Source: Poseidonocella pacifica
Lineage (GTDB): Bacteria > Pseudomonadota > Alphaproteobacteria > Rhodobacterales > Rhodobacteraceae
Length of the DNA stretch: 64,000 nucleotides
Assembly: GCF_900111875.1 (NCBI RefSeq)
Contig: NZ_FOJU01000002.1
Span: 124,001 to 188,000, forward strand
Direction of reading: 5' to 3'
Made by a program: the position numbers and the translations under genes. This document shows, one piece after another, positions 1 through 64,000 of the stretch. The notes under the pieces are model-generated. The model was given only the letters and a program-made list of their open reading frames with translations, did not search any database and was not told the DNA's origin. Each line of letters opens with the position of its first letter. The stretch's first letter is position 1.

Positions 1-575
1 CCGGGGAGGATCTGCGCATCAGCTGTCGGCACATGGGTATGGGTGCCGACCACGAGGCTTGCCTTGCCGTCGCAGAAGTGCCCCATGGCCATCTTTTCGC
101 TGGTCGCTTCGCAGTGCATGTCCAAGAGGATCGCCTGCGCGTTCCCGCCGAGCGGGTGCTGGCGCAAGACCGCGTCCGCGTGAGAAAATGGATCGTCGAA
201 GGGCCGCTTCATGAAGACTTGCCCCAAGAGCTGACCGACGAGAATCTTTCGACCACGCCGATCCTCAAAGAGCCGAGCCCCGCGCCCCGGCGCGGCTTTG
301 GCATAGTTCAACGGCCGGATAATGCGCGTTTCGGACTCGATGAATTGCATCATATCCTTCTGGTCAAACGCATGATCCCCAAGCGTCAGGCAATCCGCCC
401 CCGCCCCCAGAAGAACCTTGGCGTGGTCAGCAGTCAGCCCGGCACCGTTGGAGGCATTCTCGCCATTGATCACGACGAAATCCAGCCGCCACGCATCGCG
501 CAGAGCGGGCAGCCGATCAACGACCGCTTGCCGGCCTGCGCGGCCCATTACATCACCCAGAAAAAGTATACGCAT
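1..575 (-). CDS. YmdB-family metallophosphoesterase (TIGR00282), 3' end cut by window edge
   Basis: Calcineurin-like phosphoesterase of the YmdB/TIGR00282 type, whose family members hydrolyse cyclic mononucleotides or related phosphodiesters with a dimetal centre. Reading from the ATG at 575, the protein begins MRILFLGDVMGR, which holds the first metal-binding Asp. NGENASNG follows near residue 40, and GTHTHVPTADAQILPG lies close to the window edge; these are the expected dimetal motifs. About 191 of an expected ~270 residues are present because the window starts inside the gene. It follows the 5-formyl-THF cyclo-ligase gene by 29 bases on the same strand, which suggests co-transcription with it and mgtE. 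The family assignment is firm; the physiological substrate is unknown. Confidence 0.88.
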   Translation of the reverse strand, partial: MRILFLGDVMGRAGRQAVVDRLPALRDAWRLDFVVINGENASNGAGLTADHAKVLLGAGADCLTLGDHAFDQKDMMQFIESETRIIRPLNYAKAAPGRGARLFEDRRGRKILVGQLLGQVFMKRPFDDPFSHADAVLRQHPLGGNAQAILLDMHCEATSEKMAMGHFCDGKASLVVGTHTHVPTADAQILP

Positions 576-604
576 GAGTTTTGCTTAGGACAGATCGAAG
601 CCGC

Positions 605-1171
605 TCACAAGCCGGGTTGCCCGATCACCTCACGCTCCGTCACGATTAGATCGAGAGGTTGGTCTGTGGGCTCCAACGGGACATCGGCAACTTCCTGAGC
701 TGCATAGGCAAAGCCGATGGCAACCACAGGACCGTTCGCGCGCAACCGCTCCAGTGTTCGGTCGTAAAAACCTCCGCCGTACCCGAGGCGCCCGCCCGCG
801 CGGTTGAATGCCAGCAGTGGAACGACCAGCACTTCCGGCACCAGAAGGCGCTCCTCCTGCGGAACCAATGTCCCGAATGTGCCCTCGACCAGCGGCGATT
901 CAGGCTCCCACACGGCGAATTCCAAAGGCTCGCCCTTGGCTCGGATGACCGGAACGCCCACGGGGCCCCATTCTGCAGCCTTCTTCATAGCTGGGCGTGG
1001 ATCGATTTCAGTGCGGATGGGTAGGAAACCCGAGAGCGGTTTGCCCCGGTACGCGCGTAGCACGTCGTCCAGAAGGGCCGCGGCATCCCCGTCTCCCTTG
1101 GCATGAGCTTCTGCTCGCGCAGCAAAGGCCGCCTTGCGCGCCGCAGCCTTTCGCGCGTTCAGAGTATCCAA
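605..1171 (-). CDS. 5-formyltetrahydrofolate cyclo-ligase
   Basis: ATP-dependent conversion of 5-formyl-THF to 5,10-methenyl-THF, which returns a storage or inhibitory folate to one-carbon metabolism in the cytoplasm. The 188-residue protein is of normal family length. It begins with the basic N-terminal helix typical of the family (RKAAARKAAFAARAEAHAKG) and carries the nucleotide-binding signature GGRLGYGGGFYDRTLERLRA near residues 126-145. The start overlaps the end of mgtE by 13 bases, so translation is probably coupled. The YmdB-like gene follows on the same strand. Identification rests on the C-terminal glycine-rich signature and is secure. Confidence 0.9.
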   Translation of the reverse strand: MDTLNARKAAARKAAFAARAEAHAKGDGDAAALLDDVLRAYRGKPLSGFLPIRTEIDPRPAMKKAAEWGPVGVPVIRAKGEPLEFAVWEPESPLVEGTFGTLVPQEERLLVPEVLVVPLLAFNRAGGRLGYGGGFYDRTLERLRANGPVVAIGFAYAAQEVADVPLEPTDQPLDLIVTEREVIGQPGL

Positions 1172-2547
1172 AGAACGGCCAATCCGAGGAATGCGAAGAA
1201 GCCAACCACATCCGTAACGGTCGTGACGAAGGACCCGGACGCGAGAGCGGGATCGACCCCGACCTTATCCAGAAGCACCGGGATCACGGTCCCGGCGAGC
1301 CCTGCGATGACCAAGTTTATCACCATGGCCGTCCCGATGACATATCCCAGAACCGGCGAGCCGAACCATGCGATCCCAATCAGCGCCATGATCACCGCAA
1401 AGGCGATCCCGTTGAACAAACCGACCAAGACCTCTCGCCGTATGACGCGCCATACGTTGGATCCGGTAAGGTCGCGCGTAGCGATCGATCGAACCGCAAC
1501 GGTCAGGGATTGCGTGCCTGCGTTGCCACCCATCGAGGCGACGATTGGCATCAACACCGCAAGCGCCACAATCTGTGTAAGGGCGTCCTCGAACATGGCG
1601 ATCACGAGCGATGCGATGATCGCCGTGACGAGATTGACCGCGAGCCACGGAAACCGCTGTTTCATCGTCTCAAACACACGGTCATTCAGGCTACCGTCCC
1701 CCACGCCCGCGAGGCGCAAGATATCCTCCTCATGCTCTTCATCGAGCACGGCCATGGCGTCATCGATCGTGATCTGACCGACAAGACGACCTTCGGCATC
1801 GACCACGGGCGCGGAAATGAGGTGATACTGGTTGAAGGCATAGGCCACATCCCCTTCGTATTCGCTGACGGGGATCGCCTTGAAGACCGTTTCGGCCAGC
1901 TCCGCGAGCGGCTTGCTGCGCGGTGACGACATGATCTTGCCCAAGGTGACATTGGCAATGGGATGCATCCGTGGGTCGATCAGCACCACATGGTAGAATT
2001 GCTCGGGGAGGTCATCATGGCCCCGAAGATAATCGATGGCGTCGCCCACGGTCCAATGCTCGGGTGCCATGACAACCTCGCGCTGCATCAGTCGCCCAGC
2101 GGAGAATTCAGGATAGCTTAGCGCCTGCTCCACCGCGACCCGGTCAGTCTGATCGAGGGCGCCAAGAATGGCGGTTTGCTGCTCCGCGTCGAGATCTTCG
2201 ACAAGATCCACGACATCATCGCTGTCGAGTTCCCGGACTGCCTCGGCCAACACCTCGGGGCGCAGGATGGAGATCACTTCCTCACGGATGCTCTCATCAA
2301 GCTCCGACAGGATGCTGCCGTCCATTTCGTGATGATAAAGATCGAGCAGCGCCTTGCGTTCGGAGGAATCGATTTGCTCCAAAAGGTCGGCGATATCTGC
2401 GGCATGGAGAGGTTCCATCAGCAGCGTCAGCCGCTCGGCATCCCCTTCCTCCACAGCCGCGAGGATCGCGGAGACATCGCGGGGCCTCAGGGCATAGGTG
2501 CCGTCCTCTTCAACCTCGGGCTCGTGCGTTTCGGCAGGTTCCGTCAT
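1159..2547 (-). CDS. mgtE: magnesium transporter MgtE
   Basis: Inner-membrane Mg2+ channel of the MgtE/SLC41 family, 462 residues. The architecture is complete. An N-terminal helical MgtE_N domain (about residues 20-130, rich in LLEQI and VVDLVEDLDAEQQ) is followed by two CBS domains (about 130-265) that sense cytosolic Mg2+. The C-terminal half (about 285-460) has five membrane segments, with the pore signature MPIVASMGGNAGTQSLTVAVR. An in-frame start lies 13 codons further upstream, but the ATG at 2547 (MTEPAETHEPE) has a GGAG ribosome site 7-8 bases before it. It is the first gene of a unit with the cyclo-ligase and the YmdB-like gene. Confidence 0.93.
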   Translation of the reverse strand: MTEPAETHEPEVEEDGTYALRPRDVSAILAAVEEGDAERLTLLMEPLHAADIADLLEQIDSSERKALLDLYHHEMDGSILSELDESIREEVISILRPEVLAEAVRELDSDDVVDLVEDLDAEQQTAILGALDQTDRVAVEQALSYPEFSAGRLMQREVVMAPEHWTVGDAIDYLRGHDDLPEQFYHVVLIDPRMHPIANVTLGKIMSSPRSKPLAELAETVFKAIPVSEYEGDVAYAFNQYHLISAPVVDAEGRLVGQITIDDAMAVLDEEHEEDILRLAGVGDGSLNDRVFETMKQRFPWLAVNLVTAIIASLVIAMFEDALTQIVALAVLMPIVASMGGNAGTQSLTVAVRSIATRDLTGSNVWRVIRREVLVGLFNGIAFAVIMALIGIAWFGSPVLGYVIGTAMVINLVIAGLAGTVIPVLLDKVGVDPALASGSFVTTVTDVVGFFAFLGLAVLWIL

Positions 2548-2678
2548 GGCAAGCTCCAACCTAGGGGCGGCGTTGGTCGCGAACATAGCAAAGCCCTGAG
2601 CGGCGACAATGGCAGCGGAGCGATTTACCTTTGTTTTCCGCCGCCCTACTCTGTTCGGGTTGAATAATGGAGAGATGG

Positions 2679-3965
2679 ATGGGCAAGCGATTGATCCTCG
2701 GTCGGGTTCTGCGGTTTGAGGCGTCGCCCTTCGTGCAGGAGCCGGAGACGTCAGCCACCCTGATCAATGGCGGGGGGGTGCTGATCGAGGGCGGTTTGAT
2801 TTCCGAGGTCGGCGATGGCGCGGCCTTGCGGCGCAAGCATCCCGATGCGGACGTCGACGACACCGGCGGATCCCTGATCTCCGCCGGATTCGTCGATGCC
2901 CACGCCCACTACCCCCAGACCGCGATGATCGCGAGTTGGGGCAAACGGTTGATTGATTGGCTGGAAAGCTACACCTTTCCCGAAGAAATGCGCTTCGACG
3001 CTTCGGAGTATGCCCGCGACATCGCCGAGAGGTGGCTCGACCTCATCACGGCCAACGGCACGACATCGGCTGCGACTTACTGCACCAGTCATCCGCAAAG
3101 TGTCGATGCCGTATTCGAAGCCGCCCGAGCGCGCGGCATGCGCCTCTTTGCCGGCAAGACCTGCATGGACCGGAATGCTCCGAAGGCACTCTGCGATACT
3201 GCCCAGCGGGCATATGACGAAAGCCGCGACTTGCTTCTGCGTTGGCACGGTGAAGGCCGGCTGTCCTACGTGATCACACCTCGATTTTCTCCCACCTCAA
3301 CGCCGGAGCAACTCGATGCCCTAGGCACACTCTGGGCGGAACATCCCGAGTGCCTGATGCAGACCCACCTGTCGGAGCAAACCGACGAAATTGCGTGGGT
3401 GCGCGCTCTTTTCCCGAACGCGCGTGATTACCTCGATACCTATGAGAGCCACGGCCTGCTGGGCGGGCGCGGATTGTACGGCCACGCTATCCATCTCGAA
3501 CCGCGCGAACGTGACCGATTGCACGAGTTCGGGGCCGGGCTGGTTCATTGTCCGACGTCGAACACTTTCATTGGCTCCGGCCTATTCGACATGGGAGGGT
3601 TGAAGTCGGCAGGACACCACGTCGGGCTCGCCACGGATACGGGGGGCGGGTCCAGTTTCTCGATGCTTCGTACCATGGCGGCGACCTATGAGATCGGTCA
3701 GCTTTCCGGGCGCGCACTACATCCTGCCGAGCTTTGGTGGCTGGCGACAGCGGGCTCCGCCGAGGTTTTGCACGTGGGTGACAAAATTGGAAACATCATA
3801 CCGGGAATGGAAGCAGACCTCATTGCGCTCGACCTTGCATCCACCCCCGCCATCTCGCAGCGCGCGACAAGGGCGGTTTCCTTCTGGGAGGAGGTTTTCC
3901 CGACGATCATGATGGGAGACGACAGGGCAATCCGTCAGGTTTGGATTGGCGGGGAAAAGGTCTAG
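2679..3965 (+). CDS. guaD: guanine deaminase
   Basis: Amidohydrolase-superfamily enzyme converting guanine to xanthine and ammonia in purine salvage or catabolism. The metal-site motifs are in order: VDAHAHYPQT, QTHLSEQTDEI, GHAIHLE and LATDTGGGSS. The sequence around DWLESYTFPEEMRF and GTTSAATYCTSHPQSVDAVF is typical of guanine deaminase rather than other amidohydrolases. The length of about 428 residues fits the family. Two ATGs compete. The one at 2679 (MGKRLILGR) follows GGAGAG by four bases; the one at 2667 adds MERW but has no ribosome site. The gene converges on the 8-oxoguanine deaminase gene and shares a 4-base CTAG containing both stop codons. Confidence 0.93.
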   Translation: MGKRLILGRVLRFEASPFVQEPETSATLINGGGVLIEGGLISEVGDGAALRRKHPDADVDDTGGSLISAGFVDAHAHYPQTAMIASWGKRLIDWLESYTFPEEMRFDASEYARDIAERWLDLITANGTTSAATYCTSHPQSVDAVFEAARARGMRLFAGKTCMDRNAPKALCDTAQRAYDESRDLLLRWHGEGRLSYVITPRFSPTSTPEQLDALGTLWAEHPECLMQTHLSEQTDEIAWVRALFPNARDYLDTYESHGLLGGRGLYGHAIHLEPRERDRLHEFGAGLVHCPTSNTFIGSGLFDMGGLKSAGHHVGLATDTGGGSSFSMLRTMAATYEIGQLSGRALHPAELWWLATAGSAEVLHVGDKIGNIIPGMEADLIALDLASTPAISQRATRAVSFWEEVFPTIMMGDDRAIRQVWIGGEKV

Positions 3966-5296
3966 CCCGCAAGCCTTGCTGCCAAAACGGACTGGCGGGA
4001 GATCGCCTCTGCGAGGTCCAATGTCGTGATCTCCCCCTCCGCGACGACCTGCCGCCCTTCGACGAACAGGTCCCTCACCCGGGTCGGACCGGAGAGCAAC
4101 AGCGCCGCAGGGTCCCAACTCCCCGCAGCCTCGACGCCGCGCATATCCCATATGGCAATATCGGCACGCTTGCCGGGGGCCAGAATTCCGCAATCATCGC
4201 GCCCCAGAACCTCCGCCCCACCCCGCGTGGCAAGGCGAAGCGCCTCGCGCGCGCTCATCGCGTCCGCTCCGCGCGCAACTCGCTGCAACAACATCGCTTG
4301 GCGCGCCTCGGAGACAATATTGCCGATATCGTTGCTGGCCGACCCATCAACACCGAGCCCAACACGCACGCCTGCATCCCGCATCGCCCGGACGGGTGCG
4401 ATCCCTGAGCCGAGCCGGCAATTCGAGCAAGGGCAATGCGCTACACCGGTCCGGCTTCGTGCGAAGAGATCAATCTCTGTGGTGTCGAGTTTGACGCAGT
4501 GGGCGTGCCAGACGTCCTCCCCGGTCCAACCCAATTCTTCAGCATATTGGCCCGGACGGCACCCGAAATTGGCAAGGCTATAGGCGATGTCTTCGTCATT
4601 CTCAGCCAAATGCGTATGCAGCATCACGCCCTTGTCCCTCGCCAAGAGCGCCGCGTCTCGCATCAGGTCGCGGCTGACCGAAAAGGGGGAGCATGGTGCG
4701 ACCCCAACACGGATCATCGCGCCCGCCTCCGGCCGATGAAACGTGTCGATCACGCGAATGCAATCCTCGAGTATGGCAGCTTCGGGCTCTACAAGGCTGT
4801 CGGGTGGTAGCCCCCCGAGGCTTTCTCCGATGCTCATTGCGCCGCGGGTCGCGTGAAATCTCAAGCCAATATCCCGAGCCGCCGCAATACTGTCATCCAG
4901 ACGCGCGCCATTCGGATAAAGGTAGAGGTGGTCGGACGTGAGAGAGCATCCCGAGAGCGCCAATTCTGCGAGACCGATCACCGCAGAGCTATATATTTCT
5001 TCCGGCCCGAACCGTGCCCAGATCGGGTAAAGCGCCTTGAGCCAACCAAAAAGAAGCGCGTTCTGAGCCTCAGGAACGGCGCGCGTCAGGGTCTGAAACA
5101 GGTGATGATGCGTATTGACGAGGCCGGGCGTTACCAAGCAACCATTTGCGCTGATCTCCTCGCCTCGTGTCTGAAGGCCATGACCAACCGCTGCGATCAC
5201 TCCGTCCCGGATAAGGACATCCGCACCGCAGAGTTCCGCGTCCACATCGTCCATAGTCAGAATGACCTCAGCGCCACGGATCAACGTCTCGGGCAT
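3962..5296 (-). CDS. 8-oxoguanine deaminase (amidohydrolase)
   Basis: Predicted to deaminate 8-oxoguanine to urate, removing oxidised guanine. It is an amidohydrolase of about 444 residues with metal-site motifs NTHHHLFQTLTRAVPEAQNA, LHTHLAEN, HAHCVKLD and GLGVDGSASND. The HHHLFQTLTRAVPEAQ segment and the following LFGWLKALYPIWARF are, from memory of the family, characteristic of the 8-oxoguanine deaminase subgroup rather than cytosine or chlorohydrolase relatives. The open frame extends 27 codons upstream, but the ATG at 5296 (MPETLIRGAEV) lies just after the hisN stop and fits family N-termini. Converging on guanine deaminase makes this a small purine-deamination locus. Substrate assignment is inference from subfamily motifs. 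Confidence 0.85.
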   Translation of the reverse strand: MPETLIRGAEVILTMDDVDAELCGADVLIRDGVIAAVGHGLQTRGEEISANGCLVTPGLVNTHHHLFQTLTRAVPEAQNALLFGWLKALYPIWARFGPEEIYSSAVIGLAELALSGCSLTSDHLYLYPNGARLDDSIAAARDIGLRFHATRGAMSIGESLGGLPPDSLVEPEAAILEDCIRVIDTFHRPEAGAMIRVGVAPCSPFSVSRDLMRDAALLARDKGVMLHTHLAENDEDIAYSLANFGCRPGQYAEELGWTGEDVWHAHCVKLDTTEIDLFARSRTGVAHCPCSNCRLGSGIAPVRAMRDAGVRVGLGVDGSASNDIGNIVSEARQAMLLQRVARGADAMSAREALRLATRGGAEVLGRDDCGILAPGKRADIAIWDMRGVEAAGSWDPAALLLSGPTRVRDLFVEGRQVVAEGEITTLDLAEAISRQSVLAARLAG

Positions 5297-5303
5297 GATC
5301 GCC

Positions 5304-6101
5304 TCAACCTTCCTGTAGAAGTCGCAAAGCCTCGGCGTGGATTTCGGCGCTCCCCGCCGCAAGAACCCGGCCACCATCGTGCGCGGGCTCGCCCGTCCAA
5401 TCGGTCACGATCCCTCCAGCGGCTTGGATGACCGCGATTGGGCCCTGAATGTCATAGGGGTTCAAGCCAGCTTCGATGACTAGATCGATTTGTCCCGCAG
5501 CAAGCAAGGCATAGGCGTAGCAGTCCATGCCATAGCGCGCCAGCCGGGCCGTGCGTGCGACGCGCTCAAAGGCCCTTCTTTCATCAGGAGTCCCGACTTC
5601 CGGAAAGGTCGTGAAAACTGTTGCATCGCTGAGCGCGACGCCAGTTCGGGCGGCATTGGGATGTGTCCCGCGCGGGCCGCGGAGTTCGGCGATCCCGAAC
5701 CCGCCAATGAACCGCTCGCCGATATATGGCTGATCGATCAAGCCGAAGATGGGGCCGTCGCTATCAGACAATGCGATGAGGACCCCCCAGGTCGGCGTCC
5801 CCGAGATAAACCCGCGCGTTCCGTCGATAGGATCCAAAACCCACGTAAGCCCGCTGGTTCCGTTGGTATTTCCGAATTCCTCACCCAAGATGCCGTCCTG
5901 CGGGCGTCTGCGGGCGAGCACATCACGCATTGCTTGTTCAGCATCGCGGTCAGCGACTGTTACGGGGTCGAACCCGTCGGCAAACTTGTTTTCGGCAAAT
6001 AGATTGGGCACGCGAAAATGCGGAAGAGTAGCATTCCGAGCCACATCTGCCAGCTCAAAAGCGACATCCGCCAGTGCGTGCATTTCAGCATCGGAAAACA
6101 A
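5304..6101 (-). CDS. hisN: histidinol-phosphatase / inositol monophosphatase family
   Basis: Mg2+-dependent phosphatase of the inositol monophosphatase fold, here most like the alphaproteobacterial histidinol-phosphatase HisN of histidine biosynthesis. Motifs: GEEFG (metal ligand Glu), WVLDPIDGTRGFISG (Asp/Asp/Asp metal site) and a C-terminal YDIQGPIAVIQAAGG, a variant of the usual WDxxAG motif. The open frame begins with TTG at 6101 (GGGAG about 10 bases before). The next in-frame ATG is at 6083 and has no clear ribosome site, so the TTG is kept. The gene stands between the XRE regulator and the 8-oxoguanine deaminase gene, whose ATG follows after 7 bases. A pure inositol-phosphatase role cannot be excluded. 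Confidence 0.85.
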   Translation of the reverse strand: MFSDAEMHALADVAFELADVARNATLPHFRVPNLFAENKFADGFDPVTVADRDAEQAMRDVLARRRPQDGILGEEFGNTNGTSGLTWVLDPIDGTRGFISGTPTWGVLIALSDSDGPIFGLIDQPYIGERFIGGFGIAELRGPRGTHPNAARTGVALSDATVFTTFPEVGTPDERRAFERVARTARLARYGMDCYAYALLAAGQIDLVIEAGLNPYDIQGPIAVIQAAGGIVTDWTGEPAHDGGRVLAAGSAEIHAEALRLLQEG

Positions 6102-6106
6102 AATCG

Positions 6107-6149
6107 GCGCGCTCCCTCTAGCCTATACCTTGGCTAAACCGGAGCGCGC
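6107..6149 (-). terminator. nested hairpin between the XRE gene and hisN
   Basis: A perfect 9-base inverted repeat (GCGCGCTCC at 6107-6115, GGAGCGCGC at 6141-6149) encloses a second 5-base hairpin (TAGCC at 6119-6123, GGCTA at 6132-6136). Read on the minus strand, it is followed by CGATTTTGTTTTC. This looks like an intrinsic terminator or attenuator for the XRE gene transcript just before hisN. It also contains the only ribosome-site candidate for the hisN TTG start. Confidence 0.6.
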
Positions 6150-6171
6150 GTCTGCGCAAGGACTGTAGCGG

Positions 6172-6546
6172 TCAGGCGACGTCCGAAAGAACCCGCGCCA
6201 ATTCGAAAAGGCGGCGGCGCTGTGCTTCGGGGATGGCATAATAGGAGCGTACGAGATCGAGCGCTTCCTTGTCGCCCATGATATCGGCGGGAACGGTGGG
6301 CGCATCCGATTGAGCGTGATCTTCGGCGTCGTTCATGCCGTCGAAAAAGAATTTGACCTCGACGTTAAGCGCATCGGCAATATCCCAAAGGCGGGAGGCG
6401 CTGACACGGTTGGCACCGGTTTCATATTTCTGGATCTGCTGAAACTTGATCCCGACCTTCTCTGCGAGTTGTTGCTGGGTCATGCCGACAAGCCAGCGGC
6501 GATGACGAATCCGTTTTCCAACATGCGCATCTACAGGGTGTGCCAT
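6172..6546 (-). CDS. XRE-family helix-turn-helix regulator
   Basis: Cytoplasmic DNA-binding protein of 124 residues. An N-terminal HTH_3/XRE domain (about residues 8-62: GKRIRHRRWLVGMTQQQLAE, GIKFQQIQKYETGANRVSAS, LWDIADALNVEVKFFFDG) is followed by a short acidic linker and a helical tail ending RRRLFELARVLSDVA. It resembles the conserved alphaproteobacterial XRE proteins found near housekeeping genes. The ATG at 6546 (MAHPVDAHVGKR) is preceded by AAAGGA at a suitable distance; the frame is open 11 codons further. Targets are unknown. No metabolic partner is encoded beside it except hisN downstream, separated by a terminator-like hairpin. Confidence 0.85.
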   Translation of the reverse strand: MAHPVDAHVGKRIRHRRWLVGMTQQQLAEKVGIKFQQIQKYETGANRVSASRLWDIADALNVEVKFFFDGMNDAEDHAQSDAPTVPADIMGDKEALDLVRSYYAIPEAQRRRLFELARVLSDVA

Positions 6547-6788
6547 GTCCAATCCTTTCAATTTATTCGCGCGGTCCAAGCATCGGGACAGTCCGGTTCC
6601 CTCGCTCTGCCACGAGCTATTGTTGACCGCGCTTCACCATACTCTATGACACGTCAAAAGCAATAAACGGCTTCGCCCATAAACGCCCAGTTGAGTGACC
6701 GAGGCCCCAGAAGAACGCACCAATCGTTAATATTTGACAAAAAAGCTCGTATTCACGCAGGGTTGTCGATGCCACTATGCGAAAGAAT

Positions 6789-6803
6789 GACACAGTTTGT
6801 GTC
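6789..6803. promoter_or_regulatory. GACACA-N3-TGTGTC inverted repeat upstream of quinone reductase
   Basis: Perfect 6-base arms with a 3-base centre, ending 27 bases before the ATG of the quinone reductase gene. It sits where an operator or 5' leader element would lie. The surrounding 250 bases (6580-6830) are relatively AT-rich and contain a TTGACA, but I find no convincing -10 box to pair with it. Regulatory function is inference. Confidence 0.3.
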
Positions 6804-6830
6804 CTATTCCAGCAATAATCAGAGACAGAG

Positions 6831-7796
6831 ATGAAGGCATTTAGCATCATCCATGCAGGAGCCAGCCCGCGCCTGACGCAGCGTCCTGATCGCGCGCCCA
6901 AGTCAGACGAGATCAAGGTGAGAATCGCCGCCGCGGGCCTCAACTTCGCCGACCTGTTGATGATCGAGGGCACTTATCAGGATACGCCTGCCCCGCCTTT
7001 TACGCTGGGGCTGGAAGCGGCGGGCGAAGTAATTGAGGTGGGATCTGACGTGGACCGGTTTTCGGTCGGCGATAGGGTCTCTGTCTATTGCGGTCAGGGA
7101 GGGCTCGCGGAGAGCGGCTGCTTCGCCGCATCGCGCGCCGTGCTTTTACCCGATGAGGTTACATATGACGTCGGCGCCAGTTTCCAGATCGCCTATGGCA
7201 CCTCCCATCTTGCACTTGCTCACCGGGCGCGTCTGCGCCGGGGTGAAACCCTACTTGTTCTCGGCGCTGCTGGAGGCGTCGGCCTCACTGCGGTCGAGAT
7301 CGGCAAGCTCATGGGCGCGCGGGTGATTGCGTGTGCGCGCGGGCCAGAGAAGTTGAACATTGCTCGCATGGCGGGGGCTGACCACCTTATCGAAGCGGAC
7401 ACCCAAGACATTAGAACATCGGTGAAGGACCTCGGCGGCGCGGATGTGGTCTATGATCCCGTCGGAGGCGACCAGTTCATGTCAGCCTTCCGCGCGTGTA
7501 ACCCCGAGGCCCGCATTCTCAGCATCGGATTTGCGGGCGGGCAAGTTCCCCAGCCCCGGCTCAATCACCTGCTGGTAAAGAATATCGACATTCTGGGCTT
7601 CTACTGGGGAGGCTATCTGAGTTTTGCCCCGGAAAAGCTCACAAACTCCCTTGCGAAGGTGTTGGAGTGGCTCGCCGAGGGCCGCCTTGCCCCCCACATC
7701 AGCGCCGTACTCCCATTTGACCGCGTCGAAGACGGACTGGATCTACTGCGTCAGCGCAAGAACACCGGCAAAGTGGTCATCAGGATTTCGGATTGA
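6831..7796 (+). CDS. NADPH:quinone oxidoreductase (zinc-free MDR family)
   Basis: Medium-chain dehydrogenase/reductase of the quinone oxidoreductase class, 321 residues. It has an N-terminal GroES-like catalytic domain (GLNFADLLMIEGTYQ, FTLGLEAAGEVIEVGSDV). A Rossmann domain follows, with the NADPH-binding GAAGGVGLTAVEIGKLMGA near residues 145-163 and GADVVYDPVGG. Catalytic and structural zinc ligands of alcohol dehydrogenases are absent, as is usual for this subgroup. The likely role is NADPH-dependent reduction of quinones or enoyl-type compounds. The ATG at 6831 has only a weak purine-rich ribosome site. The gene converges on the LysR gene with a 3-base gap. Confidence 0.85.
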   Translation: MKAFSIIHAGASPRLTQRPDRAPKSDEIKVRIAAAGLNFADLLMIEGTYQDTPAPPFTLGLEAAGEVIEVGSDVDRFSVGDRVSVYCGQGGLAESGCFAASRAVLLPDEVTYDVGASFQIAYGTSHLALAHRARLRRGETLLVLGAAGGVGLTAVEIGKLMGARVIACARGPEKLNIARMAGADHLIEADTQDIRTSVKDLGGADVVYDPVGGDQFMSAFRACNPEARILSIGFAGGQVPQPRLNHLLVKNIDILGFYWGGYLSFAPEKLTNSLAKVLEWLAEGRLAPHISAVLPFDRVEDGLDLLRQRKNTGKVVIRISD

Positions 7797-7799
7797 CGG

Positions 7800-8681
7800 T
7801 CAAGCTGCGGCAATGGTCGCGGCGGCCCTCCCCTGCCGGTAGGCACTGCGAAGCAGGTTTGCGAGATGCTCTGAAACCTCGTCATGCTCCGCGCCGCGAC
7901 TGTAGAGGTTGATCCGCTTTTTCGCCAGTTCGGGGAGCGCTCCGCCATGTTGGATACGCTCAACATGGGAAGATTCCGTCCCTTCCAGCTGAGCCGTTAT
8001 GGCGAGATCGGCACTAACGGTTGCTTCGATCGTCCTGTCAGCCTCACTTTCTACGGCGATCTCCCACGCTATGCCCGCGGCGTCGAGCGCTTGGATGGCG
8101 CCCCCTCGGAAAATACAACTTCTGCAGAAACCCAGCCTGAGCGGTCGTTGCCGCCACGCGATTCCGCCCGGCGCACCGATCCACAGCAACGGTAGCTCAA
8201 CAAGCATCTCACTTCCCGGCCCGCCCTCGTCTTCGGTAGTAAGCACCAGATCAATGGTTCCCTTCTCGAACCCTTCCTTCAACTCACGGGTGAAGGAAGA
8301 GATGAGCTGCACCGTCATCCGAGGGAAATCCGCGTGAAATTGCTGCAAAACCCGCGGGATGGCGGGATAGACAATGTCATAAGGCACCCCCAGAACCACC
8401 TCCCCCTCGAATGCGTCATCGGTCAACCGGGCATAGGCCTCATCGTTCAAATCCAGCATCCGGCGCGCATAAGAAAGCAGCTTTTCACCGGAGGCTGTCG
8501 GCGCGATCTGTCTCTGCGAGCGATCAAGAAGCTGAAGCCCCAGATTCTCTTCCAAACGCTTGAGCTGCATCGAAACCGCGGATTGCGTGAGGTTCAGCAT
8601 GCCTGCGGCGCGTGTGACGCCGCCGGCATCGGCCACAGCGACGAATGAGCGCAGGGCGGTCAGATCAATATTCCGGGGCAC
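7800..8681 (-). CDS. LysR-family transcriptional regulator
   Basis: LysR regulator of 293 residues. The N-terminal winged helix (LTALRSFVAVADAGGVTRAA, LNLTQSAVSMQLKRLEENLG, LLDRSQRQIAPTASGEKLL) is followed by a substrate-binding domain. The GTG at 8681 is preferred because AAGGAG lies exactly 6 bases upstream. An in-frame ATG 24 codons earlier has no such site and adds a sequence unlike the family. It is transcribed away from the DUF1127 gene, and LysR proteins usually regulate a divergent neighbour, so that gene is a candidate target. The inducer is unknown. Confidence 0.9.
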   Translation of the reverse strand: MPRNIDLTALRSFVAVADAGGVTRAAGMLNLTQSAVSMQLKRLEENLGLQLLDRSQRQIAPTASGEKLLSYARRMLDLNDEAYARLTDDAFEGEVVLGVPYDIVYPAIPRVLQQFHADFPRMTVQLISSFTRELKEGFEKGTIDLVLTTEDEGGPGSEMLVELPLLWIGAPGGIAWRQRPLRLGFCRSCIFRGGAIQALDAAGIAWEIAVESEADRTIEATVSADLAITAQLEGTESSHVERIQHGGALPELAKKRINLYSRGAEHDEVSEHLANLLRSAYRQGRAAATIAAA

Positions 8682-8799
8682 ATCACACTCCTTGATGAAT
8701 AACGTCACGATAATTCGTTTCAGTAATGGAGCACCTTTCGGCATGTTGATCAACAGAAGTCATACGAAACGCCCCTAACATCACGAAGAGAACAGACCG

Positions 8800-9003
8800 A
8801 TGACCCAAAATGTGCTCTATTCCTCTATCCGAGCCCGACGTGACCTGTTTGGCGCGATCCGGCGCATGGCCGGATTGGCCCGACAACGCGAAGCGCTCAC
8901 CCGTCTTGACGAACACCTTTTGCGCGACGTTGGCATCTCCCGTGATGAAGCTGAACGCGAAGCGGCCCGCGCACCATGGGATCCACCTGCGCATTGGCGG
9001 TGA
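8800..9003 (+). CDS. DUF1127 (YjiS-like) small protein
   Basis: Basic 67-residue protein with the DUF1127 core in its C-terminal half (LARQREALTRLDEHLLRDVG followed by ISRDEAEREAARAPWDPP). Such proteins in alphaproteobacteria have been linked to RNA turnover, phosphate or carbon responses and sRNA interaction, but no role can be assigned here. It starts 118 bases from the divergent LysR gene, so the two promoters share one intergenic region. The family is recognised from the conserved L-x-D-x-x-L-x-D-I/V-G-I pattern. Confidence 0.85.
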   Translation: MTQNVLYSSIRARRDLFGAIRRMAGLARQREALTRLDEHLLRDVGISRDEAEREAARAPWDPPAHWR

Positions 9004-9030
9004 GTTTAGGTGTCCACGTGCGGGAAGTTC

Positions 9031-9059
9031 TTGAAAAGCCCCCGCACCTTGCCGATATT
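9031..9059 (+). promoter_or_regulatory. sigma70-like promoter upstream of the BI-1 gene
   Basis: TTGAAA (9031-9036) and GATATT (9054-9059) are separated by 17 bases, 54 bases before the BI-1 start codon. Four of six -10 positions match consensus. Confidence 0.45.
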
Positions 9060-9071
9060 GATCTATGAACT

Positions 9072-9089
9072 GGTGCGTGAATTCGCACC
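9072..9089. promoter_or_regulatory. GGTGCG-N6-CGCACC inverted repeat in the BI-1 leader
   Basis: Perfect 6-base arms around TGAATT, starting 12 bases after the candidate -10 box and ending 24 bases before the ATG. It could be an operator or a leader hairpin; nothing further can be said. Confidence 0.3.
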
Positions 9090-9113
9090 CTCAGTGTACC
9101 AATGGAGGCATAG

Positions 9114-9851
9114 ATGGCAGAACTGAACCGGATGCGGACGGCGACTGGCGCCCGCACCGCCCATATCGACGAAGGGCTTCGCGCCCACATGAACAAGGTC
9201 TACGGCACGATGTCCGTGGGCATGCTCATCACCTTCGCCGTTGCTTGGGCAATCGGGACGTCGCCGCAGCTTCTCTCGATTTTCCGCGACCCCCAAACCA
9301 TGCAACCCAACATTCTGGGCTGGATCGCGATGTTCGCGCCGCTGGGCATGATCTTCGGTTTTGGCGCAGTGATGCGAAAGGCTTCGGCGGCCGGCGCACG
9401 GCTCTTCTTCTTTGCCTTTGCCGCAGCGATGGGGCTTTCGCTGTCCTACATCTTCGCGGTCTATACCGGCATCTCCATCGCCCAGACCTTCCTCGTGACG
9501 TCGATCGCGTTCGCCGGCCTGTCCCTGTTCGGCTATGTGACGAAGCGGGATCTCTCCGGCATGGGCACTTTCCTCATGATGGGGGTCATCGGCCTCTTGG
9601 TGGCGATGGTCATCAACATCTTCCTGCAGTCACCGGCGATCATGTTTGCCGTGTCGATTCTGGGCGTACTGATCTTCGCCGCTCTCACGGCCTATGACAC
9701 ACAGAAGATCAAGGCAGAGTATGTGGCCCATGCCCACCATGGGGACGCAGAATGGCTTGAGAAGTCTGGTATTCACGGGGCGCTGAACCTCTACCTCGAC
9801 TTCATCAACATGTTCCAGTTCCTGTTGATGTTCCTTGGCAATCAGGAATAA
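9114..9851 (+). CDS. Bax inhibitor-1/YccA-family membrane protein
   Basis: Integral inner-membrane protein of 245 residues with about seven predicted hydrophobic segments, from ITFAVAWAIGTS near residue 38 to the C-terminal LYLDFINMFQFLLMFLGNQE. The C-terminal signature (GALNLYLDFINMF) and the AALTAYDTQKIK motif are diagnostic for the BI-1/YccA family, whose bacterial members are proton-sensitive ion leak channels or FtsH partners. The ATG at 9114 follows GGAGG at 6 bases. The gene stands alone between a promoter candidate and a strong terminator. Confidence 0.92.
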   Translation: MAELNRMRTATGARTAHIDEGLRAHMNKVYGTMSVGMLITFAVAWAIGTSPQLLSIFRDPQTMQPNILGWIAMFAPLGMIFGFGAVMRKASAAGARLFFFAFAAAMGLSLSYIFAVYTGISIAQTFLVTSIAFAGLSLFGYVTKRDLSGMGTFLMMGVIGLLVAMVINIFLQSPAIMFAVSILGVLIFAALTAYDTQKIKAEYVAHAHHGDAEWLEKSGIHGALNLYLDFINMFQFLLMFLGNQE

Positions 9852-9874
9852 CGAGCTTCAAAGCTCCAGTTGCG

Positions 9875-9901
9875 AGGCGGCGCATTATGCGCCGCCTTTT
9901 T
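9875..9901 (+). terminator. intrinsic terminator after the BI-1 gene
   Basis: Perfect 10-base stem (AGGCGGCGCA at 9875-9884 with TGCGCCGCCT at 9888-9897), a 3-base loop, then a T run to 9901. It ends the single-gene BI-1 transcript. Confidence 0.9.
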
Positions 9902-9951
9902 GCATCAAAAGGCAGCTTGCCGCCATTCAGGGCGTTTCCACATTGCTGGAA

Positions 9952-9980
9952 TTGAAAAATGAATGCGCAGTTGCTAAATT
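9952..9980 (+). promoter_or_regulatory. sigma70-like promoter upstream of rsfS-rlmH
   Basis: TTGAAA (9952-9957) and TAAATT (9975-9980) are spaced by exactly 17 bases, after the BI-1 terminator and before the AGGAGG at 10021-10026. It is the best promoter candidate for rsfS-rlmH. Confidence 0.5.
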
Positions 9981-10085
9981 GGGGTCAGCCCTGCGCCGGG
10001 GTGCATTCGGCGCAAGACAAAGGAGGACAATGTCCTGTCACTCGAAGTTGATGCGGCATCTGCCGCCATTCCGGACACCGCTCAC

Positions 10086-10454
10086 ATGAGCGGGTTTTCG
10101 GAAGACGATGGTCAGAGCGAACGCCTGCTCGACCGTATTCTATTCTCTCTCGACGAAGACAAAGCCGAAGACATCGTGAAGATCGACCTTCGCGGTAAAT
10201 CTGCGATCGGCGATTACATGGTGGTTTGCTCCGGTCGGTCTTCGCGTCAGGTTTCGGCAATCGCCGACAAACTTGCCGAGCGGATCAAGGAAATGTTCGG
10301 AACCTCCCCCCGCATTGAGGGCAAGGAAACCGGTGACTGGGTCCTGATCGACACCGGCGATGTCGTCGTGCACGTATTTCGTCCCGAAGTGCGCGACTTC
10401 TATCAGCTCGAGAAGATGTGGCTCCCCGGTGGAGTGACCAAGACGCAAGCCTGA
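10086..10454 (+). CDS. rsfS: ribosomal silencing factor RsfS (start uncertain)
   Basis: RsfS/Iojap/YbeB protein, which binds ribosomal protein L14 and blocks subunit joining in starvation. The core is complete: DDKAEDIVKIDLRGKSAIGD, YMVVCSGRSSRQVSAIADKL, GDWVLIDTGDVVVHVFRPEV and FYQLEKMW. The first in-frame ATG is at 10086, but it has no ribosome site. The frame is open back to CTG at 10035 (LSLEVDAASAA), which lies 8 bases after a perfect AGGAGG. Translation may therefore begin at this CTG, or a small sequence change separates the ATG at 10030 from the gene. The stop overlaps the rlmH start by one base (TGATG). Confidence 0.93.
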   Translation: MSGFSEDDGQSERLLDRILFSLDEDKAEDIVKIDLRGKSAIGDYMVVCSGRSSRQVSAIADKLAERIKEMFGTSPRIEGKETGDWVLIDTGDVVVHVFRPEVRDFYQLEKMWLPGGVTKTQA

Positions 10455-10924
10455 TGCGTCTACATATCTGTGCGGTCGGCCGCCTTCGGGCGGGGCCGGA
10501 ACAGGTCTTGATTGAAGACTACCTCGCTCGGGCCGAACGTACCGGTCGGGCGCTCGGCTTCAGTTCCTGCACACTCCATCAAATCGACGAACGCAAGGGC
10601 GGCGGCAAGGCTGGCGAAGCCGCACTTCTGCGCAAGGCTCTGCCCTCGGGAGCAACGACCTGTGCCCTTGATGAGCGCGGCCGAGTGCTTGACAGCGTTG
10701 AGTTCGCCGCCCTGCTTGGGAAATGGCGAGACGAAGGGCGCGGCGACTTGGCGTTCCTGATCGGGGGTGCCGATGGCCTCGCCCGTGACCTGCGCACAGA
10801 AGCGGAGGCCACGTTGAGTTTGGGCAAGATGGTCTGGCCGCATATGCTGGCACGGGTGATGCTTTGCGAGCAAATATACCGTGCAACAACAATCCTGGCT
10901 GGCCTGCCCTATCACCGGGTTTGA
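10454..10924 (+). CDS. rlmH: 23S rRNA (pseudouridine1915-N3)-methyltransferase RlmH
   Basis: SPOUT-class methyltransferase that modifies pseudouridine 1915 in helix 69 of 23S rRNA on assembled ribosomes. The 156-residue protein starts MRLHICAVGRLRAGPEQ and carries the C-terminal knot that binds S-adenosylmethionine: FLIGGADGLARDLR, LSLGKMVWPHMLARVMLCEQ and YRATTILAGLPYHR. Its ATG overlaps the rsfS stop by one base. This rsfS-rlmH order is common in proteobacteria, so both act on the ribosome. An in-frame start 12 codons upstream would overlap rsfS more deeply and is not needed. The 3' end overlaps the convergent small gene by 13 bases. Confidence 0.95.
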   Translation: MRLHICAVGRLRAGPEQVLIEDYLARAERTGRALGFSSCTLHQIDERKGGGKAGEAALLRKALPSGATTCALDERGRVLDSVEFAALLGKWRDEGRGDLAFLIGGADGLARDLRTEAEATLSLGKMVWPHMLARVMLCEQIYRATTILAGLPYHRV

Positions 10925-11115
10925 CCACCCGCCTGCCAGTGTGACCGCATGACATTTCCGTGCCAATCCTCCGTGGGAATTGTGATGACCGGCTCTTCGG
11001 CTAGGCCTTTTGGCTCGTACGAAAGCGCCGCGAGAAACGCGATCGCCGAAATGAGAACGGCCAGCACCATTGCGGTATTTGGTACGTAGCCGGCGGTGAC
11101 GACTTGATCGGACAT
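10912..11115 (-). CDS. small single-span membrane protein, unknown function
   Basis: Unrecognised 67-residue protein. One hydrophobic stretch (about residues 14-32, NTAMVLAVLISAIAFLAAL) is flanked by a short N-terminus and a 35-residue acidic-then-basic tail, suggesting a bitopic inner-membrane protein. A good ribosome site (AGGAG, 6 bases before the ATG) supports it as real. It overlaps the end of rlmH by 13 bases on the opposite strand and is divergent from gpmI. No conserved motif is recognised and no function is proposed. Confidence 0.65.
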   Translation of the reverse strand: MSDQVVTAGYVPNTAMVLAVLISAIAFLAALSYEPKGLAEEPVITIPTEDWHGNVMRSHWQAGGQTR

Positions 11116-11192
11116 AAAGAACTCCTGTGGTTTTGTGCCAGCAAAATACCGCGCTCGGGCAAATCAATAAAACGAATGTTAGTGCGAGGATA

Positions 11193-11216
11193 CATCACCG
11201 AATGTGATGCATTCGG
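11193..11216. repeat. two overlapping inverted repeats between the small gene and gpmI
   Basis: CATCAC-N5-GTGATG (11193-11209) and CCGAATG-N5-CATTCGG (11198-11216) overlap in the divergent intergenic region. Each could form a hairpin that excludes the other, or they could be operators for either gene. Function is not shown. Confidence 0.3.
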
Positions 11217-11300
11217 GACGCGAGAAATCGCCTGCCCCGTGGTTGCTCCCTGAAGTGCTGCAGCGTAGAAACAGACCAGCAGATGAAGGAAGGGGACCTC

Positions 11301-12824
11301 ATGACCGCGCCCAAACCCGTTGCACTTTGCATCCTTGATGGCTGGGGTCAGAGGACCAGTTCCGAAGGTAACGCCCCCCTTCTCGCGCATACTCCCAACT
11401 TCGACCGGTTGATGAACACCTGTCCCCACGCAACCCTGACTACGTTTGGGCCAGATGTCGGGCTGCCCAAGGGGCAGATGGGGAATTCAGAGGTCGGTCA
11501 CACCAATATCGGCGCAGGCCGTGTCGTCGCCATGGACCTTGGCCAGATCGACCTCGCCATTGAGGATGGGTCATTCCAGAAAAATGAAGCTCTACAGAAG
11601 TTCATCGCGACGCTGAAGGAGACAGGCGGTGTCGCACATCTGTTCGGACTGCTTTCGGATGGGGGCGTGCATGGCAGCATTGAACACACCATCGCGGCCA
11701 CGCGTGCCATAGCCACCAGCGGCGTACCCGTTGTGCTTCACGCTATTACCGATGGCCGTGACGTCGCACCCAAAAGCGCCGACGGTTTCTTGGCTCACCT
11801 CGAAAGAGAACTTCACGACAATGCCCGCATTGGCACAGTCATCGGGCGGTACTACGCAATGGACCGTGACAATCGATGGGAGCGGATCGAGCAGGCCTAT
11901 CGCGCCATTATGCTCGGAGAGGGCGAAACCGCCCCGACCGCCGAAGTGGCCATTCGGCAAGCTTGGGATGACGACAAAACCGACGAGTTCATCCCCGCAA
12001 CAGTCATCGGTGATTTCTCCGGGATTAAGTCCGAGGATGGCGTCTTCTGCCTCAACTTCAGAGCGGATCGTGCCCGAGAAATCCTGCGTGCCATCGGGGA
12101 GCCCGCGTTTGACGAGTTCGATACGACAAACCGACCTGAACCGGCTGCGCTCCTTGGAATGGTGAACTACTCGACGGTTCACGACGCTTTCATGACGACG
12201 TGCTTTCCCAAGCAGAAGATCGTCAACACGCTTGGTGAATGGGTGGCAAAGCAGGGACTGCGACAGTTCCGCCTCGCCGAAACCGAAAAGTATCCGCATG
12301 TGACCTTCTTCTTGAACGGCGGCAAGGAAGATCCCGAGGCGGGAGAAAACCGTCACATGGCGCCATCGCCCAAGGTTGCGACCTATGACCTACAGCCCGA
12401 AATGAGTGCGCCGGAAGTCACCGAGAAATTCGTCGAAGCTATTGAAGCGGGTTATGACCTGATCGTGACGAACTATGCCAATCCGGACATGGTGGGCCAT
12501 ACCGGCGATCTTGATGCGGCGATCAAGGCTTGCGAGGCTGTGGATCAAGGGCTCGGGGAAGTGGTCGCAGCACTAGAAGCTGCCGGGGGCGCTATGATCG
12601 TAACGGCGGATCACGGCAACTGCGACATCATGATCGATCCTGAAACGGGCGGGCCACATACGGCGCATACCACCGAATTGGTCCCTGTGATTCTGGTCGG
12701 AGGACCAGAGGACGCGGAGCTTCGGGAAGGGGGGCGTTTGGCGGACCTCGCACCTACCTTGCTCGCGCTCATGCAGATCGACAAGCCAGAGGAAATGACC
12801 GGGAAAAGTCTCCTTCTTCGATGA
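11301..12824 (+). CDS. gpmI: 2,3-bisphosphoglycerate-independent phosphoglycerate mutase
   Basis: Interconverts 3- and 2-phosphoglycerate in glycolysis and gluconeogenesis using two Mn2+ ions and a phosphoserine intermediate. About 507 residues, alkaline-phosphatase fold. The N-terminal LCILDGWG metal motif, GNSEVGHTNIGAGR with the nucleophilic Ser, HAITDGRDVAPKSA, and C-terminal MIVTADHGNCDIM and GPHTAHTTELVPVIL are all present. The ATG at 11301 (MTAPKPVALCILDG) follows AAGGAAGGGG; an in-frame ATG six codons upstream lacks spacing. It overlaps the next gene by 4 bases (ATGA), tying glycolysis to a cell-wall gene pair as is common in this bacterial group. Confidence 0.96.
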   Translation: MTAPKPVALCILDGWGQRTSSEGNAPLLAHTPNFDRLMNTCPHATLTTFGPDVGLPKGQMGNSEVGHTNIGAGRVVAMDLGQIDLAIEDGSFQKNEALQKFIATLKETGGVAHLFGLLSDGGVHGSIEHTIAATRAIATSGVPVVLHAITDGRDVAPKSADGFLAHLERELHDNARIGTVIGRYYAMDRDNRWERIEQAYRAIMLGEGETAPTAEVAIRQAWDDDKTDEFIPATVIGDFSGIKSEDGVFCLNFRADRAREILRAIGEPAFDEFDTTNRPEPAALLGMVNYSTVHDAFMTTCFPKQKIVNTLGEWVAKQGLRQFRLAETEKYPHVTFFLNGGKEDPEAGENRHMAPSPKVATYDLQPEMSAPEVTEKFVEAIEAGYDLIVTNYANPDMVGHTGDLDAAIKACEAVDQGLGEVVAALEAAGGAMIVTADHGNCDIMIDPETGGPHTAHTTELVPVILVGGPEDAELREGGRLADLAPTLLALMQIDKPEEMTGKSLLLR

Positions 12825-13888
12825 TCCGCCCGCTTGCTCTTGCTCTTCTTCTCGTCGGTGGTTCCGCCTGGGCGGATGACGTCGGCGAGGCGGCCGCGCG
12901 TGCCGCTACCAGCATTACCACAGCAGAACACGCGCTTGAGCGTGCGGAGAGCGCCAAGGACCGGATCCGGGCGCTAAGCACTGCGGTCCGCGGCTTTGAG
13001 GAAGGGCTCTCTGCGGTACGTGCCGGGCTTCGCACCGCCTCTTTGCGAGAGGCGGAGTTGAAGGACGCACTGGAGGCCAAACAATCCGAACTCGCCGGCC
13101 TGCTTGGGTTGCTGCAAGCTGTTGCCCGCACCCCTCCCCCCGCCGCGCTGCTTCATCCCGGCGGACCGGAGGGCACTGTCCAGGCGGGACTCTTGCTTGC
13201 TGATCTGAACCCAGCCTTGCGTGCCGAAGTTGAGGAGCTACGCGCGGATCTCGAAGAGGCCGCCCGGCTCCGGCAGATGCAGACAGAGGCGGAGGCGACC
13301 CTGAAGAGCGCACTGATGAGCGCCCAAACGGCGCGCACAGAGCTATCTTCGGCAATGGCCGCGCGCGCGGAATTGCCACGCCGTTTCATTGAGGACCCGG
13401 TCAAGACGGCGCTTCTCGTTGCATCCGCGGATACGCTTACCGCCTTTGCGGCCAACCTTGATGAGATCCCCTCCGAGCGCCCGGACCGACTTCGCTCGGA
13501 TCTGCATGGCCTCAAAGGTACATTGCCCCTGCCCGTGTCGGGCACCGTCTCGCGTGACACGAGGCCCGGCATTTTAATTGAAACCCAGCCTGAAGCGCTT
13601 ATCACATCCCCGACTGCGGCCACCGTTCGCTATCACGGCCCACTTCTTGACTACGGAAATGTGATTATTCTGGAGCCGGGACAGGAGACTCTTTTCGTGC
13701 TTGCTGGCGCGGCGGAGGTATATGCTGAGATCGGACAGGTAATCCCCGCGGGCCATCCGGTCGGACGGATGGGAGGTACGGCAACCGATGGCGCGGACGT
13801 GACGCGGGGCGAAACCCTGTATATGGAAGTCAGAGAGGGAACCGCCGCAGTGGATCCGCTGACGTGGTTCGGAATCGACGAGGAATGA
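12821..13888 (+). CDS. EnvC-like murein hydrolase activator, degenerate LytM domain
   Basis: Exported protein of 355 residues. It has a signal peptide (MIRPLALALLLVGGSAWADD), a long Ala/Glu/Arg-rich coiled coil (about 25-190) and a C-terminal M23/LytM-like domain (about 240-350; LLDYGNVIILEPGQETLFVL, GQVIPAGHPVGRMGG, TLYMEVREG). The His and Asp zinc ligands of active M23 peptidases are missing: the HGxG, YAHL and HLHFE positions lack histidine. As in E. coli EnvC, it should therefore act by activating amidases rather than cutting peptidoglycan. It overlaps gpmI by 4 bases and precedes ctpA by 4 bases, a typical alphaproteobacterial trio. Confidence 0.85.
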   Translation: MIRPLALALLLVGGSAWADDVGEAAARAATSITTAEHALERAESAKDRIRALSTAVRGFEEGLSAVRAGLRTASLREAELKDALEAKQSELAGLLGLLQAVARTPPPAALLHPGGPEGTVQAGLLLADLNPALRAEVEELRADLEEAARLRQMQTEAEATLKSALMSAQTARTELSSAMAARAELPRRFIEDPVKTALLVASADTLTAFAANLDEIPSERPDRLRSDLHGLKGTLPLPVSGTVSRDTRPGILIETQPEALITSPTAATVRYHGPLLDYGNVIILEPGQETLFVLAGAAEVYAEIGQVIPAGHPVGRMGGTATDGADVTRGETLYMEVREGTAAVDPLTWFGIDEE

Positions 13889-13892
13889 GCAA

Positions 13893-15233
13893 ATGAGAAA
13901 ATTCGCCCTGGCCGCTGCTACTGGCATCCTGACAGGTGCGCTGGCCACCACCCAGATCGCCGGCCCCCTGATGGCGCAAGAAAACGGTCGAAGCAGCGTC
14001 TATGAGCAGCTCGACCTTTTTGGCGACATCTTCGAACGCATCAGAGCGCAGTATGTCGAGGATGTCGACGAGAAGGAACTGATCGAGGCTGCCATCAATG
14101 GCATGCTGACCTCGCTCGATCCGCACTCCAGCTATCTGTCGCCAGACGATGCGGCCGACATGAGGGTTCAGACACGCGGCGAGTTCGGCGGGCTGGGCAT
14201 CGAGGTCACGCAGGAAGAAGGGTTCGTCAAGGTTGTCTCTCCGATCGACGGGACGCCGGCGGACGAGGCGGGGATCGAATCCGGTGACTTTATCACCCAT
14301 GTCGATGGCGAAAGCGTGCTTGGCCTGACCCTCGACGAGGCGGTCGACATGATGCGCGGCCCGGTGGGTTCGGATATCGTGATCACCGTGGTCCGTGAAG
14401 AAGAACCTGAACCGTTCGACATTACGATCACCCGGGATACGATCAAGCTCACCGCCGTGCGTATCCGCACCGAGGGTGAAAGCGTCGTACTCCGTGTGAC
14501 CACTTTCAACGATCAAACCTATTCCAACCTCGAAGAAGGCCTCGCCGAAGCGGTCGAAGAAGCCGGTGGCATGGACGGGATCAACGGGATCGTTCTTGAC
14601 CTTCGCAATAACCCCGGTGGCCTTCTGACACAGGCGATCAAAGTTTCCGATGCCTTCCTCGACAAGGGGGAGATCGTCTCGACCCGCGGGCGCAACATCG
14701 TGGATGGAGAGCGCTACAACGCGAGCGAAGGCGATCTTGCCGAGGGCAAGCCCATCGTGGTGCTCATCAATGGCGGTTCGGCCTCGGCCTCGGAGATCGT
14801 CGCAGGGGCCCTGCAGGATCATCGCCGCGCGATCGTCGTCGGAACCAAGAGCTTCGGCAAAGGGTCGGTGCAGACGGTCATGCCCCTTCGCGGCGATGGC
14901 GCCATGCGCCTGACCACGGCGCGCTACTACACCCCGTCGGGCCGATCGATCCAAGCCCTCGGGGTTTCCCCCGATATCGTTGTTGAACAACCACGCCGCG
15001 CGACGACTGAAGAGGAGGACGGTGATGAGTCGACAGCCCGCCCCCTCCGTTCCGAAGCCGATCTTCGCGGTAGCCTTGATAACGATAGCCTGTCCGAAGA
15101 TGAGATCCGCCAGATCGAAGAAGAGCGGGAACAGGCCGAAGAGGCCGCGCGCCTGCGTGAGGAAGACTACCAACTCGCTTATGCGATCGATCTCCTCAAG
15201 GGGCTGACCGCGCTCAGCACTGCGGACGAATAA
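13893..15233 (+). CDS. ctpA: C-terminal processing peptidase, S41 family (CtpA)
   Basis: Periplasmic serine protease of 446 residues that trims C-termini of exported and cell-wall enzymes. Signal peptide at residues 1-29, N-terminal helices (YEQLDLFGDIFERIRAQYVE), a PDZ domain (about 90-170; FGGLGIEVTQEEGFVKVVSP) and the S41 catalytic core. The catalytic Ser is about S298 in NGGSASASE and the Lys about K323 in FGKGSVQTV, 25 residues apart as in Prc. An acidic linker and a helical tail end the protein. It is translated just after the EnvC-like gene (GAGGA ribosome site inside that gene's end). An intrinsic terminator follows. Confidence 0.94.
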   Translation: MRKFALAAATGILTGALATTQIAGPLMAQENGRSSVYEQLDLFGDIFERIRAQYVEDVDEKELIEAAINGMLTSLDPHSSYLSPDDAADMRVQTRGEFGGLGIEVTQEEGFVKVVSPIDGTPADEAGIESGDFITHVDGESVLGLTLDEAVDMMRGPVGSDIVITVVREEEPEPFDITITRDTIKLTAVRIRTEGESVVLRVTTFNDQTYSNLEEGLAEAVEEAGGMDGINGIVLDLRNNPGGLLTQAIKVSDAFLDKGEIVSTRGRNIVDGERYNASEGDLAEGKPIVVLINGGSASASEIVAGALQDHRRAIVVGTKSFGKGSVQTVMPLRGDGAMRLTTARYYTPSGRSIQALGVSPDIVVEQPRRATTEEEDGDESTARPLRSEADLRGSLDNDSLSEDEIRQIEEEREQAEEAARLREEDYQLAYAIDLLKGLTALSTADE

Positions 15234-15239
15234 TGGGTG

Positions 15240-15266
15240 GCGGCCCGGTCACCCCGGGCCGCTTTT
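15240..15266 (+). terminator. intrinsic terminator between ctpA and rppH
   Basis: Perfect 9-base GC stem (GCGGCCCGG at 15240-15248, CCGGGCCGC at 15254-15262), 5-base loop, then TTTT. It lies between the ctpA stop and the rppH ATG at 15285, so it may attenuate rather than fully stop transcription. Confidence 0.8.
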
Positions 15267-15284
15267 CCAGCGAACAGGTATGAC

Positions 15285-15767
15285 ATGACCCCCGAAGAAA
15301 TTGCCAAACTACCCTACCGCCCTTGCGTGGGCGTCATGCTCGCCAATGACCGTGGCGAGGTATTCGTCGGGCAGCGGATCGACAATCCCGGCCCCGCATG
15401 GCAAATGCCGCAAGGTGGGATAGACGAAGGCGAAAGCCCACGAGAGGCCGCATTGCGGGAACTCGGGGAAGAGACCGGCCTGCTCCCCGAGCATGTGGAG
15501 GTCGAGGCCGAGACCTCCGGTTGGGTCGCTTACGATCTGCCTCATGACCTTGTTCCGCGTATCTGGAAGGGTCGCTATCGTGGACAGGAACAGAAGTGGT
15601 TCCTGATGCGGCTGAGGGCAGCAGAAAAATTCGTTGATATCAACACCCCCCACCCCGAATTTTCGGAGTGGAAGTGGCTGCCCGCGGATGGATTGGTTGA
15701 GCAGATCGTCCCCTTCAAGCGCGCCGTCTATGAGGCTGTGCTTACCGAGTTCGGCCCCAAGATATAG
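15285..15767 (+). CDS. rppH: RNA pyrophosphohydrolase RppH (Nudix)
   Basis: Removes pyrophosphate from triphosphorylated mRNA 5' ends and so starts decay by RNase E; relatives also cleave Ap4A. The 160-residue protein begins [20 protein letters not shown]. It has [12 protein letters not shown] and a complete Nudix box at about residues 44-66 (G-x5-E-x7-REL-x-EETG), and later WFLMRL and EFSEWKWLP typical of RppH. The ATG at 15285 is chosen by homology; an in-frame start 16 codons upstream would lie within the terminator hairpin. It converges on the lytic transglycosylase gene with a 3-base gap. Confidence 0.93.
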
Positions 15768-15770
15768 CTC

Positions 15771-17060
15771 TCACCGAAGACGCCTCAGGATTTCCAACGA
15801 GGCATAGCCATCGGGCACCAGCCCGATCCGGGCCTGAAATGAACGTACGGCCGCGATCGTGTTGGGCCCAATGCGCCCATCTACACCCTGCGTATCAAAG
15901 CCAGCCCGGGTAAGCCGCGCCTGCAACTCCTTTCGCTCGGCAGAGGTCAGAGCTCTATCCTGCCGCGGCCATTGCGATTGGATACGCGCGCCGCCTTTGA
16001 TCCGGTCAGCAAGATGCCCCACCCCGATGACATAGGCGTCCGCAGCATTGTAGCGCTCGATCACGCTGAAGTTCTTGAAGATCATGAAAGCCGCACCTTG
16101 CGCCCCCGCAGGCACCAGAATTGAGGCTGCGCCAAAATCCCTGACCGGACGCCCGGACATATCCGTGATACCAAGACGCGCCCAATCGGAGGGCATCCTA
16201 TTTTGTTCCCGGTCCGCGAGCCGATAGTCAAAGCCCCGAGGAAGCTGTACCTCAACCCCCCAAGGCATTCCGGGTATCCACCCAGCATTCTGCAGGTATG
16301 CTGCCGTGCTGGCCAGCGCATCCGCGGGATCGTCGGACCAGATATCGCGGCGCCCATCGCCCGTAAAATCAACCGCATAAGCTTGGTAGGATGTCGGGAT
16401 GAACTGAGTGTGCCCCATGGCTCCGGCCCAACTGCCGGTCATGTTTTCCACGGTCGTATCGCCGCTTTGCACAATTTGGAGTGCCGCGATCAATTGCTCT
16501 TCAAAAAACTCTCCGCGTCGCCCGTCATAGGCGAGCGTCGCCAGCGCCGGAATGACCTGCGTTTTTCCGCGGAATGTCCCATAGGCGCTTTCAAGACCCC
16601 AGATCGCCACGACGATGTTCCGATCAACGCCATAACGCGCCTCGATGGCGTCGAGGACGCGGGCGTGATCTCGCAATGCCGCACGCCCGTTTGCGACCCG
16701 TGTGTCTGACGCGGCGCTGTCCAGATACTGCCAAAGGGTCTTTGAAAATTCGCTCTGATTTCGATCCCGTGCGATCACATCGCTCTGATAGCGGATTCCG
16801 CGAAACGCGCGGTCAAACACGTCCCCCCGGATACCCGATCTGAGCGCGCGTCCGCGAAACTCCGCTATCCAGGTGGAAAAGCCCGTCTCCGCGACAGGCT
16901 GTGCTTGAGCTTCTGGGCGCAGTTTGGGCAGAGGGATGAAAGCTACCCATTGTCCGCTTGGGCGTAGTTGCGGCACAGGCGAGGTTTCAATAATGGGGGC
17001 GGCCTCACACAGCCCCGCTCCCAAGGTGAACAGCCCAATGAGGGCAGACTGAATACGCAT
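15771..17060 (-). CDS. lytic murein transglycosylase with C-terminal peptidoglycan-binding domain
   Basis: Periplasmic MltB-type (family 3) lytic transglycosylase, 429 residues, cleaving the glycan strand to 1,6-anhydro-MurNAc. A signal peptide (MRIQSALIGLFTLGAGLCEA) is followed by the SLT domain with catalytic Glu at about residue 157 (AIWGLESAYGTFRGKT). GSWAGAMGHTQFIPTSY, the MltB signature, and STAAYLQNAGWIPG come next. A C-terminal PG_binding_1 domain (GVDGRIGPNTIAAVRSFQ) should anchor it to the wall. The start at 17060 gives the signal peptide directly. It is divergent from the flavoprotein gene. Confidence 0.93.
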   Translation of the reverse strand: MRIQSALIGLFTLGAGLCEAAPIIETSPVPQLRPSGQWVAFIPLPKLRPEAQAQPVAETGFSTWIAEFRGRALRSGIRGDVFDRAFRGIRYQSDVIARDRNQSEFSKTLWQYLDSAASDTRVANGRAALRDHARVLDAIEARYGVDRNIVVAIWGLESAYGTFRGKTQVIPALATLAYDGRRGEFFEEQLIAALQIVQSGDTTVENMTGSWAGAMGHTQFIPTSYQAYAVDFTGDGRRDIWSDDPADALASTAAYLQNAGWIPGMPWGVEVQLPRGFDYRLADREQNRMPSDWARLGITDMSGRPVRDFGAASILVPAGAQGAAFMIFKNFSVIERYNAADAYVIGVGHLADRIKGGARIQSQWPRQDRALTSAERKELQARLTRAGFDTQGVDGRIGPNTIAAVRSFQARIGLVPDGYASLEILRRLR

Positions 17061-17286
17061 GTACTTGCTCGATTCTGTTTTGCCTCAGCCTAGCGCGAAA
17101 AAAGGCCGCGGAAAACACTCATGGCGGTCTTTTGCCGCTCTTCCGATGGCGGGACTGCGTTGCGTTCGAGCCGAAACAGGTCGATTGGCCCCTGCGCATA
17201 CGCCCCTCTCTCTTAGCCGCCGGATCGCTTGTAAATCTTGGCCCCTAGGGCCAATAGTTCGCGGCGGCAGTCGTAAAGGACAGGGC

Positions 17287-18462
17287 ATGGTACAGGCATT
17301 GGTCATTGGCGGCGGCCCCGCAGGCCTCATGGCGGCAGAGGTGATGGGGAAAGCCGGGCTTTCCGTTCTCGTGGTCGATAGAATGCCAACGATGGGGCGC
17401 AAATTCCTGATGGCAGGGAAATCGGGCCTCAACCTCACAAAGGAAGAGAACCCGGATGCCTTTCACGCGGCTTACAGAGAAGCCACTGCGCCCCTCCTGC
17501 CTGCGTTGACGGCATTCGGTCCAGCCGATTTACGCGACTGGGCCGAGGGACTTGGTCAAACACTCTTCGTCGGCTCTACGGGCCGTGTATTTCCGAAAGC
17601 CATGAAAACCTCACCGCTGCTTCGGGCTTGGTTCCAGCGCCTTGATGACTTGGGTGTAGAACGCAGGACGCGCTGGCAGTGGTCCGGTCTGGAGGACGGG
17701 AGCTTCTCGTTCGAAACCCCGGAAGGCGCGCAAAGCCTGCACCCTGAGGTGTGTGTTCTGGCGCTTGGCGGCGCGAGTTGGTCACGCCTTGGATCGGACG
17801 GCGGCTGGGCCAAAATTCTGGAATCACGGGGTATTCCCGTTGCGCCTTTCCAGCCCGCCAACGCGGGACTGCACGTGAAATGGTCGGAGCATATGACTCG
17901 CCACTTCGGCGCCCCCCTCAAGAACATTGCGCTGAGCGCTGGCGGTGCCCGAGCGCGAGGTGAGATCGTCATATCGAAGCACGGGCTGGAAGGCGGCGGG
18001 ATCTATACCGTGTTCCGCGATATACGTGAGGGCGCAGCGCTCCATATTGATCTGCTGCCGGACCTACCGACAGACGATGTCGTCCGGCGGATTGCCCGTC
18101 CTCGCGGTAAGACAACACTCACCAACCACTTGCGCAAGACGCTCAAACTGTCACCTGCGGCGTTGGCGCTTGCACGGGAAGGATCCCCCCTGCCCACAGG
18201 CACAGAAGCGCTCGCCGCGCTCTTAAAACGAGTTCCTGTAGATCATGAGGGTCCGCGACCCATGGATGAAGCGATCTCAACGGCGGGCGGTGTACGCTTT
18301 GATGCGCTTGATGACGGGTTGATGCTTCAGGCGATCCCCGGCGTCTTTTGTGCAGGTGAGATGCTTGATTGGGAGGCCCCAACGGGGGGCTATCTGCTGT
18401 CGGCCTGTCTTGCGACGGGGCGGCAGGCGGGCCATGCGGCGGCCCGCCGTCTCAGGGCCTAG
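17287..18462 (+). CDS. NAD(P)/FAD-dependent oxidoreductase, TIGR03862 type (HI0933-like)
   Basis: Flavoprotein of 391 residues. It begins with a Rossmann FAD-binding motif (ALVIGGGPAGLMAAEVMG) followed by GRKFLMAGKSGLNLTKEE. Later it has TGRVFPKAMKTSPLLRAWFQ and the C-terminal FAD-contact stretch FCAGEMLDWEAPTGGYLL, all marks of the HI0933/TIGR03862 group. The substrate is unknown; related proteins are linked to dihydro-lipid or tRNA-dihydrouridine-like chemistry only tentatively. The frame is open back to 17059, but the ATG at 17287 follows AAGGA and starts at the FAD motif. Bases 17061-17286 show no convincing gene. The stop shares CTAG with the SulP gene. Confidence 0.88.
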   Translation: MVQALVIGGGPAGLMAAEVMGKAGLSVLVVDRMPTMGRKFLMAGKSGLNLTKEENPDAFHAAYREATAPLLPALTAFGPADLRDWAEGLGQTLFVGSTGRVFPKAMKTSPLLRAWFQRLDDLGVERRTRWQWSGLEDGSFSFETPEGAQSLHPEVCVLALGGASWSRLGSDGGWAKILESRGIPVAPFQPANAGLHVKWSEHMTRHFGAPLKNIALSAGGARARGEIVISKHGLEGGGIYTVFRDIREGAALHIDLLPDLPTDDVVRRIARPRGKTTLTNHLRKTLKLSPAALALAREGSPLPTGTEALAALLKRVPVDHEGPRPMDEAISTAGGVRFDALDDGLMLQAIPGVFCAGEMLDWEAPTGGYLLSACLATGRQAGHAAARRLRA

Positions 18463-20081
18463 TGGGACCCGAGCACTCCGGTTCGAACGGAATAGTTCAC
18501 CGCGAGCCCATAATCTGGATCATCGTCACTATCGACCATGAGGTGCCCGGCCTTGGACAGCAACCGGTGACAATCCCGCGACAGGTGTCGTAGTTGAATG
18601 CGCTTGCCCGCCGCGTTGTACTTGCCGGCGATAGCCTCGATCGCCTGCAATGCGGATTGATCGACCACACGGCTATCGGCAAAGTCGACGATCACGATCT
18701 CCGGGTCGCCGGTCACGTCGAAAAGTTCGGCAAAGCCGTCAGACGATCCAAAGAAGAGCGGGCCCTGAACCTTGTAGACCTTGGCACCATCTTCGTGCTC
18801 CACCTTGGCATGGATGCGCTTCGCGTTATTCCATGCATAGGCCAGCGCGGAGACGATCACCCCGACTACGACGGCAATCGCAAGGTCATACTGAACGGTT
18901 ACAACAGTGACCAGAATGATGACGAGGGAATCCGCGAGAGGAACTTTGCGCAGGATCTTGAAGGAGTTCCACGCGAAGGTACCGATCACCACCATGAACA
19001 TGACACCCACGAGCGCCGCGAGCGGGATCTGTTCGATCACAGGCGAAGCGAAGAGAATGAAGATCAGCAGGAACAATGCGGCGGCAACGCCAGCGATCCG
19101 CGTGCGACCACCCGATTTCACGTTGATCATGGACTGACCAATCATGGCGCAGCCCCCCATGCCACCGAAGAACCCCGTTACCGTGTTGGCGACGCCCTGC
19201 GCGACGCATTCCTGACTTGCGCCACCGCGCTGGCCTGTGATGTCGCCGACGAGGTTGAGCGTAAGCAAGCTTTCGATCAGGCCGATCGCCGCAAGAATGA
19301 TTGCGTAGGGGAGGATAATCTCAAAGGTTTCCCAGTTCAGTGGAACCATGGGGATGTGAAACGGAGGCAACCCGCCCTGAATTGATGCCATATCACCGAC
19401 GCGCGGCACATCGAGGCCGAACCCGATCACGACAGCAGCGACGATGCCAATACCCGCCAGCGGTGCCGGGATGACTTTGGTGATGCGCGGCGTGACCCAG
19501 ATCAGTGCCATTGTAAGCGCGACAAGACCGAGCGTTACCCATAGCTGGATGCCCGACAGCCATTCGCCCCCACCAGTGCCGTGCCCCGTGACCTCAACGG
19601 ATCCCGGCACCTTGAACTGCGAAAGCTGGGCCAGAAAAATGACGATGGCGAGCCCGTTCACGAAACCAAGCATGACGGGATGTGGCACTAGCCGAATGAA
19701 TTTCCCCCACTGCATGACGCCCGCAAAAATTTGCAGCAGCCCCATCAGGACCACGGTCGCAAAGAGGTATTCGACGCCGTGTTGTGCAACGAGGCTCACC
19801 ATGACGACCGCGAGGGCCCCGGTTGCGCCGGAGATCATCCCTGGCCGTCCGCCGAAGACGGCCGTGATCAAACCAACGATGAAGGCCGCATAAAGGCCGA
19901 CGAGCGGGTGAACACCTGCGACGAAAGCAAAGGCCACCGCTTCGGGCACCAGCGCCAGAGCAACGGTAAGGCCGGAAAGTAGTTCGATGCGCATGCGGCC
20001 AACGGTGAGCGGTTCACCGGGCATCCAGCGAAGATCGTTGACAAGACGGTTGGCTACGGAGGCCAGAAGGACTCGGGTCAA
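18459..20081 (-). CDS. SulP-family inorganic anion transporter with STAS domain
   Basis: Inner-membrane transporter of 540 residues in the SulP/SLC26 family (sulfate, bicarbonate or other anions, usually with Na+ or H+). It has about 10-14 membrane segments (ELLSGLTVALALVPEAVAFA at the start; GMISGATGALAVVMVSLVAQ; LTLNLVGDITGQRGGASQEC; FGGMGGCAMIGQSMINVKSG). A cytoplasmic STAS domain covers about residues 425-520 (VDFADSRVVDQSALQAIEAI). The start is a TTG at 20081; the next ATG (20024, MPGEPL) is also possible. Anion specificity cannot be read from sequence. A second, STAS-less SulP lies at 59495. Confidence 0.9.
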   Translation of the reverse strand: MTRVLLASVANRLVNDLRWMPGEPLTVGRMRIELLSGLTVALALVPEAVAFAFVAGVHPLVGLYAAFIVGLITAVFGGRPGMISGATGALAVVMVSLVAQHGVEYLFATVVLMGLLQIFAGVMQWGKFIRLVPHPVMLGFVNGLAIVIFLAQLSQFKVPGSVEVTGHGTGGGEWLSGIQLWVTLGLVALTMALIWVTPRITKVIPAPLAGIGIVAAVVIGFGLDVPRVGDMASIQGGLPPFHIPMVPLNWETFEIILPYAIILAAIGLIESLLTLNLVGDITGQRGGASQECVAQGVANTVTGFFGGMGGCAMIGQSMINVKSGGRTRIAGVAAALFLLIFILFASPVIEQIPLAALVGVMFMVVIGTFAWNSFKILRKVPLADSLVIILVTVVTVQYDLAIAVVVGVIVSALAYAWNNAKRIHAKVEHEDGAKVYKVQGPLFFGSSDGFAELFDVTGDPEIVIVDFADSRVVDQSALQAIEAIAGKYNAAGKRIQLRHLSRDCHRLLSKAGHLMVDSDDDPDYGLAVNYSVRTGVLGSH

Positions 20082-20173
20082 TGGCTTTTCTCGTATGTTG
20101 TATCTTGGGGGTTTGGATGCGCCTTACGGCATTGCGGCGTGATTGACCAGACGCGGAAGCGGGAAGGTTCGAT

Positions 20174-20204
20174 GTGTGTTGCGCAACGCACGCTCCTGCG
20201 TTGC
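20174..20204 (+). promoter_or_regulatory. overlapping inverted repeats in the mtnP leader
   Basis: An 18-base near-perfect palindrome centred on GTTGCGCAAC (20178-20187) shares its right arm with a second repeat, GCAACGCA-N6-TGCGTTGC (20183-20204). The three half-sites can form two mutually exclusive hairpins. They lie 55-85 bases before the mtnP ATG, so an operator or attenuator is possible. Confidence 0.4.
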
Positions 20205-20258
20205 TATTGTGACAGGGCAAAGGCACAAAGACCGTGTCAGGATCAAGGAGACACCAGC

Positions 20259-21131
20259 ATGACGGACACGATGATCGGGGTGATCGGCGGCTCTGGCCTG
20301 TATGAGATTGACGGGCTCGAAGGGGCAAGCTGGATCGAGGTGGAAAGCCCCTGGGGCGATCCGTCGGATTCGATCCTGACCGGACGGCTCGACGGAGTGC
20401 CGATGGCTTTTCTGCCTCGTCATGGGCGCGGGCATGTGCATTCGCCCTCCACGGTACCTTACTGCGCCAACATCGACGCGCTGAAGCGGATCGGGGTCAC
20501 CGATGTGATTTCCGTATCGGCATGCGGCAGTTTCCGTGAGGACATGGCACCGGGTGATTTCGTGATCGTGGATCAATTCATTGATCGAACCTTTGCCCGC
20601 GAGAAAAGCTTCTTCGGGACAGGCCTTGTGGCGCATGTGTCCTTGGCTCACCCCACCTGCGAGCGGTTAAGCGCAGCCTGCGAGGCGAGCGCGCGGGATG
20701 CTGGCATCACGGTTCATCGCGGAGGCACTTACCTTTGCATGGAAGGTCCACAATTCTCTTCGGTCGCAGAATCCAAGCTCTATCGTGACGTCTGGAACTG
20801 CGATGTCATTGGAATGACCAATATGCCCGAAGCGAAACTCGCCCGCGAAGCCGAGCTTTGCTATGCCTCCGTGGCGATGATCACCGATTACGACAGTTGG
20901 CACCCCGAGCACGGCGCGGTCGATATCAACGAGATTATCCGCACCCTCTCGGGCAACGCGGACAAGGGCCGCGAGTTGGTTCAGCGCTTGCCCGCGCTCC
21001 TTGGGAAGGACCGTGCACCTTGCCCCCATGGATGTGACCGCGCGCTGGAGTTTGCCATAATGACAGCTCCGGAGAAGCGAGACGTTGACCTTGTGGCGCG
21101 TCTCGATGCCGTAGCCGGGCGCGTTCTTTAG
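20259..21131 (+). CDS. mtnP: S-methyl-5'-thioadenosine phosphorylase
   Basis: Phosphorolysis of methylthioadenosine to adenine and methylthioribose-1-phosphate, recycling a by-product of polyamine and SAM metabolism. 290 residues, nucleoside phosphorylase fold: IGVIGGSGLYEIDGLEG at the N-terminus, FLPRHGRGHVHSPSTVPYCA, SVSACGSFREDMAPGDFVI, GGTYLCMEGPQFSSVAESK and MTNMPEAKLAREAELCYASV. MTAP rather than purine nucleoside phosphorylase is indicated by these motifs. The ATG at 20259 has AAGGAG 8 bases upstream; the open frame reaches 20139 without a better start. The adenine it makes can be used by Apt, encoded 1.2 kb downstream. Confidence 0.94.
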   Translation: MTDTMIGVIGGSGLYEIDGLEGASWIEVESPWGDPSDSILTGRLDGVPMAFLPRHGRGHVHSPSTVPYCANIDALKRIGVTDVISVSACGSFREDMAPGDFVIVDQFIDRTFAREKSFFGTGLVAHVSLAHPTCERLSAACEASARDAGITVHRGGTYLCMEGPQFSSVAESKLYRDVWNCDVIGMTNMPEAKLAREAELCYASVAMITDYDSWHPEHGAVDINEIIRTLSGNADKGRELVQRLPALLGKDRAPCPHGCDRALEFAIMTAPEKRDVDLVARLDAVAGRVL

Positions 21132-21880
21132 GAATCGCTCGGGACCGAGATGGATTGCGGAAGCGGGCGGCGGTCGATCAGGTTGAAATAGCGCCGAACC
21201 CGTACATCGGAGGGCCATCCGTCATCTTCGCAGAGTTGCTGTTCCGCGATCTTAGCCGCTTCGGTGTAAGGCACATTGCAGCTCTCATAGGTCTCAGGTG
21301 GGACGAATACCGGATGGCGCCGAAGCTGGACCCCAAGCGCCCGCCGAACCGGCCGGGTTATACGCTCCCCGTCTTGCATCACCTGCATTTCGCGGGTTTC
21401 TATGAGCGAGGCGCTGACAACACAGACCCGCTCTCCGAATGACATGGATCGGGCGGTGTCGCACTCGCAATTCTTCTGATCGTTGTACTCAAACACCCGT
21501 CGCGTCAGGCTGCTCGTGCCACCAACAAAGGGCAAACCGCCCAATTCGGTCACTGCGGAAATCTTGTCCTCATCAACCAGTCCGAATCGGCTCGATATGG
21601 CCGCGGCCCAGTGAACGTAGCGGGAGGCCCGATTATAGTAGACATCTGCGGCGTCCTGCATCTCAATGTCAGACGGGTCTACAATTGCATCGCAAAGCTT
21701 GGCCAGCCCGCCCCCTTTCTTGAGCACGACCACGTCACCCGCGCTGAGGGGCTGTGCCCCGGGCGCGGAGGTAAAGGCGTTCGCAGCGGCAATATCCTTT
21801 GGCGTGATGTCGGCGAACCAAATCGCCAAAAGAACGAACACCACCAAGCCTGCGGCGGCTATTCCAATTTTTTTGAACAT
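21128..21880 (-). CDS. membrane-anchored protein of unknown function
   Basis: Not recognised. 250 residues: a short basic N-terminus and one hydrophobic segment (MFKKIGIAAAGLVVFVLLAI) are followed by a ~230-residue domain that should face the periplasm. It has several cysteines (LCDAI, KNCECD, RVCVVSAS, ESCNVP, QLCEDD), which could form disulfides, and a duplicated R-R/V-R basic region near the end. The ATG at 21880 follows a GGGAGAG ribosome site. It lies 10 bases after the Cys-rich peptide gene on the same strand, so the two are probably one transcript. It shares TTAG with mtnP, both stop codons lying in that tetramer. Confidence 0.7.
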   Translation of the reverse strand: MFKKIGIAAAGLVVFVLLAIWFADITPKDIAAANAFTSAPGAQPLSAGDVVVLKKGGGLAKLCDAIVDPSDIEMQDAADVYYNRASRYVHWAAAISSRFGLVDEDKISAVTELGGLPFVGGTSSLTRRVFEYNDQKNCECDTARSMSFGERVCVVSASLIETREMQVMQDGERITRPVRRALGVQLRRHPVFVPPETYESCNVPYTEAAKIAEQQLCEDDGWPSDVRVRRYFNLIDRRPLPQSISVPSDS

Positions 21881-21890
21881 GACGCTCTCC

Positions 21891-22010
21891 CTAGCTGCTT
21901 GGGCAGCAGAGATTACCGCAAACAAAGTGGGTGGCGGGGCAAGTCACGGCAGCAGCAGATTGCACAGACAGCAAAAGCAGCACACCGGTTACGCACAGAA
22001 ATCGTTTCAT
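21891..22010 (-). CDS. small exported Cys-rich peptide (39 residues)
   Basis: Short gene read from the ATG at 22010, which has GAGG 6 bases upstream. The product has a textbook signal peptide (KRF, then LCVTGVLLLLSVQSAAA) and a predicted mature part of only 18 residues, VTCPATHFVCGNLCCPSS, with four cysteines spaced C-x6-C-x3-CC. This spacing would suit two disulfides or a metal site. The reading frame extends to 22145, but the upstream part has no ribosome site or export signal. It is followed after 10 bases by the anchored protein gene. Function is unknown; it may be a structural or signalling peptide, or a processed leader. Confidence 0.6.
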   Translation of the reverse strand: MKRFLCVTGVLLLLSVQSAAAVTCPATHFVCGNLCCPSS

Positions 22011-22343
22011 TGGGAACCTCAAAAAAATTACGGGATACAATGGGTGGACCATAGCATAATCGCCGCGCGGATTGGTTAACGTAACGTTAACCTGCGAATT
22101 GGCAGGTTTCGGAGGCCGCTGAAAGACAGGTTTTGCAAGATGCAAAGTGAGTGAGTTCGTGAAACTTCTACCTCACGGTGTCTTTGCTATCGCTTCCATC
22201 AAGCGTGTATCCCCTCGCTCTCGGCCAACTGGCTGGCGACCATGCAGGCACCCTCTGCGCGTTGCGTACTGCGATTCGAAAAGCTTGCACGGTGGCGCTT
22301 GATACGCCAAACCGAACTTTGGTCGCTAAACTGGAGCCGTTCC
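22011..22343. other. 333-base non-coding region between the Cys-rich peptide gene and apt
   Basis: Divergent intergenic region. It holds the 19-base inverted repeat at 22074-22092 and an AT-rich leader of the peptide gene (22011-22060). It also has about 200 bases before apt with no clear promoter match. No tRNA or stable RNA structure is evident. Open frames here have no ribosome sites. Confidence 0.7.
22074..22092. promoter_or_regulatory. GGTTAACG-N3-CGTTAACC inverted repeat, candidate operator
   Basis: Perfect 8-base arms around TAA, 64-82 bases before the ATG of the Cys-rich peptide gene. On the minus strand it is followed by TATGCT/TATGGT at about 15-20 bases, so it would overlap a -35 region. 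It looks like a repressor or activator site for the two-gene unknown unit. Confidence 0.45.
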
Positions 22344-22883
22344 ATGCCCAACACCAAAACCGTCAAGGACTACATCCGCACCATCGTGGACTTTCCGCAC
22401 GAAGGGATCATGTTCCGGGACGTGACTACGCTGTTCGCCGATCCGCGCGGCTTTCGAATGGCGATCGACCAGATGCTTCACCCCTATGCCGGCGAACGGA
22501 TCGACAAGGTTGTTGGCCTTGAGGCGAGGGGCTTCATTCTGGGCGGTGCCATCGCCCATCAGCTTTCGGTGGGTTTCGTTCCCATACGGAAAAAGGGCAA
22601 ACTCCCCGGCACCACCATCAGCCAAGACTATAAGCTCGAATACGGCGAAGCGATCGTGGAGGTTCACGACGACGCCATCATCGCGGGCGAGAAAATCTTG
22701 GTGGTTGATGACCTTTTGGCCACTGGCGGCACGGCGGAGGCGGGAATAAAGCTCGTCGAACGTCTCGGTGGAGAGATCGTCGGCTGTGCCTTCGTGATCG
22801 ACTTGCCCGACCTCGGCGGTCGTGCCCGTCTTGAGGCTCTTGGCATGGATGTTCACGCGCTCTGCGAATTCGACGGCCACTGA
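22344..22883 (+). CDS. apt: adenine phosphoribosyltransferase
   Basis: Converts adenine and PRPP to AMP in one step, the main adenine salvage enzyme. 179 residues, type I phosphoribosyltransferase fold: [20 protein letters not shown] at the start, [30 protein letters not shown] and the PRPP loop [17 protein letters not shown]. The ATG at 22344 follows TGGAG at 8 bases. The reading frame is open 34 codons further upstream, but that extension has no family similarity. It pairs functionally with mtnP, which releases adenine. A strong terminator follows. Confidence 0.95.
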
Positions 22884-22976
22884 TCCCATTAGGGATTCCT
22901 TAACCGGTTCATAGCAAAGTAACCTTGCCGACCGGGATGCGGCACCTAATACGGTCCATCGAACGGGGACCGACCC

Positions 22977-23016
22977 AAGCGCCTCGCCTGTGAAACGGGC
23001 GGGGCGTTTCCTTTAG
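22977..23016 (+). terminator. intrinsic terminator after apt
   Basis: A 12-base stem with two G-T pairs (arms starting at 22977 and ending near 23009) and an 8-9 base loop is followed by TTTCCTTT. It lies between the convergent apt and FAD oxidoreductase genes and may serve both strands. Confidence 0.7.
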
Positions 23017-24428
23017 GTTCGCAGTATGACGCCCGGATTCATGATCCCATCGGGATCGAGAGCTGACTTGATGGCACGCATGGCGAGCAATTTGGTTGGG
23101 TCCGCGTACCGCTCCAGATCTTCGACCTTCAACCGCCCGATGCCATGCTCGGCACTTACCGATCCACCGAGCGCATGCGTGATGTCGTGTACGGTCCGCT
23201 TGATATCGGCCCGCTCCGATTCGTGCTCGGCCCTGCTTCGTCCAGCCACGGGAAAGACGTTGTAGTGCAGGTTGCCATCACCGACGTGGCCAAAGCAATT
23301 GATCCGATACGTCGCGATTTTGGCCAAGGCTGGTCCTGCCCTTTCGATGAACTCGGGAATCGCCCCCAGCGGCAGGGAAATGTCGTGGCTGCTGATCGCA
23401 CCGATATGCCGGTTGGCCGCTGGAATGTTCTCTCGGACTGCCCAGAAATCCGAGCGCTGCGCCTCTGACCTTGCGATCAGCCCGTCGCGGACGAGGCCCG
23501 CCTCGGTGGCATCCAGGAATATGGCTTCCAGGGCCGCGGTAGTATCTGATCCGCGGCCAAGGCCAAGGTCCAAAAGGACCGACCACTCGGGATGGGCCGT
23601 GAAAGGTAGACGCAGTTGGGGCAATGCTTCGGAGAGGAAGTCAAAGCTTTGGCGGTGGATGATCTCGAACGCGCTGACCCCCTCGCCCACGTGATCACGC
23701 GCCAGTTGCAAGAGCTGGAGCGCCGCGACGGGGCTCTCGACTACAAGAAACGCCGTGCCCTGCTCGGCGGGTTGGGCAAATAGTTCCAATGCCGCAGCTG
23801 TGATGAACCCCAGCGTACCTTCGGAGCCGATCATAAGATCCCGCAGGTCGTAACCAGTATTGTCCTTTCGAAGGCGGGTAAGCCCGTGCCAAACCTCCCC
23901 GGTGGGCAAAACCACTTCCAGCCCAAGGCAGAGCCGTCGCGCGTTCCCATACCGCAAGACGTTCAGGCCCCCTGCGTTCGTCGCCAGATTCCCGCCGATC
24001 CGGGCAGACCCCTTGGCCGCGAGGGACAAGGGAAAGAGCCGGTCAACCGCTTCGGCCGCCGTATGGATATCCTGAAGGATGGCGCCCGCCTCAACGACCA
24101 TCACATTCTCGTTCGGTAGAACTTCCCGGATGGCGGTCATGCGTTCTGAAGACAGGATGATCGGGATCGTCCCACCTTCGGCCACTTGCCCGCCGACAAG
24201 CCCGGTGCCTCCTCCATAGGGAACGACCGCGAGTTTCTCGGCGTTGGCATACCGCAGGATCGTGGAAACCTCCGCGGCGCTGCTGGGAGCAAGCAGAAGA
24301 CCACCCTCGCCCTTGTAGCGCCCTCTCGGCTCTTCGAGATAGGCAGGCGTAATGTCACGGAAAACCGCAGCGGGAAGTCTTTCGGCGAGGTCGTCGCGAT
24401 GACGATCCGATACGGATACAAGTGGCAT
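23013..24428 (-). CDS. FAD-binding oxidoreductase (D-2-hydroxyacid / D-lactate dehydrogenase type)
   Basis: GlcD/DLD-like flavoenzyme of 471 residues, oxidising a D-2-hydroxy acid such as D-lactate, glycolate or 2-hydroxyglutarate. An N-terminal PCMH-type FAD domain (VPYGGGTGLVGGQVAEGG, GSARIGGNLATNAGGLNVLR, GYDLRDLMIGSEGTLGFITA) is followed by the C-terminal FAD-oxidase domain. The latter contains NCFGHVGDGNLHYNVFP and SVSAEHGIGRLK, with metal- or substrate-binding histidines. It is a single-subunit enzyme without a GlcE or GlcF partner nearby, so D-lactate or D-2-hydroxyglutarate seem more likely than glycolate. The exact substrate is inference. It is 51 bases downstream of the MBL-fold gene's end. 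Confidence 0.88.
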   Translation of the reverse strand: MPLVSVSDRHRDDLAERLPAAVFRDITPAYLEEPRGRYKGEGGLLLAPSSAAEVSTILRYANAEKLAVVPYGGGTGLVGGQVAEGGTIPIILSSERMTAIREVLPNENVMVVEAGAILQDIHTAAEAVDRLFPLSLAAKGSARIGGNLATNAGGLNVLRYGNARRLCLGLEVVLPTGEVWHGLTRLRKDNTGYDLRDLMIGSEGTLGFITAAALELFAQPAEQGTAFLVVESPVAALQLLQLARDHVGEGVSAFEIIHRQSFDFLSEALPQLRLPFTAHPEWSVLLDLGLGRGSDTTAALEAIFLDATEAGLVRDGLIARSEAQRSDFWAVRENIPAANRHIGAISSHDISLPLGAIPEFIERAGPALAKIATYRINCFGHVGDGNLHYNVFPVAGRSRAEHESERADIKRTVHDITHALGGSVSAEHGIGRLKVEDLERYADPTKLLAMRAIKSALDPDGIMNPGVILRT

Positions 24429-24479
24429 GAATTCTCCCCCTTCGGCACTTACACGAATTTGACCGACACGGGGGAGAGT

Positions 24480-25307
24480 TCAACCCTCGTCGCGCAGTCG
24501 TTGCGGTTGCAGGATATGTACTGTGGGACGATCCGGGAGGGTACGAAGAGAAACAACGAGGCTGTTCGCCCCTTCATCCACGACGTCGAAATCTTGCGCC
24601 ATGCCCGATAAGAAGTAGTCGAGCGTGCCCCGCCCATACCAGTGCATCGGGATGACTACAGAGCTTTTCAGCCGCTTGAGGATTCGTATCATCGTCGGCA
24701 GATCGACAGTAGAGCCGCCATCCACAGCCGCCATCACCACATCCAACCTGCCCAAGGCCGCATATTGATTGGCGTTTGGCTCATGGTGCAGATGCCCAAG
24801 ATGGCCGACGCACAGCCCGCCCACCTCAAAGACAAAAATGGAATTGCCATTCGTCTCGACCCCGCCATAGCCGCTGCGAATGTCTGTTGGCACGTTGCGC
24901 ACCAGCATTTCGCCCAATTCCAGATGATGATTGGCCATCGTACCCCCCTCTTCCGGCCAGCCACGAAGCACGTTGGCAATCGCGGGATCCGGGAAGGGCG
25001 TCCAGTGAGTGGAGTGGGCGTGATTCATGGTGACGACATCGGGGATAAAATCCGCCGTTCCGAGATGGCCGTTGTAATCTGTTACCGCCGAAAGCCCGCC
25101 CTCGGTCTGCACAAGGAACATCGAGTGGTCGATGTAGGAAATCCGAACGGAATACTCAGGCACCGGATCGCGAAAGCTGGCTTTATGCACATAGCGCAAC
25201 TCGGGCGCTGCATCCGCTATGGCGATGCAATGGCTTGGTCGTCGCTCTTGGGCCAAAGCAGGCAGCGCAAGGCAAACGGCGATCAGAGCAAAGATGAAAC
25301 GGGCCAT
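24480..25307 (-). CDS. exported MBL-fold metallo-hydrolase
   Basis: Metallo-beta-lactamase-fold protein of 275 residues with a clear signal peptide (MARFIFALIAVCLALPALAQ), so probably periplasmic. The core has YIDHSMFLVQTEGGLSAVTD, the altered metal motif MNHAHSTHWT, CVGHLGHLHHEPNANQYAAL, DVVMAAVDGG and IPMHWYGRGTLDYFLSG. This is the UlaG/RomA-like branch, in which His and Asp residues bind two metals. The substrate is unknown. It lies upstream of the FAD oxidoreductase on the same strand and might be co-transcribed. Bases 25308-25402 upstream show nothing recognisable. Confidence 0.82.
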   Translation of the reverse strand: MARFIFALIAVCLALPALAQERRPSHCIAIADAAPELRYVHKASFRDPVPEYSVRISYIDHSMFLVQTEGGLSAVTDYNGHLGTADFIPDVVTMNHAHSTHWTPFPDPAIANVLRGWPEEGGTMANHHLELGEMLVRNVPTDIRSGYGGVETNGNSIFVFEVGGLCVGHLGHLHHEPNANQYAALGRLDVVMAAVDGGSTVDLPTMIRILKRLKSSVVIPMHWYGRGTLDYFLSGMAQDFDVVDEGANSLVVSLRTLPDRPTVHILQPQRLRDEG

Positions 25308-25402
25308 TGGAGATCCTCCTTCGGAAGAGGATACTCAAAATTGACGCCAAGTAACCACCACTGCGAGTCCCGCAGTTCACCCTTGCGTGAAGCGGTTAGA
25401 GA

Positions 25403-25987
25403 TCAGGCGGTTTCGGTGCGCCCGCGCCTATCGCCGCGCAGGTTGGCATAGAGCACGTGATTGCGCCAACGCCCATGGATCTGCAGATAGCTTTGCGCGA
25501 CGCCTTCGTATTTGAAGCCGCACTTTTCCAGCACGCCGCGCGATGGAGCGTTCTCCGGCAAACACGCGCTCTCGATCCGACTGAGGTCCAACGTCTGAAA
25601 GGCGTAATGGACGAGCGCATCAATCGCTTCGCGCATGTAACCTTGCCGCGCAAACGCCTCCCCGATCCAGTACCCCATCGTTCCGGCCTGCGCAGGCCCA
25701 CGCCGGATATTGTCGAGCGTGATGGCCCCGAGCAGGAATTGATCCTCGCGGCGGATGAGGAAGACCGGTAGAGCCGTGCCCTGCCCCACAGCTCGGCTGG
25801 ACCAATACACCCGGTTCGTAAACGCCTTGCGGCTCAGATGATCGGGCGCCCAAGTGGGTTCCCACGGTGTGAGAAACTCCCGACTGTGGGAACGGAGCGT
25901 GGCCCACGCGCGAAAATCGCCGTGTTGAGGCGGACGAAGCGTCATCCGCTCCGTCTCAATCCGCAACTTCCGACGGGGCAAGAGCAT
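25403..25987 (-). CDS. GNAT acetyltransferase, RimJ/RimL-like
   Basis: N-acetyltransferase of 194 residues, related to enzymes that acetylate ribosomal protein N-termini (RimJ for S5). It opens TERMTLRPPQHGDFRAWATL. The acetyl-CoA region (GYWIGEAFARQGYMREAIDA) and the C-terminal SACLPENAPSRGVLEKCGFK and EGVAQSYLQIHGRWRNHVLY are typical of RimJ-type members. The start overlaps the M16 peptidase stop by one base, so it is the last gene of the oxidase/thrC cluster on this strand. The RimJ-like class is clear; the protein substrate is inferred. Confidence 0.86.
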   Translation of the reverse strand: MLLPRRKLRIETERMTLRPPQHGDFRAWATLRSHSREFLTPWEPTWAPDHLSRKAFTNRVYWSSRAVGQGTALPVFLIRREDQFLLGAITLDNIRRGPAQAGTMGYWIGEAFARQGYMREAIDALVHYAFQTLDLSRIESACLPENAPSRGVLEKCGFKYEGVAQSYLQIHGRWRNHVLYANLRGDRRGRTETA

Positions 25988-27249
25988 CAGGCTGCGAGCC
26001 GGGCCTTGAGCGCATCAAGGTCGCGCGCACGTGCCACGGGGCCGTAGAGAGCCAAAGCAGCGGGAGACTGCGTTGCCGTTCGGGCCGCAAAGTCGCGCAC
26101 ATCGCCGGTGGTCACCGCGTCTATCAACTCTACGGTTTCTTCCACGGTGGGCACCCTGTCCCAGATCTGAACCATCCGTGCGAGCCGTTCAGCACGGCTC
26201 GACGGGCTCTCAAGTCCCATAAGCAACCCCGCCTTCATCTGCGCTCTGGCGCGGGCGACTTCTTCCGCGCTCATATCATCAGCGGCGCGTCGGATCTCAT
26301 CCATGGTGATGTCGGCCAATCCCGGCACCTCGGCCTCGGATGTGCCCGCATAGATGGTCATCATGCCACTGTCGGCATAGGCGCCGGCTTGGGCGAAAAT
26401 GGTATAGCAGAGCCCGCGCCGCTCTCGAATCTCCTGAAAGAGCCGCGAGGACATCCCGCCCCCGAGGGCCGTGGCGTAGATCTGAGCCGTATAGATTTCG
26501 GCGTTGCGGTAGTTCGGCCCTTCGAACGCGAGCGCCATGTGCGCCTGTTCGAGATCCTTGACGACACGCCGCTCACCCCCGTGAAACCTTGCTGGCTCCT
26601 GCGCCGTGCTCTTGCCACGGGTCAAGCCGCCAAACAGCTTTTCAGCCGCTTTGACCAACGCATCGTGATCAACCGCGCCTGCCGCGGCGAGGATCATCTG
26701 CTCCGGTCCGTACTGCTCTGACACGAACCCGGTGAGGTCTTCGCGGGAAAAGCCGCGAACGCGTTCAACAGGACCGAGGATGGTACGGCCAAGCGCCTGC
26801 TCGGGGTAGGCCTCTTCCTGCAGCCAGTCGAAGATCACGTCATCCGGCGTGTCGAGTGCTTGTCCGATCTCTTGCAAGATCACCCCACGCTCTACCTCGA
26901 TTTCGCTCTGCTCGAACAAGGGGTTCAGAAGGATGTCGGAGATGACATCCAAAGCAAGCGGCACGTCATTCTGTAGCACGCGGGCGTAATAGGCCGTCGC
27001 CTCGCGGCTGGTGTAGGCGTTGATGTAGCCACCGACATCTTCGATCGCTTCGGCGATCTGCAGCGCTGTCCGAGTCTTCGTGCCCTTGAAGGCCATATGC
27101 TCGAGGAAATGCGCGATCCCGTTCTGCTCACGGCGCTCGTTACGGCCCCCAGCGGTCACCCATACGCCGATAGCGGCCGATTGCAGGCCGGGCATCTGTT
27201 CGGTGACGATACGGAATCCGTTGTCGAGGGTATGGGTCTGTACGGTCAC
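25987..27249 (-). CDS. M16 family zinc peptidase (processing-peptidase-like)
   Basis: Insulinase/pitrilysin-family protein of 420 residues, homologous to the mitochondrial processing peptidase beta subunit. The inverted zinc motif HFLEH (residues 47-51) is followed about 76 residues later by a Glu-rich segment (EIEVERGVILQEIGQ) supplying the third ligand. The C-terminal domain has GGGMSSRLFQEIRERRGLCY. It starts with GTG at 27249, overlapping the thrC stop (GTGA). Family members of this type in alphaproteobacteria are encoded after thrC. The physiological substrate is not known. Confidence 0.9.
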   Translation of the reverse strand: MTVQTHTLDNGFRIVTEQMPGLQSAAIGVWVTAGGRNERREQNGIAHFLEHMAFKGTKTRTALQIAEAIEDVGGYINAYTSREATAYYARVLQNDVPLALDVISDILLNPLFEQSEIEVERGVILQEIGQALDTPDDVIFDWLQEEAYPEQALGRTILGPVERVRGFSREDLTGFVSEQYGPEQMILAAAGAVDHDALVKAAEKLFGGLTRGKSTAQEPARFHGGERRVVKDLEQAHMALAFEGPNYRNAEIYTAQIYATALGGGMSSRLFQEIRERRGLCYTIFAQAGAYADSGMMTIYAGTSEAEVPGLADITMDEIRRAADDMSAEEVARARAQMKAGLLMGLESPSSRAERLARMVQIWDRVPTVEETVELIDAVTTGDVRDFAARTATQSPAALALYGPVARARDLDALKARLAA

Positions 27250-28634
27250 TTGGCAATGCGCTCCTTGATAAGGGTCTCGATGGCTTCGAGGTCATTCGTT
27301 ACACGAGTCAAACGTTCGTCGCGCTCAAATAGGTCCGACATTCGCGGAGGAAGCCCGGGGCGGATACCTGTCGCGGCCTCGACGGCGTCGGGGAATTTTG
27401 CGGGATGTGCGGTCGCGAGCGTGATCATCGGGATCTCTCCGATCTGCTGCTCCTCGGCCACCTTGACGCCGACCGCTGAGTGCGGACAGAGCAACTCACC
27501 CATCCGGGTCCGCGCTCTTTCGATGGTCGCGCGCGTCTCGTCCTCGGACGCTCGGCCAGAGGCGAATGTCTCTCGCAATGCCTGCAAGGCGCCTTGGCTG
27601 ACAGAGAACCCACCAGATTGCAGTTCATCCATCAATTGCCCCACAGCAGCCCCGTCACGGTCGTAGGCATCGAAAAGCGCACGTTCGAAGTTCGAGCTGA
27701 CCTGAATATCCATAGAAGGGCTGATCGACGGGATCACCTCGTCAGTGCGATACTCGCCGGTGCTCATGCAGCGATGGAGAATGTCGTTCTGGTTCGTCGC
27801 GGCCACTAGGCGCTGGATGGGCAATCCCATGCGCTTGGCAATGTAGCCTGCAAAAATGTCTCCGAAATTCCCGGTCGGAACGGTGAAACTTACTTCGCGG
27901 TGCGGTGCGCCGAGGCTTACTGCGGAGGTGAAATAGTAGACAACCTGAGCCAGAACCCGGGCCCAGTTAATTGAGTTCACCCCCGCGAGGCGGACCTCGT
28001 CACGAAACTCGAAGTGGTTGAACATGTCTTTCAGCCGGGCCTGACAATCGTCGAAATGCCCATCAAGAGCGAGGGCATGTACGTTGTCTTCGGTCGGTGT
28101 TGTCATCTGGCGGCGCTGCACTTCCGAAACGCGGCCATGTGGATAGAGGATAAACACATCGACATTATCGAGGCCTCGAAAGGCTTCGATCGCGGCCGAC
28201 CCGGTATCGCCGGAGGTCGCCCCCACGATCGTCACACGCTCCCCCGATCGCTGCAAAGCCGTCTGGAACAACTGCCCGATAAGCTGCATGGCGAAGTCTT
28301 TGAACGCCAGTGTCGGTCCGTGGAACAACTCCAGCAAGAAGTGGTTTGGGCCGAGCTGCTTGAGCGGCGCACGGGCATCATGGCCAAAACCGGAATACCC
28401 CCTTTCGATGCAGCCCCGAAACTCCTCCTCGGTGAAGCTCTCCCCGAGGAAGGGCCACATCACGCGGAAAGCAGCCTCCTCGTAGGATAGCCCGGCAAGA
28501 GCGGCGATATCGCCATGGCTCATTTTCGGAATGTCTCGCGGGACATAAAGACCGCCGTCACGGGCCAGCCCGCTGAGCATGGCCTGCTCGAAGTTCAATT
28601 CCGGGGCTTTCCCGCGGGTGGAAATATACTGCAT
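27246..28634 (-). CDS. thrC: threonine synthase
   Basis: PLP enzyme converting O-phosphohomoserine to threonine. 462 residues of the long (fungal/gram-negative) type, beginning MQYISTRGKAPELNFEQAML. The PLP lysine lies in FHGPTLAFKDFAMQLIG; ATSGDTGSAAIEAFRG binds phosphate; TGNFGDIFAGYIAKRMGLPI and ATNQNDILHRC follow. The ATG at 28634 is 4 bases after the SURF1 stop; an in-frame start 8 codons earlier would overlap SURF1. Clustering with cytochrome oxidase assembly genes is a lineage habit and does not imply a shared pathway. Confidence 0.96.
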   Translation of the reverse strand: MQYISTRGKAPELNFEQAMLSGLARDGGLYVPRDIPKMSHGDIAALAGLSYEEAAFRVMWPFLGESFTEEEFRGCIERGYSGFGHDARAPLKQLGPNHFLLELFHGPTLAFKDFAMQLIGQLFQTALQRSGERVTIVGATSGDTGSAAIEAFRGLDNVDVFILYPHGRVSEVQRRQMTTPTEDNVHALALDGHFDDCQARLKDMFNHFEFRDEVRLAGVNSINWARVLAQVVYYFTSAVSLGAPHREVSFTVPTGNFGDIFAGYIAKRMGLPIQRLVAATNQNDILHRCMSTGEYRTDEVIPSISPSMDIQVSSNFERALFDAYDRDGAAVGQLMDELQSGGFSVSQGALQALRETFASGRASEDETRATIERARTRMGELLCPHSAVGVKVAEEQQIGEIPMITLATAHPAKFPDAVEAATGIRPGLPPRMSDLFERDERLTRVTNDLEAIETLIKERIAK

Positions 28635-28638
28635 GGGT

Positions 28639-29310
28639 TCAAGTCTCTTTCCGCGCAAGGCGCCACAACAGGTAACAGCTCATAGCAAACCAAACGGCTG
28701 CGAGGCCGAACCACGTGACGACATATTGTAAGTGATCATTGGGGATGCCGGCGGTATCCACCGGGAGGGGCGTGACGCTTGTATCTTCCGACGCTTCTCG
28801 CGCGACCACCAGAACGTCTTCGGTGTCGAATCTCTCGGCGAGTTGGTCAATATCCCGCGCGAACCATGTATTGTCTTCCACATCGTTCTCGGGCGTGGAC
28901 GAATTGCGATCATCGGGCCAGTGGAGATTGCCGCTGACGCTGAGCGGGCCGGAATAGCGAGGGGCGTCCTTCTGTGCGGCCCGTACGAACCCACGATCCA
29001 GAAGGATGCGCCGACCATCCTCGGTTTCAAACGGTGAGATGATGCGATAACCGGGGCCAACCGACTTCACCGATACCAGAACACGAGCTTCCCGCGCACC
29101 GAGCGTGCCCCGCAAGGCGACAGGCTGATACCGATGATCTTGCACATTGGGTTGGTCGGGCAGTGGCTCAGGGTCATCGTATATGCGGGCCTCAATTTCG
29201 GCCAGAACGCCCTGCTTCCACGCCAGTCGCTGCACCTGCCACATCCCGAGCGACACGAGAATCGCAACCCCGACAAGGCCGAAAATCAGCGGTATGATCA
29301 GTCGTCTCAA
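28639..29310 (-). CDS. SURF1-family cytochrome oxidase assembly protein
   Basis: Inner-membrane assembly factor for aa3-type cytochrome c oxidase (heme a delivery to subunit I). 223 residues with two membrane segments at the ends: RRLIIPLIFGLVGVAILVSL and YVVTWFGLAAVWFAMSCYLL. The periplasmic domain between contains YQPVALRGTLG and RRILLDRGFV. The frame is open to 29469, but that stretch crosses a terminator hairpin and has no family similarity. A TTG at 29310, with AGGA 5 bases before it, gives the expected LRRLIIPL N-terminus; a GTG at 29322 is the alternative. It directly precedes thrC. Confidence 0.87.
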   Translation of the reverse strand: MRRLIIPLIFGLVGVAILVSLGMWQVQRLAWKQGVLAEIEARIYDDPEPLPDQPNVQDHRYQPVALRGTLGAREARVLVSVKSVGPGYRIISPFETEDGRRILLDRGFVRAAQKDAPRYSGPLSVSGNLHWPDDRNSSTPENDVEDNTWFARDIDQLAERFDTEDVLVVAREASEDTSVTPLPVDTAGIPNDHLQYVVTWFGLAAVWFAMSCYLLWRLARKET

Positions 29311-29329
29311 CGAGGTCCTCACAAAAGGA

Positions 29330-29351
29330 AAAGCGCGCCGGGGCGCGCTTT
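29330..29351 (-). terminator. hairpin terminator after ctaE
   Basis: A 9-10 base stem (AAAGCGCGCC / GGCGCGCTTT) with a 4-base loop, followed on the minus strand by TTTTCCTTTTG. It lies between cytochrome oxidase subunit III and SURF1 and probably reduces read-through into SURF1-thrC. Confidence 0.7.
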
Positions 29352-29399
29352 GCTTTATCGGGTTTCTCTGCAGGTGTTCAACCGCAAACCGACCGCGCC

Positions 29400-30200
29400 T
29401 TAGCCGCCCCAGATGTAGACAGCAGCGAAGAGGAAGAGCCAAACGACATCCACGAAGTGCCAGTACCATGCTGCCGCCTCAAAGCCGACGTGGTTCTCGG
29501 GGGTGAAATGGCCCCGATAGGTCCGCATCAAGCAGATGAAGAGGAAGATCGTCCCGACAAGAACGTGGAAGCCGTGAAACCCGGTCGCCATAAAGAAGTT
29601 GGCGCCATAGATGTTTCCGGAAAATCCGAAGGCTGCGTGCCCATATTCATAGATCTGCAGGATCGTGAAGAAAATCCCCAGAACAACCGCAAGTGTCAGA
29701 CCTTGCTTGATTTCGTCCCGCTTGTTCCCGTGCACGAGGGCGTGGTGAGCCCACGTCGCGGCGCATCCCGAACACAGCAGGATGAGCGTGTTGATCAGCG
29801 GCAGGTGGAACGGGTCAAAGGTTTCGATTCCCGCCGGCGGCCAAACGCCGTCTTTTGCAGGGCTGTCCGGTCCCATCGGATAGAGAGCGTGTTTGAAGAA
29901 GCTCCAGAACCAAGCGACGAAGAACATCACTTCGGACATGATGAACAGGATAAAGCCGTACCGAAGGCCGATGCGGACAACCGGCGTATGATCGCCTGCC
30001 TGATTTTCGGCAACGGTTTCGGACCACCATCCAAACATCGTGTAGGCAACGCCGACGAATCCGATCAGCAGGACCCAAGGGCCACTGCCATGGAAGAACA
30101 GAACCGCGCCGAACAGCATGACAAAGCCGGCGACTGACCCGAGAAGAGGCCAGATGGAGGGGTTCAGGATGTGATAGTCGTGGTTCTTTTCATGCGCCAT
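29400..30200 (-). CDS. ctaE: cytochrome c oxidase subunit III
   Basis: Seven-span integral subunit III of aa3-type cytochrome c oxidase, 266 residues, stabilising subunit I and helping proton uptake. It starts [60 protein letters not shown] and [19 protein letters not shown] carry the conserved helices, with [20 protein letters not shown] near the end. The ATG is at 30200, after ctaG with a 21-base gap. Subunit I is not in the window, as is usual when ctaD is at another locus. A terminator-like hairpin follows. Confidence 0.95.
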
Positions 30201-30221
30201 GATTGTCCCTCGATGGTGCGG

Positions 30222-30803
30222 TCAGTTTAAGCCTGTTTCAGAAGCGTCAATCGGCAAAGCCGCTTGCTGCTCCGTCTCGGGCAAGTCGATTTCGTAAAAG
30301 GTATAGCCCAAGGTGATCGTGTGAATGTACTGTCCTTCGCGGTCGTCGACAATCTCGGGATCGACGTAGAAAGTCACCGGCATGCGCACGGTTTCACCGG
30401 GTTGCAGAACCTGCTCGGTAAAGCAGAAACAGTCGATCTTGGTGAAGAACCCACCGGCTTGATACGGGGCCACGTTGTAGCTGGCCTGCCCGGCGATGGG
30501 TCGGTCAGTTGGGTTGTGGGCTTCGTAAAAAGCAAGACCAGTCTCTCCGATACGCAACTCCATCTGGCGGACCTCAGGCTTGAACTGCCAGGGCATTCCA
30601 CGTTCCAGAGAGCCTTCGAAACGGATGGTTATGGTATCCTCAAGGATCTCGTCGGAGCCTGCGCCCACCTGCGTGACGCCACCAAAGCCCGTGACGCGGC
30701 AAAAGAGATTGTAAAGCGGAACCGAGGCCCAAGCGAGGGAGCCCATCAACAGGACCACGCCAGCAAGGCGCGCCACCGTTCTGGTTTTCGCGTCCATAGC
30801 CAT
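30222..30803 (-). CDS. ctaG: cytochrome c oxidase assembly protein CtaG (Cox11)
   Basis: Copper-delivering assembly factor for the CuB site of subunit I. 193 residues: one N-terminal membrane anchor (VARLAGVVLLMGSLAWASVP), LYNLFCRVTGFGG, and an immunoglobulin-like periplasmic domain. That domain carries the copper-binding CFCFTEQVLQPGE, with two cysteines, and MPVTFYVDPEIV. Its ATG overlaps the stop of the preceding small gene by one base. The order coxB-ctaB-small protein-ctaG-ctaE matches other Rhodobacteraceae and Paracoccus, so the assignment is secure. Confidence 0.95.
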   Translation of the reverse strand: MAMDAKTRTVARLAGVVLLMGSLAWASVPLYNLFCRVTGFGGVTQVGAGSDEILEDTITIRFEGSLERGMPWQFKPEVRQMELRIGETGLAFYEAHNPTDRPIAGQASYNVAPYQAGGFFTKIDCFCFTEQVLQPGETVRMPVTFYVDPEIVDDREGQYIHTITLGYTFYEIDLPETEQQAALPIDASETGLN

Positions 30804-30988
30804 CAGTTGACCGGCTCCGTCAACTCAGGGCGGGATACGTGATCGAACGCCTGCATCGGCTCACCGCGCGTCACCTTCACGACGGTCAAGCCAAAGACAA
30901 TCACGACAAAGCCCAGCAGGACGATGCCTACGCCGAAGTTGCGGCCCATGCGACGTTTGTGGAGGTCATGCTGACGGGGGAAGTTCAT
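30803..30988 (-). CDS. small single-span protein of the cytochrome oxidase cluster
   Basis: 61-residue protein starting MNFPRQHDLHKRRMGRNFGV. One membrane segment (VGIVLLGFVVIVFGLTVVKV) is followed by a short polar tail. Small proteins at this exact position, between ctaB and ctaG, are regular in alphaproteobacterial oxidase clusters (sometimes called CoxF) and are presumed to help oxidase assembly or to be an accessory subunit. Its ATG overlaps the ctaB stop (ATGA), and its stop overlaps ctaG by one base, giving tight translational coupling. The role is inferred from position. Confidence 0.78.
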   Translation of the reverse strand: MNFPRQHDLHKRRMGRNFGVGIVLLGFVVIVFGLTVVKVTRGEPMQAFDHVSRPELTEPVN

Positions 30989-31929
30989 GCGGGCCACCCA
31001 CCGTAGCCGAAGCTGCGCAGGATCGCCTCTACCCAGAGCGCTCCGAAATGCAGGAAGAGATAGATCAAGGAGAGGCGGAAGAAGGATTTTTCGACAGCAT
31101 AGCCGTCAGTTTCCGCATCGGCCTCGTCTCGGCGCAGAATCTTCCAAGCCCCAAGGACAAACATCGCGTTCAGGACCACAGCAACTGCGAGATAGAACGG
31201 ACCACCGATTGAGGTCATGCCCATCCCGATCGCCAATGCGGCGAGCAGCAGCGTGTACGCCCAGATATGGCGGCGCGTTGTACGGCGACCATGCGTCACA
31301 GTCAGCATCGGGACACCAGCATTGTCATAGTCGCTCTTCATGAAGAGCGCCAAGGCCCAGAAGTGCGGCGGCGTCCAGACAAAGATAAGCGCAAACATCA
31401 AGATTGCCTCGATGCTCACCGACCCGGTCGCGACCACCCATCCGATCATCGGAGGGAAAGCGCCCGCGGCACCGCCGATAACAATGTTCTGGGGCGTGGA
31501 GCGCTTGAGCCACATCGTATAGACGACCGCGTAAAAGAAGATCGTGAATGCCAAAAGCCCTGCGGCGGCCCAGTTCGCCGCCAGCCCAAGCATGACAACC
31601 GCGAAGCCAGACAAAGCAACTCCAAGCGCAAGCGCTTCATCAGGCGCGACCTTGCCCGCAGGAATTGGACGTGAGGACGTACGCCGCATGATGACGTCGA
31701 TATCGGCGTCCCACCACATGTTCAGCGCGCCGGACGCGCCTGCTCCGATCGCGATGAAAAGGACGGAACAGAAGCCAACGAAGGGATGAACAGAAACCGG
31801 TGCGACGAGGAGGCCGACCATCGCGGTGAATACGACAAGCGACATGACGCGCGGCTTCATCAGGGCGAAGTAGTCCCCGAAGGAACCTTCTCCACGCTGG
31901 ACCACTGTATCAATGCTGGCGTCGCTCAT
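30985..31929 (-). CDS. ctaB: protoheme IX farnesyltransferase (heme O synthase)
   Basis: Attaches a farnesyl group to heme B, giving heme O, the precursor of heme A in cytochrome oxidase. 314 residues with about nine membrane helices of the UbiA superfamily. The prenyl-diphosphate site is in GALNMWWDADIDVIMRRTSS (Asp-rich), with RPIPAGKVAPDEAL after it. A second acidic/polar site is HFWALALFMKSDYDNAGVPM. The start used is the ATG at 31929 (MSDASIDTVVQRG), 57 bases after coxB; the longer frame lacks similarity. It overlaps the next small gene by 4 bases. Confidence 0.95.
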   Translation of the reverse strand: MSDASIDTVVQRGEGSFGDYFALMKPRVMSLVVFTAMVGLLVAPVSVHPFVGFCSVLFIAIGAGASGALNMWWDADIDVIMRRTSSRPIPAGKVAPDEALALGVALSGFAVVMLGLAANWAAAGLLAFTIFFYAVVYTMWLKRSTPQNIVIGGAAGAFPPMIGWVVATGSVSIEAILMFALIFVWTPPHFWALALFMKSDYDNAGVPMLTVTHGRRTTRRHIWAYTLLLAALAIGMGMTSIGGPFYLAVAVVLNAMFVLGAWKILRRDEADAETDGYAVEKSFFRLSLIYLFLHFGALWVEAILRSFGYGGWPA

Positions 31930-31986
31930 CGCTGTCTCCGCTGGCCGGGCGCGACCGATGCGCACCCTTTGCTCTTGCCCGTCCGA

Positions 31987-32880
31987 TTACTTTGCCGAGG
32001 CAACCTCGATGCTGCGCGGCGTCCCGGCATATTCCTCGATGGCGCCGTCGAGCCAGCGCTCATATTCCTCTTCGCTCACCACCTTGACGGTGATGGGCAT
32101 GTAGGCATGCGCTTGTCCGCAAAGCTCGGAGCACTGACCGAAGTAAACGCCCTCTTTCTCGGCACTGAACCAAAGCTGGGCGATACGGCCCGGCACGGCA
32201 TCCTGCTTCACGCCGAACGCCGGGATCGTCCAGCTGTGGATCACATCGGCCCCGGTCACGCTCATGACCACTGTCTTGCCAACGGGAACAACCACCGAAG
32301 TATCCGTCGCAAGAAGGAACTCATCTTCAGAGAAACCAGCTTCTTCGAGTTGCGCAACCACCTCTCCCGTCAGCTTGTTTTCACCGCCAGTTGCCGGCGA
32401 GCCGATCATGTAGCTGTCGAAACCGAAATCGTGGTCGGTATACTCATAACCCCAATACCACTGATACCCCGTGACGGTGATATGCACTTCACCCTCAGGG
32501 ATTTCCTGCTGCTTGAAGAGCACGGGAAGAGAGTTGGCGCCGATGAACGCAAGGATCAGGATCGGAACCACAGTCCACGCGATTTCCAGCGGGGAATTGT
32601 GCGTGAAGCTGGCCGGCTTCGGGTTGGCTTTGCGGTTGTACCGCAAGATCACATAGGCGAGCAGGCCCACGACGAATATCGTGATTGCCGTGATGATGAT
32701 GAGCAGCAACCCGTCCAACCACTGCAAATCTCGCGCAAGTTCCGTGCCCGCGGGTTGAAAACCCATGGCGCCCTGTCGCGGCTTGCCTATGATCTCTAGG
32801 CCTTCACCGGCATCCTGCGCAAAAGCGGAAGTTGCCGTAAGTCCGGCCAGAAGGCCTGTCAGCTTGGTCAGGTATCGCAT
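31987..32880 (-). CDS. coxB: cytochrome c oxidase subunit II
   Basis: Subunit II of aa3-type cytochrome c oxidase, accepting electrons from cytochrome c through the dinuclear CuA centre. 297 residues: signal peptide ([21 protein letters not shown]), two membrane helices (about 58-80 and 98-120) and the periplasmic cupredoxin domain. CuA ligands are visible as H215, C250, E252, C254, H258 and M261 ([12 protein letters not shown]). The aromatic electron entry patch WYWGYEY is at about 141-147. The ATG at 32880 gives the proper signal peptide. It is the first gene of the oxidase assembly cluster and is divergent from tldD. Confidence 0.96.
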
Positions 32881-33081
32881 GTCATAACCCTGGTCATTTC
32901 GACGTTCTTTATATGTTCGGCTCCGGAGCGCAAGGGCGACGTTGGTCGCGGAATCCCCGGTTGTGCTTTGAGCGGTTGAAACCATATTCTGCCCGACAGG
33001 ACAAGAAAGACAAGCGCGGCAATCGGACGCTCATGCCCGGTTCGTGTGCTCGTTTCAATCCCCAGACACCGGAGAGCCCCC

Positions 33082-34512
33082 ATGACAGACGCACCGTTTC
33101 GCCCCTTCGAGACGATGATCGACCGCGAAGCCGCCCTCGAAATCGTGCGCGAAGCCGTGGCCGGTGCCGACGACGGAGAGCTTTTTCTGGAGCGCCGCAG
33201 ATCCGAGGGTTTGGTTTTCGACGATGGGCGCATCCGTACTGCAAGCTATGACGCCGCCGAGGGTTTTGGGCTGCGGGCCGTGCGCGGGGAGGTTGCCGGA
33301 TACGCCCATTCCACGGAAATAACCGAAGCCGCTCTGCGTCGCGCACTGGAGACGTCGAGGCTGGCGGTTGGTGCGGGCGGTGGCACTCTTGGCGCCGCGC
33401 CCAAGGGGACCAATGCAAGGCTCTATACGGATGTCGATCCGCTTGATGAGATCGCCTTCCCTGCGAAAATCGACACCCTCAAGGAAATAGATGCTTTCTT
33501 GCGCGGCCTTGATCCGAGGGTGGTACAGGTGACCGCAACCATCGCCGCCTCCTTGCAGGAAGTGCATATTCTTCGTCCGGAGGATTCGTTGGTATCCGAT
33601 ACCCGTCCGATGAGCCGGGTGACAGTCTCAGTGATCGTCGAAGAGAATGGACAGCGGGAGCAAGGCTCCGCCAGCGGCGGTGGCCGGTTCGGGCTGGGTG
33701 ACTTGATCAATCGCGCGACATGGGAAGCAAAGGCACGAGAGGCCTTGCGTATCGCGCTGGTCAATCTCACAGCGGAGCCGGCCCCCGCAGGGGTGATGGA
33801 TGTGGTGCTGGGTCCGGGTTGGCCGGGGATCTTGCTGCACGAAGCTGTTGGCCATGGCCTTGAAGGGGATTTCAACCGCAAGGGATCATCGGCTTTCGCC
33901 GGTCTTTTGGGGCAGCGAATAGCGGCGCCCGGCGTCACCGTACTCGACGACGGCACTATCCCCGACCGGCGCGGCTCCATCACCGTGGATGACGAAGGGA
34001 CGCCCTCGAACAAGAACGTCCTTATTGAGGACGGTATCCTCGTGGGCTATATGCAGGATCGGCAAAATGCGCGGCTCATGGGGGTCTCCCCTACCGGCAA
34101 TGGTCGGCGTGAGAGTTTCGCGCATGCCCCCATGCCGCGCATGACAAACACCTACATGCTTGGCGGCGGCGCCGATCCCGGCGATATCGTCGCGGACCTG
34201 AAAGATGGGATCTATGCCGTCGGCTTTGGCGGCGGCCAAGTCGACATTACCAGCGGCAAATTCGTCTTTTCCTGCACCGAGGCCTATCGCGTGAAGGATG
34301 GCAAGGTCGGTGCCCCGGTCAAGGGCGCGACACTGATCGGAGACGGGGCGACGGCACTTCAACAGATCCGCGCCATTGGCAACGACATGGCGCTCGATCC
34401 GGGCATGGGCAATTGCGGCAAGGCGGGCCAATGGGTGCCGGTGGGTGTCGGACAACCCACGATGATGATCGGGGGCCTCACCGTCGGCGGGTCAGCATCG
34501 GAAAAGGGCTGA
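33082..34512 (+). CDS. tldD: metalloprotease TldD
   Basis: Catalytic subunit of the TldD/TldE protease that degrades unfolded peptides and matures microcins or regulates antitoxins. 476 residues. The zinc motif is HEAVGH (H253-E254...H258) in LLHEAVGHGLEGDFNRKG, with the C-terminal FVFSCTEAYRVKDGKVG and MALDPGMGNCGKAGQWVPVG typical of TldD. The ATG at 33082 follows GGAGAG; an earlier start 12 codons upstream is not supported. The partner TldE/PmbA is not in this window. It is divergent from coxB, with a 200-base intergenic region that contains a TATAAA box on the coxB side. Confidence 0.95.
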   Translation: MTDAPFRPFETMIDREAALEIVREAVAGADDGELFLERRRSEGLVFDDGRIRTASYDAAEGFGLRAVRGEVAGYAHSTEITEAALRRALETSRLAVGAGGGTLGAAPKGTNARLYTDVDPLDEIAFPAKIDTLKEIDAFLRGLDPRVVQVTATIAASLQEVHILRPEDSLVSDTRPMSRVTVSVIVEENGQREQGSASGGGRFGLGDLINRATWEAKAREALRIALVNLTAEPAPAGVMDVVLGPGWPGILLHEAVGHGLEGDFNRKGSSAFAGLLGQRIAAPGVTVLDDGTIPDRRGSITVDDEGTPSNKNVLIEDGILVGYMQDRQNARLMGVSPTGNGRRESFAHAPMPRMTNTYMLGGGADPGDIVADLKDGIYAVGFGGGQVDITSGKFVFSCTEAYRVKDGKVGAPVKGATLIGDGATALQQIRAIGNDMALDPGMGNCGKAGQWVPVGVGQPTMMIGGLTVGGSASEKG

Positions 34513-34638
34513 TCCGTTTGCGCGCGGCGGAGCCCACTTGAATAAAATTGTTGGAAACACGCTGAATCTCCGTGGAACCTTTACGTCCTGTTAACCCCGA
34601 TCCCGCTAAATCGTCGGTGCAAGCAGGCGGAGCGACGG

Positions 34639-35841
34639 ATGATCGGGGACGATTTCTCTTCCACCACTCACCCCCCACTCCCACCCACCACGGAAGACGA
34701 CCGGTTACTCTGGCTCCGCCTCTTGCGCTCACGCCGCGTGGGCCCAACCACCTTCCACAGATTGCTGAAAGAACACGGCTCCATCGCGGAGGCTTTTGCC
34801 GCCTTGCCGGAGATCGCCAGAGGTGCAGGCGTCAAGGATTACCGTCCTCTGCCCGCCGACGATGCGGCACGGGAATATGAAGCCGGCCTTCGGGCGGGCG
34901 CGCGTTTACTCCTCTTCGGAGAGCCGGAATATCCCGAAACGCTTGCTGATCTCACAGATGCACCGCCGCTTTTATGGTGCATGGGGGACGTAAGCTTATT
35001 GCGCCGCCCGATCATTGCGCTGGTGGGTGCGCGAAACGCCTCTTCGCTCGGGGTTCGCATGGCACGAAGCCTTGCGCGGGACCTCGCCCGCCAAGGCTTC
35101 GTCGTCGGCTCGGGATTGGCCCGCGGGATTGACACCGCTGCACATGCCGCATCTCTCGATACCGGAACGATTGCGGTAATGGCCGGAGGCGTCGACGTGA
35201 TCTATCCAGCCGAGAATACAAAACTTGGGCAAGACATCGCGGAATCCGGCCTGCGAATCTCCGAGCAACCGATTGGGCTCTCGCCCACCGCGCGGTATTT
35301 CCCGATGCGCAATCGCATCGTATCCGGAATGTCGATAGCGACCGTGGTGGTGGAAGCCGCCGCCCGCTCCGGCAGCCTGATCACTGCGCGCAATGCGCTC
35401 GACCAAGGCCGGGAAGTGCTGGCCGTGCCGGGTCATCCGCTGGATGCCCGAGCCTCTGGCTGCAACCTGCTGATACGGGATGGCGCCCGACTGGTCCGAA
35501 GTGCCGAGGACGTTGTGGAAGCTGTCGCAGAATTTTTTCAACCCAGCCCCGAAGTCACGCCGTCGATGCCGGACGAAGTGGGGACCGGTTCCCGGCCTTC
35601 CCCGGCAGATTCTGAACCTTTCCCTCGTGTACATGGCTCTCAGGATAGAGCTGTTTCGCAACCCACGGTCGCGCTGCAAGACGCGATTCTCGGGCGCCTC
35701 GGCCCATCCCCGCTCGCCGAAGATCAGTTGATCCGGGACCTCGGGCAAAGCCCCGAAAACCTTGCCCCGGCGCTCCTCGATCTGGAGTTGGACGGCAAGA
35801 TCTTACGCGGCCCAGGCGGCCTGCTTTCGCTCGTTCCCTAG
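34639..35841 (+). CDS. dprA: DNA processing protein DprA/Smf
   Basis: Binds incoming single-stranded DNA and loads RecA during natural transformation; also kept in bacteria not known to be competent. 400 residues. A SAM-like helical N-terminus (LRLLRSRRVGPTTFHRLLKE) is followed by the Rossmann DprA domain (ALVGARNASSLGVRMARSLA, GSGLARGIDTAAHAASLD, MAGGVDVIYPAENTKL, ARSGSLITARNALDQGREV). A linker and a C-terminal winged helix (about 345-400) complete it. The ATG at 34639 has GGAG 6 bases upstream. The order tldD-dprA-topA on one strand is shared with many alphaproteobacteria. Confidence 0.94.
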   Translation: MIGDDFSSTTHPPLPPTTEDDRLLWLRLLRSRRVGPTTFHRLLKEHGSIAEAFAALPEIARGAGVKDYRPLPADDAAREYEAGLRAGARLLLFGEPEYPETLADLTDAPPLLWCMGDVSLLRRPIIALVGARNASSLGVRMARSLARDLARQGFVVGSGLARGIDTAAHAASLDTGTIAVMAGGVDVIYPAENTKLGQDIAESGLRISEQPIGLSPTARYFPMRNRIVSGMSIATVVVEAAARSGSLITARNALDQGREVLAVPGHPLDARASGCNLLIRDGARLVRSAEDVVEAVAEFFQPSPEVTPSMPDEVGTGSRPSPADSEPFPRVHGSQDRAVSQPTVALQDAILGRLGPSPLAEDQLIRDLGQSPENLAPALLDLELDGKILRGPGGLLSLVP

Positions 35842-35853
35842 AAACCCATTCTC

Positions 35854-35881
35854 GCAAGGGGCGTTGAAAATCACCCCTTGC
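35854..35881. repeat. GCAAGGGG-N12-CCCCTTGC inverted repeat between dprA and topA
   Basis: Perfect 8-base arms and a 12-base loop, 13 bases after the dprA stop and about 60 before the topA ATG. There is no T run on the plus strand, so it is a weak terminator candidate; it may equally be a leader structure of topA. Confidence 0.35.
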
Positions 35882-35939
35882 ACCCCAGATCAAGCGCCGC
35901 CATACCCGCGTGCCAAGGTCATTGATGAGGTGCCTCCCC

Positions 35940-38570
35940 ATGCCAGTCGTCGTTGTAGAGTCCCCTGCGAAGGCCAAGACGATCAACAAGTACCTCGGCA
36001 AGGACTATACGGTTCTCGCGTCCTACGGCCACGTTCGTGACCTGCCGCCGAAAGACGGATCGGTGGATACCGAGCACGATTTCGAGATGAAATGGGAAAT
36101 CGGTGCGGACAGCCGAAAGCACGTCAAGGCCATCGCCGACGCGCTGGCGGAGGACCCCAATCTGATCCTCGCGACCGACCCCGATCGCGAAGGCGAAGCA
36201 ATCAGTTGGCACCTCGAAGAGGCGCTCCGCAAACGCAAGAGCCTCAAGAAAGACACGCCTGTCAGCCGCGTCGTGTTCAACGCGATCACCAAGACCGCAG
36301 TGACCGAAGCGATGAAAAACCCTCGTCAGGTCGACCGTCCGCTGGTGGAGGCCTATCTCGCCCGCCGTGCCCTCGACTATCTCGTGGGGTTCAACCTCTC
36401 GCCGGTGCTTTGGCGCAAATTGCCCGGTGCGAAATCCGCGGGGCGCGTCCAGTCGGTCTGTCTACGGCTGATCGTCGAACGCGAGATGGAAATCGAAGCG
36501 TTTCGCGCTCGTGAATACTGGTCCGTAAAGGCGATTCTGCAGACCCCGCGCGGACAAGAGTATGAGGCGCGACTCACCGTCCTGGCCGGATCGAAGCTCG
36601 ACCGCTACGATATCGAGAACGCGACGCAGGCCGAACTGGCCGTTCAGGCGATCACCTCGCGCGATCTGACGGTAAAGTCCGTTGAGGCGAAGCCGGGCAA
36701 CCGCAACCCGTCGGCCCCGTTCATGACCTCCACGCTACAACAGGAAGCCAGCCGAAAATTTGGTATGGGCGCGCGCCAGACCATGAGCGCGGCACAACGG
36801 CTCTACGAAGCGGGGCACATCACTTACATGCGAACCGACGGGATCGACATGGCCCCGGAAGCGGTCATGGCGGCGCGCGATGCGATCAAGAATCGCTACG
36901 GCGAGCAATACGTCCCGAAATCGCCGCGCATGTACAAGAACAAGGCGAAGAACGCCCAAGAGGCGCACGAATGTATTCGCCCGACGGATATGACTGCGGA
37001 TGCAGCCGCGCTGAAGCTCAAGGAAGCCGATCAGCGCAAGCTCTATGACCTCATCTGGAAGCGGACCCTCGCCTGTCAGATGGAAGCAGCTCGTCTTGAG
37101 CGGACTACGGTCGACATCGCGAGCGCGGATGGGCAGGTTGAGTTGCGCGCAACCGGTCAGGTCGTTTTGTTTGACGGGTTCCTGAAGGTTTACGAAGAAG
37201 GCCGGGACGATGTGGTCGTCGATGACGACGACAAGCGCCTGCCCCAGATCCATGAGGGTGAACCTGCTGAGAAAAAGGGCATCACGCCCGAGCAGCATTT
37301 CACCCAGCCTCCGCCCCGCTATACCGAAGCGACACTCGTCAAGAAGATGGAAGAACTCGGCATCGGCCGTCCGTCGACCTATGCCTCAATCGTCACGACG
37401 ATTCAGGATCGAGGCTATGTCCGCAAGGACAAGAACCGTTTGATCCCCGAAGACAAAGGGCGGCTGGTTACGGCGTTTCTGACGAACTACTTCCGGAAAT
37501 ACGTCGAGTATAATTACACCGCCGAGCTTGAGGATGAGCTTGACGACGTCTCCGCCGGTGAAGGCGACTACAAGGCGCTCCTCGCCAAGTTCTGGCGTGA
37601 TTTCCACGCCGCGATCGAAGAGACCTCCGAACTTCGCATCACCGATGTGCTTGAAAAAATCAACGAGGTGCTCGAGCCGCATATCTTCCCCGATGAGGGG
37701 GATGGTGTGGACCCGCGTCTTTGCCCGAATTGCGGTGCAGGCCGGCTTTCCGTTCGCACAGCTCGATCCGGGGGCGCGTTCATTGGGTGCTCTAACTATC
37801 CCGAATGCCGCTATACCCGGCCCTTCGGCCCTCCGGGTGCCGAAAGTGACGAGATCGGGCCGGATGGCAAGGTCCTCGGTGAAGACGCAGGCGACATGAT
37901 CACCCTTCGGAAGGGCCGTTTCGGTCCTTACGTCCAGCGCGGCGAAGCCACCGAAGAAGAGCCAAAACCGCCCCGTTCCTCGATACCCAAAGGATGGGAA
38001 CTCTCAGATATCGATCTGGACAAGGCGCTTCAGTTGCTTGCCCTGCCGCGCGAAGTCGGTAAGCACCCTGAAGACGGGGAGCCGATCGAGGCGGGGATCG
38101 GGCGCTATGGCCCCTTCGTCAAACACGGCAAGATCTATGCGAACCTCAAGGAGGTTGATGAGGTCTTTACAATCGGTATCAATCGCGCCGTTGATGAGAT
38201 CGCCAAGAAAGCTGCGAGCCGTGGGGGGCGCACCGCCGCGAAGCCCCTCCGCGAGCTTGGGGAGCATCCAACCGAAGGTGGCCCCGTCAACGTAATGGAT
38301 GGGCGATATGGCCCTTATGTGAAATGGGAAAAGGTCAACGCAACGCTGCCCAAAGGCACCGAACCCGATGATGTGACCATGGAACTTGCCGTCGAACTCA
38401 TTACTGAGAAGGCCTCGAAAAAAGGGACGCGGAAAAAGGCGCCGGCCAAGAAAGCCACGGCGAAGAAGACGACGGCCAAAAAGGCCCCCGCCAAGAAAGC
38501 GGCCCCAAAAAAGGCCGCCTCGAAAACGACTGCGGCCAAGAAGACGACGGATGACGCCGAGGGGGAGTGA
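35940..38570 (+). CDS. topA: DNA topoisomerase I
   Basis: Type IA topoisomerase relaxing negative supercoils. 876 residues. The N-terminal TOPRIM domain (VVVVESPAKAKTINKYLGKD, ATDPDREGEAISWHL) provides the metal-binding acidic residues. The nucleophilic Tyr is about residue 296 in ITYMRTDGIDMAPEAV. One four-Cys zinc finger is seen from about residue 595 (CPNCGAGRLSVRTARSGG, then CSNYPEC), followed by repeated topoisomerase C-terminal repeats (RFGPYVQ, RYGPFVK, RYGPYVK). The last ~45 residues are a Lys/Ala/Thr-rich tail, likely DNA-binding. The ATG at 35940 is the family start (MPVVVVESPAK). Confidence 0.96.
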   Translation: MPVVVVESPAKAKTINKYLGKDYTVLASYGHVRDLPPKDGSVDTEHDFEMKWEIGADSRKHVKAIADALAEDPNLILATDPDREGEAISWHLEEALRKRKSLKKDTPVSRVVFNAITKTAVTEAMKNPRQVDRPLVEAYLARRALDYLVGFNLSPVLWRKLPGAKSAGRVQSVCLRLIVEREMEIEAFRAREYWSVKAILQTPRGQEYEARLTVLAGSKLDRYDIENATQAELAVQAITSRDLTVKSVEAKPGNRNPSAPFMTSTLQQEASRKFGMGARQTMSAAQRLYEAGHITYMRTDGIDMAPEAVMAARDAIKNRYGEQYVPKSPRMYKNKAKNAQEAHECIRPTDMTADAAALKLKEADQRKLYDLIWKRTLACQMEAARLERTTVDIASADGQVELRATGQVVLFDGFLKVYEEGRDDVVVDDDDKRLPQIHEGEPAEKKGITPEQHFTQPPPRYTEATLVKKMEELGIGRPSTYASIVTTIQDRGYVRKDKNRLIPEDKGRLVTAFLTNYFRKYVEYNYTAELEDELDDVSAGEGDYKALLAKFWRDFHAAIEETSELRITDVLEKINEVLEPHIFPDEGDGVDPRLCPNCGAGRLSVRTARSGGAFIGCSNYPECRYTRPFGPPGAESDEIGPDGKVLGEDAGDMITLRKGRFGPYVQRGEATEEEPKPPRSSIPKGWELSDIDLDKALQLLALPREVGKHPEDGEPIEAGIGRYGPFVKHGKIYANLKEVDEVFTIGINRAVDEIAKKAASRGGRTAAKPLRELGEHPTEGGPVNVMDGRYGPYVKWEKVNATLPKGTEPDDVTMELAVELITEKASKKGTRKKAPAKKATAKKTTAKKAPAKKAAPKKAASKTTAAKKTTDDAEGE

Positions 38571-38579
38571 TCCCCCTTT
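38561..38579 (+). terminator. short GC hairpin at the topA stop
   Basis: GGGGGA (38561-38566) and TCCCCC (38571-38576) pair around a GTGA loop (a GNRA-type tetraloop) that contains the TGA stop codon, then TTT. A compact terminator overlapping the coding end is likely. Confidence 0.55.
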
Positions 38580-38600
38580 GCTGCGTTGCGGCTAGTTCCA

Positions 38601-38629
38601 TTGACTTCCCCGAAGCCTCGCGCAACAAC
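38601..38629 (+). promoter_or_regulatory. possible promoter for scoAB
   Basis: TTGACT (38601-38606) is followed after 17 bases by AACAAC, a weak -10 box, 32 bases before the scoA ATG. The -35 box is good; the -10 match is only three of six. Confidence 0.3.
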
Positions 38630-38660
38630 ATGCTCCGAGGAAAAAGGGGAGACGGTTTGC

Positions 38661-39365
38661 ATGAAAAAAGTCTACGGCTCAGCCAAAGAGGCGCTCGACG
38701 GACTATTGCATGATGGGATGCTGATTGCAGCAGGTGGTTTTGGCTTGTGCGGCATCCCCGAGTTGCTGATTGATGCAATCGTGGCAAGCAAGGTCAAGGA
38801 TCTCACCGTCGCATCCAACAACGCCGGCATTGACGATTTTGGCCTTGGCAAGCTTCTTGCGACCCGCCAGATCCGCAAGATGATGTCCTCCTATGTGGGC
38901 GAGAATGCCGAGTTCATGCGGCAATACCTTTCCAATGAACTTGAGATCGAATTCAATCCTCAGGGAACATTGGCGGAGCGGATGCGCGCAGGTGGCGCGG
39001 GTATCGCGGGCTTCTACACCCGGACCGGCTATGGCACGCAGGTCGGAGAGGGCAAGGAAGTCAAGGAATTTGACGGAGATCACTATATTCTGGAGCGCGG
39101 CATCGTCGCGGACCTCGCGATCGTCAAGGCATGGAAAGCCGATACCACCGGCAATTGCATTTTCCGCAAGACGGCCCGCAACTTCAATCCACCAGCGGCG
39201 ATGTGCGGCAAGGTCTGTGTGATGGAGGTCGAGGAAATTGTCGAACCCGGCGAACTTGATCCAGACAATATCCACCTGCCCGGCATCTATGTGCACCGCC
39301 TCATTCAAGGCGAGCACGAGAAGCGGATAGAACAGCGCACGCTGCGCCAGAGGGAGGAAGCCTGA
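38661..39365 (+). CDS. scoA: 3-oxoacid (acetoacetate) CoA-transferase subunit A
   Basis: Subunit A of succinyl-CoA:3-ketoacid CoA-transferase, which activates acetoacetate with CoA from succinyl-CoA, allowing use of ketone bodies or stored polyhydroxybutyrate. 234 residues: [20 protein letters not shown] at the start, [16 protein letters not shown], and [20 protein letters not shown] in the middle. The ATG at 38661 follows AAGGGGAG; an in-frame start 25 codons upstream would run through the promoter candidate. Its stop overlaps the scoB start by one base (TGATG), the usual arrangement of this two-subunit enzyme. Confidence 0.95.
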
Positions 39366-39991
39366 TGCCCTGGGATCGAAATCAGATGGCGGCACGGGCC
39401 GCGCAAGAACTCGAAGACGGGACTTATGTGAACCTTGGGATCGGCATCCCCACACTGGTGCCGAACTTCATCCCCGAAGGCGTTCACGTCACCCTGCAAT
39501 CCGAAAACGGTATGCTCGGCATGGGGCCATTCCCCTATGAGGGCGACGAAGATCCCGACCTGATAAATGCGGGCAAGCAGACGATCACCGAACTGCCCCA
39601 TACGTCATATTTCGACAGCGCTATATCCTTTGGCATGATCCGGGGCGGCAAGATCGCGACCGCCATTCTCGGCGCTATGGAAGTTGCCGAAAATGGAGAT
39701 CTGGCCAACTGGATGATCCCGGGCAAGCTGGTGAAGGGCATGGGCGGTGCGATGGATCTTGTCGCTGGTGTGGGTCACGTGATCGTTGTGATGGATCACA
39801 CCAACAAGGCCGGAGAGCCCAAGTTGCTCAAGCAATGCACCCTGCCTCTGACGGGGACAGGCGTTGTCGACCGCATCATCACGAACCTTGGTGTCCTGGA
39901 CGTCGTCGAGGGCGGGTTGAAGTTGGTCGAATGCGCGGATGGCGTGACAGAAGACGAGATACGCGCAGCAACCGAAGCCAGGATAATCTGA
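39365..39991 (+). CDS. scoB: 3-oxoacid (acetoacetate) CoA-transferase subunit B
   Basis: Partner of the preceding subunit. 208 residues, opening [20 protein letters not shown]. The catalytic Glu that forms the glutamyl-CoA intermediate is in [14 protein letters not shown] (about residue 46). [40 protein letters not shown] and [20 protein letters not shown] follow as in SCOT. Translation is coupled to subunit A by the one-base overlap. A strong terminator begins 7 bases after the stop, so scoAB is a complete two-gene operon. Confidence 0.95.
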
Positions 39992-39997
39992 TAAGAC

Positions 39998-40034
39998 TGG
40001 CCCCCTTCGACGTTTGGTCGAAGGGGGCCAACAT
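39998..40034 (+). terminator. strong hairpin terminator after scoB
   Basis: Perfect 14-base stem (39998-40011 with 40017-40030, TGGCCCCCTTCGAC and its complement), a 5-base loop, then ACATAATTTC. The T run is weak, but the stem is the strongest in the window. Confidence 0.8.
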
Positions 40035-40187
40035 AATTTCAAGCACATGATGGCGATTTGCGTGCCTTAAGGTCACTTTCTTTCGCAGTGTTGAACGCGA
40101 AAGCCATTCGTTAACAAATTTTCTTGTATTTTCGTCCGCGCATGGACAAATTTGCCGGGTGCGGTTGCATCCTTTTGGAATGAATTA

Positions 40188-42308
40188 ATGTTTCTTTCTG
40201 TTTCCGAGTTTCTCGCCCTATTGGGTATGGCAGGGGTCGGCATTTCCGCGGCGGAATATCTACGCAGGCGGTCTTCACGCGTTGCCATAGACCTACTTTC
40301 TGGCGCGATCCTCGGGTTCACCGCACTGCTTCTGTCGGGTGTTACCTCGATGCCGGATGCTCGGGCTGGACCGCTGCTTCTGTGTGGCATCATTGCGGGC
40401 CCGCTGGGCGCGGCGGTGGCATTTTTCGTCGCGATCTTTGACGTGTCGGGTGGCACCCTAAGCCTCGGGCGTGGGTCCATCCTTGTGACGACCTTGTACC
40501 TCGTTGCCGGCCTCATCGCGGTACACCTGTTCCGGCTGAAGCGGGAGCGTATGCTTAGCCCGAAGGATCTGGCCGTATACTTGGTGACATCGCTGCTATG
40601 TGCGCTTCTGGCTCATTACGCCTTGCGCTCTCCTGTACCGCTCATTGAGCATCTGACCTCGTCGACGTTGCTTGTGTTGCTCACCGTCATTGTCATGGCT
40701 TTCGCAGTGCGCGTAGCCGACAACAGCCTGATGTTGAAAAGAAGTTCCAGACGTCTGGAACTTGCCGAGCGTGCTGGAAACCTTGGGTTCGTCGAATATG
40801 ATTTGCGGAGTGGTCAGCTCGACTGGAATGAACGTGCGATCCTCTTGCATGGCCTCGACAGGGAGACCTTCTCTAGCACCTATGGAGATTGGCGCGGGAG
40901 CATCCATCCGAATGATCTCGAGCGGGTCGAGATCGAGCTTCAGATCGCTATAGAAAGCGAAAACCGTATTGGCCTCAACTATCGTACCAATATGCCCGAC
41001 GAACAGATGCGCTTCCTGCGGATGGACGCGACGATCCTGAGGGATCGCGGCGGGTTACCGGTGCGCCTTGTGGGAGTCGTGATCGACGTTACCGAGGTAC
41101 ACAATCAGCAAAACGAACTCGTCACAGCTCAGGATATTGCAGCGCAATCGCAACGCTTGGAAACCGTGGGGAAGTTGACTGGCGGCGTTGCGCATGAATT
41201 CAACAACATTCTCGCGATCATCACGGGCAACCTGGAATTGTTGCAAGACGAATTCCGCTCAGGTGAGCCGGACAGGCACTCCGCAGAAGAAATGATCGAC
41301 GCTTCGCTGAAAGCCTCGCAACGGGGCGCGACGCTCACCCGGAGCATGCTTGCCTATGCGCGCCGCGCGAAACTTGATCCCGAACCAACCGACATCAACC
41401 AGACCGTCCGGGATACCAAGAACTGGATTCAGCACACCCTGCCGAAGAACATCACCCTCATTTCAAATCTTGATACCTCCCTCAGGACGGCGCGGCTTGA
41501 CCGAAGCTCGCTCCAGATCGCTCTCGTAAACCTGATCTTCAACGCCTCGGAATCCATGCCCGACGGAGGCCAACTGGAAATCCGAACTGAGAACTACTCG
41601 ATCAAAGGTAAAAACAACGAATTGGATCTGCCCCCCGGTGATTATGTGCGCCTGAGTGTTCGGGACACTGGAACTGGCATCGCGCCGGAAACCCTGCCCT
41701 TCATCTTCGACCCGTTCTTCACCACCAAACCGGTCGGACAGGGATCTGGCTTGGGATTGTCGATGGTTCAAGGGTTTGCGAAACAGTCAGGCGGCGCAGT
41801 TCAGGTGTGTTCCCGTACCGGGAAGGGCACTCTCGTGACGCTCAGCTTCCCAGCAGAAGCTGGTATCGCGGCGACCCGATCACCGTCCCGAGAAGAGACG
41901 TCCGCGCAGACAGAAGAACAGCCGGCACGCATCCTCTTGGTAGAAGACGAGCCCGAAGTTCTGAAGGTCCTCCAACGGACGCTGACCGGTGTTGGCTATG
42001 AAATCCTGACCGCGTCCAGTGGTGACGACGCACTCGCATTGGTGAAGGCGGATCAGTCGAAGTTGGATCTGGTGGTAACGGACATCGTCATGCCCGGCCT
42101 TCTTCAGGGGCCTCAACTGGCTCGCGAGTTGCGCAAGATATCTCCTGAACTCCCGCTCATCTTTCTCTCCGGTTATGCCGCCGATACGCGCGGCGAGGTC
42201 GAAGGTCTGCAGCCCGGGGACATACGGCTCATGAAACCCGTAGCTCGCGCGGACCTGCTTGCTGCTGTAACGCGGGTGCTCAAGAGCAGGGCTCGGACCT
42301 CCGCCTGA
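40188..42308 (+). CDS. hybrid sensor histidine kinase / response regulator, orphan
   Basis: Membrane sensor kinase of 706 residues. The N-terminus has about five or six hydrophobic segments (residues 1-175; ALLGMAGVGISAAEYL, GAILGFTALLLSGVTSMPDA, CGIIAGPLGAAVAFFVAIFD), resembling 5TM sensor modules. A PAS-like domain follows (about 190-305; AERAGNLGFVEYDLRSGQLD), then HisKA with phospho-His at about 336 (GGVAHEFNNILAIITGN). The HATPase domain shows LVNLIFNASESMPDGG, DTGTGIAPETLPFIFDPFFT and GSGLGLSMVQGFAKQSGG. The C-terminal receiver has Asp at about 632 (VVTDIVMPG). No cognate DNA-binding regulator lies nearby, so the output is unknown. The ATG at 40188 has a weak GGAA site. Confidence 0.9.
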   Translation: MFLSVSEFLALLGMAGVGISAAEYLRRRSSRVAIDLLSGAILGFTALLLSGVTSMPDARAGPLLLCGIIAGPLGAAVAFFVAIFDVSGGTLSLGRGSILVTTLYLVAGLIAVHLFRLKRERMLSPKDLAVYLVTSLLCALLAHYALRSPVPLIEHLTSSTLLVLLTVIVMAFAVRVADNSLMLKRSSRRLELAERAGNLGFVEYDLRSGQLDWNERAILLHGLDRETFSSTYGDWRGSIHPNDLERVEIELQIAIESENRIGLNYRTNMPDEQMRFLRMDATILRDRGGLPVRLVGVVIDVTEVHNQQNELVTAQDIAAQSQRLETVGKLTGGVAHEFNNILAIITGNLELLQDEFRSGEPDRHSAEEMIDASLKASQRGATLTRSMLAYARRAKLDPEPTDINQTVRDTKNWIQHTLPKNITLISNLDTSLRTARLDRSSLQIALVNLIFNASESMPDGGQLEIRTENYSIKGKNNELDLPPGDYVRLSVRDTGTGIAPETLPFIFDPFFTTKPVGQGSGLGLSMVQGFAKQSGGAVQVCSRTGKGTLVTLSFPAEAGIAATRSPSREETSAQTEEQPARILLVEDEPEVLKVLQRTLTGVGYEILTASSGDDALALVKADQSKLDLVVTDIVMPGLLQGPQLARELRKISPELPLIFLSGYAADTRGEVEGLQPGDIRLMKPVARADLLAAVTRVLKSRARTSA

Positions 42309-42443
42309 GGCGGCTACCCACTGCCCCGAGAATGCGCCCATAGATCGACCGCTTCCGGTTTTGCCCCACTTTTTGCCCCATTTGCGCCGAAATTCTGTGG
42401 CCTAAGAAAAGCATCGTAATTTCGTGCGGGTTCGGAGTGGCAA

Positions 42444-42626
42444 ATGTACTATGATGAAAATGGGCACCAGTACGTCGCGCGCGACACACCGTCGCTTTCG
42501 ATTGATTGGGTTGTCTTTGCCGCTGCGGCTACCGGCCTTCTGATCGGCGCGCTCAGCTCCTTTTCAGGCGCGGCACAACTCCTCGATGTCGCAGGTATGG
42601 CAATTTCAAACATGGCTTCCAACTGA
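42444..42626 (+). CDS. small membrane protein of unknown function
   Basis: 60-residue protein, unrecognised. A polar, Tyr/Asp-containing N-terminus (MYYDENGHQYVARDTPSLS) precedes one long hydrophobic stretch (about residues 22-45; VFAAAATGLLIGALSSFSGA), and it ends AISNMASN. A GGAG site 6 bases before the ATG supports translation. It stands 135 bases after the hybrid kinase and 53 before the thioesterase gene on the same strand. The preceding intergenic region contains two tandem TTTTGCCCCA units. A membrane peptide is the only safe statement. Confidence 0.6.
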   Translation: MYYDENGHQYVARDTPSLSIDWVVFAAAATGLLIGALSSFSGAAQLLDVAGMAISNMASN

Positions 42627-42679
42627 AGCAGGCGGCGGCGGTCCTTGCCCCACCTCGTCTAGCGGGCTAGGCAGCATAC

Positions 42680-43153
42680 ATGACCCTGCCCTACCTTATC
42701 CCGCTCTGCGCAGACCAACAGCGCGATTTCGGCATCGCCGCTCCGCGGCCTTTCGCCATGGCCGATCGGGTCAGGTTTGCTGAGATCGACGCCTTGCGTC
42801 ACGTCAACAACGTTGCCTACCTCCGCTGGTTCGAACATGCCCGGGTGGAATATTTCCGCGCTTGGGGGCTGCACTCCCATGGCGAAGGTCAGCCCCGCAC
42901 CGTATTGCGCCACATTACCGTGGATTATCGTGCAGAACTGCTGCTCCACGATGATTATGTTGTGGCTTCGCACTGTAGCGAATTCCGCACCACGTCCTTC
43001 ACCCTTCGAAGCGAGGTGTGGAAAGGCGATCAGCGCTGCACAGTTGCAGATGCAGTTGTGGTTTTGCTCAAACCCGATCTTTCCGGCCGAATGGCCATTC
43101 CAGAAAGGGTGCTGGAGCGCTTCATCAACATCGACGGGGCGAGCAAAGCCTAG
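42680..43153 (+). CDS. acyl-CoA thioesterase, 4HBT/YbgC-like hotdog protein
   Basis: Hotdog-fold thioesterase of 157 residues. The catalytic region [20 protein letters not shown] matches the 4-hydroxybenzoyl-CoA thioesterase family (Asp in E-I-D, conserved H-V-N-N). [15 protein letters not shown] follows in the helix, and later strands show [20 protein letters not shown]. The likely activity is hydrolysis of a short or aromatic acyl-CoA; the substrate is unknown. The stop shares a CTAG with the convergent pgi gene. Confidence 0.87.
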
Positions 43154-44757
43154 TCCGCAAATCGCCTGAAATACGCGACCAGAGCTTGGGTCGAGCCGTC
43201 CTTGTTCTCTGCGCTGGCTTCCCCTGAGACGATCGGCCCGAGCGCGGTCGCCAACTCCTTGCCCAATTCGACCCCCCACTGATCGAAGGAGTTGATCCCG
43301 AGGATCACGCCCTCGACAAATACCCTGTGTTCATACAGGGCGATGATCTGGCCGAGGATTTCGGGGGTCAGTTTCGGATAGATGAGCGTGGTCGTCGGCC
43401 TGTTGCCCGGGAAAACGCGATGCCGCGCCTGACGGTCACGTTCTTCGCCCGTATGCCCCTTTTTCTCCATGATTGCTTGGGCCTCATCGAAGGAGCGACC
43501 GCGTAGCAGCGCCTCCGATTGCGCAAAGCAGTTGGCAACCAGCAACTCATGCTGATGGCGCAGTTCCGGCTCGTGTCCTACGGCAGCGACCAGAAATTCG
43601 CATGGCACCACGCGAGTCCCCTGATGGATGAGTTGGTAGAAGGCGTGCTGGCCGTTGGTGCCCGGCTCTCCCCAGACAACCGGCCCGCTGTCATAGGGAA
43701 GATCCTTGCCATCCATGCTGACCCGCTTGCCGTTGCTCTCCATTTCCAACTGCTGGAGGTAGGCCGGCAAGCGGCCAAGCCTGTTGTCGTAGGGCAAGAC
43801 CGCGCGCGTGGCGTGGCCCAGCACCTGATTGTGCCAAATCCCCACGAGGGCCAACATCACCGGTACGTTTTCCCCGAGGGGCGCGGCACGGAAATGGCGA
43901 TCCATCGCCTGACCGCCCCGCAAAAATGATGCGAACGCTTCCGGACCAATTGCGATCATCAACGAAAGCCCGATTGGCCCCCACATCGAATATCGGCCCC
44001 CGACCCAATCGGCGAAGCCAAAGACACGTTCGGGCGCGATGCCGAAATCCGAGGTCTTGTCCGCCGCCGTGGAAAGCGCGGCAAACTGCGCTGCGGGATC
44101 CGCAACAGCATCGCTCAACCACGCCTTCGCAGTGCGCGCATTGGTCATGGTCTCAATGGTCGTGAAGGTCTTGGACGCGACAATGACAAGCGTGGTTCGC
44201 GGATCGCACTGGCGCAGCGTATCGGCAATATCGGCCCCATCGACGTTCGACACAAAGTGAAGCCGCGGCCCATCATGATACGGAGAAAGCGCCCGCGTCG
44301 CCATGGCAGGTCCAAGATCAGACCCGCCGATACCGATGTTGATGACATCCCGGATCTGGCCGCCCGCGCCCACATAGTTGCCGGACCGCACATCCCGGGC
44401 GAAGCCTTCCATACGGGCCAATGTCGCGCGAATGGAGGGCATCACATCACCTCCATCGGTCATGACGGAATCGCCATCAAGATTGCGCAGCGCTGTATGG
44501 AGTACTGCACGATCTTCGGTTTCGTTGATGTGCGCGCCTCCGAACATTGCCTCGCGATGCGCTTCGACATCTTGCGTTCTTGCAAGTTCGAGGAGCGCTG
44601 AACGCGTGTCGTCGTCGATATTCGTCTTGGAATAATCCAGCACCATGTCTTCGAAGCTGGCGGAGAAATGCGTGGCTCGTGCCGGGTCGGCATCGAAGAG
44701 TTCGAGGATGTGACGATCGGCCACCGCGGTGGCTTTTTGCTTGAGGCTATCGAACAT
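43150..44757 (-). CDS. pgi: glucose-6-phosphate isomerase
   Basis: Interconverts glucose-6-phosphate and fructose-6-phosphate. 535 residues. Signature segments include [57 protein letters not shown] and [20 protein letters not shown] with the catalytic Glu. [20 protein letters not shown] and [13 protein letters not shown] lie near the C-terminus. It starts 2 bases after the pgl stop and is the last gene of zwf-pgl-pgi. In marine alphaproteobacteria that use the Entner-Doudoroff route, this enzyme mainly feeds fructose-6-phosphate back to Zwf (pathway inference). Confidence 0.96.
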
Positions 44758-44759
44758 GA

Positions 44760-45437
44760 CTACTCCGCCCAGTGTATCGTTGCGTCGTTCCAGATGGCTT
44801 TGACCGGCGCGTCTTCGCTGGAAAGATCACGTGCGCGCTCAAGCGCGTCGCGCTTTTCCAGACCGGTTATCACGATGTGTTTGGCAAGGGCCCCGTCCAA
44901 AGCCGGCGCGCTGAACGTGATCCGCGGCTCTGGCGCTCCGGGAGCGCGCATCGGCAGCAGCGTCGGCGCATTGCGGGACAGGCCCTCAAGCAAACGATCC
45001 GCACCGGGGAATAGCGATGCGGTATGCATGTCCGCCCCCATCCCCAGAAGCAACACGGAGATCGGCAAAGATGCCTCCACCTCGGCGATGAGTTGGTCGA
45101 TCACATCCTCGGGATGTTCCGCAGCGCGGTAAAGCGGGACAAGCCGCGCCGCAGCCGCCCGGCCCACCAAAAGCCTCCTTTTCAGAAGCAGGGTGTTGGA
45201 TCGGTCGTGATCCTCCGGAACCCACCGTTCGTCGCTCAACATCACATCAACGCGGGACCAGTCGAGATCCACGTCGCAGAGATCGTCGAAGATCGGCCCC
45301 GGAGTCGTTCCACCCGGAACCACCAGAGAGACACGATCCGATGACCCAAGCGCGGTCTCGAGGTCTCCTGCGATCCGGTTCGAGATGTTCAACATCATCA
45401 TCTCGCGGTCGGCATAGGGACAGAATGTATAGCTCAC
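44760..45437 (-). CDS. pgl: 6-phosphogluconolactonase
   Basis: DevB-type lactonase hydrolysing 6-phosphogluconolactone made by Zwf. 225 residues: [55 protein letters not shown] and [20 protein letters not shown], all conserved in the family (the last is the catalytic region). The start is taken as the GTG at 45437, which overlaps the zwf stop (GTGA) and has GGGAG 8 bases upstream; an ATG six codons earlier lies deeper in zwf. It precedes pgi by 2 bases. Confidence 0.93.
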
Positions 45438-46885
45438 GCCTTGATCTCCCGCCATCTGCGTCCGTCGCGATGCATGAGCATCAAGGCATCTTCGGGGCCG
45501 CTCGACCCTGGATCATATGGCTTGGGAACATCGCCGCGGCTCTGCCAGCCTTCGATGATCGGATCGGTCCAGGCCCATGCCGCTTCGACTTCATCGCCCC
45601 GCATGAAGAGGGTCTGGTTACCGCGGATCACATCCATGATGAGCCGCTCATAGGCGTCGGGCGCTTCGGCATCGGGGCCAAGCGCGTCGGCAAAGGACAT
45701 GTCGAGCGGGACGTCGATGAGGCGCATCCCGCCCGGTCCCGGCTCCTTGATTGTTACATCGAGGGTCATGCCTTCGTTCGGTTGAAGACGGATAGCCAGC
45801 ACGTTGCGGTGCTGGCCGGCCTCCGGCCCGAAGATCGAGTGCGGGGTATCCTTGAAGACGACCGCAATCTCGCTGTCGCGTGCCCGGAGCTTTTTTCCCG
45901 TACGCAAGTAGAACGGCGTTCCGGCCCACCGCCAATTCGACAAATGCACCTTCATCGCGACGAAGCTCTCGGTCCGCGAGCGCGCATCGCCGACGTCTTC
46001 ACGATAGCCCGGCGCATCCCCCGCCGGGCCATACTGACCCCGCACGAGTTGATGATAGTCGATGGGATCGAGGGCGCGGATCACCTTGAGTTTTTCATCT
46101 CGCACCGCATCCGGATCAAATTTCGACGGCGGCTCCATTGCGATGAGGCACAAGAGTTGCATCAAATGGTTCTGCACCATGTCGCGCATCGCGCCGGATT
46201 TATCGTAATACTCACCGCGCCCACCGACCCCGACGGTTTCGGCGACGGTGATCTGAATGTGGTCGATGAATTGGGCGTTCCACAGCGGCTCAAACAGCAT
46301 GTTGCCAAAGCGGACGGCCATGAGGTTCTGGACCGTCTCCTTGCCGAGGTAGTGGTCGATCCGGTAAATCTGTTCCTCGTCGAAGTGCTGGGCGAGGGTC
46401 GCGTTAAGCGAGCGGGCCGATGCGAGATCGTGCCCAAAGGGCTTCTCCACCACGATGCGCGATTGCGCATCCGCCAAGCCAAAGCTGCGAAGCCGCTCCG
46501 CAATGTCGCCAAAGAGGCTGGGCGCGACGGAAAAGTAAAATGCTCGGACCATGCCATCGCGCAAAAGCCCCCGGAGAGCTTCCCAGCCCCCCTCGCCTTT
46601 CGCGTCCACTGCCTGATACTCGACCCGCTCCAGAAAGGCATCAACAGCGTCGCAATCCACGGCGGAATCGCCTCCGAACTCGCCGATCGCCTCGCCCACC
46701 GTCACGCGGTAGGCGGCCGTGTCCATTTCAGACCGTGCAGCGCCGATGACGCGTGCGCCGTCCGGCATCTGGCCATCGCAGAACCGGCGGAAAAGCCCGG
46801 GCAGGATCTTGCGGCGGGCCAAATCCCCGGTTCCGCCGAATATGACCAGATCGAACGGCTCTACCGGAATAACGCGTGAGACCAT
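45434..46885 (-). CDS. zwf: glucose-6-phosphate 1-dehydrogenase
   Basis: NADP-dependent oxidation of glucose-6-phosphate, the entry to the pentose phosphate and Entner-Doudoroff pathways. 483 residues. The N-terminal dinucleotide motif [17 protein letters not shown] is followed by the active-site [20 protein letters not shown] with the catalytic His, and [18 protein letters not shown]. The first gene of zwf-pgl-pgi, it has a purine-rich AAGGAAAGGG ribosome region before the ATG. A perfect GTTAGCGCTAAC palindrome lies 36 bases upstream and is the likely control site. edd and eda are not in this window. Confidence 0.96.
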
Positions 46886-46920
46886 GGCGAACCCTTTCCT
46901 TGCGCTGCGGCGGACCTCGC

Positions 46921-46932
46921 GTTAGCGCTAAC
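46921..46932. promoter_or_regulatory. LacI-type operator palindrome upstream of zwf
   Basis: GTTAGCGCTAAC, a perfect 12-base palindrome with the central CG typical of LacI-family sugar regulators (known sites read TGTTAGCGCTAACA or close). It lies 36-47 bases before the zwf ATG, in the divergent region shared with the radical SAM gene. No LacI gene is in the window, so the regulator would act from elsewhere. The motif match is from memory. Confidence 0.6.
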
Positions 46933-47069
46933 CAAATCGCTTCGCGGCAGTCGTAGCCGCCGGATGAGCGCGAGTCTAGCACCTCATGCTGGCTTCACAA
47001 CTCCGTCAGGGGGCTAGGCGCTCGGCTCCACCTCGTCTAGCTCTGAAGTCGCTGCCAAAAGGAGCGCTT

Positions 47070-48017
47070 ATGAAAGACCTCAGTGCGACCGCGCCTGCCA
47101 AGTTCACCGACCCTGACCTGACGGCCAAGGGCGAGCCGCGCGCCCGCGTTGCCCTCTCCAATCCGCAAACGCTTTGGTTCAACACCGGCACGCTCTGCAA
47201 CATCGAATGTGCAAATTGCTATATCGCATCGAGCCCTTCGAACGACGCGCTGCTCTATATCACCGAAGCCGAGGTACGCGACTATCTGGCACAGATCCGC
47301 GAGCGCCGCTGGCCAATTGAGGAAATCGGCTTCACCGGCGGCGAGCCCTTCATGAACCCGGAGATGATTCCGATATCCGAGGCGGCGCTTGCAGAGGGGT
47401 ATCAGGTACTGATCCTGACCAACGCGATGCGCCCGATGATGCGACCGAAGGTTCAAGAGGGACTTCTGCGGCTCAACTCCTCTTATCCCGGCAAACTCAC
47501 CATGCGAATTTCAGTCGATCACTGGTCCGAGACCAACCACGACAAGGAACGCGGGAATGGCAGCTTTGCCCGTACGCTGGAGGGGATGGATTGGCTTCGC
47601 GATGCGGGTCTTTCGATGGCTGTCGCCGGTCGCACCGTCTGGGGCGAATCCGAACGCGATGCGCGTTTGGGATACGCCCGCCTGTTCGCCGAGCGCGGCT
47701 ATGCGATTGATGCCAGCGACCCGGCACAAACCGTTCTCTTTCCAGAAATGGATGAGAGCATTGACGTGCCTGAGATTACGATCGCCTGTTGGGGTATTCT
47801 TGGCAAATCGCCTGCGCAGGTGATGTGCGCCTCTTCGCGGATGGTCGTGCGGCGGCGAGGTTCGGCACAGGCGGCGGTTCTGGCCTGCACCTTGCTACCC
47901 TATGCGCCAGAGTTCGAACTCGGCACCACGCTGGCCGAAGCGGAACGCCCGGTATCACTCAACCACCCGCATTGCGCGAAGTTCTGCGTTCTCGGTGGGG
48001 CGTCCTGCTCAGGTTGA
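47070..48017 (+). CDS. radical SAM protein with Cys-rich C-terminus
   Basis: Radical S-adenosylmethionine enzyme of 315 residues. The [4Fe-4S] motif is C43-x3-C47-x2-C50 (LCNIECANCYIASSPSN), with the SAM-binding GFTGGEPFMNPEM at about 88-100. Six further cysteines in the last quarter (C240, C253, C273, C302, C306, C313) suggest an auxiliary iron-sulfur cluster of twitch/SPASM kind. No precursor peptide or known partner is beside it. The ATG at 47070 follows AAAAGGAG; the frame is open 28 codons earlier without support. It is divergent from zwf and overlaps mfd by 9 bases at the 3' ends. The substrate is unknown. Confidence 0.85.
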   Translation: MKDLSATAPAKFTDPDLTAKGEPRARVALSNPQTLWFNTGTLCNIECANCYIASSPSNDALLYITEAEVRDYLAQIRERRWPIEEIGFTGGEPFMNPEMIPISEAALAEGYQVLILTNAMRPMMRPKVQEGLLRLNSSYPGKLTMRISVDHWSETNHDKERGNGSFARTLEGMDWLRDAGLSMAVAGRTVWGESERDARLGYARLFAERGYAIDASDPAQTVLFPEMDESIDVPEITIACWGILGKSPAQVMCASSRMVVRRRGSAQAAVLACTLLPYAPEFELGTTLAEAERPVSLNHPHCAKFCVLGGASCSG

Positions 48018-51000
48018 CCGGCTCTTCGCCTTGTGCGCCTTTTCCTTCTCGACGACTTTTTCCGCCAAGTCGCGCGCCACGCCGAAAGCACCCTTGATCC
48101 GGTCCGCTTCTGTTTTCCAATCGCGGCGGACGATGATCTTGTTGTCCTTTACCTTAGCCAGCCCCCGCTGATCCTTGATGAAGGACACCAATCCCTCGGG
48201 TGAGGCGAACTTATCCTTGTAGAAGCGGATGGTGGCCCCTTTTGGCCCGGCATCGAGATGCGAGATGCCCGCGCGTTTGCACATGGCCTTGATCCGCACG
48301 ACCAGCATCAGTGTGTTCACTTCTTTCGGCAATTTGCCGAAACGGTCGATCAATTCGGCGGCAAAACCCTCCAATTCGACTTTCTTCGTCAGGCCACTCA
48401 GTCGTCGGTACAGCCCCAAGCGGACATCAAGATCAGGCACGAAGCTTTCGGGGATAAGGACAGGCACCCCTAGATTTATCTGCGGAGCCCACTGGTCATC
48501 CGCCTCCAAGATGCCCTCTGCCTCACCCGAACGAATCTTGGCGATCGCCTCCTCCAGCATGGATTGGTAGAGTTCATAACCGACGTCGCGCATCTGCCCG
48601 GATTGCTCTTCGCCCAGCAGGTTTCCCGCCCCTCGGATGTCAAGATCCTGACTGGCGAGCGTGAAGCCCGCACCAAGTGAATCGAGCGATCCCAGTACGC
48701 GCAAACGCTTCTCCGCGGTGGTCGTCAGTTTCGCGCGCGGCTTGGTCGTAAGATAAGCGTATGCCCGCGTCTTTGAGCGCCCTACCCGCCCTCGGATCTG
48801 GTAGAGTTGCGACAGCCCGAACATATCCGCACGGTGCACGATCATCGTATTGGCGGTCGGAATATCCAGCCCGCTTTCCACAATGGTCGTCGCCAGAAGG
48901 ACGTCATACTTTCCGTCATAAAATGCGTTCATCCGGTCATCGAGTTCGCCCGCCGCCATCTGCCCGTGGGCGACGATATAGCTGAGTTCGGGAAGTTGTT
49001 CCTTGAGAAACGCCTCTATATCGGGGAGATCGGAAATACGCGGCACCACGTAGAAGCTTTGCCCACCTCGATAGTGCTCCCGAAGCAATGCCTCCCGGAG
49101 CGTCACAGCGTCGAACTCGCTAACATAGGTGCGGATGGCGAGCCGGTCGACCGGCGGCGTTCCAATGATCGACAGATCGCGCACCCCCGAAAGGGATAGT
49201 TGCAGCGTTCGAGGAATGGGCGTCGCGGTCAGGGTCAGAACGTGAATATCGGTGCGCAGTTGCTTGAGCCGTTCCTTGTGCCCGACACCGAAATGCTGCT
49301 CCTCATCGATCACGAGTAATCCGAGGTTCTGGAACCGGATCCCCTTGGCCAAAAGCGCGTGCGTCCCGATGACGATATCCACCGTACCGCGCGCGATCCC
49401 GTCGCGTGTCTCGGCGGCCTCCTTTGCCGAAACAAAGCGGGAGAGTTGCCGCACATTGAGGGGGAAGCCCCGAAAGCGATCTGCGAAACTCTTGAAATGC
49501 TGCCGGGCAAGAAGCGTCGTCGGCGCGATGACGGCCACCTGCACGCCGGACATGGCTGCAATAAACGCCGCTCGCATCGCCACTTCGGTTTTGCCGAATC
49601 CAACATCGCCACAGATCAAACGGTCCATCGGTTGACCGCTCGTCATATCCGTCAGGACGTCTTCGATCGCTCGTAGTTGGTCGTCGGTCTCTTCGTACGG
49701 GAAGCGGGCGCAAAACTCTTCCCAAGCATGCGGTGGGGGATCGAGGATCGGTGCCTTGCGCAACGCGCGCTCGGCTGCGACCCGGATAAGCCGCTCCGCC
49801 ATCTCGCGGATGCGCTCCTTGAGCTTGGCTTTCTTGGCTTGCCACGCGCCGCCGCCCAACTTGTCGAGCAGCCCTTCCTCATGGCCGAACTTGGATAGCA
49901 ACTCGATATTTTCGACGGGCAGGTAGAGCTTTGCCTTCTCAGCGTACTCCAGCACGAGGCATTCATGCGCCGCCCCGAGCGCTGTCACGACCTCCAGCCC
50001 CAGATAGCGCCCGACGCCATGATCGACGTGGACCACCAGATCGCCGGGATTGAGGCTCTGCGCTTCGGTAAGGAAATTCTCCGCCTTGCGCTTCTTGCGA
50101 GGTGATCTGATGAGCCGATCACCAAGAACGTCCTGCTCGGAGATGACCGTGAGGTCGGGCGTTTCGAACCCGTGCTCAAGCCCCCAAACCGCCAGATGCA
50201 GGCCACGCTTGCCTATCCGGGTCCCGTCCATGATCGGCACCGCTTCGGCCAGACCTTCGTCTTCGATGAGACCGGTCAGACGTTCGCGCGCGCCCTCGGA
50301 ATAGGATGCCACCACCACAGGGGAGTTCGCGAGCTTCTTGCGGATATGGTCGGCCAGAGCACCAAAGAGGCTGATGCTTTCCTGCTGACGCTCCGGTGAG
50401 AAGTTGCGCCCGATGCGGCCGCCACCGTCGATCACCCCGGGGCCTGATGCCTGTGGAAGAGCCGAGAGTTGCATCACTCTGCGATCCGCAACCGCCTCTT
50501 CCCACGCGTCATCGTCGAGATACAGCAAATCGGCCGGGGCCGGCTTGTACACGCTGTCGAGACGCCCCTTCTGGCGCAGCGCATGCATCCGTGTTTCGTA
50601 CTGATCCTTTACGCTTTCCCATCGTGCGAGACGCGATGGTGTCACGTGATCATCGAGCGTGACGGTGGCTTGGGGAAGGTAGTCGAAAAGCGTCTCCAGC
50701 GTCTCATGGAAGAAGGGCAACCAATGTTCGATCCCGGCATGTTTACGGCCGGCACTGACCGCCTCATAAAGGGGATCATCCGTTCCCGCCGCGCCGAACT
50801 CGATGCGGTAGTTCTGCCGGAACCGCGTGATGGCCGCCTCATCGAGGATCACCTCTGAGACGGGTGCAAGCTCCACCACATCAAGCTTCTCGGTAGTCCT
50901 TTGCGATACCGGATCAAATCGCCGGGCACCGTCGAGAACATCCCCGAAGAGATCGAGTCGAACCGGGCCGCTCTCGCCGGGCGGAAAGATGTCGATGATC

Positions 51001-51476
51001 CCGCCGCGCACGGCATAGTCCCCCGGCTCCATGACCGTCGGTGCCTGCGTAAAGCCCATACGCACCAGAAAATTGCGCAAGGCGGCCTCATCGACCCGCC
51101 CATCGACCCGCGCGGTAAAGGCCGCTTCGCGCAAGACGCTTCTGGCAGGCACGCGCTGTGTCGCGGCGTTGAGGGTCGTCAAAAGGACGTAGCGCCCCGG
51201 CATCTCATGGACCAGCCCGGCCAATGTCGCCATGCGTTGGGCCGAGATTTCGGGATTGGGCGAAACCCGATCATATGGCAGGCAATCCCAGCTTGGGAAC
51301 GTGATCACCGGCATGACCGGCGCCCAGAAGGCGAGCGCGGATTGCATCGCCGCCATCCGCTTGTCGTCGCGGGCAACGTGAATGACGGGACCGCGCTCCG
51401 CGACCTCCCGCAGGATGAGCTTGGCGTCGAACCCCTCGGGGGCGCCGCCAACGGTGATATGCTTGGGCTGGACCAT
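48009..51476 (-). CDS. mfd: transcription-repair coupling factor Mfd
   Basis: Removes RNA polymerase stalled at DNA lesions and recruits UvrA. 1155 residues, the expected size. The N-terminal UvrB-homology region (YVLLTTLNAATQRVPARSVL, GGIIDIFPPG) is followed by an RNA-polymerase-binding CarD-like domain (about 480-560; LNPGDLVVHVDHGVGRYLGL). The motor has a Walker A Lys at about 629 (CGDVGFGKTEVAMRAAF), LLVIDEEQHFGVGHKERLKQ and TATPIPRTLQLSL. TTIVESGLDIPTANTM and the C-terminal TRCF domain complete it. The ATG at 51476 (MVQPKHITVGG) has no strong ribosome site. Confidence 0.97.
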   Translation of the reverse strand: MVQPKHITVGGAPEGFDAKLILREVAERGPVIHVARDDKRMAAMQSALAFWAPVMPVITFPSWDCLPYDRVSPNPEISAQRMATLAGLVHEMPGRYVLLTTLNAATQRVPARSVLREAAFTARVDGRVDEAALRNFLVRMGFTQAPTVMEPGDYAVRGGIIDIFPPGESGPVRLDLFGDVLDGARRFDPVSQRTTEKLDVVELAPVSEVILDEAAITRFRQNYRIEFGAAGTDDPLYEAVSAGRKHAGIEHWLPFFHETLETLFDYLPQATVTLDDHVTPSRLARWESVKDQYETRMHALRQKGRLDSVYKPAPADLLYLDDDAWEEAVADRRVMQLSALPQASGPGVIDGGGRIGRNFSPERQQESISLFGALADHIRKKLANSPVVVASYSEGARERLTGLIEDEGLAEAVPIMDGTRIGKRGLHLAVWGLEHGFETPDLTVISEQDVLGDRLIRSPRKKRKAENFLTEAQSLNPGDLVVHVDHGVGRYLGLEVVTALGAAHECLVLEYAEKAKLYLPVENIELLSKFGHEEGLLDKLGGGAWQAKKAKLKERIREMAERLIRVAAERALRKAPILDPPPHAWEEFCARFPYEETDDQLRAIEDVLTDMTSGQPMDRLICGDVGFGKTEVAMRAAFIAAMSGVQVAVIAPTTLLARQHFKSFADRFRGFPLNVRQLSRFVSAKEAAETRDGIARGTVDIVIGTHALLAKGIRFQNLGLLVIDEEQHFGVGHKERLKQLRTDIHVLTLTATPIPRTLQLSLSGVRDLSIIGTPPVDRLAIRTYVSEFDAVTLREALLREHYRGGQSFYVVPRISDLPDIEAFLKEQLPELSYIVAHGQMAAGELDDRMNAFYDGKYDVLLATTIVESGLDIPTANTMIVHRADMFGLSQLYQIRGRVGRSKTRAYAYLTTKPRAKLTTTAEKRLRVLGSLDSLGAGFTLASQDLDIRGAGNLLGEEQSGQMRDVGYELYQSMLEEAIAKIRSGEAEGILEADDQWAPQINLGVPVLIPESFVPDLDVRLGLYRRLSGLTKKVELEGFAAELIDRFGKLPKEVNTLMLVVRIKAMCKRAGISHLDAGPKGATIRFYKDKFASPEGLVSFIKDQRGLAKVKDNKIIVRRDWKTEADRIKGAFGVARDLAEKVVEKEKAHKAKSRST

Positions 51477-51506
51477 GCGGGCGAGTTACGGCACGGGACG
51501 AAGAAG

Positions 51507-52019
51507 TCAACCGCCGAAGGGGTTGGAGACCAGATTCTGGTACATCCCGAAGAGGGCCGTCGCAAACAGGGCGATCACCGAGAGCACTTGCACGCGGAAG
51601 CGATGCGCGCCGATAACATCGTGCAGAGCATCCCCCTGAAGATTTCCTCTGAGGATACGATGCGCCGTCCGTAGCGCCATATAACGAACCAGAATGAGGG
51701 GAAATATCAGCAGAAACACCGCCTGCCCCAATTCCCACCCGTAGAGAAACCCGAGCAGAGCCAGCATGGTGGAGACAAAGGCGAGAACCCCCAATGTCAC
51801 AGGCCCCCCGGCAAGGCGGATCTGGCGGCGACTCTGAATTGCAACAGAAGTCTCCAACTCATCCTGCGCGCCCCCCCCGAGCCGGCGCGCTCTCAAGAGC
51901 ATGTCGACGGGCGCGCCGAGGCCCCAATTCGCCGCACCTGTCCATACCAGAGCCAGAAGCAGCCAGTACCAGAGAGAGGCAAAGCTGCGCGTGTCGATAA
52001 GCTCTATGAGGGAATTCAC
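51507..52019 (-). CDS. conserved membrane protein, unknown function
   Basis: 170-residue integral membrane protein. Hydrophobic segments: about 15-37 (ASLWYWLLLALVWTGAANWG), 75-95 (VTLGVLAFVSTMLALLGFLY), 98-115 (ELGQAVFLLIFPLILVRYMA) and 145-160. A cytoplasmic loop is rich in Arg/Gln/Glu (RRLGGGAQDELETSVAIQSR). It starts with GTG at 52019, GGAG 7 bases before. Similar proteins in Rhodobacteraceae are often labelled 'component of SufBCD complex', but nothing in this sequence supports that. It lies 30 bases upstream of mfd and might share its transcript. Confidence 0.72.
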   Translation of the reverse strand: MNSLIELIDTRSFASLWYWLLLALVWTGAANWGLGAPVDMLLRARRLGGGAQDELETSVAIQSRRQIRLAGGPVTLGVLAFVSTMLALLGFLYGWELGQAVFLLIFPLILVRYMALRTAHRILRGNLQGDALHDVIGAHRFRVQVLSVIALFATALFGMYQNLVSNPFGG

Positions 52020-52137
52020 GGGCTCACTCCGGGGATCTGTCCGAGGAGGGGTTTAGCGCGTGTGGCGGAGCTTGCCCAGACTTGAGCAATGCTGCCAATC
52101 GTGGCACTCCGGGCTTGTTCAGCGAAAGGCCCCTGCC

Positions 52138-53133
52138 ATGCACCCTACTGTCGCCCCCTTCCCCACCACACGTCTGCGCCGCACCCGTATGAAAGCGCCG
52201 CTCAGAGCGTTGGTACAGGAAAACGCCCTCAGCGTGGGAGATCTCATCTGGCCGGTGTTCGTGCGCGAAGGTCAGGACGTTCTGGAAGAAATCCCCTCCA
52301 TGCCGGGTGTCTTCCGGCGCTCCGTCGATCAGGTGGTTGAGGCCGCGCGAGAAGCGGCGGACCTCGGCATCCCGGCCATCTGCATCTTCCCCTATACCGA
52401 TCCCGCCTTGAAGACCGAAGACTGCGCCGAGGCATGGAACCCCGACAACCTGAGCAATCGCGCCATTCGTGCCGTCAAGGCCGCTGTGCCGGAGGTTGCG
52501 GTAATGACGGATGTCGCGCTCGACCCCTACAACATCAATGGGCATGATGGCTTTGTGGAGAACGGCGAAATCGTCAATGACCGCACGGTCGAAGCGCTGG
52601 TAAAGATGACCATTGTGCAAGCGGACGCAGGCGCGGATATCATCGGCCCGAGTGACATGATGGACGGGCGCGTGGGCGCGATGCGTTCCGCGCTGGAGGC
52701 ATCTGGGCACCACGACGTCACCATCCTGAGCTACGCGGCAAAATACGCTTCGGCCTTCTATGGCCCCTTCCGCGATGCCGTGGGTGCCTCCGGCGCGCTC
52801 AAGGGCGACAAGACGACGTATCAGATGAACCCCGCGAATTCCGACGAGGCCCTGCGGCTGGTCCAGCGGGATCTGCAAGAAGGCGCGGATATGGTCATGG
52901 TAAAGCCCGGAATGCCCTATCTGGACGTATGCCGACGGGTGAAGGAGAGCTTTGGCGTGCCGACGTTTGCGTATCAGGTTTCGGGCGAATACAGCATGAT
53001 CGCCGGAGCCGCCGCGCAAGGATGGATCGACGGCGACAAGGCCATGATGGAAAGCCTCATGTGCTTCAAGCGTGCCGGGTGCGACGGTATCCTCACTTAT
53101 TTCGCGCCTGCGGTCGCGCGAGCATTGTCATGA
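52138..53133 (+). CDS. hemB: delta-aminolevulinic acid dehydratase (porphobilinogen synthase)
   Basis: Condenses two 5-aminolevulinate molecules to porphobilinogen, an early step in heme and tetrapyrrole synthesis. 331 residues, TIM barrel. The two Schiff-base lysines lie in SYAAKYASAFYGPFRDA and MVKPGMPYLDV. The metal loop reads MTDVALDPYNINGHDG, with Ala, Asp and Asn where zinc enzymes have cysteines, so it is the Mg2+-dependent, zinc-free form seen in alphaproteobacteria. The ATG at 52138 follows AAAGG. The product supplies heme for the cytochrome oxidase genes at 29-33 kb. Confidence 0.96.
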   Translation: MHPTVAPFPTTRLRRTRMKAPLRALVQENALSVGDLIWPVFVREGQDVLEEIPSMPGVFRRSVDQVVEAAREAADLGIPAICIFPYTDPALKTEDCAEAWNPDNLSNRAIRAVKAAVPEVAVMTDVALDPYNINGHDGFVENGEIVNDRTVEALVKMTIVQADAGADIIGPSDMMDGRVGAMRSALEASGHHDVTILSYAAKYASAFYGPFRDAVGASGALKGDKTTYQMNPANSDEALRLVQRDLQEGADMVMVKPGMPYLDVCRRVKESFGVPTFAYQVSGEYSMIAGAAAQGWIDGDKAMMESLMCFKRAGCDGILTYFAPAVARALS

Positions 53134-53187
53134 CACTTTACCGGTTCGCTGCTGCCCGATAGGAACGACGGAAAAAGTGAGGGCAGC

Positions 53188-54051
53188 ATGATCTATGAAA
53201 ACGCGCAGGGATGGCGGGATGCTTCGCGCAAACGCGTGGTTCTTTTCGCCATGTCGGGTTTGGGAAAAACCCATGTTTCCTCAATGCTGCGCGATCAGGG
53301 CGAGTGGTTCCACTACTCAATCGATTACCGCATCGGCACACGATACATGGGCGAATACATCGCCGACAATGCCAAGCGCGAAGCGATGAAGAACCCGTTT
53401 CTGCGGGACCTTCTCCGCTCGGATTCCATCTACATCGGCTCGAACATCTCTTTCGACAACCTCACGCCCGTCTCTACTTATCTCGGCAAACCGGGCGCGG
53501 TGGAAAGCGGCGGCCTGACCATCGAAGAGTTTCGCCAACGGCAGGAACAGTTCCGGCGGGCGGAGATTCAGGCGCTTCTCGACACACCCTATTTCATCGA
53601 CAGAGCAGAAGATCTCTACGGCTATCCGCATTTCGTCTGTGATACCGGCGGGTCGATCTGTGAATGGGTTGATCCATCGGACCCCGGGGATGAGGTGCTG
53701 GCGACGCTTTCGCGGCACGCACTGATGGTCTGGATCGAAGGAACGGAGGCCCATACCGAAGAGTTGATCAGACGCTTTGACCGGGCGCCAAAGCCCATGT
53801 CCTACAGTGCGAATTTCCTTGATGCCTGCTGGACCGGATACCTCGATGAGACGGGTCTTTGCGAAGGCCAGGTCGATCCAGACGCCTTCATCCGCTGGAC
53901 CTATGCCCGTGCGCTTGCCCACCGCCAGCCGCTTTATGAGGCGATGGCGGCAAACTGGGGCGTAACGGTGTCCGCATCCTCGATGGCCGAGGTCCGTGAT
54001 CAGACAGACTTCACGGACGTCATCGCGAAGGCGATCAGCGAGCGCGGGTAA
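53188..54051 (+). CDS. P-loop ATPase-like protein of unknown function
   Basis: 287-residue cytoplasmic protein with a Walker A near the N-terminus (VVLFAMSGLGKTHVSSML, residues about 17-34). No AAA+ or kinase family is recognised with certainty. The rest is rich in acidic and aromatic residues, with HFVCDTGGSICEWVDPSDPG in the middle, which could hold a Walker B-like site, and ALMVWIEGTEAHTEELIRRF. The fold could be an adenylate- or shikimate-kinase-like nucleotide-binding protein. AGGGC precedes the ATG. It follows hemB by 54 bases on the same strand and may be co-transcribed. Function is unknown; conserved hypothetical in this group. Confidence 0.72.
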   Translation: MIYENAQGWRDASRKRVVLFAMSGLGKTHVSSMLRDQGEWFHYSIDYRIGTRYMGEYIADNAKREAMKNPFLRDLLRSDSIYIGSNISFDNLTPVSTYLGKPGAVESGGLTIEEFRQRQEQFRRAEIQALLDTPYFIDRAEDLYGYPHFVCDTGGSICEWVDPSDPGDEVLATLSRHALMVWIEGTEAHTEELIRRFDRAPKPMSYSANFLDACWTGYLDETGLCEGQVDPDAFIRWTYARALAHRQPLYEAMAANWGVTVSASSMAEVRDQTDFTDVIAKAISERG

Positions 54052-54167
54052 ACCTTCCGGCGAATACAGAACTGGCCACATTGGGGTGTTGCGCATTCAA
54101 CGCCGAGCCTAGCGTACCGTTGCGCGCGCTGCACCGGGGGGTGGAATTGTAGGCACAGACCGCTTAT

Positions 54168-54186
54168 TTCAGGGCGCCTGAAGGAG
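54168..54186 (+). promoter_or_regulatory. hairpin abutting the metA ribosome site
   Basis: TTCAGG-GCG-CCTGAA (54168-54182) can pair and covers the first two bases of the AAGGAG site at 54181-54186, 7 bases before the metA ATG. A translational control element is possible. I do not see the conserved SAM-II riboswitch sequence expected in some alphaproteobacterial metA leaders. Confidence 0.35.
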
Positions 54187-54193
54187 ACCTGTT

Positions 54194-55111
54194 ATGCCGA
54201 TCAAGTTCCCGTCCGACCTGCCTGCCTATGACGTTCTGACGCGCGAGGGTGTCATGGTCATGGCGGAGGATCAGGCCGCACGGCAGGATATCCGCCCCCT
54301 GCGCATCGGGTTGCTGAACCTCATGCCCAAGAAAATTCAGACGGAAAATCAGTTTGCCCGGCTGATTGGTGCGACTCCGCTACAGATCGAATTGTCCCTG
54401 ATCCGTATGACCGAACACCAGACGAAGAATACGGCCGCCGAACATATGGAAGCCTTCTATCGCCCGTTCAGCGAAGTGCGCGACGAAAAGTTCGACGGGC
54501 TGATCATCACCGGTGCTCCGATTGAACACCTGCCCTTTGAGGAAGTGACCTATTGGCAGGAATTGCAGGAGATCTTCGACTGGACCCAAAGTCATGTCCA
54601 TTCAACCTTCGGGGTGTGTTGGGGCGGGATGGCCATGGCCTACCATTTCCATGGCCTGCAAAAGCACCTGCTCCCCCACAAGGCATTCGGATGTTTTCGG
54701 CACCAGAACCTGCAACCCTCTTCGCAATACCTCCGGGGGTTCTCCGACGATTGCGTGATCCCTGTGTCCCGCTGGACCGAGATGCGGCAAGACGAAATAG
54801 ACGCAATCCCGGAGCTTTCTTCGCTGCTTGGCTCCGAAGAAGTCGGCCCCTGTCTGGTAGAGGACCCCGGGCATCGGGCGCTCTATATCTTCAACCATTT
54901 CGAATACGACAGCGACACCCTCAAGCAGGAATATGATCGTGACGTCGCACAGGGCGTGGCGATAAACGTGCCGTGCAACTACTACCCCAATGACAATCCT
55001 GCGATGACCCCCCAGAACCGGTGGCGAAGCCACGCGCACCTTCTATATGGCAATTGGATCAACCAGATATACCAGACCACGTCATATGAGATTTCCGCGA
55101 TTGGCCAATAA
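54194..55111 (+). CDS. metA: homoserine O-acyltransferase MetA (acetyl-type predicted)
   Basis: Acylates homoserine, the first committed step of methionine synthesis. 305 residues, glutamine-amidotransferase-like fold: ALLMP-type motif [20 protein letters not shown], catalytic Cys142 in [17 protein letters not shown], and [16 protein letters not shown] with the catalytic His and Glu. Position 111 is Glu ([13 protein letters not shown]). In MetA proteins Glu111 favours acetyl-CoA and Gly111 succinyl-CoA, so O-acetylhomoserine is the likely product (inference from known mutants). AAGGAG lies 7 bases before the ATG. The 3' end overlaps the lipoprotein hydrolase gene by 26 bases. Confidence 0.94.
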
Positions 55112-56069
55112 CCTTCTAGCTCTCACTGCGATTGGGATCGCCCTCGCCGGCTGTGGTGCAATAGCCGACAAGCGTACCGCAAAAGCCGCGTCAGAATTCC
55201 AACCGACCGGGCAACTCATCGACATCGACGGCACGACAGTTCATGCGCATGTCGAAGGGAACGGCCCCGATCTCATCCTGATCCACGGGGCCTCGGGCAA
55301 CACGCGCGACTTTACTTTCGACCTCGTGGACCGCCTCTCGGATCGCTACCGGGTTATCGCCTTTGACCGACCCGGCCTTGGCTGGACCGACAGGCTTCCC
55401 GGTAAATCCGGCCCGTCGAACACCACGAGCGAAACGCCCGAGGAACAGGCCATTCTTCTCGATGCCGCGGCAGAGGTCCTCGGCGTCGAGCGCGCGGTCA
55501 TACTGGGGCATTCCTATGGCGGGGCAGTTGCATTGGCTTGGGCGCTGGAGCGGCCGGAGAAGGTTGCGGGGCTAACTCTTGTCTCCGCTGCGTCGCAACC
55601 GTGGGAAGGCGGGACGGGCACGTTTTATACAATCGGCTCGTCGCGGCTGGGCGGGGCAGTCGTGATCCCGGCTCTGGCCGCCGTTATCCCACGCAGCTAT
55701 GTGGATGTGGTCCTGAAAGACATTTTCAAGCCGCAAACCCCGCCAGCGGGCTATGCCGAACGGATCGGCGCGCCCCTCACCCTGCGCCCGGAATCGTTGC
55801 GCGCAAATGCTCAGCAAATCGACGCCCTCAAACCCTTGGTCCGGGAAATGAGCCCGCGGTATTCCTCGCTGCACATTCCGGTAGAGATCGTTCATGGCGA
55901 CGCGGATGAGATCGTTCCGCTGGAGGTCCATTCCCGTCCATTGGCAAACCAGATTCCCGGTGCGAACCTCACGGTACTCCCCGGAATTGGCCATATGCCC
56001 CATCACGTCGCCCCCGAAGCGGTTACCGATGCGATCGACCGAACCGCCGCCCGCGCCGCATTGCGCTAG
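55086..56069 (+). CDS. alpha/beta-hydrolase, predicted lipoprotein
   Basis: Alpha/beta-hydrolase-fold protein of 327 residues. The N-terminus ([20 protein letters not shown], then [10 protein letters not shown]) is a lipoprotein signal with lipobox L-A-G-C, the Cys at about residue 23, so it should be lipid-anchored at a membrane. The catalytic triad is visible: nucleophile Ser in [16 protein letters not shown], Asp in [12 protein letters not shown] and His in [19 protein letters not shown] forms the oxyanion hole. The substrate is unknown. Its ATG lies 26 bases inside the end of metA, so the two are probably co-translated. Confidence 0.85.
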
Positions 56070-56117
56070 ACGCCGCGAATGACCATATTACCCCGACAAG
56101 GCAAGGGGATGAAGCTC

Positions 56118-56987
56118 ATGGATAAACCGTTTGGCGGCGCAATATCGACGTTCTTCGAGGACGAAGCCCCAGCGGAGATCCGCAACGCGATTCGACGTGC
56201 TGAAAAAGGCGAGATCCTGAGCACAAGCTACCCCTATTCCGACCGGATGCCGCGCAAGGCTTATGAAAAGGAGATGGACGCGCTTCAGATCGAACTGGTC
56301 AAAATGCAGTCTTGGGTGAAACAGAGCGGCGCGCGTGTGGCGATCCTCTTCGAAGGACGCGACGCGGCAGGCAAAGGGGGAACGATCAAGCGTTTCCGCG
56401 AAAACCTGAACCCACGTGGCGCGCGCGTTATCGCCTTGGCGAAGCCAACCGACCGGGAAGCGGGGCAATGGTATTTGCAACGCTATGTTTCTCACCTCCC
56501 CTCTGCGGGGGAAATCGCGTTCTTCGACAGATCTTGGTACAATCGCGCCGTCGTGGAACATGTCTTCGATTTCTGCACCCCGTCCGAGCGAGAGCACTTT
56601 TTTGCGCAGGCACCATTGTTTGAGCAGATGCTCGTTGATGACGGCATCATTCTGGTCAAGAACTGGCTAAACGTCGGGCGGGCTGAGCAGCTGCGCCGGT
56701 TTCTGGATCGCGAAAGCGATCCGCTGAAGAACTGGAAACTGAGCAAGATCGATGTCGACGGCCTGTCGCGCTGGAACTCCTATTCCCAAGCCATTGAAGA
56801 GACCTTTGAGCGGACGCATACCACCCAGGCACCCTGGACGGTCGTGCGCTCCGACGACAAGCGCCGGGCGCGCCTTGCTACGATCCGGCACGTTCTGTCT
56901 CGGATCGACTATGACGGCAAGGATGCTCGGGCAGTCGGTACGGTAGATACGACTATCTGCGGTGGTCCCGACATCTGGAATGCCTAA
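56118..56987 (+). CDS. ppk2: polyphosphate kinase 2
   Basis: PPK2-family kinase using polyphosphate to phosphorylate nucleotides (or the reverse). About 289 residues, single-domain. The Walker A is [16 protein letters not shown], followed by the family motifs [20 protein letters not shown] and [33 protein letters not shown] holds Walker B/lid features, and [20 protein letters not shown] follows. ATGs at 56109 (MKLMDKPF) and 56118 (MDKPF) compete; AAGG and AAGGGG lie close to both, and the latter is used. It ends 8 bases inside the TetR gene. Nucleotide preference cannot be read here. Confidence 0.92.
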
Positions 56988-57594
56988 ACGCGGCTATCAT
57001 CACGGCAATCTGCGCCAAGCGCTGGTGGATGCTGCGCTGGAGTTGATCGAGGACAAGGGGCCGACCGGTTTCACCTTGTCGGAGGCCGCCAAGAAAGCTG
57101 GCGTCACTCCAGCCGCAGTCTACCGGCATTTCGATGGCCGGGACGACCTCATCGCAGAGGCCGCGCGACAAGGGTATCTGGTGTTTGCAGACCTCATGGA
57201 GCACGCCTATCAATCCGGCCAGCCCTCGGCGCTCGCCGCATTCGAGGCCACAGGACGCGCCTATCTCGCATTTGCCCGCAAACATCCCGGCCACTACATC
57301 GCGATGTTCGAAAGTGGGATTTCGATCAATCGCGATCCCGATCTGGCCGCTGTGGCGCAAACGTCATGGGGCGTTCTGGAAAAGGCCGCTGCCGATCTTT
57401 CCAAGCATATTCCACCGGAGAAACGCCCCCCCGCCGCAATGTTCAGCGCTCATATCTGGGCGATGAGCCATGGGGTGGTGGAGCTTTTCGCGCGCAATTC
57501 GCCCGGCAACCAGAGCCCTTTCCCACCGGAGGACCTGCTGGAAACAGGGATTGGTGTTTACCTGCGCGGCCTGGGCCTCATCGACCCGGACTAG
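56980..57594 (+). CDS. TetR/AcrR-family transcriptional regulator
   Basis: Regulator of 204 residues with a TetR N-terminal helix-turn-helix (about 8-55; [60 protein letters not shown]). The helical ligand domain contains [20 protein letters not shown], the WHG/TetR_C-33-type region. The start at 56980 overlaps the PPK2 stop by 8 bases, implying co-translation with ppk2. Its targets may include its own operon or a neighbour. It converges on the peroxiredoxin-like gene with a gap of 8 bases. The ligand is unknown. Confidence 0.87.
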
Positions 57595-57602
57595 GCTTTG
57601 CG

Positions 57603-58121
57603 TCAAGCAGTGCCGCGCGGTGGGCGATCATTTTCCTTGGTGAAGATCATCCCGTCGAGCAGTTCCTCAAGATCCGGTCGCGCCGAGGGGCCGTTCGAGA
57701 TAGAGATGAGGAGGATGGTGCCGTCCGGGCGAAGCACGAACACACCGGGTTCCGCGAAACGGCGATCTGTTTCTGTCGGGCTTAGCGGATCGGAGACATA
57801 GACCCCAAGGATCGCCATTTGCGCTTCGGACAGGCTATAGCCAATATCGAATTCCCACCCAAATTCCTTTTGGTCAGCCTCTGCTTTTTCCAAGGTGTCC
57901 GCCGATACTACCGCAATATCGAAACCCGCATCTTGCCACTTGCCGCGCATCTCATTGAGGATTTTGAGATACTTTTTGCAGCGTGAGCAATGCTTGCCTC
58001 GATAGACGACGACAAGAGACCAGTTCTGCCGCTCACCCCCAATCGTGATTTCCCCGCCTCCCAGCTTGGGAAGGGCAAATGGCGAGAGCGTGTCGCCGGC
58101 GGTGGGTTTGGGCGTTGGCAT
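57603..58121 (-). CDS. peroxiredoxin-like (AhpC/TSA) protein
   Basis: Thioredoxin-fold protein of 172 residues. It begins MPTPKPTAGDTLSPFALPKL and carries the redox site WSLVVVYRGKHCSRCKKYLK with Cys-x2-Cys (CSRC), rather than the single peroxidatic TxxC of classical AhpC. FDIAVVSADTLEKAEADQKE and LGVYVSDPLSPTETDRRFAE follow as in the AhpC/TSA-like group. It may reduce peroxides or serve as a disulfide reductase; the reductant is unknown. The ATG at 58121 has AAAGGA 7 bases upstream. The frame extends upstream to 58178 with no better start. Confidence 0.84.
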   Translation of the reverse strand: MPTPKPTAGDTLSPFALPKLGGGEITIGGERQNWSLVVVYRGKHCSRCKKYLKILNEMRGKWQDAGFDIAVVSADTLEKAEADQKEFGWEFDIGYSLSEAQMAILGVYVSDPLSPTETDRRFAEPGVFVLRPDGTILLISISNGPSARPDLEELLDGMIFTKENDRPPRGTA

Positions 58122-58250
58122 GACGATCCTTTCGTTTGGAACTAGTATCTTCGTAACCCCGCCATTCTCTGAAAGCAATTTCAGTTCGAGGGCTCGACCT
58201 ACGCAATCAACTCGGTCCCTCGTTTCCCGTCATGCACGTCATCCAAAATG

Positions 58251-58276
58251 AAAAAGGCGACCCGAAGGCCGCCTTT
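58251..58276 (-). terminator. intrinsic terminator after rplM-rpsI
   Basis: On the minus strand a 10-base stem (58267-58276 with 58253-58262, one G-T pair) closes on a TTCG tetraloop, with a T run beyond. It is well placed 24 bases after the rpsI stop. Confidence 0.88.
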
Positions 58277-58299
58277 CCCGAAAACATATGCTGTAGATA

Positions 58300-58794
58300 T
58301 CAGCGCTTGGAGAACTGGAAGCTCCGGCGCGCCTTGCGCTTACCGTATTTCTTCCGTTCCACAACCCGGCTGTCGCGTGTGAGGAAGCCAGCGGCTTTGA
58401 GCGACGGACGCAAGGAGGGATCATAAAGCTGGAGCGCGCGGGAAATGCCGTGCTTGACCGCACCCGCTTGACCGGAAAGACCACCGCCCTTGACGGTCGC
58501 GGTGACGTCAAACTGGTCCTCGACACCTGCCACGGAGAAGGGCTGCCGCAGGATCATTTGCAGAACCGGACGGGCGAAGTACTTGTTGAGTTCCTTGCCG
58601 TTTACGACCACTTTGCCCGAGCCCGGCTTGATCCAGACACGTGCAGTGGCATCCTTACGGCGGCCTGTTGCATAGGAACGACCCAACTCGTCCCGGACAG
58701 GCTCGCGCGTGATTTCGATCTGCTCGACAGAGCCGCCTTCGGTGCCGGTAGCAACCTGGCCGAGTTCTTCGAGGGAATTGATTTGGTCAGCCAT
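58300..58794 (-). CDS. rpsI: 30S ribosomal protein S9
   Basis: Component of the small ribosomal subunit head, whose C-terminal tail reaches the P-site tRNA. 164 residues, longer than E. coli S9 because of an alphaproteobacterial N-terminal extension of about 35 residues ([20 protein letters not shown]). The core is unmistakable: [60 protein letters not shown] and the basic C-terminus [19 protein letters not shown]. Its ATG overlaps the rplM stop by one base (TAATG), the standard rplM-rpsI operon. Confidence 0.98.
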
Positions 58795-59258
58795 TATTTC
58801 GCCACCCGCGTGTTCTTTTTGTTCAGAGACTTGACGTCGAGCACTTCGGGCGATTGCGCCTCGTGGGGATGCTCGGCACCGGCATAGACGCGCAGGTTCG
58901 TCATCTGGGTGCGCGACAGGCGGTTGCCAGGCAGCATGCGCTTGATCGCTTGGGTCACAACACGCTCAGGATGCGCGCCCTCAAGGATCTGCGCCTTGGT
59001 GCGCGACTTGATCCCGCCGGGGTGGCCGGTGTGCCAGTAGAAGTGCTCTTCGCGCTTCTTGCCGGTCAGCTGGACCTTGTCGGCGTTGATGATGATGACA
59101 TTGTCACCCATATCCATGTGCGGAGTGAAGGACGGCTTGTGTTTGCCGCGCAGGCGCATGGCGACGATCGACGCAAGGCGGCCCAGAACGACGCCTTCGG
59201 CATCGATCAGGATCCACTTCTTGTCGACGTCGGCCGGCGTTGCGGAAAAGGTTTTCAT
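58794..59258 (-). CDS. rplM: 50S ribosomal protein L13
   Basis: Early-assembly protein of the large ribosomal subunit. 154 residues: [76 protein letters not shown] and [25 protein letters not shown]. The start is the ATG at 59258; the frame runs 27 codons further into the leader without similarity. First gene of the rplM-rpsI operon, driven by the TTGACT/TATAAC promoter at 59325-59352. Confidence 0.98.
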
Positions 59259-59324
59259 TGCTGGCTCTTTTCTTTGGGTCGGGACGAGGGGCGCAAAAGC
59301 GGCGCCCGCATACTTGATGGGCGG

Positions 59325-59352
59325 GTTATAGAGAACCAAACAGCACAGTCAA
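59325..59352 (-). promoter_or_regulatory. sigma70-like promoter of rplM-rpsI
   Basis: On the minus strand, TTGACT (59352-59347) and TATAAC (59330-59325) are separated by 16 bases, 67 bases before the rplM ATG. This is one of the closest matches to the consensus in the window. Confidence 0.7.
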
Positions 59353-59400
59353 GCGGAACATATTTGAAATTTCCTAGCTAAAATATACACTTACAATTAA

Positions 59401-59414
59401 GGTATCATGATACC
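59401..59414. promoter_or_regulatory. 14-base palindrome GGTATCATGATACC between rplM and the SulP gene
   Basis: Perfect palindrome in an AT-rich patch (59360-59420), upstream of the rplM promoter on one side and 81 bases before the SulP ATG on the other. A dimeric regulator site is possible. A palindrome of this length is expected a few times by chance in 64 kb. Confidence 0.35.
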
Positions 59415-59494
59415 CCAACAAATCCCCGCGAATTTTCGAGTTTGCGACATCTTGCGCATGGCGGGACCGAATTCCGCTGGGTAAACTATGCTCC

Positions 59495-60757
59495 ATGACC
59501 CCTAAACTGCTGACGACTCTCCCAGGCTATACCCGCTCGGCGTTCGTATCGGACGTGATCGCGGGCATGACCGTTGCCATGGTGGCGTTGCCCCTGAGCC
59601 TTGCAATTGCGATCGCCTCGGGTGCGGATCCATCCAAGGGTATCGTGACGGCCATCGTAGCCGGTTTCCTGATTTCGCTCCTCGGCGGGAGTCGTGTTCA
59701 GATTGGCGGGCCTACCGGGGCCTTCATCGTCGTGGTGTTCGGCGTGATCGCCGATCATGGATACGACGGGCTGGTTCTCGCCACCTTCATGGCTGGGTTG
59801 ATCCTTCTTGTGGCGGGGTACTTCCGAGCGGGAAATCTCATCGCGCTGGTGCCGGAGCCGGTCATCAACGGCTTCACAATCGGCATCGCCATCATTATCG
59901 CCACGAGCCAGCTAAAGGATGCCCTTGGTCTGCAAATCGACGCGGTACCGGCAGAGTTCCTCGCGAAGGTTGAGGTATTGTGGGCGGGACGGGCCGGCAC
60001 ATCCGGCGCGGCATTGGCCATCGCACTCGCCACAATGGTGCTCATACTAGCTCTACGCCGGGCGGCACCGAAGTATCCCGGGCTGATCGTTGCCGTGGGG
60101 CTTACTTCGGCTGCGGTCACACTGGCGCACCTCCCGGTTGAGACGATCCAGTCCCGCTTCGGCGCGCTACCGAGTAGCTTGCCCATGCCAAGCTTGCCGG
60201 AGATAAGTGTGGAGCGACTCCGCGAGCTTTTGCCTTCGGCGTTTGTGATTGCCTTCCTCGCGGGGGTCGAATCCCTGCTGTCGGCCATGGTGGCGGATCG
60301 CATGATTGCTGGACGCCACAGACCGAACGCCGAGCTTCTGGCGCAAGGTGCGGCCAATCTCGGCTCGGCGCTCTTTGGCGGGCTGCCTGCCACAGGTGCC
60401 ATAGCACGGACCGCCACAAACGTGCGGGCCGGGGGGCGCACCCCAGTCGCCGGTTTGGTCCACGCCCTTACGATACTCATCGTCATGATGCTCGCCGCGC
60501 CTCTGGCGGGTTATCTGGCGATGCCTGCGCTGGCGGGATTGTTGATCCTGACGGCGTGGGACATGAGCGAGCCGCACAAGTGGCGCAGCTACCTTGCGCA
60601 AAGGCGGTCGGACCAGATCCTACTGGCGCTTACGCTTCTCCTGACGGTGGTCGCTGATCTGACGGTTGCGATCGGTGTGGGCGTGGCCTTGGGGCTAGCG
60701 CTCCGCCTGCATCGCCGCGGCGCGCCACCTTCGGATTGGACGCCGCCAGACCGCTGA
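59495..60757 (+). CDS. SulP-family anion transporter lacking a STAS domain
   Basis: Inner-membrane transporter of 420 residues. About 11 hydrophobic segments cover the SulP core: FVSDVIAGMTVAMVALPLSL, LLGGSRVQIGGPTGAFIVVV, VPEPVINGFTIGIAIIIATS, FVIAFLAGVESLLSAMVADR and GGLPATGAIARTATNVRAGG. Unlike the SulP at 18459, the chain ends just after the last membrane helix (residue ~405), with no STAS regulatory domain. The 'GLESLLS' type motif and length suggest a bicarbonate or sulfate carrier, but this is not decided by sequence. The ATG at 59495 has no clear ribosome site. It converges on gcrA. Confidence 0.88.
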   Translation: MTPKLLTTLPGYTRSAFVSDVIAGMTVAMVALPLSLAIAIASGADPSKGIVTAIVAGFLISLLGGSRVQIGGPTGAFIVVVFGVIADHGYDGLVLATFMAGLILLVAGYFRAGNLIALVPEPVINGFTIGIAIIIATSQLKDALGLQIDAVPAEFLAKVEVLWAGRAGTSGAALAIALATMVLILALRRAAPKYPGLIVAVGLTSAAVTLAHLPVETIQSRFGALPSSLPMPSLPEISVERLRELLPSAFVIAFLAGVESLLSAMVADRMIAGRHRPNAELLAQGAANLGSALFGGLPATGAIARTATNVRAGGRTPVAGLVHALTILIVMMLAAPLAGYLAMPALAGLLILTAWDMSEPHKWRSYLAQRRSDQILLALTLLLTVVADLTVAIGVGVALGLALRLHRRGAPPSDWTPPDR

Positions 60758-60788
60758 GACTTATCCTCAGCAGCGGCGCGAGCGGTCC

Positions 60789-61370
60789 TTAGCGACGACG
60801 ATCCCGGCGCGAACTCATCGGTTGGAACGCAACGCCGACATGGGCTTCGCAATAGGGCTTGCCAGCTTGGGCCGGCAGCCCGCAAAACCAGAAATCCTCG
60901 GTCGCAGGATCGCCAACCGGCCATTTGCAGGTCCGCTCCGTCAATTCCATGAGCGACAGCTTCTTGGATTTCTTTTCAATCTCGCTGACCTTGGCAAGCG
61001 CCGCTGGATCAATCTCGTTCGCCGAAGGCTGCGGCGGCAAAGGCTGCCCCGCCGGAATAATCTGTTTGCGCGCCGGTATCGGAGACGAAACAACCGGTTC
61101 GGGCCGAGGGGCCGGTGCCTCGCGCACTGGCTTGGGCGCCGGTTTGGGCGCTTCCTTTGCCTTGGGCTGCGGGGCAGCCGTGGCCTCTGCGGGTTTCCCC
61201 GTAGCTTGCGGCGCTGCGCCACCGGTGCGGTTCGATAACCCAAGCCGGTGCACCTTGCCGATCACCGCGTTGCGCGTCACGCCGCCCAATTCCTTGGCGA
61301 TTTGGCTGGCCGATTGGCCCTCGCCCCACATCTTCTTCAAAAGTTCGACGCGCTCATCCGTCCAGGACAT
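60789..61370 (-). CDS. gcrA: GcrA-family cell cycle regulator
   Basis: Sigma70-associated transcription factor of alphaproteobacteria that activates cell-cycle genes at methylated GANTC promoters. 193 residues. The N-terminal DNA-binding helix-turn-helix (SWTDERVELLKKMWGEGQSA, VTRNAVIGKVHRLGLSNRTG) is followed by a long Pro/Ala/Lys-rich linker (about 50-110). The conserved C-terminal sigma-binding part shows CKWPVGDPATEDFWFCGLPA and PYCEAHVGVAFQP, with cysteines and His that may bind metal. Identification is clear from both ends. It is encoded alone here, opposite to its neighbours. Confidence 0.94.
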   Translation of the reverse strand: MSWTDERVELLKKMWGEGQSASQIAKELGGVTRNAVIGKVHRLGLSNRTGGAAPQATGKPAEATAAPQPKAKEAPKPAPKPVREAPAPRPEPVVSSPIPARKQIIPAGQPLPPQPSANEIDPAALAKVSEIEKKSKKLSLMELTERTCKWPVGDPATEDFWFCGLPAQAGKPYCEAHVGVAFQPMSSRRDRRR

Positions 61371-61513
61371 CCCATCCCCTTAACTGAAAAAGCGGCCGCA
61401 TCAGATGGGCCGCGCTGGTCATTTCTGTCAGAGAGCTATTCTATGCATCCGCGCCCCGGTTCACAAGGCCCGGCTCATGGGTCATATCGAAGGCGGCGCA
61501 AGAAGGAACCGAT

Positions 61514-62326
61514 ATGCACGATACCAATCACCAGATCGACATGGGCACCCGCCGTTTTGGCCGCTGGAACACGCTTGGGCTTTACACGCTTGCTTCTCGC
61601 GAGGTGCAGAGATTTCTGGCCGTCTGGACACAGACGCTGATGGCGCCGCTCGTGACCGCGGGCCTCTTTCTCGTGATTTTCTCAATCGCTATCGGTCCGC
61701 AGCGCGGGGACGTGATGGGTGTCCCCTACACCCATTTCATCGCGCCCGGCCTTTTGATGATGACCGTGATCCAGAACGCCTTTGCCAACACCTCGTCGTC
61801 CATCGTGATCTCCAAGGTGCAAGGAAACATCGTCGACACCCTCATGCCGCCGCTATCACCGCTTGAGATGGTGATAGGCTATCTCGCGGGCGGCGTTGCG
61901 CGCGGGGCCTTCGTCGCCGTGGCGATCTGGCTCGGCCTTGCGCTGGTTCTCGGGATCGGCCTTGCCCATCCATTCTATGCGCTGGCCTTCATTGTGATCG
62001 GTGCGTCCCTGGTCGGCGCGATCGGCATTGTTGCCGGCATCTTTGCCAACAAATTCGATCAGATGGCTGCAATCACCAACTTCATCATCACGCCGTTGGC
62101 TTTCCTTTCGGGCACTTTTTACTCTGTCGAATCCCTCCCCAAGGGCCTTTACGAAGTGACCCACTTCAACCCGTTTTTCTACATGATCGACGGCGTGCGA
62201 TATGGGGTGCTGGGCGTCTCGGATTCCTCCCCTGCCCTCGGCCTCGCCGTCGTGACCGGCACCGCCGTTGCGATCTCCGCGCTGGCATGGTGGATGTTCA
62301 GGACAGGCTACCGGCTCAAGGCCTGA
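61514..62326 (+). CDS. ABC-2 type transporter permease
   Basis: Six-span permease of an ABC exporter, 270 residues. It starts in the cytoplasm, then VTAGLFLVIFSIAIGPQRGD, FIAPGLLMMTVIQNAFANTS, GYLAGGVARGAFVAVAIWLG, IVIGASLVGAIGIVAGIFAN, FIITPLAFLSGTFYSVESLP and GLAVVTGTAVAISALAWWMF. The middle LSGTFYSVESLP and the C-terminal MIDGVRYGVLGVSD fit the ABC-2/DrrB-NodJ class. The expected ATP-binding subunit is not adjacent, unusually; it must be encoded elsewhere. The cargo is unknown. AAGGAAC lies before the ATG. The end overlaps the glycosyltransferase gene by 19 bases. Confidence 0.87.
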   Translation: MHDTNHQIDMGTRRFGRWNTLGLYTLASREVQRFLAVWTQTLMAPLVTAGLFLVIFSIAIGPQRGDVMGVPYTHFIAPGLLMMTVIQNAFANTSSSIVISKVQGNIVDTLMPPLSPLEMVIGYLAGGVARGAFVAVAIWLGLALVLGIGLAHPFYALAFIVIGASLVGAIGIVAGIFANKFDQMAAITNFIITPLAFLSGTFYSVESLPKGLYEVTHFNPFFYMIDGVRYGVLGVSDSSPALGLAVVTGTAVAISALAWWMFRTGYRLKA

Positions 62327-63102
62327 ATACCGGGATCCCAGGTTTCGAACTCATTTTCTACGGTTTCGAAGGCGAGCATGCCCTTCCCCGGGAACTCGAG
62401 AAGCTCTCCCGGTTTCCAAGCTGCCACGGCGGAACGCACCTTATCAAGAAAGTCCGTTTGGGTAGTAGAGCTATTGCCAAGCTTATTTTCGAGGTCATAT
62501 CTTACGAGATTCATGTGGAACATCGCGACTTCCTGCACGGGGAAGTGGTGATGCCGCCTTGGCCACACCGCAATCTTGCGCGTCGAATCCACATGAGCGA
62601 CGGGATAGCGCTTTTTACTTCCTAGCCGAGTGAAAGGCGTTATTTTGGTGATAAATGCGCAGTTCGTTAAATCTTGCGTGCGATATTGTGGCCTCGCCAC
62701 GTGCATAAAGCTGCCCACACTTGAACTGGTGATCCGATTTTCCAGAACGAATTTCCGAGCCGCGAGCATCTCACCCTCTCGATAAAATTCGTCGGCATCA
62801 AGAGTCATGAAGTGTGTGGCCCTTACGCGCCGTGCCGCTGATAGACCCAATTTTCGCTTCGCAAGTTCGTTCACCCGGCGCGGGAGAGAAAGATCCGGCA
62901 TGTACTCGATGAAATCGTCCACCAACCCGAGATTACGCGCCGTTGAGAGCGCTTCCAGTGCGGACGGACTGATCGCCACTCCACTGTTTGATACCCCTTG
63001 CCAAACCAGGCTGATATGCTCGAAACTCCCGCGAACGCTGCGCAGCGAAGCAACAAGATGCTCCTCACCGTTAAAGAAGTTGTAGCTGCCGGAAAGGATC
63101 AT
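62308..63102 (-). CDS. glycosyltransferase family 2-like protein
   Basis: Putative glycosyltransferase of 264 residues. It opens MILSGSYNFFNGEEHLVASL, like the first strand of GT-A enzymes, and contains HFMTLDADEFYREGEMLAAR (a D-x-D metal/nucleotide motif with DEFY). Similar proteins are found in polysaccharide loci. The open frame extends to 63378, but that N-terminal extension has no GT features and the ATG at 63102 is preferred. By eye the gene is less GC-rich than its neighbours, which may indicate acquisition by transfer. The donor and acceptor are unknown. Confidence 0.7.
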   Translation of the reverse strand: MILSGSYNFFNGEEHLVASLRSVRGSFEHISLVWQGVSNSGVAISPSALEALSTARNLGLVDDFIEYMPDLSLPRRVNELAKRKLGLSAARRVRATHFMTLDADEFYREGEMLAARKFVLENRITSSSVGSFMHVARPQYRTQDLTNCAFITKITPFTRLGSKKRYPVAHVDSTRKIAVWPRRHHHFPVQEVAMFHMNLVRYDLENKLGNSSTTQTDFLDKVRSAVAAWKPGELLEFPGKGMLAFETVENEFETWDPGIQALSR

Positions 63103-63574
63103 ACCCTTTCTTTCTCGCCCCCTAAGTCGCTGCGGCTTTGGGCAAACCTCCATCGATCGCCGGAAAGCTTCTAGAGCACCGGAGGCAGGGACCAGATGAG
63201 GATAACTGTGACCTTCTCGCGGCCCACCGCTGTCGCAAGTTGGCTTATCATTAACACGTGAGCAGTTTTGGCCCCGCCTTGCCCGCAAGAAGTTGCAGCG
63301 TGCAGCCCAGAGCTTCGCGAGTGCGGTAGTTTCTGACCGCAGGGTGCCCGCAACGAGTAGCAGCTTACTCTGTCTCATCTCAATATGTCCGATGCGTCAT
63401 CCATGCCCTTCGCCCGTCCTTCCCATAGGCTGCACCACTTGACAACCTATCGGAACCCTAGGTTTCGTAGGGTGCTGCGCCATCTGTCATGCCCGTTTGG
63501 CGGGCTCCCTCCCCAAGATTGACTTCTCCACCCGCATCATGCTCTGAAAAGGGCCTCTTGTTCGAGGACAATTC
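63103..63574. other. 472-base non-coding region before argD
   Basis: Holds the possible upstream extension of the glycosyltransferase frame (no similarity seen), a TTGACA at 63439-63444 and an inverted repeat at 63455-63473. The argD leader has a ribosome site GAGG. No RNA gene is evident. Confidence 0.6.
63455..63473. promoter_or_regulatory. ACCCTA-N7-TAGGGT inverted repeat upstream of argD
   Basis: Perfect 6-base arms starting 10 bases after TTGACA (63439-63444), about 100 bases before the argD ATG. It would overlap the -10 region of a promoter there. This could be an operator, but the -10 box itself is poor. Confidence 0.35.
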
Positions 63575-64000
63575 ATGATCCCTGCCGTCTTGCCGACCTA
63601 CAACCGCGCGCCACTCGAATTCGTGAAGGGCGAAGGCTCTTGGCTCATTGAGAAGGATGGCCGACGCTTCCTCGATCTCGGGGCGGGCATTGCCGTCAAC
63701 GCCCTCGGCCATGCGCATCCGGCCCTTGTTACGGCACTGACCGAGCAGGCGAACGCGGTCTGGCACGTGTCCAACCTGTACCGGATTCCGCAGCAAGAGG
63801 CGCTGGCGCAAAAGCTCGTGGATACGAGCTTTGCCGACACGGTGTTTTTCACCAATTCCGGTACCGAGGCTTGCGAACTCGCCGTAAAGATGGCGCGCAA
63901 GCATTTCTCCGAAACCCCGCCGGAACGGACCGAGATCATCGCATTTGAAGGCGCCTTTCACGGTCGGTCCTCCGCCGGGATTGCCGCGGCCGGATCAGAG
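63575..64000 (+). CDS. argD: acetylornithine aminotransferase, 3' end cut by window edge
   Basis: PLP-dependent class III aminotransferase of arginine synthesis (N-acetylornithine to N-acetylglutamate semialdehyde). The first 142 residues are present: [60 protein letters not shown] and [32 protein letters not shown] then follows before the window ends. These are typical ArgD/acetylornithine transaminase motifs, including the phosphate-binding SGTEA. GAGG lies 7 bases before the ATG at 63575. The next gene in this order is often argF, but it is outside the window. Confidence 0.9.

Follow-up and report, generated by a model that had tools for sequence, protein, structure and literature searches.

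We found that a small exported, cysteine-rich peptide and a membrane-anchored partner protein are encoded by two genes of Rhodobacteraceae sensu lato (Roseobacteraceae/Paracoccaceae) that form an operon, are linked in translation and are inherited together. Strong purifying selection acts on the mature peptide, whereas the leader is free to drift. The operon lies in a 64,000-nucleotide stretch of Poseidonocella pacifica DNA, referred to here as the window, where the peptide gene of 39 codons occupies positions 21891–22010 of the minus strand. Its translation, MKRFLCVTGVLLLLSVQSAAAVTCPATHFVCGNLCCPSS followed by a stop codon, comprises a Sec-type leader of approximately residues 1–21 and the mature sequence VTCPATHFVCGNLCCPSS, in which the cysteines are spaced C-x6-C-x3-CC, and its ATG is preceded by the G-rich ribosome site ttgaggttccca. 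The gene of the 250-residue partner (21128–21880, minus strand) follows after a spacer of 10 nt (21881–21890), its Shine-Dalgarno sequence GGGAGAG beginning inside the TAG stop codon of the peptide gene; across 17 loci this spacer measured 0–15 nt. The original prediction, made from the letters of the window, had thus placed both genes correctly, and the good ribosome site and the cysteine spacing that it reported were as described. Outside the unit, the convergent neighbour on the plus strand (20139–21131) is an open reading frame that we take, by eye, to belong to the methylthioadenosine phosphorylase family (mtnP-like), and the divergent one (22344–22883, plus strand) is presumably adenine phosphoribosyltransferase (apt), likewise assigned by eye. 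At 21128–21131 the partner gene and its mtnP-like neighbour meet tail to tail, with an overlap of 4 nt at their stop codons. An Rfam scan of positions 20000–24000 gave no match, and the hairpin GCTGC-CCAA-GCAGC that closes the window's peptide gene was dismissed, as the other loci did not conserve it.

Alignment of 18 peptides revealed that the mature sequence was conserved over 17 loci beyond that of the window, with the consensus CPxTH-x-[PV]-CG-x(2-3)-CC-[SP]-[RK]; C24, P25, C31, C35 and C36 did not vary and T27, H28 and G32 hardly did, in contrast to a leader of variable length and sequence. The preprotein had 36–49 amino acids in 17 of the 18 loci and 66 in the remaining one, and the conserved motif fell within its last 15–17 residues. 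Codon counts in seven pairs, consistent in trend although each value is rough, with only some 10 synonymous sites per pair in the mature part, gave pN/pS of 0.09, 0.04, 0.08, 0.14, 0.20, 0.34 and 0.65 for the mature part and 0.97, 0.65, 0.64, 0.59, 0.59, 0.93 and 0.69 for the leader of the same pairs. The mature values were therefore 0.04–0.20 in the five nearest pairs and 0.34–0.65 in two further ones, the seventh pair, with 0.65, including the variant peptide of genome G341. A leader that is kept only loosely, joined to a mature part preserved nearly letter by letter, is the pattern of a functional exported peptide. An unconserved peptide frame in relatives that keep the partner had been named at the outset as the finding that would speak against the unit; the opposite was observed, given the conservation of the mature part in 17 further loci, the low pN/pS, and the independent peptide and partner searches, which landed side by side. 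The G341 variant (locus L029, 1366–1485, plus strand), with the mature sequence CPDGYKSCGNACCPR, has retained the four cysteines and carries Gly-Tyr in place of Thr-His, indicating that Thr-His is not indispensable.

The distribution of the unit was examined in 394 genomes, nearly all from different genera of the family, in which a DNA pattern for the peptide and a profile for the partner were run separately, and these two independent searches converged on identical loci. The profile detected the partner in 8 of the 394 genera, and in all 8 the peptide lay directly upstream. Seven genomes (G000, G001, G125, G188, G226, G255 and G318) yielded both genes by both searches, and G341 was added by the partner profile, its upstream variant CPDGYKSCGNACCPR being unable to match the DNA pattern. 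The congener G001 carries both genes, its partner being 46% identical to that of the window. A ninth row of the profile search (G335, E 0.007) was regarded as noise, and pattern matches in G062, G137 and G342:C71 were dismissed for want of a credible exported peptide. In a second scan, a stricter peptide pattern was applied to 85,000 species represented by one genome each, which is not a full census since TGC was required at the first cysteine codon; it returned 22 matches, 12 of them in frame with a leader and all 12 with the partner immediately downstream. These 12 were Rhodobacteraceae-type (Shimia, Salipiger, Mangrovicoccus, Albimonas, Sedimentitalea, Roseivivax, Poseidonocella and two without a genus name), and the remaining 10, in Caballeronia, Burkholderia, Streptomyces and others, had no in-frame leader and were attributed to chance. 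A class-wide search of 385 alphaproteobacterial genomes returned the window's own copy only, and a degenerate-peptide scan of genome contigs with the partner alone confirmed no relative. Among marine bacteria of the roseobacter type, the unit is carried by a few percent.

The co-occurrence that the original prediction had proposed to check was borne out, as the peptide was directly upstream of 17 of the 17 partner genes examined and a partner was present for 17 of the 18 peptide genes. Moreover, the spacing type of the peptide (second cysteine and CC separated by 3 or 4 residues) tracked the partner tree, as expected from joint inheritance: the 3-residue group required 2 changes on that tree against 5.9 after shuffling, and none of 500 shuffles reached as few. 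The single exception was G342, where an intact peptide was present, the partner was looked for and not found, and LuxR-type genes occupied its expected place. At this locus (L023), the peptide gene (1492–1608, minus strand) and a LuxR-type gene (689–1486, plus strand) converge, their ends 6 nt apart, and a divergent LysE-type exporter gene lies upstream, as in several partner-bearing genomes. The retained LysE-type neighbour suggests that a rearrangement removed the partner, and the persistence of the peptide indicates that it does not strictly depend on the partner. In most genomes the locus lies in one ordinary chromosomal region together with apt, mtnP, the LysE-type exporter and an FAD oxidase; all these neighbours, and the LuxR genes, are presumed identities that we assigned by eye.

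The partner was originally described as having one membrane anchor and several cysteines, and we indeed found a single N-terminal hydrophobic helix (residues 2–23 in the model), ahead of a predicted periplasmic domain, and six cysteines in the window protein. The helix is common to the members, which range down to 15% identity with the window protein, and the cysteines can be sorted further: C63, C138, C153 and C217 are invariant in 17 of 17 partners, while C140 and C199 are both present in 6 (the window, L003, L004, L035, L037 and L006) and both absent in 11. Because the cysteine numbers are even and C140 and C199 co-vary as a pair, disulfides in the partner, and with them a topology that puts its domain in the periplasm, are strongly indicated by the alignment. 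Pfam and NCBIfam scans of the partner and of the peptide found no credible family, a PDB sequence search with the partner profile found no match, and a PADLOC scan of the 17 partners gave nothing convincing; a PDB sequence match for two joined copies of the mature peptide motif had an E of only 2.1 and was put down to chance. Gasdermin models, too, were matched by none of the 17 partners at E up to 0.1 (Pfam) or 1 (PADLOC). In the libraries tested, then, no described family includes either protein, and both had also gone unrecognised at first.

What had been missed at that point was a gasdermin-like fold of the partner, suggested by structure models. The AlphaFold model of the window partner had a pLDDT of 85.8 and a pTM of 0.76, and that of the G341 partner, which is 19% identical to the window protein, a pLDDT of 87.6, both being built on an identical set of 17 sequences. 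In structural comparison, with Z values up to 7.1 that lie within the range unrelated models can give, gasdermins took ranks 1–21 for the window model (Z 7.1–4.5), followed by perfringolysin, pneumolysin and complement proteins, and ranks 1–19 for the G341 model (Z 6.5–4.8), followed by CDC/MACPF proteins; other folds reached Z 2.9 or less. The aligned ranges extended from about residue 25–28, just past the membrane helix, to about 200–225 of the models, and from residue 4–7 to about 230–260 of the pore-forming domains, the gasdermin matches being at 4–5 Å and their best Z, 7.1 and 6.5, falling below the threshold of Z 8 of the comparison tool. Foldseek gave a best E of 0.07 for the window model and a best gasdermin E of 0.27 for the G341 model, for which two phage-tail-like chains ranked higher; the gasdermin rows had TM-scores of 0.31 or lower, and a comparison with viral structures gave nothing credible. 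That the two models agree and that other folds follow only after a gap speaks for a genuine resemblance, and the absolute Z values, the weak Foldseek values and the alignment common to both models call for caution. We consider a gasdermin/MACPF-CDC-like fold of the partner domain probable rather than proven, and even a correct fold is no demonstration of function.

Among known systems, bacterial gasdermins (bGSDM; Vitiosangium 7n51, Bradyrhizobium 7n50 and Runella 7n52) provided the best structural matches of the two partner models and are of similar size. Both have an N-terminal membrane-anchoring element, which is palmitate in bGSDM and a membrane helix in the partner, and a short peptide is the regulatory element, C-terminal and in cis in bGSDM and, by our reading, separately encoded and exported here. 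The differences are nevertheless considerable, since the partner is predicted to be periplasmic and disulfide-bonded and has neither a Pfam nor a PADLOC match. A conserved N-terminal cysteine of the palmitoylated type is absent from the alignment of 17 partners, the membrane helix standing there instead, and no activating protease gene was recognised among the neighbours of the loci that we assigned by eye. The apparent CtrA box at the operon (see below) likewise differs from a defence-island setting. In addition, the second hairpin region was very short in several of the 17 aligned members, which makes membrane insertion doubtful and argues against a standard pore. The Trichoplax gasdermin (TrichoGSDM, 8jyv/8jyw), also among the top structural matches, is a single gasdermin domain of 250 residues controlled by disulfides (PMC12547243). 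It is, however, a eukaryotic homodimer with intermolecular disulfides and without a companion peptide, whereas the partner has conserved cysteines of its own and a membrane tether.

The perfect inverted repeat that had been noticed upstream of the operon, GGTTAACG-TAA-CGTTAACC, was confirmed as exact at 22074–22092, about 80 nt before the peptide start, although its identity as a candidate CtrA box had gone unrecognised. Within 22075–22091, both strands of the repeat carry TTAA-N7-TTAAC exactly, which is the consensus applied to CtrA sites of Dinoroseobacter shibae (PMC4046655). The 3.62-Mb genome holds five exact places of this consensus, one of them before the peptide-partner operon, and the other four (L057, L059, L060 and L061, on contigs 3, 5, 6 and 9) precede, by about 49–228 nt, ChpT, a luxR-luxI pair, a PAS-domain protein and a CckA homologue. 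The PAS-domain gene, which adjoins a PilS/RegB-like kinase gene, possibly encodes DivL. CtrA boxes in promoters of such kinds of genes are reported for D. shibae (PMC4046655). The reversed control pattern had 12 matches in the genome, so the number of sites is in itself not enriched and the argument rests on their locations. When conservation of the repeat was examined across loci, TTAA-N7-TTAA with at most one mismatch was found within 120 nt in 6 of the 18 peptide loci against 0.66 expected from shuffling, with none of 300 shuffles as high; the box was missing from the remaining loci, for instance in Shimia, and so CtrA control is probably lineage-specific. A CtrA box at the operon is strongly indicated by these sites, and in the window's lineage the operon is apparently transcribed from a CtrA-controlled promoter. 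A GTGGTA element located about 30–60 nt before the peptide start is common to L003, L033, L035, L043 and L052, and may belong to a shared promoter, even where a CtrA box is not seen.

Since a finished exported peptide and a tethered partner are inherited as a unit, the simplest reading is that the peptide acts on the partner. By the scheme that we favour, the first gene would yield a preprotein of about 40 amino acids whose Sec leader is removed, releasing a peptide of about 15–25 residues with four cysteines and the conserved Thr-His that would be active outside the cytoplasm in its finished form. The second gene would give a periplasmic protein tethered to the inner membrane and held by two or three disulfides. 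We infer that the peptide binds the partner domain in trans and sets its state, in the role that a short inhibitory peptide at the C-terminus has in bacterial gasdermins, and that its thiols, including the vicinal CC, make this clamp sensitive to redox or metal; inhibition, redox sensing and any membrane activity would be consequences of the same scheme. Gasdermin inhibition by a short peptide has precedent, as in bacterial gasdermins a short peptide at the C-terminus wraps around the domain and keeps it inactive (PMC12547243, PMC10989679). The idea of the original prediction, a secreted peptide with disulfides and a membrane partner dedicated to it, is supported as regards the pairing, while a disulfide in the peptide is deduced from its cysteines. 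That an exported, disulfide-held peptide has a gasdermin-like protein, tethered in the periplasm, as its target in trans is a tentative proposal, to which we give less than even weight. Its extension to a CtrA-controlled two-component gasdermin-like system of the periplasm, in which a separate, redox-sensitive Cys4 micro-peptide inhibits the tethered protein for controlled envelope permeabilisation (e.g. in differentiation, gene-transfer-agent release or altruistic lysis), is quite improbable.

Other explanations have to be weighed against action of the peptide on a gasdermin-like partner. The invariant Cys4, the nearly invariant Thr-His, the terminal vicinal CC and the strong purifying selection would suit a metal- or thiol-handling pair, in which the peptide is a metallopeptide or thiol carrier whose ligand would be Cu, Zn or something else, and the partner a non-permeabilising periplasmic docking or receptor protein, and its retention in G342 without the partner fits such a role. 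However, a single histidine and four cysteines could equally be structural, among the neighbours assigned by eye we recognised no gene for metal transport or under metal control, and the upstream box is CtrA-like, so that we hold this explanation possible yet doubtful. A small exported ORF directly upstream of another gene, with cysteines near its C-terminus, spacers of 0–15 nt and, in the window, a Shine-Dalgarno sequence overlapping the stop codon, also recalls CutF/CruR (DUF2946), small exported Cys-containing ORFs placed directly before the gene that they regulate (PMC9973294, PMC9426467). By this reading, translation of the peptide ORF would sense copper or another ligand and thereby control translation of the partner gene, the peptide itself being functionless. 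In CutF/CruR, a CxxxC or CXXC motif is combined with a C-terminal Pro-rich or RAPP stalling motif at a fixed distance (PMC9973294, PMC9426467), the CruR motifs lying 45 residues apart, whereas none of the 18 aligned peptides has a CxxxC/CXXC motif, far from a stalling end or otherwise, or a Pro-rich or RAPP end. The 17 folded junctions had no common structure at the partner ribosome site (mean z −0.5, lowest −1.7), unlike the conserved stem-loop that hides the downstream ribosome site in CutF, and no metal genes were recognised downstream of the peptide. The ribosome tunnel holds about 30–40 residues. In so short a preprotein, with the motif in the last 15–17 residues, the motif would still be in the tunnel when translation ends, and the selected mature peptide is thus too short for sensing while nascent. 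As, in addition, the G342 peptide persists without the downstream gene, control by the nascent chain is very unlikely and the least likely of the readings.

The scattered occurrence of the unit (in 8 of 394 genera), the strict linkage of its genes and the modelled likeness of the partner to pore-forming proteins would be compatible with a toxin-immunity pair, either an exported antibacterial peptide with a protective partner or a toxic partner with the peptide as its antidote. Near-invariance of the peptide between genera, where a diversifying one might be looked for, speaks against this, as do the ordinary chromosomal setting in most genomes, the unconvincing PADLOC result and the fact that we recognised neither an exporter gene nor a second toxin gene nearby; we regard such a pair as very unlikely. 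A further reading is a signal between cells or at the cell surface: the anchored protein would recognise a secreted peptide under CtrA/quorum regulation and so direct differentiation or motility decisions. The exact CtrA boxes of the genome precede only CtrA-relay genes, luxR-luxI and the peptide-partner operon, and two LuxR-type genes adjoin the peptide in G342, which would agree with signalling. On the other hand, the partner has one N-terminal helix and lacks a recognisable cytoplasmic signalling domain, and a peptide nearly invariant between genera would carry little identity information, making a signal improbable, if not to the same degree as a toxin-immunity pair. Peptide action in trans on the tethered partner remains the reading that we tentatively prefer.

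Exported proteins of fewer than 50 residues are easily omitted by gene finders. We call the system new because there is no family match and because the features of gasdermins (sequence, protease, palmitoyl cysteine) and of CutF/CruR (motifs, stem-loop) were not found in it; a literature search on a periplasmic gasdermin-like protein found no report under the terms tried. A confirmed gasdermin fold would tie the pair to the known gasdermins rather than set it apart. The putative CtrA site groups the peptide-partner operon with cell-differentiation and quorum genes. If the predicted fold is true, these bacteria would possess a gasdermin relative outside the cytoplasm, with its peptide companion encoded apart, and even if the fold is wrong, the operon encodes a peptide and a partner not described before, in which the residues worth testing are few.
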